DNA from: Verrucomicrobiota bacterium
Lineage (GTDB): Bacteria > Verrucomicrobiota > Verrucomicrobiae > Chthoniobacterales > UBA10450
DNA: 12,831 nucleotides
Direction: 5' to 3'
NCBI GenBank assembly: GCA_005887855.1
Contig: VBQB01000102.1
Coordinates: 1-12,831 of the forward strand
Under the pieces are notes generated by a model. It was not told the DNA's origin, did not search any database, and saw only the letters and a program-made list of their open reading frames with translations. This document shows, one piece after another, positions 1 through 12,831 of this stretch. How positions within the stretch are numbered: position 1 is the stretch's first letter; each line of letters begins with the position of its first letter. A program made the position numbers and the translations under genes.

Positions 1-35
1 GTTTTATTCGTCGACACAGCCGTCGCTAAACCTTA

Positions 36-2591
36 TCACGACCAGGTAATCAAACGCAGCTCGTGCGTTTGCATTAAGTTCGGATGAGTCGGGACGACGC
101 GAACGCTAAAGCCGTAAGTGCCGCTTTCGGTGGCAGGGACTGATCCTTGATAAAGATAATTACCGTCCCCATCCGCCAGGCTGCTTTGATTAAGAACGGT
201 GGAAGTAGGATTGCGAATCGCGCCATTATCTGCTTCGCCGTGGTACGCCTCCACGCGCACATGTTTTGGATCGACCGCGCCGAGATGAACGCGCGCGCTG
301 ACCTGCAACGACTCGCCGACCAAAATATTTTGTCGATCTTTGTTAGCGATTTGCACATCAGAAATCTGCACTTGTGGCCAATCCTTGCGCATCTGCACCT
401 TCCAATGGCTCAGTTGCGTGGCCGCGCCGCAACTATCCCGAGAAAAATCCTCGTGCGATTTTACCGCTGGGATATAAAGACGCTCGGTATACTCCTTCAC
501 CATCCGTTGCGTATTGAAGACTGGTGTGACGCTGCGAATTGATTCTCGCATCAATTGTAACCAGGCGAGGGGAAGTTTGCCGTCCGGCTTCGCGTAATAC
601 AGCGGGATGATCTGATTCTCGAGCAATTGATAAAGACTGTTCGCGTCTACTTCATTCTGAAATTCGACCGTGCCATTATCGATCTCAGCACCGATGGCCC
701 AGCCGTTATTGCCATTGTACCCTTCGCGCCACCAGCCATCGAGCACACTGAGGTTAATCCCGCCATTCGGTGCCAGTTTCATTCCGCTTGTCCCGCTCGC
801 TTCCAGCGGGCGAAGCGGATGGTTCAACCAAAGATCGACCCCCTGCACGAGACGGCGCGCGATATAACTATCGTAGTCTTCTAGAAGGACGACACGGTTT
901 TCGAAACCAGCTTCGCAGCTGAGTTTGTAAACTTCCTGAATGAGCGCCTTGCCAGCCTCATCACGTGGATGGGCCTTGCCTGCGAAAATGAATTGCACGG
1001 GCCGCGTTGTATCGTTGAGCAATCGCTTCAGCCGTTCCTTATCGCTGAACAGGAGCGTGCCGCGTTTATAGGTCGCAAAGCGTCGGGCAAAGCCGATGGT
1101 CAAAATGTCTGGATCGAGAATGCGATTGGCCCTGCGGATGGCTTCGGGTGATTCGCCCACGCGTTCGCGGCGCTGCCGCACCCGGTCGCGCACAAATTCA
1201 ATGAGACGCAGTTTGAGTTTTTGGTGCGTCTCCCAGAGTTGCGCGTCCGGAATCTCCATGACACGGCGCCAAAAATCCGGCTCGGTCAGATGTTCCTCCC
1301 ATGCGCCGAGATGCTTGTCGTAGAGAGCCGAAAATTCCGGCGCCATCCATGTTTTGGTATGGACGCCGTTCGTGACGCTGGTAATCGGTACTTCGGCGAC
1401 CGGCACACCGGCCCAGACATCTTTCCAAAGGGATCGGCTCACTTCGCCGTGCAATTTGCTCACGCCGTTAGCGTGCCGGCTGAGACGCAGCGCCAGGATT
1501 GTCATGCTGAAGGGATCTGCGGGGTCAACGCGCGTTTGTCCGAATGAAAATAGCTCGTCGAACGGAATGTTTAGCTCCCTGGCAAAAGCGCCGAAATATT
1601 TTCGCATCATCTCGCGTGGGAACGAATCGTTGCCAGCCGGGACTGGCGTATGGGTGGTGAAGACGTTGGCCGCCGCGACCACTTGGAGCGCAGAATAAAA
1701 ATCGAGCTTCTTCTCGACAATGTTAAGGCGAATGCGTTCGAGCGCGAGGAACGCGGAGTGGCCTTCGTTCATATGAAACACATCCGGTTTGATTCCGAGA
1801 GCGCTCAGCGCTTTGACGCCGCCGATTCCGAGGATGATTTCCTGGCGCATCCGCATTTCCAGGTCCCCGCCATAAAGCTCAGCGGTAATCAATCGGTCTT
1901 CAGCGCTGTTTTCCGGAGTGTCGGTATCGAGAAGGTAGACGCTGACCCGACCCACGCGCAGTTCCCAAAGCTTGGCAAAAACTTCGCGATCCAGAATTGG
2001 CACCGAAATGAGCAAATTCGTGTCGCCGCGGCGCACTTCGCGGATCGGCAGATGATGAAAATTTTGATTGAGATTGATCGCTTGCTGAAAACCTTCCTTG
2101 TCGATCTGCTGCCTGAAATAACCATGTCGATAAAGCAGCCCAATCGCGACGAAATTTAGATCGAGGTCGCTCGCCGATTTGCAATGATCGCTCGCGAGAA
2201 TGCCGAGACCGCCGGAATAATTTGGGATTGATTCATGAAAACCAAACTCAGCGGAGAAATAGGCGACCGGGTTTTTGATCGCACTGCCTGCCCCGGTTTT
2301 TCCATAGGTGTCCTTGCGCGCAAGATAATTGCGGAACGTGTCGTGGACTTCCTTCAGTTCGCGCAGGAAAGCTTTGTCCTGCGAAACTTCCTCCAGCCGC
2401 GATTGCCGCGAGAGCTGGAGCATGCGGACGGGATTATGGTTTGTCCGGTTCCAAAGCTCCGGATCGAGTTGCCGGAACAGACGACGCGCGGAGGGCTCCC
2501 AAGTCCACCAAAGATTGAAACTCATCTCGCGCAGCGGCTCAAGCGCCTCCGGCAAGATCGGAGTGACATTGTAAGTTTGAAAAGTCGGCAT
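36..2591 (-). CDS. glgP: alpha-glucan (glycogen/maltodextrin) phosphorylase, GT35 family
   Basis: The enzyme releases glucose-1-phosphate from alpha-1,4-glucans with PLP as cofactor, in the cytoplasm. The 851-residue product matches the 'alpha-glucan phosphorylase' branch (TIGR02094 type) rather than the classical E. coli GlgP branch. The N-terminus (about 1-110, MPTFQTYNVTPILPEALEPL onward) resembles DUF3417. The catalytic part carries HMNEGHSAFLALER, TTHTPVPAGNDSF, GFARRFATYKR and FIFAGKAHPRDEAGK. The PLP lysine is K605 in EASGTSGMKLAPNGG, followed by the LDGWW segment. The last ~110 residues look like a beta-sandwich tail ending ELRLITWS, which I recall in related long forms. A TTG at 2645 would add 18 residues (PDEVFSVNSRSV...) that resemble nothing in the family, so I take the ATG at 2591; no clear Shine-Dalgarno is seen for either. 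Stop TGA is followed directly by TAA. The next gene upstream on this strand is a pseudogene, so it probably has its own promoter in 2592-2801, where I recognise nothing else. Confidence 0.95.
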   Translation of the reverse strand: MPTFQTYNVTPILPEALEPLREMSFNLWWTWEPSARRLFRQLDPELWNRTNHNPVRMLQLSRQSRLEEVSQDKAFLRELKEVHDTFRNYLARKDTYGKTGAGSAIKNPVAYFSAEFGFHESIPNYSGGLGILASDHCKSASDLDLNFVAIGLLYRHGYFRQQIDKEGFQQAINLNQNFHHLPIREVRRGDTNLLISVPILDREVFAKLWELRVGRVSVYLLDTDTPENSAEDRLITAELYGGDLEMRMRQEIILGIGGVKALSALGIKPDVFHMNEGHSAFLALERIRLNIVEKKLDFYSALQVVAAANVFTTHTPVPAGNDSFPREMMRKYFGAFARELNIPFDELFSFGQTRVDPADPFSMTILALRLSRHANGVSKLHGEVSRSLWKDVWAGVPVAEVPITSVTNGVHTKTWMAPEFSALYDKHLGAWEEHLTEPDFWRRVMEIPDAQLWETHQKLKLRLIEFVRDRVRQRRERVGESPEAIRRANRILDPDILTIGFARRFATYKRGTLLFSDKERLKRLLNDTTRPVQFIFAGKAHPRDEAGKALIQEVYKLSCEAGFENRVVLLEDYDSYIARRLVQGVDLWLNHPLRPLEASGTSGMKLAPNGGINLSVLDGWWREGYNGNNGWAIGAEIDNGTVEFQNEVDANSLYQLLENQIIPLYYAKPDGKLPLAWLQLMRESIRSVTPVFNTQRMVKEYTERLYIPAVKSHEDFSRDSCGAATQLSHWKVQMRKDWPQVQISDVQIANKDRQNILVGESLQVSARVHLGAVDPKHVRVEAYHGEADNGAIRNPTSTVLNQSSLADGDGNYLYQGSVPATESGTYGFSVRVVPTHPNLMQTHELRLITWS

Positions 2592-2801
2592 GCGGGCGCA
2601 ACAGGGAACAGAGCGGGAGTTAACCGAGAAAACTTCATCGGGCAAGTCTCGCCCGAATGAAGATGTGGATATTCGAGTCCATCATCATTGTTCGCGTTGC
2701 GGCCTCACGCAACAGGTGGCAGCGCGCTAGAGGTCGTCTCATAAATGGAGAATTTCCATTCGCAGCTATGGGCAATGCGCCGACAATAGCCCAGCGTTTT
2801 C

Positions 2802-3615
2802 CTAAACTCGTCTGCCCCAGACTTGAAATATTCTCGGCAAGCTCATCACGGTTTTCGAGTCTGCCGCAGCGGCATTCAATCCGTTAATGATCTGCTCAAC
2901 TTCTTCTTCAGTAGCGAGCCCTCCGATACTACCGAGCCTGATATCCGCTCCATCGTTATCGAGGCCATTAGTTTGCCTTCACCTTGCACGTGCGTCGGTT
3001 GGACCACGTTGACTTGGACTCCCTCGGCGCCTGCTTTGCGCAGCAACGCCGGCAGCTTGGGACCAATGTTCGCATCACCACCTCATCGCTGGACCACCTT
3101 CTGATACACCTCCACATACCTCTCGTAAGCTGCGCAATGGGGATAGCAAAAGCTGCCGCTGAAATCGATGTCTTCGACCACAATTGCCCCTCTAGGTCTG
3201 CAAGCCCTTACCATTGCCGCGAGACATCTCTCCGGCTCGCTTAAGTGAGAGAGTAAAAAACGCGCATAAGCCAAATCATACTCTTCGTGCCATTGGCAGG
3301 TGCAGGCATCTCCCTGACGAAACTCGACGTTGTCCAGTTTTGCGGCGTCGGCGCCTTCTTGCGCCAGTGCGATAATCTGTTCATCCGCGTCCGTGCCTGT
3401 GACCTTGCCTTCGGCCCCACCATGCTTGCCATGAGGAGTGTGACGTGGCCACCGCCACAGCCTACATCCAGGCACGTCATTCTTTTCCTGAAACCGACCT
3501 TCTTTAATAATTGAGAAGTAGTCGGCAGCATCACTCGAGCCAGGAGGTTTAGGCGCTCTTTGCCTTCCTTACCCCCGCGGATTGCATAGCGAGGCATAAC
3601 CTCCGATGGATTCAT
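2802..3615 (-). pseudogene. SAM-dependent methyltransferase, broken by two frameshifts and an in-frame TGA
   Basis: Joining three reading segments gives a continuous class I methyltransferase of about 271 residues. Segment one (ATG at 3615) runs MNPSEVMPRYAIRGGKEGKE to the SAM-binding motif LDVGCGGGHVTLL (residues 49-61). At about 3412 one base is missing after GTG GGG CC, and the frame moves to EGKVTGTDADEQIIALAQEG. That frame continues through GDACTCQWHEEYDLAYARF and VVEDIDFSGSF to VVQR, then meets TGA at 3083-3085. Reading on in the same frame gives GGDANIGPKLPALLRKAG, HVQGEGKLMASITMERI. A second base is missing in the G run at 2919-2921. The shifted frame then gives LATEEEVEQIINGLN, and SLPRIFQVWGRRV with TAG at 2802-2804. 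The span of 814 bp plus two lost bases is exactly 272 codons. Amino-acid identity between lesions looks well kept, so decay is recent or part of the damage is sequencing error. The substrate is unknown. It sits between glgP and the rhomboid gene, on the same strand. Confidence 0.85.
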
Positions 3616-3784
3616 CTTATAGGAGACCGGGTTGACGACGAACAGGTTAATGAAGCGACTAGGCTGTCGGCAAGCGGAGCGTATTTCATTGTTGACCAGT
3701 TCGGTGCGGAGTTAAAACGCGATGTAATTAGCAGAGCGTTGTAGTCGTGCTCGTTGACCGTGGAACTCGTGTCAGCCCTGCCGG

Positions 3785-4801
3785 TCACCGACTCCCGGCT
3801 ACAGGTACCGCTCGCGGCGCAAGGATAAGTCCGAGAAAGAAGCCCGCTATCAGTCCGCAAAGGTGGGCCGCCATGCTGACCTGCGGAGTCGAAAGGTCGA
3901 ACGCGGTTTGTATCGCGACGATCATCACGACGTTTGCCAGTCGCTGTTTTGCGTGCGGTGCATGACGATGGCGGAGCAAGAATCCCGCCCAGGCTCCGAC
4001 GATGCCCATGATGCATCCCGACGCACCGACCAGTTGAGCGACGTGAACAAGACCCATCACGGTGAGGGCCACTACGCCTGCGCTCGAGGCAAATCCCGAA
4101 ATTAAATAACACACGGCGAATCGCACCCCGCCGATCGACCGCTCCAGTGGCGGCCCGAGCACATAGAGGGCGAAAAGATTAAAAAGCAGGTGGGCGAGAC
4201 CCCCGTGCAGGAAAAGTGCAGTGAAAAGACGCCAGTACTGGCCTTGCACCACAACAGCGTAAGGCTCCAGCGCGCCGATCCGATGCAGTATTTCCGGATC
4301 AGTCCAGTCGCCGAATGAAATCTCGAAGAGAAACGTGGCCGCATTCAGGAGGATAAAGATGAGAACGGCGGGTGCGTGCCGGAAATAACGATCCTGGCGC
4401 GCGATTTCGTACTGGGTCGGGGGTGGCGCGAAAAATCCTCGATCGTTTTGGTGAGATTCCAAATGGCGAAATACTTGCACCTGCCCGCGCAACTCAGCGC
4501 TTGGATGCAAAATCTGAAGAGCCACGCCAAGTTTTCTCGCTGATTTGTAATCGCCCTGCGCGGCAAATTCCGTCATTTTTCGTAACCCAATTGCCGGAAG
4601 AAACAGAAGAGCAAACCAGGCCCCGCCTCCGATGTAACCGGCCGCGACGCGAAAAAGAATCCACGCGATACCGGTAATGGCGAGAACGACGAGCGCGGCA
4701 ATACGCCACCCACGGTAAGGTCCACCTGGGCGCCAGGCGCGTGCCAGGACAAGAAGCGGCGAAATGACCGCTAGGAACAGAAAAATGTGGTTCAGGTCCA
4801 C
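3785..4801 (-). CDS. rhomboid-family intramembrane serine protease
   Basis: This is a 338-residue polytopic membrane protein with a C-terminal rhomboid domain (S54), which cleaves transmembrane substrates within the lipid bilayer. Catalytic Ser261 lies in VGASGCIMGIVGAW (GxSG motif) and catalytic His313 in SMAAHLCGLIAGFF. The oxyanion-side pair H204/N208 in LHGGLAHLLFNLFALY keeps the spacing of GlpG H150/N154. All catalytic residues are present, so it should be active. The rhomboid core covers about 142-330. Before it are two or three extra hydrophobic segments (about 5-22, 33-52, 60-74) and a soluble stretch (about 75-140, rich in charged residues). That makes it longer than GlpG (276). The start is GTG at 4801; no good ribosome site is visible upstream. 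Downstream, 3616-3784 holds no gene I can recognise before the methyltransferase pseudogene. The natural substrate cannot be inferred from the neighbours. Confidence 0.9.
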   Translation of the reverse strand: MDLNHIFLFLAVISPLLVLARAWRPGGPYRGWRIAALVVLAITGIAWILFRVAAGYIGGGAWFALLFLPAIGLRKMTEFAAQGDYKSARKLGVALQILHPSAELRGQVQVFRHLESHQNDRGFFAPPPTQYEIARQDRYFRHAPAVLIFILLNAATFLFEISFGDWTDPEILHRIGALEPYAVVVQGQYWRLFTALFLHGGLAHLLFNLFALYVLGPPLERSIGGVRFAVCYLISGFASSAGVVALTVMGLVHVAQLVGASGCIMGIVGAWAGFLLRHRHAPHAKQRLANVVMIVAIQTAFDLSTPQVSMAAHLCGLIAGFFLGLILAPRAVPVAGSR

Positions 4802-4855
4802 GACTTTGTTCGAGGTTGGATGTTTCTTGTGTAGTTTATCGGCTCGCGTTTTGAG

Positions 4856-4893
4856 TTGAACATTGGACGTTGGATGTTGGGCGTTCGATGTTC
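4856..4893. repeat. degenerate 7-bp tandem repeat (TTGGACG type)
   Basis: Five consecutive heptamers can be read: TTGAACA, TTGGACG, TTGGATG, TTGGGCG, TTCGATG, followed by a partial TTC. The array lies between the divergent rhomboid and DsbA-family genes. The same word appears isolated as TTGGATGTT near 4816 and TTGGACGTTGG near 7048, upstream of the TPR gene. In one frame the array could add a TTG-started N-terminal extension (MDVGCWAFDV) to the DsbA-family gene, which I reject as coding. Confidence 0.6.
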
Positions 4894-4916
4894 AAAGCAC
4901 AAATCGGCAAATCAGC

Positions 4917-5573
4917 ATGCGTATCACCGTTACCTACTATCTCGACGTAATTTCGTCGTGGTGTTTCTTCGCCGAGCCGGCTTGGGCGGAACTAAAAAAA
5001 CACTACGAGGGCAGAGTGGAATTTCTGTGGAAGATCGCGCTGATGGATAAATCTGGTCTTCCCACATCGCAGGAGCAACACGAATGGTTTTATCGGCGCA
5101 GCGGCACAATCATGCGCTCGCCGTTCATGCTGAGCAGCGACTGGTGCGACCACCGGCAATCGGAATATCTCGCGCCAAATTGCGTGGCTGAAGCGGCAAA
5201 GGATTTCGGTATCACTGACGATCGTGTGCGGCTCGCCCTCGCCTACGCGGGGTTGCGCGAGGGAAAACGGTTCGGCGACTGGAAAATCGCCGCCGAGATT
5301 GGCGCGAAAGCGGCCAATGTCGATGCAAAGGAATTGCTCGAACGTGCGCGTTCGACTGTAGTTGAAGCGCGGGTCCGCGCCGACACCGCTGATTTTCATT
5401 TGTTGCAGGTCACGCAGCGGCCCACGTTCGTACTCGACAGCGAAATCGGGGACCGCGCGGTTTTTTCCGGATTTGCAAAAGCGATGCCGCTTGCGACTGC
5501 GCTCGACGCTATGTTGGACGACGCGGAAGCTTATACTGCGCATGCCGCTCATTTCGGTGCGCCACCGGCTTAA
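4917..5573 (+). CDS. DsbA-family thioredoxin-fold protein, SSWC active site
   Basis: The 218-residue product has the DsbA/FrnE thioredoxin fold with a helical insertion. The N-terminal strand MRITVTYYLDVISSWCFFAE leads into the active-site helix, where CPWC of FrnE-like proteins is replaced by S13-S14-W15-C16. The nucleophilic cysteine is therefore a serine and one cysteine remains. The cis-proline loop is present (TQRPTFVLD, P169), which supports the fold. There is no signal peptide, so it is probably cytoplasmic. It could act on mixed disulfides or glutathione conjugates, or be an isomerase-like member; loss of the first Cys argues against a classical dithiol oxidase. The start is the ATG at 4917, because the upstream TTG at 4863 would translate a 7-bp tandem repeat. 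No strong Shine-Dalgarno precedes the ATG. infC follows 243 bp downstream on the same strand, with no obvious functional link. Confidence 0.85.
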   Translation: MRITVTYYLDVISSWCFFAEPAWAELKKHYEGRVEFLWKIALMDKSGLPTSQEQHEWFYRRSGTIMRSPFMLSSDWCDHRQSEYLAPNCVAEAAKDFGITDDRVRLALAYAGLREGKRFGDWKIAAEIGAKAANVDAKELLERARSTVVEARVRADTADFHLLQVTQRPTFVLDSEIGDRAVFSGFAKAMPLATALDAMLDDAEAYTAHAAHFGAPPA

Positions 5574-5667
5574 GGAAGGGATCGAGAATCGCCTTTAAGT
5601 GAGATTGATCTTGCCAGCGACGAAATGTTGTTTACAACTTCCATTCGGCTCGCGAAAAATGCGGGTC

Positions 5668-5698
5668 CATCGCTGCGGTCATCGCAGCTGCGGCGATG
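5668..5698 (+). other. possible alternative stem-loops upstream of infC
   Basis: In the 243-bp gap before infC, CATCGCTGC (5668-5676) can pair with GCGGCGATG (5690-5698), a 9-bp stem with one G-U pair. The inner GCTGCG (5672-5677) can instead pair with CGCAGC (5683-5688). The two pairings exclude each other. It could be a leader RNA structure for infC or chance in GC-rich DNA. The rest of 5574-5788 shows no convincing gene. Confidence 0.25.
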
Positions 5699-5788
5699 TC
5701 AGAGTGTTCCGGCCAACCCACGCGAGTGGAGACCGGGAATTGCGACGAAGAAAATACGGCGATGCGGCACACTCCCGTTTCGCCGGCT

Positions 5789-5793
5789 AGGAG
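5789..5793 (+). promoter_or_regulatory. AGGAG ribosome-binding site candidate for infC
   Basis: AGGAG lies 11 nt before an in-frame CTG (5805) and 23 nt before the in-frame ATT (5817). An in-frame TGA at 5796-5798 closes the reading frame just downstream of it, so the infC start must lie between 5799 and about 5820. There is no ATG, GTG or TTG in frame there. Confidence 0.45.
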
Positions 5794-5816
5794 CTTGACT
5801 TAATCTGCAACCACAA

Positions 5817-6398
5817 ATTCGTGTAAACGGTCGGATTCGCGCCCGCGAAGTGCGGGTCATTTTAGGGGCCTCCGGCGAACAGCTCGGCGTCATGAAATTG
5901 TCCGACGCCTTGCGCAAGTCTCAAAGTCTCGGTCTTGATCTTGTCGAAGTAGCGCCGACCGCGAACCCGCCGGTGTGTAAGATCGTCGACTTCGGAAAGT
6001 TTCGCTACGACATCTCGAAGCAGGAGAAGGACAAGAAGCCTTCGGGAACAAAACTGAAAGAGATCAAGTTCCGGGTGAACATCGACGACCACGATTACCT
6101 GACGAAAATACGCCACGGCGAAGAATTCCTCGATCGAGGAAATAAAGTGCGGGTGCAGCTCCAATTTCGGGGCCGGGAAATGGCGCACCAGGAATTTGGC
6201 ATGCAGCTTATGGAGAAAGTGCGGGACGATCTCTCCGGCATGTCACAAGTGGAAACGGAGCCGAAGATCGCGGGCCGAAACGTGACCATGACACTTTCGC
6301 CTTTGCCGGCGAACCGCCGGAAAAGGCGATTTGCTCCGCCGCCGAAAACAGGCGAAGAGGCCGATGCATCTGTTTCACCGAACGGGGCGCAATCGTAA
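5817..6398 (+). CDS. infC: translation initiation factor IF-3
   Basis: IF-3 binds the 30S subunit, monitors start-codon pairing with initiator tRNA and prevents premature joining of the 50S. The conserved N-domain opens with RVNGRIRAREVRVILGASGE, GVMKLSDALRKSQSLGLDLV and NPPVCKIVDFGKFRYD. A lysine-rich linker (KQEKDKKPSGTK) leads to the C-domain: KEIKFRVNIDDHDYLTKIRH, FLDRGNKVRVQLQFRGREM, and GRNVTMTLSPLPANRR. The GTG at 5850 would cut off the conserved RVNGRIRARE block, so translation must begin earlier. The only nearby candidates are ATT at 5817 (used here, 193 residues) and CTG at 5805 (four residues more). AUU is the known infC start in E. coli, where it allows IF-3 to repress its own translation; the same autoregulation is likely here. 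A basic, Pro-rich tail of about 25 residues follows the C-domain. The usual partners rpmI and rplT are not downstream; a probable terminator and a convergent gene follow instead. Confidence 0.95.
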   Translation: MRVNGRIRAREVRVILGASGEQLGVMKLSDALRKSQSLGLDLVEVAPTANPPVCKIVDFGKFRYDISKQEKDKKPSGTKLKEIKFRVNIDDHDYLTKIRHGEEFLDRGNKVRVQLQFRGREMAHQEFGMQLMEKVRDDLSGMSQVETEPKIAGRNVTMTLSPLPANRRKRRFAPPPKTGEEADASVSPNGAQS

Positions 6399-6417
6399 CG
6401 GGCCGCGCCTCTTTTTT
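6384..6417 (+). terminator. probable rho-independent terminator of infC
   Basis: GGGGCGC (6384-6390) pairs with GCGCCTC (6405-6411), seven pairs with one G-U, across a 14-nt loop, followed at once by six T (6412-6417). The infC stop codon (6396-6398) lies in the loop, so the terminator begins within the coding sequence. The convergent TPR gene ends four bases later at 6421. Confidence 0.6.
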
Positions 6418-6420
6418 AAG

Positions 6421-7038
6421 CTACGGCGATTTTGTGGCCGCCGGTGACGGCCGCGGCGAACTTGGGATTGGCGTCGGCGGGGCATTTTGGGATTGCCGCG
6501 CTTTTAACCGCACTTCGCGGCTTTTTGCTTCCGCATTTCCAGGATCGAGCTTTAGAGCTTTTTCGGTATCAGTCAGCGAGTTTTTTACGTCGCCTTTCGT
6601 TTCGTAGATGTAACTGCGGTAAAGATAATACCGGACTTCATTCGGCTTGAGCGTGATCGCCTCGGAATAATCGGCCAGCGCTTTGTCGTAATCATTCATT
6701 TTCATCTCCACTGCGGCGCGCTGTTCATAAATGCGCGGATCTCGCGAATTGATTTTGAGCGCTTCGCTGAAATCGCCAATCGCGTCCTCAAACTTCTGTT
6801 CATTGGCGGCTGCGTATCCACGTTGTTGATAAACAGCCGCGAGATTTGGCGCGTATTTGCGGTCGAGAGTGGTGGCTTTACGAAGCAGTTCGATGGCTTT
6901 GTCCCACTCTTGATTCTTGGAGGCCTCCGCGCCTTCTCGGGCAAGCTTGTTTGCTTCTTTGTTGCCTTGCGCCTGAGCGAATTGCGAGACGCAAACCGCC
7001 AGAGCCGTGATCAGAGTGAGAGCAGAATATTGTTTCAT
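6421..7038 (-). CDS. secreted/periplasmic TPR-repeat protein
   Basis: This 205-residue protein starts with a Sec signal peptide (MKQYSALTLITALAVCVSQF, likely cleaved after AQA at residue 23). Four tetratricopeptide repeats follow: about 27-60, 66-99, 100-133 and 134-167, with typical cores such as YEQRAAVEMKMNDYDKALAD and YRSYIYETKGDVKNSLTDTE and the closing LKLDPGN. The C-terminal 25 residues are Pro/Ser/Thr-rich and probably disordered. TPR arrays scaffold protein-protein contacts, here probably in the periplasm; no enzymatic domain is present and the partner is unknown. The start is the ATG at 7036-7038. It lies 76 bp downstream of the YmdB-family gene on the same strand and may be co-transcribed. 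Its end abuts the infC terminator in convergent orientation. Confidence 0.85.
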   Translation of the reverse strand: MKQYSALTLITALAVCVSQFAQAQGNKEANKLAREGAEASKNQEWDKAIELLRKATTLDRKYAPNLAAVYQQRGYAAANEQKFEDAIGDFSEALKINSRDPRIYEQRAAVEMKMNDYDKALADYSEAITLKPNEVRYYLYRSYIYETKGDVKNSLTDTEKALKLDPGNAEAKSREVRLKARQSQNAPPTPIPSSPRPSPAATKSP

Positions 7039-7114
7039 GATTTTCTATTGGACGTTGGTCTTTTTGGAGAATTCGAAGTTCAGGCCACGAACAGTTGGCC
7101 GCAAGGGCAACTCT

Positions 7115-7969
7115 TCATGTCTGTTCCGGAGAAGATGCTTGTTCGATGCCGATCTTTGCCTCGGGCTCCGATGAAGCGGATTGATTCGGCCCCGGCTCAT
7201 CGAACCGCTTGATTCGCGCCGCGCGACCGGTGGTTTCAGCGATCTCGATTAGGGCGCCACGCAAACGGACCTCGCCGCCGGCGACCGGAAACGAGGCCGG
7301 TAAATTCGAAACGAAGCGGTTCATGATCGGCTCGATGGCGCGCCCGAGAATCGAGTTGATCGGGCCACACATTCCCGCGTCGCACATGAAGGCAGTGCCG
7401 CCGGGAAAAATTTGTTCGTCCGCTGTCTGCACATGCGTGTGAGTTCCGATGACGGCTGAAACCTTGCCATCGAGAAATCGGCCGAGTGCGATTTTCTCGC
7501 TCGTGGTTTCCCCATGTACGTCCACAATTATGTTGGCGGTCTCTTCGCGCATTTTCGTCACCGCTGCTTCTACGGCGCCAAATGGATTCTCTAGAATCGG
7601 CTGCATGAATGTGCGCGCTTGCACGTTGATCACGCCGATTTTGCCCTTGGCCGTTTCCAGCACGATTGACCCACTGCCAGGCGCCCCATCGGGATAATTC
7701 AATGGGCGCAGCAGCCGGGGCTCGGTGTCGATGAAACCAGCGATATCTTTTTGATCCCAAATATGATCGCCGGTCGTGACGACTGAAACACCGGCCCGCA
7801 AAAGCTCGATCGTGATTTTTCCCGTAATCCCTCGCCCCCCAGCTGCGTTCTCGCCGTTGACGATGATAAAATCCAATGCGTGTTTCTCCTTCAGCTGCGA
7901 CAGTCGGCCGATCACGGCGCTGCGCCCCGGCTCGCCCACGATGTCGCCCAGAAAAAGAACCGTTAGCAT
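7115..7969 (-). CDS. YmdB-family metallophosphoesterase (TIGR00282 type)
   Basis: The family is a dinuclear-metal phosphoesterase; B. subtilis YmdB hydrolyses 2',3'-cyclic nucleotides and affects biofilm and motility choice. The 284-residue product starts MLTVLFLGDIVGEPGR, with metal ligand D9. It continues with NGENAAGGRGIT (E40, N41), TTGDHIWDQKDI (H69), VDVHGETTSEK (H152) and IGTHTHVQTADEQIFPGG (H177, H179). The usual Asn of the GNHxWD motif is Asp (D68) here. The last ~30 residues (from about 255) are a low-complexity tail beyond the usual family end. The start is the ATG at 7967-7969. The gene is divergent from the amidase gene, with 41 bp between the chosen start codons, so the two promoters must overlap or one lie inside the other gene. 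It runs into the TPR gene downstream. Confidence 0.9.
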   Translation of the reverse strand: MLTVLFLGDIVGEPGRSAVIGRLSQLKEKHALDFIIVNGENAAGGRGITGKITIELLRAGVSVVTTGDHIWDQKDIAGFIDTEPRLLRPLNYPDGAPGSGSIVLETAKGKIGVINVQARTFMQPILENPFGAVEAAVTKMREETANIIVDVHGETTSEKIALGRFLDGKVSAVIGTHTHVQTADEQIFPGGTAFMCDAGMCGPINSILGRAIEPIMNRFVSNLPASFPVAGGEVRLRGALIEIAETTGRAARIKRFDEPGPNQSASSEPEAKIGIEQASSPEQT

Positions 7970-7986
7970 CCCGCGAGCATCGTATT

Positions 7987-7994
7987 AAAGGAGG
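7987..7994 (+). promoter_or_regulatory. AAAGGAGG ribosome-binding site candidate for the amidase gene
   Basis: This is an almost perfect anti-16S match on the plus strand, 16 nt before the ATG at 8011. The spacing is long, but there is no in-frame ATG, GTG or TTG closer. It supports a start at 8011 over the later ATGs at 8098 and 8116, which have no comparable site. Confidence 0.45.
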
Positions 7995-8010
7995 CGAAAT
8001 CCAAACGCGG

Positions 8011-9459
8011 ATGTTTCATTTTAAGAAAGTGCGGACTCGGCTCGTGTTGCTCGCGCGCTCTCTGATCTTTCCCGCGGCCAGTGAACGCCGTGGCAGAATG
8101 ACGAAATCCGAATCAATGACAAATGACGAAACGCGAAGCATAGCTCTTTATCATTCTGGCTCCGGCATTTTTTCGTCATTCGTCATTCGAGTTTCATCAT
8201 TCCTTGTAATCTCTCTGTCGATCGTTCTCCCGGCCAGCCAGGCCGCGGACAATCTCGGGATTCTCGGCGCACATCCAAAGTGGGCGGTATTAGAAAATTA
8301 TCAGGAAACAATTACTCACGATGAGTTTGCCCGATTGATTCAGGGCGTTTATTGCACACACGGTTTCGCCCCTGATTTGATCGAAATAAGCGAGAAGACT
8401 GCACGCATCTTGACGAATCGCGAGGCGCAAAAGTTTTTCACGTTGCGGTTTGCTAAAGACGACGCCTCACGCGAGCCGATACCGCGACTTTGGCGTGCCG
8501 CGGAATCTTTGCCACCCGCGAAACAGGAAAAGCCGCTCTCGAGTCTGCGGATCGCACTCGACCCGGGTCACCTCGGCGGCAAATGGGCTAAGATGGAAGA
8601 ACGCTGGTTTCAAGTCGGGGCAACCCCGCCGGTGGAGGAAGGCGATTTGACGTTGCGCGTGGCTCGGCTCTTGGCGCCGCGCCTCCGAAAATTGGGTGCG
8701 AAAGTCTTCTTTGTCCGAAACAGCGACGAGCCAATCACGCCGAAACGTCCCGACGATTTCAAGGAGCTCGCGAGAAGGATTCTGATTAAAAATGGCGTGC
8801 CACAACCGCGGGTGGACGTTCTCGATGCAAGCGATCCCGAAAAAGAGCAAACAATTCGCTGGCAGAGTGAAATCTTGTTCTACCGCTACAGCGAGATTCG
8901 ACGGCGGGCGGCACTCGTGGACTTCAAATTGCATCCCGATCTGGTGCTTTGTTTGCATTTCAATGCCGAAGGCTGGGGCGACCCGAACGCCCCGACATTG
9001 ATTGACACCAATCATCTTCATCTGCTCGTCAACGGTTCTTATTTGAAGGACGAGCTCGAATTCGACGATGAACGTTTCGAAATGATCCGGCGACTCTTGA
9101 GCCGCGCTTATGACGAAGAATTGCCGCTGGCCGACACCATTGCTGGCGCAATGGCTCGCGAGACTAAGTTGCCTCCCTACGAATACCCGACCACGAAAAG
9201 CACGACCAAAGTCGGCACGAGCGGTTATGTTTATGCGCGCAATTTGCTCGCGACGCGGCTTTATCGTTGTCCGGTTGTTTATTGCGAACCGTACGTCATG
9301 AACAGCAACGATGTGTTCGCGCGTATTCAAGCTGGGGATTACGAAGGAACGCGCAACGCTAACGGCGTGGAACGCAAAAGCATTTTTCGCGAATACGCCG
9401 ACAGCGTGGTCGATGGCCTGGTCGAATACTATCGCAACGCGCGAGGTCGGGGCGATTGA
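8011..9459 (+). CDS. N-acetylmuramoyl-L-alanine amidase (Amidase_3 family), exported
   Basis: The zinc enzyme cleaves the amide bond between N-acetylmuramic acid and the stem peptide, for wall remodelling or daughter-cell separation. From the ATG at 8011 the product has 482 residues. Zinc ligands are H187 (ALDPGHLGG), E210 (EEGDLTLRVA) and H316 (VLCLHFNAEGW). The catalytic Glu is E426 (PVVYCEPYVMNSNDVFARI). The E210-H316 stretch is about 40 residues longer than in small Amidase_3 domains and is charged and helical-looking. The N-terminus is odd. MFHFKKVRTRLVLLARSLIF looks like one signal peptide. A second hydrophobic segment, FVIRVSSFLVISLSIVLPAS ending QA, lies 70 residues on, and a palindromic repeat (8096-8203) lies between and within them. 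Alternative starts are ATG 8098 and 8116, which would keep only the second segment. The gene is divergent from the YmdB gene and convergent with aroB. Confidence 0.88.
   Translation: MFHFKKVRTRLVLLARSLIFPAASERRGRMTKSESMTNDETRSIALYHSGSGIFSSFVIRVSSFLVISLSIVLPASQAADNLGILGAHPKWAVLENYQETITHDEFARLIQGVYCTHGFAPDLIEISEKTARILTNREAQKFFTLRFAKDDASREPIPRLWRAAESLPPAKQEKPLSSLRIALDPGHLGGKWAKMEERWFQVGATPPVEEGDLTLRVARLLAPRLRKLGAKVFFVRNSDEPITPKRPDDFKELARRILIKNGVPQPRVDVLDASDPEKEQTIRWQSEILFYRYSEIRRRAALVDFKLHPDLVLCLHFNAEGWGDPNAPTLIDTNHLHLLVNGSYLKDELEFDDERFEMIRRLLSRAYDEELPLADTIAGAMARETKLPPYEYPTTKSTTKVGTSGYVYARNLLATRLYRCPVVYCEPYVMNSNDVFARIQAGDYEGTRNANGVERKSIFREYADSVVDGLVEYYRNARGRGD
8096..8203. repeat. palindromic repeat inside the amidase N-terminus
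   Basis: The left arm (about 8096-8131) carries AATGACGAA-like words; the right arm (about 8168-8203) is nearly its reverse complement, with TTCGTCATTCGTCATTCGAG. Aligning the left arm with the reverse complement of the right arm gives about 80% identity over about 36 bases, around a loop of about 37 bases. The frame stays open across it, encoding MTKSES, MTNDET and SSFVIRVSSF, so part of the signal peptide is repeat-derived. I recall similar peptide strings at gene starts in related genomes, but could not check. Confidence 0.65.
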
Positions 9460-9476
9460 TCTCAACCGCCCGCTTT

Positions 9477-9523
9477 GTAGGGCGTTTCTGTGAAACGCCT
9501 GGCGTCTGACACAGACGCCCTAA
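9477..9523. repeat. REP-like inverted pair (BIME-type) between convergent genes
   Basis: Plus-strand unit: GTAG (9477-9480), GGCGTTTC, loop TGT, GAAACGCC (to 9499). Minus-strand unit: TTAG (9523-9520), GGCGTCTG, loop TGT, CAGACGCC (to 9501). Both stems are perfect 8-bp pairs and one base separates them. The element starts 18 bp after the amidase stop and overlaps the aroB stop codon (9520-9522). Its position between convergent genes suits a bidirectional transcription end, although there is no T-run. Confidence 0.75.
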
Positions 9524-10641
9524 AGTTGATCAATCGCTTCGCGAATATCTTCCATTGTCACATCGCTCGATAAGTGGGCTGAACCGATTGTCGATGTAAC
9601 GACAAACTGAATTTTTCCGCCCTCGAATTTCTTATCGTACGGAAGCGCGCCAAAGATCTTCTCGCGTGGAAAATTTGCCGGCAAATGCGTCGGCAAATCA
9701 AACCGTCGCAATAGATCGACGATCGCATCCCGCTGATCGCAAGGAAGCCCGGCTCTTTTAGTTGAGATGGCACAGGCGGCCGCAATCCCGAGACTCACGG
9801 CTTCGCCGTGAAGAAATTCCTGGTAATCGCCAGCGCGCTCGATCGCGTGGCCAACGGTGTGACCGAAATTAAGAATCGCGCGTTTGCCGGTGCGATCATG
9901 TTCGTCTTTCGCCACGATTTTCGATTTTATCTCGATGTTGCGACGAATCAGAGATTGTAGCGCAAGCGTCTCGCTTGCGCCTCCACGCACACGCAAGCCG
10001 GAGGCTCGCGCTACGTCTTCGAACATTTTCACATCGGCGATCACAGCGTGCTTGATGATTTCGGCGAATCCCTGATTGAACTCGCGCCGCGGCAACGTTT
10101 TCAGAACATCGACATCATCAATCACGAGCGATGGATGATGAACTGCGCCGAGCAAGTTTTTTCCATCGCGCGTATTCGCTCCGGTTTTCCCGCCGATTGA
10201 GCTGTCCACCATCGCGAGCAGCGTCGTTGGGATCTGCACGTGCGGAATTCGACGATGATAAATCGCCGCGACGAATCCGGAAATATCTCCGATCACCCCA
10301 CCGCCAAGTCCGATAGCGAACGATTGCCGATCTAAGCCGGCCCCGATCATTTGATCGCAAATCGCGCCGACTTGATCGAGCGTTTTCGATTTCTCGCCGG
10401 CAGGAATCGTGATCAGCGTCGGGCGAAAATCGGCGCGCGTTAGACTGTTAATGACTTGCTGTCCAACGAGGGTGGCAACATTGATGTCGGAGATAACGGC
10501 GCATCGACCGGAGAAGCCGATAGTCCGGCAGCGCTCTCCGATCTCATGCAACAAATGCTCGCCAATCAGCGCGTGATAGTGGCGGTCACCGACAGAGATG
10601 ATGATCGCATCAACCGATTGTTCTACTTTGTCGGATCCCAA
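9520..10641 (-). CDS. aroB: 3-dehydroquinate synthase
   Basis: AroB is the second enzyme of the shikimate pathway, turning DAHP into 3-dehydroquinate with NAD+ and a divalent metal in the cytoplasm. The 373-residue product shows IPAGEKSKTLDQ, IGLGGGVIGDISGFVA, IPTTLLAMVDSSIGGKTGAN, KNLLGAVHHP, AEIIKHAVIAD, AKDEHDRTG, AILNFGHTVGHAIE and HGEAVSLGIA. These include the metal and substrate ligands of the family (E of AEIIKH, H of GHTVGH, H of HGEA). The stretch between MFEDV and LIRRNIEIK is encoded largely by a palindromic element (9957-10014) and reads ARASGLRVRGGASETLALQS. This linker is only about three residues longer than in E. coli AroB, so activity is probably kept. The start is TTG at 10641, overlapping the upstream prepilin-like gene by 19 bp, which suggests translational coupling; no clear Shine-Dalgarno is visible. 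The gene is convergent with the amidase. Confidence 0.95.
   Translation of the reverse strand: MGSDKVEQSVDAIIISVGDRHYHALIGEHLLHEIGERCRTIGFSGRCAVISDINVATLVGQQVINSLTRADFRPTLITIPAGEKSKTLDQVGAICDQMIGAGLDRQSFAIGLGGGVIGDISGFVAAIYHRRIPHVQIPTTLLAMVDSSIGGKTGANTRDGKNLLGAVHHPSLVIDDVDVLKTLPRREFNQGFAEIIKHAVIADVKMFEDVARASGLRVRGGASETLALQSLIRRNIEIKSKIVAKDEHDRTGKRAILNFGHTVGHAIERAGDYQEFLHGEAVSLGIAAACAISTKRAGLPCDQRDAIVDLLRRFDLPTHLPANFPREKIFGALPYDKKFEGGKIQFVVTSTIGSAHLSSDVTMEDIREAIDQL
9957..10014. repeat. REP-like inverted pair embedded in frame in aroB
   Basis: Plus-strand unit: GTAG (9957-9960), CGCAAGCG, loop TCT, CGCTTGCG (to 9979), a perfect stem extendable to 9 bp. Minus-strand unit: GTAG (10014-10011), CGCGAGCC, loop TCC, GGCTTGCG (to 9992), with one mismatch. 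A 12-nt spacer lies between. The outer GTAGCGC/GCGCTAC ends are perfect inverted repeats. It encodes about 19 residues of AroB without breaking the frame. Confidence 0.75.
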
Positions 10642-11306
10642 TGTTTCAGACCGAGCGGATCGGACCCTGTATCCTGAAATGAGCCTAGGTCAGTGCTTGG
10701 GCCAAATTTCAACGTTTCGACATGAGAATCGCAGAACAACGCATTGATTTGAGTGCCATTGCTGTGAGTTCCCGTTGTCTCGCCGGCACCGCCGCCTGCG
10801 GGTAAGTCCGGCGCGCTCGTGGCAGTGCCAGCCCATGATGCAGCGCTTTTAGGGTCTCCGTTGTACGTTGGGGCCATTAAAATTGTGGACGCGGGAGAAA
10901 CAACCTTTGCCATGCTCCCCTCGATCCCCGGCGGCGTTGCGGTCGCTGCGATATACATGTTTGCGTTGATGCTGTAGCTAACCGGTGCCAAATCGGTTTC
11001 CAAACTGGCTCGGCTATCGAAGGGCGACTGGAAAATTTTTCTGGTTGAAACGTATTTCGGATATAGGACGGGTGCCGTAGTCGTACCTGGCCAGATGTTT
11101 GTTGCAGGAAGAACCTGGTCGTTATCGTTCAGATAAGTCTGAATGGCGAGGCCGACTTGGCGCAGGTTGTTCATATCTTTCGTTATTTTCGCGCGTTCCA
11201 GAATGCTTGTGTAAGTCGGGTAAGCAATCGAGAGGAGGATCGCGATCACCGCGATCACCACAAGCAATTCGATCAAAGTAAACGCCCGCGAGGAATTTTT
11301 GGTCAT
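10623..11306 (-). CDS. type II secretion/type IV pilin-like prepilin
   Basis: The 227-residue protein begins with a class III prepilin leader. MTKNSSRA is followed by the hydrophobic helix FTLIELLVVIAVIAILLSIA; cleavage by a PilD-type peptidase would fall before F9, leaving Glu5 (E13) of the mature chain. The -1 residue is Ala where Gly is usual, which may slow processing. The rest fits the periplasmic head of pseudopilin-like proteins abundant in Verrucomicrobiota and Planctomycetota, with a Gly/Thr-rich region and a degenerate C-terminal signature: THSNG, INALFCDSHVETL, where DGH is more usual. Such proteins may be minor pseudopilins or surface proteins; the exact role is unknown. The start is the ATG at 11304-11306. 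It overlaps aroB by 19 bp on the same strand, a pairing with no obvious functional sense. It is divergent from the DUF4870 gene. Confidence 0.85.
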   Translation of the reverse strand: MTKNSSRAFTLIELLVVIAVIAILLSIAYPTYTSILERAKITKDMNNLRQVGLAIQTYLNDNDQVLPATNIWPGTTTAPVLYPKYVSTRKIFQSPFDSRASLETDLAPVSYSINANMYIAATATPPGIEGSMAKVVSPASTILMAPTYNGDPKSAASWAGTATSAPDLPAGGGAGETTGTHSNGTQINALFCDSHVETLKFGPSTDLGSFQDTGSDPLGLKHWDPTK

Positions 11307-11387
11307 TGGATGGGTGCGCTAACGCGTCACCATATTGGTTCCGACCGCGCAGTGGAAGCGAAATCGAGTTGGGCGGTGGAAGATTCC

Positions 11388-11416
11388 TTGACAAACCATC
11401 TCCAAGTTTGTGTATG
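11388..11416 (+). promoter_or_regulatory. weak promoter candidate for the DUF4870 gene
   Basis: A perfect TTGACA (11388-11393) is followed after 17 bp by TGTATG (11411-11416), which matches TATAAT at only three positions. Transcription would start at about 11422-11424, on the ATG of the next gene (11423), implying a leaderless or nearly leaderless mRNA. No Shine-Dalgarno is seen before that ATG, which is consistent, but the -10 match is poor. Confidence 0.3.
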
Positions 11417-11422
11417 TAGGCC

Positions 11423-11863
11423 ATGCCCGACCCAGTTGATCCAACTCAACCGCCACCTCCGCCGAGTCCGGAACCCGAGGCAAGAGGAACATCCACGTCG
11501 ACCGGTTTGCCTTCGAACGTGGCCGCAGCCATCGCCTGCATTCCGCTAATCGGGGGCATCATTTTTTATATCCTGGAAAAGCGCGACAGCTTTGTCCGTT
11601 TTTACGCCATGCAATCGATCATTCTTGGCGGTGCCTGGCTCCTTTTCTATATCGCGGCATCCATTGTTGGTCTCATTTTCAGGTGGATTCCGGTTGTCGC
11701 CGGCGTTTTGGATTTTTTTTGGGGAATCATCGTCGCAATCGTTCAAATTGTCGTGGTCGTTCTCTGGATCGTTGCGACGGTAAAAGCATTCACGAAGGTT
11801 CGCTGGGAAATTCCATACATCGGGCCGATTGCCCGCAGGCAAATGGAAGGCGGCGCAGCTTGA
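11423..11863 (+). CDS. DUF4870/Tic20-like small membrane protein
   Basis: This 146-residue protein has a Pro-rich N-terminus (PPPPPSPEPE at about 10-19) and three predicted membrane helices at about 33-51, 64-87 and 90-121. The signature FYILEKRDSFVRFYAMQSII after the first helix and IPYIGPIA near the end are typical of DUF4870 (UPF0132, Tic20-like) proteins. The family's biochemical function is not established, so none is proposed. The start is the ATG at 11423, with no Shine-Dalgarno in the preceding 20 bases. The gene is divergent from the prepilin-like gene (116 bp between starts) and convergent with holA, with a REP-like pair filling the gap. Confidence 0.85.
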   Translation: MPDPVDPTQPPPPPSPEPEARGTSTSTGLPSNVAAAIACIPLIGGIIFYILEKRDSFVRFYAMQSIILGGAWLLFYIAASIVGLIFRWIPVVAGVLDFFWGIIVAIVQIVVVVLWIVATVKAFTKVRWEIPYIGPIARRQMEGGAA

Positions 11864-11867
11864 TTTG

Positions 11868-11951
11868 TTGTAGCCGCTTCGCTGTGCGAAGCGCGACGCT
11901 GACTTGTTAATCAACCGAGCGCCAACGCCGCCCACAGGGCGGCGGCTACAA
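11868..11951. repeat. REP-like inverted pair (BIME-type) filling the DUF4870-holA gap
   Basis: The outer ends TTGTAGCCGC (11868-11877) and GCGGCTACAA (11942-11951) are perfect inverted repeats. Plus-strand unit: GTAG (11870-11873), one C, CGCTTCGC, loop TGT, GCGAAGCG (to 11893). Minus-strand unit: GTAG (11949-11946), one C, CGCCGCCC, loop TGT, GGGCGGCG (to 11926). A 32-nt spacer lies between. It starts 4 bp after the DUF4870 stop and ends 2 bp before the holA stop, so it occupies essentially the whole convergent gap. Confidence 0.75.
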
Positions 11952-11953
11952 AA

Positions 11954-12831
11954 TTATGTTCGCCCCAGCAGCTTCACCACCACCTCGGTTAAAATCAGCT
12001 CGTGATCGAGCTGCGTGGTGACGAGCTGGAGATTTGCGTCAAGACACGCTTGCATTGCCGCGATCAGTTGCGTCGTCTGGAACTGATGCGCGTGCTGGGC
12101 TGCAATCCCCAGCGCGTACGCATTGATCGAGCCATCCTTCCTGCGCGGCAAATGCGCCGTTGCCTCGTCGGCCAAGCGATTAATTGCCGAGATAAATTGA
12201 AACGGCGAGTGAGGACGCGGGAGACGATGACGTTCCATTAAATCCTTCGCCAGCAACAAATTTCGGATCGTCGGAACGATCGCAACAAGCAGGATGCCGA
12301 TCGCGCTTTCGCCCTGATCCAGCAAACGCCGCACAAGCGTAAGCGCGAGTTCGAGATCGCGCATCGCGAGCGCGTTGCTCAGCTCGAAAATCACGCCGGC
12401 GCGGGAGAGCGGCACGATTTCCCGGACAAGATCGACATGGACTGCGCGATCTTTTCCCAGAAAGACATCGATCTTCTCGAGCTCGTTCTCGATCTGCCGC
12501 GTGTCGCCGCCGGTGAGTAGCACGAACAAATCGAGCGCATCCTCATCGAATTGGAGTTTTCTTTTTTTGGCACGACGCCGGGCGATTTCGGTCGCTTCCT
12601 CCTCCCACCCGCTACGGCCGGAATCCAGCCGATCAAAGACCTGTAGCTCCGCTCGTTTCACCAGTGATCTGTAAAACGAACGGCGCTTGTCCACTTCCGT
12701 AGCGCTGATCAAGAATGTGATGTCAGGCCCGACACCGCTCTCGAGCAAATCAGATAATTCTTCCAGAACCGATTGAACGCTCGCGGCGCGGCCGATCGCA
12801 TTGTCGCCGAGAAAATTCGCGTTCTTCAACC
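11954..12831 (-). CDS. holA: DNA polymerase III delta subunit, 5' end beyond the window
   Basis: The delta subunit is the part of the clamp loader that opens the beta sliding clamp. About 292 C-terminal residues are visible; the frame stays open to the window edge, so roughly the first 50 residues are missing from a usual length near 340. The TTG at 12829 is read as an internal Leu of LKNANFLGD and not as a start. Family features are the AAA+-like core with VGPDITFLISATEVDKRRSF, the helical motif LLTGGDTRQIENELEKIDVF, and the C-terminal collar domain (LSNALAMRDLELALTLVRRL, GILLVAIVPTIRNLLLAKDL, and ILTEVVVKLLGRT at the end). The gene converges on the DUF4870 gene with a REP-like pair between them. 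Call is by overall pattern; the Walker-like N-terminus is out of view. Confidence 0.88.
   Translation of the reverse strand, partial: LKNANFLGDNAIGRAASVQSVLEELSDLLESGVGPDITFLISATEVDKRRSFYRSLVKRAELQVFDRLDSGRSGWEEEATEIARRRAKKRKLQFDEDALDLFVLLTGGDTRQIENELEKIDVFLGKDRAVHVDLVREIVPLSRAGVIFELSNALAMRDLELALTLVRRLLDQGESAIGILLVAIVPTIRNLLLAKDLMERHRLPRPHSPFQFISAINRLADEATAHLPRRKDGSINAYALGIAAQHAHQFQTTQLIAAMQACLDANLQLVTTQLDHELILTEVVVKLLGRT

Follow-up and report, generated by a model that had tools for sequence, protein, structure and literature searches.

Genes and Hairpins of the Locus

The window analyzed here is the whole 12,831-nt stretch of DNA, and it belongs to a Candidatus Udaeobacter-like verrucomicrobium. 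The gene aroB for 3-dehydroquinate synthase (9520..10641, minus strand) was recognized through a Pfam match and PDB relatives, and it is convergent with a gene for N-acetylmuramoyl-L-alanine amidase (Amidase_3 in Pfam; 8128..9459, plus strand, with the start chosen by the authors). Further along are a small gene without a Pfam match (11423..11863, plus strand), presumably a DUF4870 gene, and a gene called holA for the DNA polymerase III delta subunit (11954..12829, minus strand), identified by a Pfam match to the C-terminal domain.

Six hairpin units in three inverted pairs were identified both by direct reading and by script, which bears out the initial annotation. Each is a foot, GTAG in five units and TTAG in one, on a short palindrome with an 8-bp stem and a 3-nt loop, and the loops are, as described, TGT four times and TCT and TCC once each. 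Pair 1 is located at the 3' end of aroB. Its left unit (9477..9499, plus strand, family F1a) reads GTAG, GGCGTTTC, TGT, GAAACGCC, and its right unit (9501..9523, minus strand, F1b) reads TTAG, GGCGTCTG, TGT, CAGACGCC, the TAG of the latter being the stop codon of aroB. Pair 2 is hosted within aroB and is read in frame as VARASGLRVRGGASETLALQ; it consists of GTAG, CGCAAGCG, TCT, CGCTTGCG (9957..9979, plus strand, F7b) and GTAG, CGCGAGCC, TCC, GGCTTGCG (9992..10014, minus strand, F7a), with one G·T pair in the stem of the right unit. Pair 3 lies between the small gene and holA and consists of GTAG, C, CGCTTCGC, TGT, GCGAAGCG (11870..11893, plus strand, F4a) and GTAG, C, CGCCGCCC, TGT, GGGCGGCG (11926..11949, minus strand, F4b). 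The C behind GTAG is unpaired in both units, and the pair begins at 11870 in our reading, not at 11868 as first given. The family labels denote the authors' own patterns.

A relaxed scan of the window found 6 GTAG/TTAG units, whereas 60 first-order shuffles gave 0.2 on average and never more than 3; a chance origin of the hairpins is rejected. The single-stranded DNA folds of the plus strand have z values of −6.4, −2.8, and −4.9 for the three pairs. Rfam returned no match. A decayed fourth REP-like hairpin, assigned to family F5 by the authors' reading, lies at 9450..9471 (plus strand; GGGCGATTGA..CAACCGCCC) and takes in the amidase stop codon TGA (9457-9459). F5 units are also found near the corresponding place in relatives.

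Three Dispersed REP Families

The inverted-pair arrangement seen in the window recurs in relatives. The families of pair 1 and pair 3 (F4) were each found in 35 of 35 related genomes and that of pair 2 in 32 of 35, while the reversed patterns scored 0 in every genome; these counts cover relatives of the window's genome, with one genome per species and draft metagenome assemblies included. This dispersal of GTAG elements supports the REP/BIME identity proposed initially. The single family with sequence-free stems that had been envisaged is replaced by three families. The stems do differ between the six units and remain paired, but each pair belongs to its own near-identically recurring family. 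With a structure model, 18-101 matches per related genome were obtained at E ≤ 1, a lower bound as at most 150 candidates were scored in each. The six units in 2.5 kb, from which a dense population had been suggested earlier, are thus a local cluster. In a set of 20 contigs picked solely by number, one of them containing aroB, GTAG heads were modestly in excess (11 units, with 9 for the next tetramer, TGTA, and a mean of 1.6 per tetramer). The TGTA-headed units are perhaps GTAG units one base out of register.

The bases preceding GTAG were counted with the families separated, while the RAYT-flank and aroB-site counts below test F4 first. YT precedes GTAG in F1 (73/76), F2 (31/31), F3 (22/24), F4 (48/49), and S1 (20/20), and in none of the F5 (0/14) and F7 (0/26) units.

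GTAG REP families of prokaryotes, including GTAG-20 of Opitutus terrae, are described in the available part of PMC3733652. They share with the present elements the GTAG foot, stems of mostly 6-9 bp, short loops, the dimeric arrangement, location at gene ends with TAG as the stop codon, RAYT association, and intragenic copies, to which most GTAG elements of O. terrae belong. REPs of the GTAG type in Verrucomicrobia, like REPs at stop codons and within genes, are already known from that source, and the guess that such elements were undescribed in the phylum fails, O. terrae being called highly enriched in GTAG REPs there. The stem families found here are different. The same geometry is seen in REP_Sm of Stenotrophomonas maltophilia, which is 23 nt long with a perfect 8-bp stem and a 3-nt loop according to the accessible text of PMC8266576; its stems are different, and that study is biochemical while the present one reads sequences.

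RAYT Transposases and Their REP Flanks

The initial annotation proposed a search for a Y1-HUH TnpA_REP gene, and Y1_Tnp matches were found in 33 of 35 related genomes, together with REP-flanked RAYTs. Outward-headed GTAG units stand on both sides in 23 of 46 standalone RAYT ORFs and on neither side in 12 of the 46, one gene (L292) being counted twice in this set. In 12 of the 23, a family could be assigned to each flank, and the two flanks agree in all 12. The pair 3 family F4 is on both sides of the RAYT at three loci (L267, L102, and L269) and on one side at two (L165 and L100). No RAYT flanked by F1 or F7 was present among the loci fetched from relatives; the RAYTs nearest to F7 are those of L294 and L297.

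Six of eight RAYTs from relatives exceed the 80-bit cut-off of the NCBIfam model REP_Tyr_transpos (NF047646), and the other two score 69 and 77. One RAYT compared with the PDB matches 4er8, TnpArep, at 1e-11. The HUH and Y..NP motifs of REP-type transposases, as presented in the accessible part of the TnpA_Y1 superfamily survey (PMC6006769), are shared by these proteins.

It is likely, with a probability of roughly 0.87, that the window's three pairs represent non-autonomous GTAG REP dimers (BIME/REPIN) from three families, sharing their genomes with RAYT (TnpA_REP) transposases. The anatomy, the dispersal, the family-matched RAYT flanks, the species-variable occupancy, and the in-frame aroB copies are all observed in relatives. 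Each family would have, or would have had, an HUH/Tyr RAYT of its own that mobilizes it in the form of a single-stranded hairpin, recognizing the GTAG foot and cutting next to it (in five families, after or within YT). In the available text of PMC8266576, GTAG is important for binding and cleavage by TnpA_REP and the cut is at CT, comparable to the YT before GTAG in five of the families here. Inverted REP pairs are the likely mobile unit also for the REPINs of Pseudomonas fluorescens, whose excision was seen in sequencing reads of one strain, as far as the accessible part of PMC3116915 goes; the present comparison is instead of one genome per species.

Occupancy of Orthologous Sites

The choice of sites by REPs and their persistence are poorly understood. 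A single stop codon that has hosted at least six REP families, and that elsewhere in the clade is empty or carries a transposase gene, allows target choice and turnover to be tested purely through comparison. The orthologous site of pair 1 is occupied in 29 of 33 loci, by at least six REP families. In three of the four other loci the gap between the genes is 4-7 bp, against 38-145 bp when filled, and in L102 a whole F4 REP-RAYT-REP unit of 734 bp occupies the site. A second convergent site is without any unit in 12 of 22 loci. The comparison of orthologous loci that had been recommended thus yielded both empty and filled sites, and occupancy differs between species in these assemblies of relatives, one genome per species. 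At one nucleotide, different REP families would succeed one another. Different REPs at about the same recB site in two Xanthomonas species, reported in the available part of PMC3733652, resemble this replacement; here the aroB copy is traced across relatives, and at least six families are tracked at a single stop codon within one clade.

Where a GTAG unit lies close to the end of an ORF of at least 120 codons, the TAG of its head is the stop codon in 55 of 149 cases. With the aroB loci left out it is the stop in 29 of 94 units, and 9 stop later in other frames (P ~ 7e-8, where one third would be expected in frame). Among the units counted are orthologues (coxB three times, a UlaG-like gene twice), along with some RAYT genes and doubtful antisense ORFs. 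Newly inserted copies would survive at harmless places, one of them being a gene's final codon, with the GTAG of the head supplying the stop codon. Selection alone might produce such a pattern, if insertion is random, without preference for stop codons, and copies survive only past the stop codon. The empty aroB-amidase gap of just 4-7 bp in three loci suits this account, since harmless places are then few, while the stop-codon counts, also those without the aroB loci, argue against it, and it is considered possible but the less probable alternative. As for the target itself, some of the ends of carA (6) and the UlaG-like gene (3) that lack a REP already read nnG-TAG by the authors' reading, and a GTAG present before insertion was therefore considered as a candidate target. 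A putative YT target with GTAG brought by the element matches Leu-stop ends about equally well and would be in line with the CT cleavage described in the accessible text of PMC8266576.

Alternatively, pairs 1 and 3 might have been retained between convergent genes for a function, as bidirectional transcription terminators or as hairpins that protect mRNA. Both of these pairs do lie between convergent genes, and 29 of 33 pair-1 sites are occupied. Against this, a scan of 9400-12050 for intrinsic terminators (a GC hairpin followed by a T-run) gave 4 candidates (3.3 in shuffles), and none of the six hairpins is among them, although one candidate (9467-9484) overlaps the start of pair 1. Moreover, pair 2 sits in coding sequence, the second convergent site lacks any unit in more than half of its loci, and RAYT genes carry the same hairpins. 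Such an origin is improbable; a terminator role may have been acquired later by pairs 1 or 3.

Stem Variation within Families

Among the 64 F4 copies listed with two mismatches, both changes fall on the two sides of one base pair in 33, and 31 of these 33 keep a Watson-Crick pair; the expectation by position is about 3%. The A2 pair counts give 100% pairing, largely by construction, since a perfect stem was the criterion for choosing most units, and are not used as evidence. A single REP lineage, undivided into families and with stems free to drift through compensatory change, is highly improbable: compensatory variants occur within F4, and the right-hand aroB unit varies across the related stems GGCAAGCG, GGCAGGCG, GGCAGCCG, and CGCAAGCG, but every stem of the window recurs near-identically across genomes and the bases preceding GTAG are family-specific.

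REPs and RAYT Genes inside Enzymes

The initial annotation overlooked the in-frame position of pair 2 in aroB, as well as the use of the REP-head TAG as the aroB stop codon. REP copies are likewise in frame within aroB of relatives. An AroB tree built without the loop has the loop types scattered over it and is unfit for counting insertions because of recombination or chimaeric contigs, and the AlphaFold model of AroB is weak (mean pLDDT 63). An enzyme loop would be the second harmless place, where the element is translated through without a stop.

The in-frame position of pair 2 led, in a study of 23 loci, to the finding of complete RAYT genes inside recG, carB, metH, and alaS of relatives, accompanied by REPs that are likewise translated in frame. 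Whole RAYT genes of the same clade would survive there in the same in-frame mode. No published account of in-frame RAYT genes in housekeeping genes was found in a search that reached few subscription journals and no preprints. The available part of PMC6006769 contains no description of RAYTs inside housekeeping genes; a few unexpectedly long proteins were discarded there as fusions or annotation errors. The Rickettsia palindromic elements (RPE) are also in-frame palindromic elements in genes, and in the accessible part of PMC3733652 the intragenic RPE-4 and RPE-6 are assigned to CGTC repeats, said to lack a dedicated transposase. Here, in contrast, the transposase gene itself can sit in frame in the host gene.

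It is tentatively proposed that REPs and RAYTs live inside proteins and that some have become lasting domains, with RecG-RAYT as a helicase kept by selection with its own hairpin-cutting HUH nuclease, and with loss of the GTAG head marking trapped copies. In-frame transposase genes in essential proteins would protect a mobile element from loss without death of the host, in a manner reminiscent of inteins. The AlphaFold model of RecG-RAYT is weak (mean pLDDT 58.5, pTM 0.37), and within it the RAYT core (about 443-575) is locally better predicted than its two flanking linkers. One of four embedded RAYTs exceeds the NF047646 cut-off and three score 64-73 bits. The recG gene is polymorphic for the RAYT insert among relatives.

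REP Pairs in the Window and Their Families

Three inverted REP pairs, comprising six units, were recognized by direct reading and by script at 9477-9523 (pair 1), 9957-10014 (pair 2), and 11870-11949 (pair 3), where the initial annotation had placed them, except that it gave pair 3 as 11868-11951. The anatomy it described was also borne out: each unit has a GTAG head (TTAG once) followed by a stem of 8 bp that is closed by a loop of 3 nt. An additional C follows GTAG in the units of pair 3, and one of the two units of pair 2 includes a single G.T pair. Pair 1 is intergenic, between the convergent amidase gene and aroB; pair 2 lies within aroB, in frame; and pair 3 lies between a small gene and holA. 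The z-scores of single-strand DNA folds on the + strand were -6.4, -2.8, and -4.9 for pairs 1, 2, and 3, respectively, and a relaxed scan of the window yielded 6 units against a shuffle mean of 0.2 and maximum of 3 (60 shuffles). A fourth, decayed hairpin of the F5 type at 9450-9471 contains the amidase stop codon in our reading, and F5 units occur near this place in several relatives.

All population statements refer to 35 related genomes, gathered around a Candidatus Udaeobacter assembly (L001), and the loci fetched from them. The AroB of the window shows 98% identity to a metagenome protein and has a match in 27 of the 35 genomes (best match per genome 68-79% identity in 26, 42% in one). 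The gene order amidase-aroB-pilin-small gene-holA is recurrent in relatives with a long enough stretch.

For each pair, one unit served as search pattern and its backwards reading as control. The pair 1 unit (F1a, up to 2 mismatches) was found in 35/35 genomes with 1 to 24 copies each, the pair 3 unit (F4a, up to 2 mismatches) in 35/35 with 1 to 36, and the pair 2 unit (F7a, up to 3 mismatches) in 32/35 with 0 to 47; each backwards pattern gave 0 matches in all 35 genomes. A structure model run on the same relatives gave 18-101 matches at E<=1 in every genome, with at most 150 candidates scored per genome. In the aroB loci (107,778 bases), which are orthologous and hence not independent, GTAG precedes 35 of 92 perfect 8-3-8 hairpins, and the next tetramer 5; a Markov control gave 6 hairpins, and none of the five listed follows GTAG. 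Among 20 contigs picked by number only (one, L125, holds aroB), GTAG precedes 4 of 20 such hairpins, and under a relaxed rule GTAG units numbered 11 and TGTA units 9, with a mean of 1.6 per tetramer.

Among 64 listed F4 copies with two mismatches, 33 change both sides of one base pair (about 3% expected by position), and 31 of these 33 are Watson-Crick pairs. These paired changes and the recurring family patterns indicate that pairing is kept, yet within recognizable sequence families. Thus, of the single family with divergent but paired stems first proposed, the pairing stands and the single family does not: judged from sequence, the REPs of the window are three families (F1, F7, and F4 for pairs 1, 2, and 3).

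RAYT Transposases and Flanking REPs

A RAYT-like gene (REP-associated tyrosine transposase, TnpA_REP), which the initial annotation had suggested looking for, was found in the relatives. Y1_Tnp matches occur in 33/35 genomes; some are strong and have an IS200-like length, others are weaker and resemble RAYTs. Of eight RAYTs, six exceed the NCBIfam cut-off for REP-associated tyrosine transposases (80 bits), the other two scoring 69 and 77 bits, and one RAYT compared with PDB matched TnpArep 4er8 (1e-11).

Among 46 standalone RAYT ORFs in fetched loci (L292 twice), 23 are flanked on both sides by outward-headed GTAG units, and 12 have no GTAG unit on either side. Both flanks could be named in 12 of the 23, and all 12 carry the same family on both sides. 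RAYTs in L267, L102, and L269 have F4, the family of pair 3, on both sides, whereas those in L165 and L100 have it on a single side. No RAYT flanked by F1 or F7 was found in the fetched loci; the nearest to an F7-flanked RAYT are L294 and L297, with GTAG-CGCACGCG. In these two loci, the RAYT reading frame continues in frame through its own 3' terminal REP.

The elements of the window are genuine GTAG REP dimers from a clade that also has RAYTs, and nothing about their kind is unusual. The guess that they were undescribed in the phylum does not hold, since PMC3733652 reports GTAG REPs from Opitutus terrae, in Verrucomicrobia.

The dinucleotide YT directly precedes GTAG in F1 (73/76), F2 (31/31), F3 (22/24), F4 (48/49), and S1 (20/20), and in none of the F5 (0/14) and F7 (0/26) units. 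The former fits the cleavage at CT that PMC8266576 describes for known REP systems, and these family-specific bases suggest that cutting sites differ by family.

REPs at Gene Ends

Filled and empty orthologous sites, another check named in the initial annotation, both occur among 33 aroB-amidase loci (window counted): GTAG units are present in 29. By our own patterns, 12 loci carry F1 and others F2, F3, F4, F5, or S1, with one unclassified pair; the F3 label of L107 is doubtful. The gene gap is 4-7 bp in three of the four unit-free loci versus 38-145 bp in filled ones, and 734 bp in L102, which contains a whole F4 REP-RAYT-REP unit. The fourth unit-free locus, L099, has other inverted repeats; at the aroB 3' end of L099 and L116 these carry a CAAGGAG head without GTAG, perhaps another element family on the same gene end.

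What appears less ordinary is that one REP family after another makes use of exactly the same stop codon. The end of aroB could be resolved in 35 loci; in our reading, a REP head supplies its TAG as the aroB stop in 26 of them (a TTAG head in the window), and AroB terminates there at the codon position where it also ends in REP-free loci. The pair 3 site is filled in 10/22 loci, by five families. Four more genes were followed. In our reading, gatB ends with an F7 head, with a head from some other family, or with none; carA ends with F4 (5/30), F5 (3/30), or neither; coxB ends with an F4 head or is followed by F3 directly after the stop; and a UlaG-like gene has F1 in 4/28 resolved loci.

Among 149 fetched units close to where an ORF of 120 or more codons ends, the head TAG is the stop for 55. 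Outside the aroB loci this holds for 29 of 94, and 9 stop further on in other frames (P about 7e-8 for the in-frame excess over the expected one third). Orthologues are counted here, along with some RAYT genes and antisense ORFs of doubtful status. That GTAG REPs frequently supply a TAG stop was noted earlier in PMC3733652. Two further repeat types, CACAGATGAACACAGATGAAACACAGAT and GTCATGTCGAGCGAAGTCGAGACATCTC, were seen at gene ends in several loci, after the UlaG-like gene (L359-L385) and gatB (L420-L447).

REPs and RAYTs in Frame in Housekeeping Genes

Also less ordinary, as far as reading frames indicate, are REPs and whole RAYTs that form in-frame parts of housekeeping genes; pair 2, within aroB, is a minor example. 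A loop script resolved 23 genus loci: one particular aroB loop carries an insert in 18 and is short in 5. A REP unit was recognized by scan in 13 of the 18, and the remaining five (L096, L098, L106, L109, and L113) have longer palindromic sequence in our reading. Some inserts consist of one unit (GGCAAGCG, GGCAGGCG, and GGCAGCCG types), others of a longer hairpin or of a pair like that in the window. In a low-confidence structure model, the site would lie between two helices. In 17 more family loci resolved (L170-L188 except L175 and L182), no REP unit was found in the aroB loop; L173, L174, and L188 have longer loops of other kinds. In the AroB tree (P0001-P0120), identical loops occur on differing backbones, pointing to recombination within aroB or to chimaeric contigs.

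Among the Y1_Tnp matches listed, 23 loci were taken because the match sat in a very long open frame. With Pfam, the match lies inside a host protein in all 23: RecG in 11 (L168, L169, and L448-L456), CarB in 8 (L166, L457-L462, and L466), MetH in 3 (L463-L465), and AlaS in 1 (L467). The HUH motif MP[DN]HxH is present in 22/23 and the Tyr motif YI..NP in 21/23; in L457 (carB) the C-terminal part is missing. In the metH frame L465:3-3692 each of the HUH and Tyr motifs occurs twice, and the frame seems to hold two distinct RAYT domains. A protein database search with the RAYT part (E<=1e-10) gave 1288 proteins of 522-1662 aa; among 120 listed, 108 have RecG-kind helicase domains, 10 AlaS, and 2 MetH, and many carry the JGI name RecG-like helicase/RayT. 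Our searches of open-access literature found no published description of whole RAYTs in frame in housekeeping genes.

All 11 RecG frames carry the insert at the same place, before the conserved (P)xIIVGTHALL, and about three RAYT types occupy this place. The flanking REPs are translated as GSARVSR... and ...DACATQ. RecG occurs as 720 aa without insert, 736 aa with REP-encoded ends only, and 933 aa with RAYT; the AroB of the window is the counterpart of the 736-aa state. Insert-free 720-aa RecG shows 95-99% identity to L168 over 85-86% of 181 residues compared, and other 720-aa forms 86-87%. RecG is polymorphic for the RAYT insert among nearly identical proteins. L453 and L456 have 92% of their RecG body in common but 58% of the RAYT, so one RAYT type has replaced another at the site.

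For 45 pairs of 10 RecG sequences (L449, nearly identical to L448, was left out), the RecG body had a median pN/pS of 0.16 and the RAYT core one of 0.31, with synonymous sites often saturated. Between L448 and L450, of one RAYT type, the values were 0.14 and 0.16. Such constraint on the RAYT core could mean merely that the domain must fold. Among 9 RecG inserts listed, 6 have GGAG in place of GTAG as their left head, which may mark copies no longer able to move. The recG frames L448 and L449 (genomes G012 and G024) are 9 bases apart while their aroB loops are clearly different, a likeness that may reflect recent transfer or a binning error.
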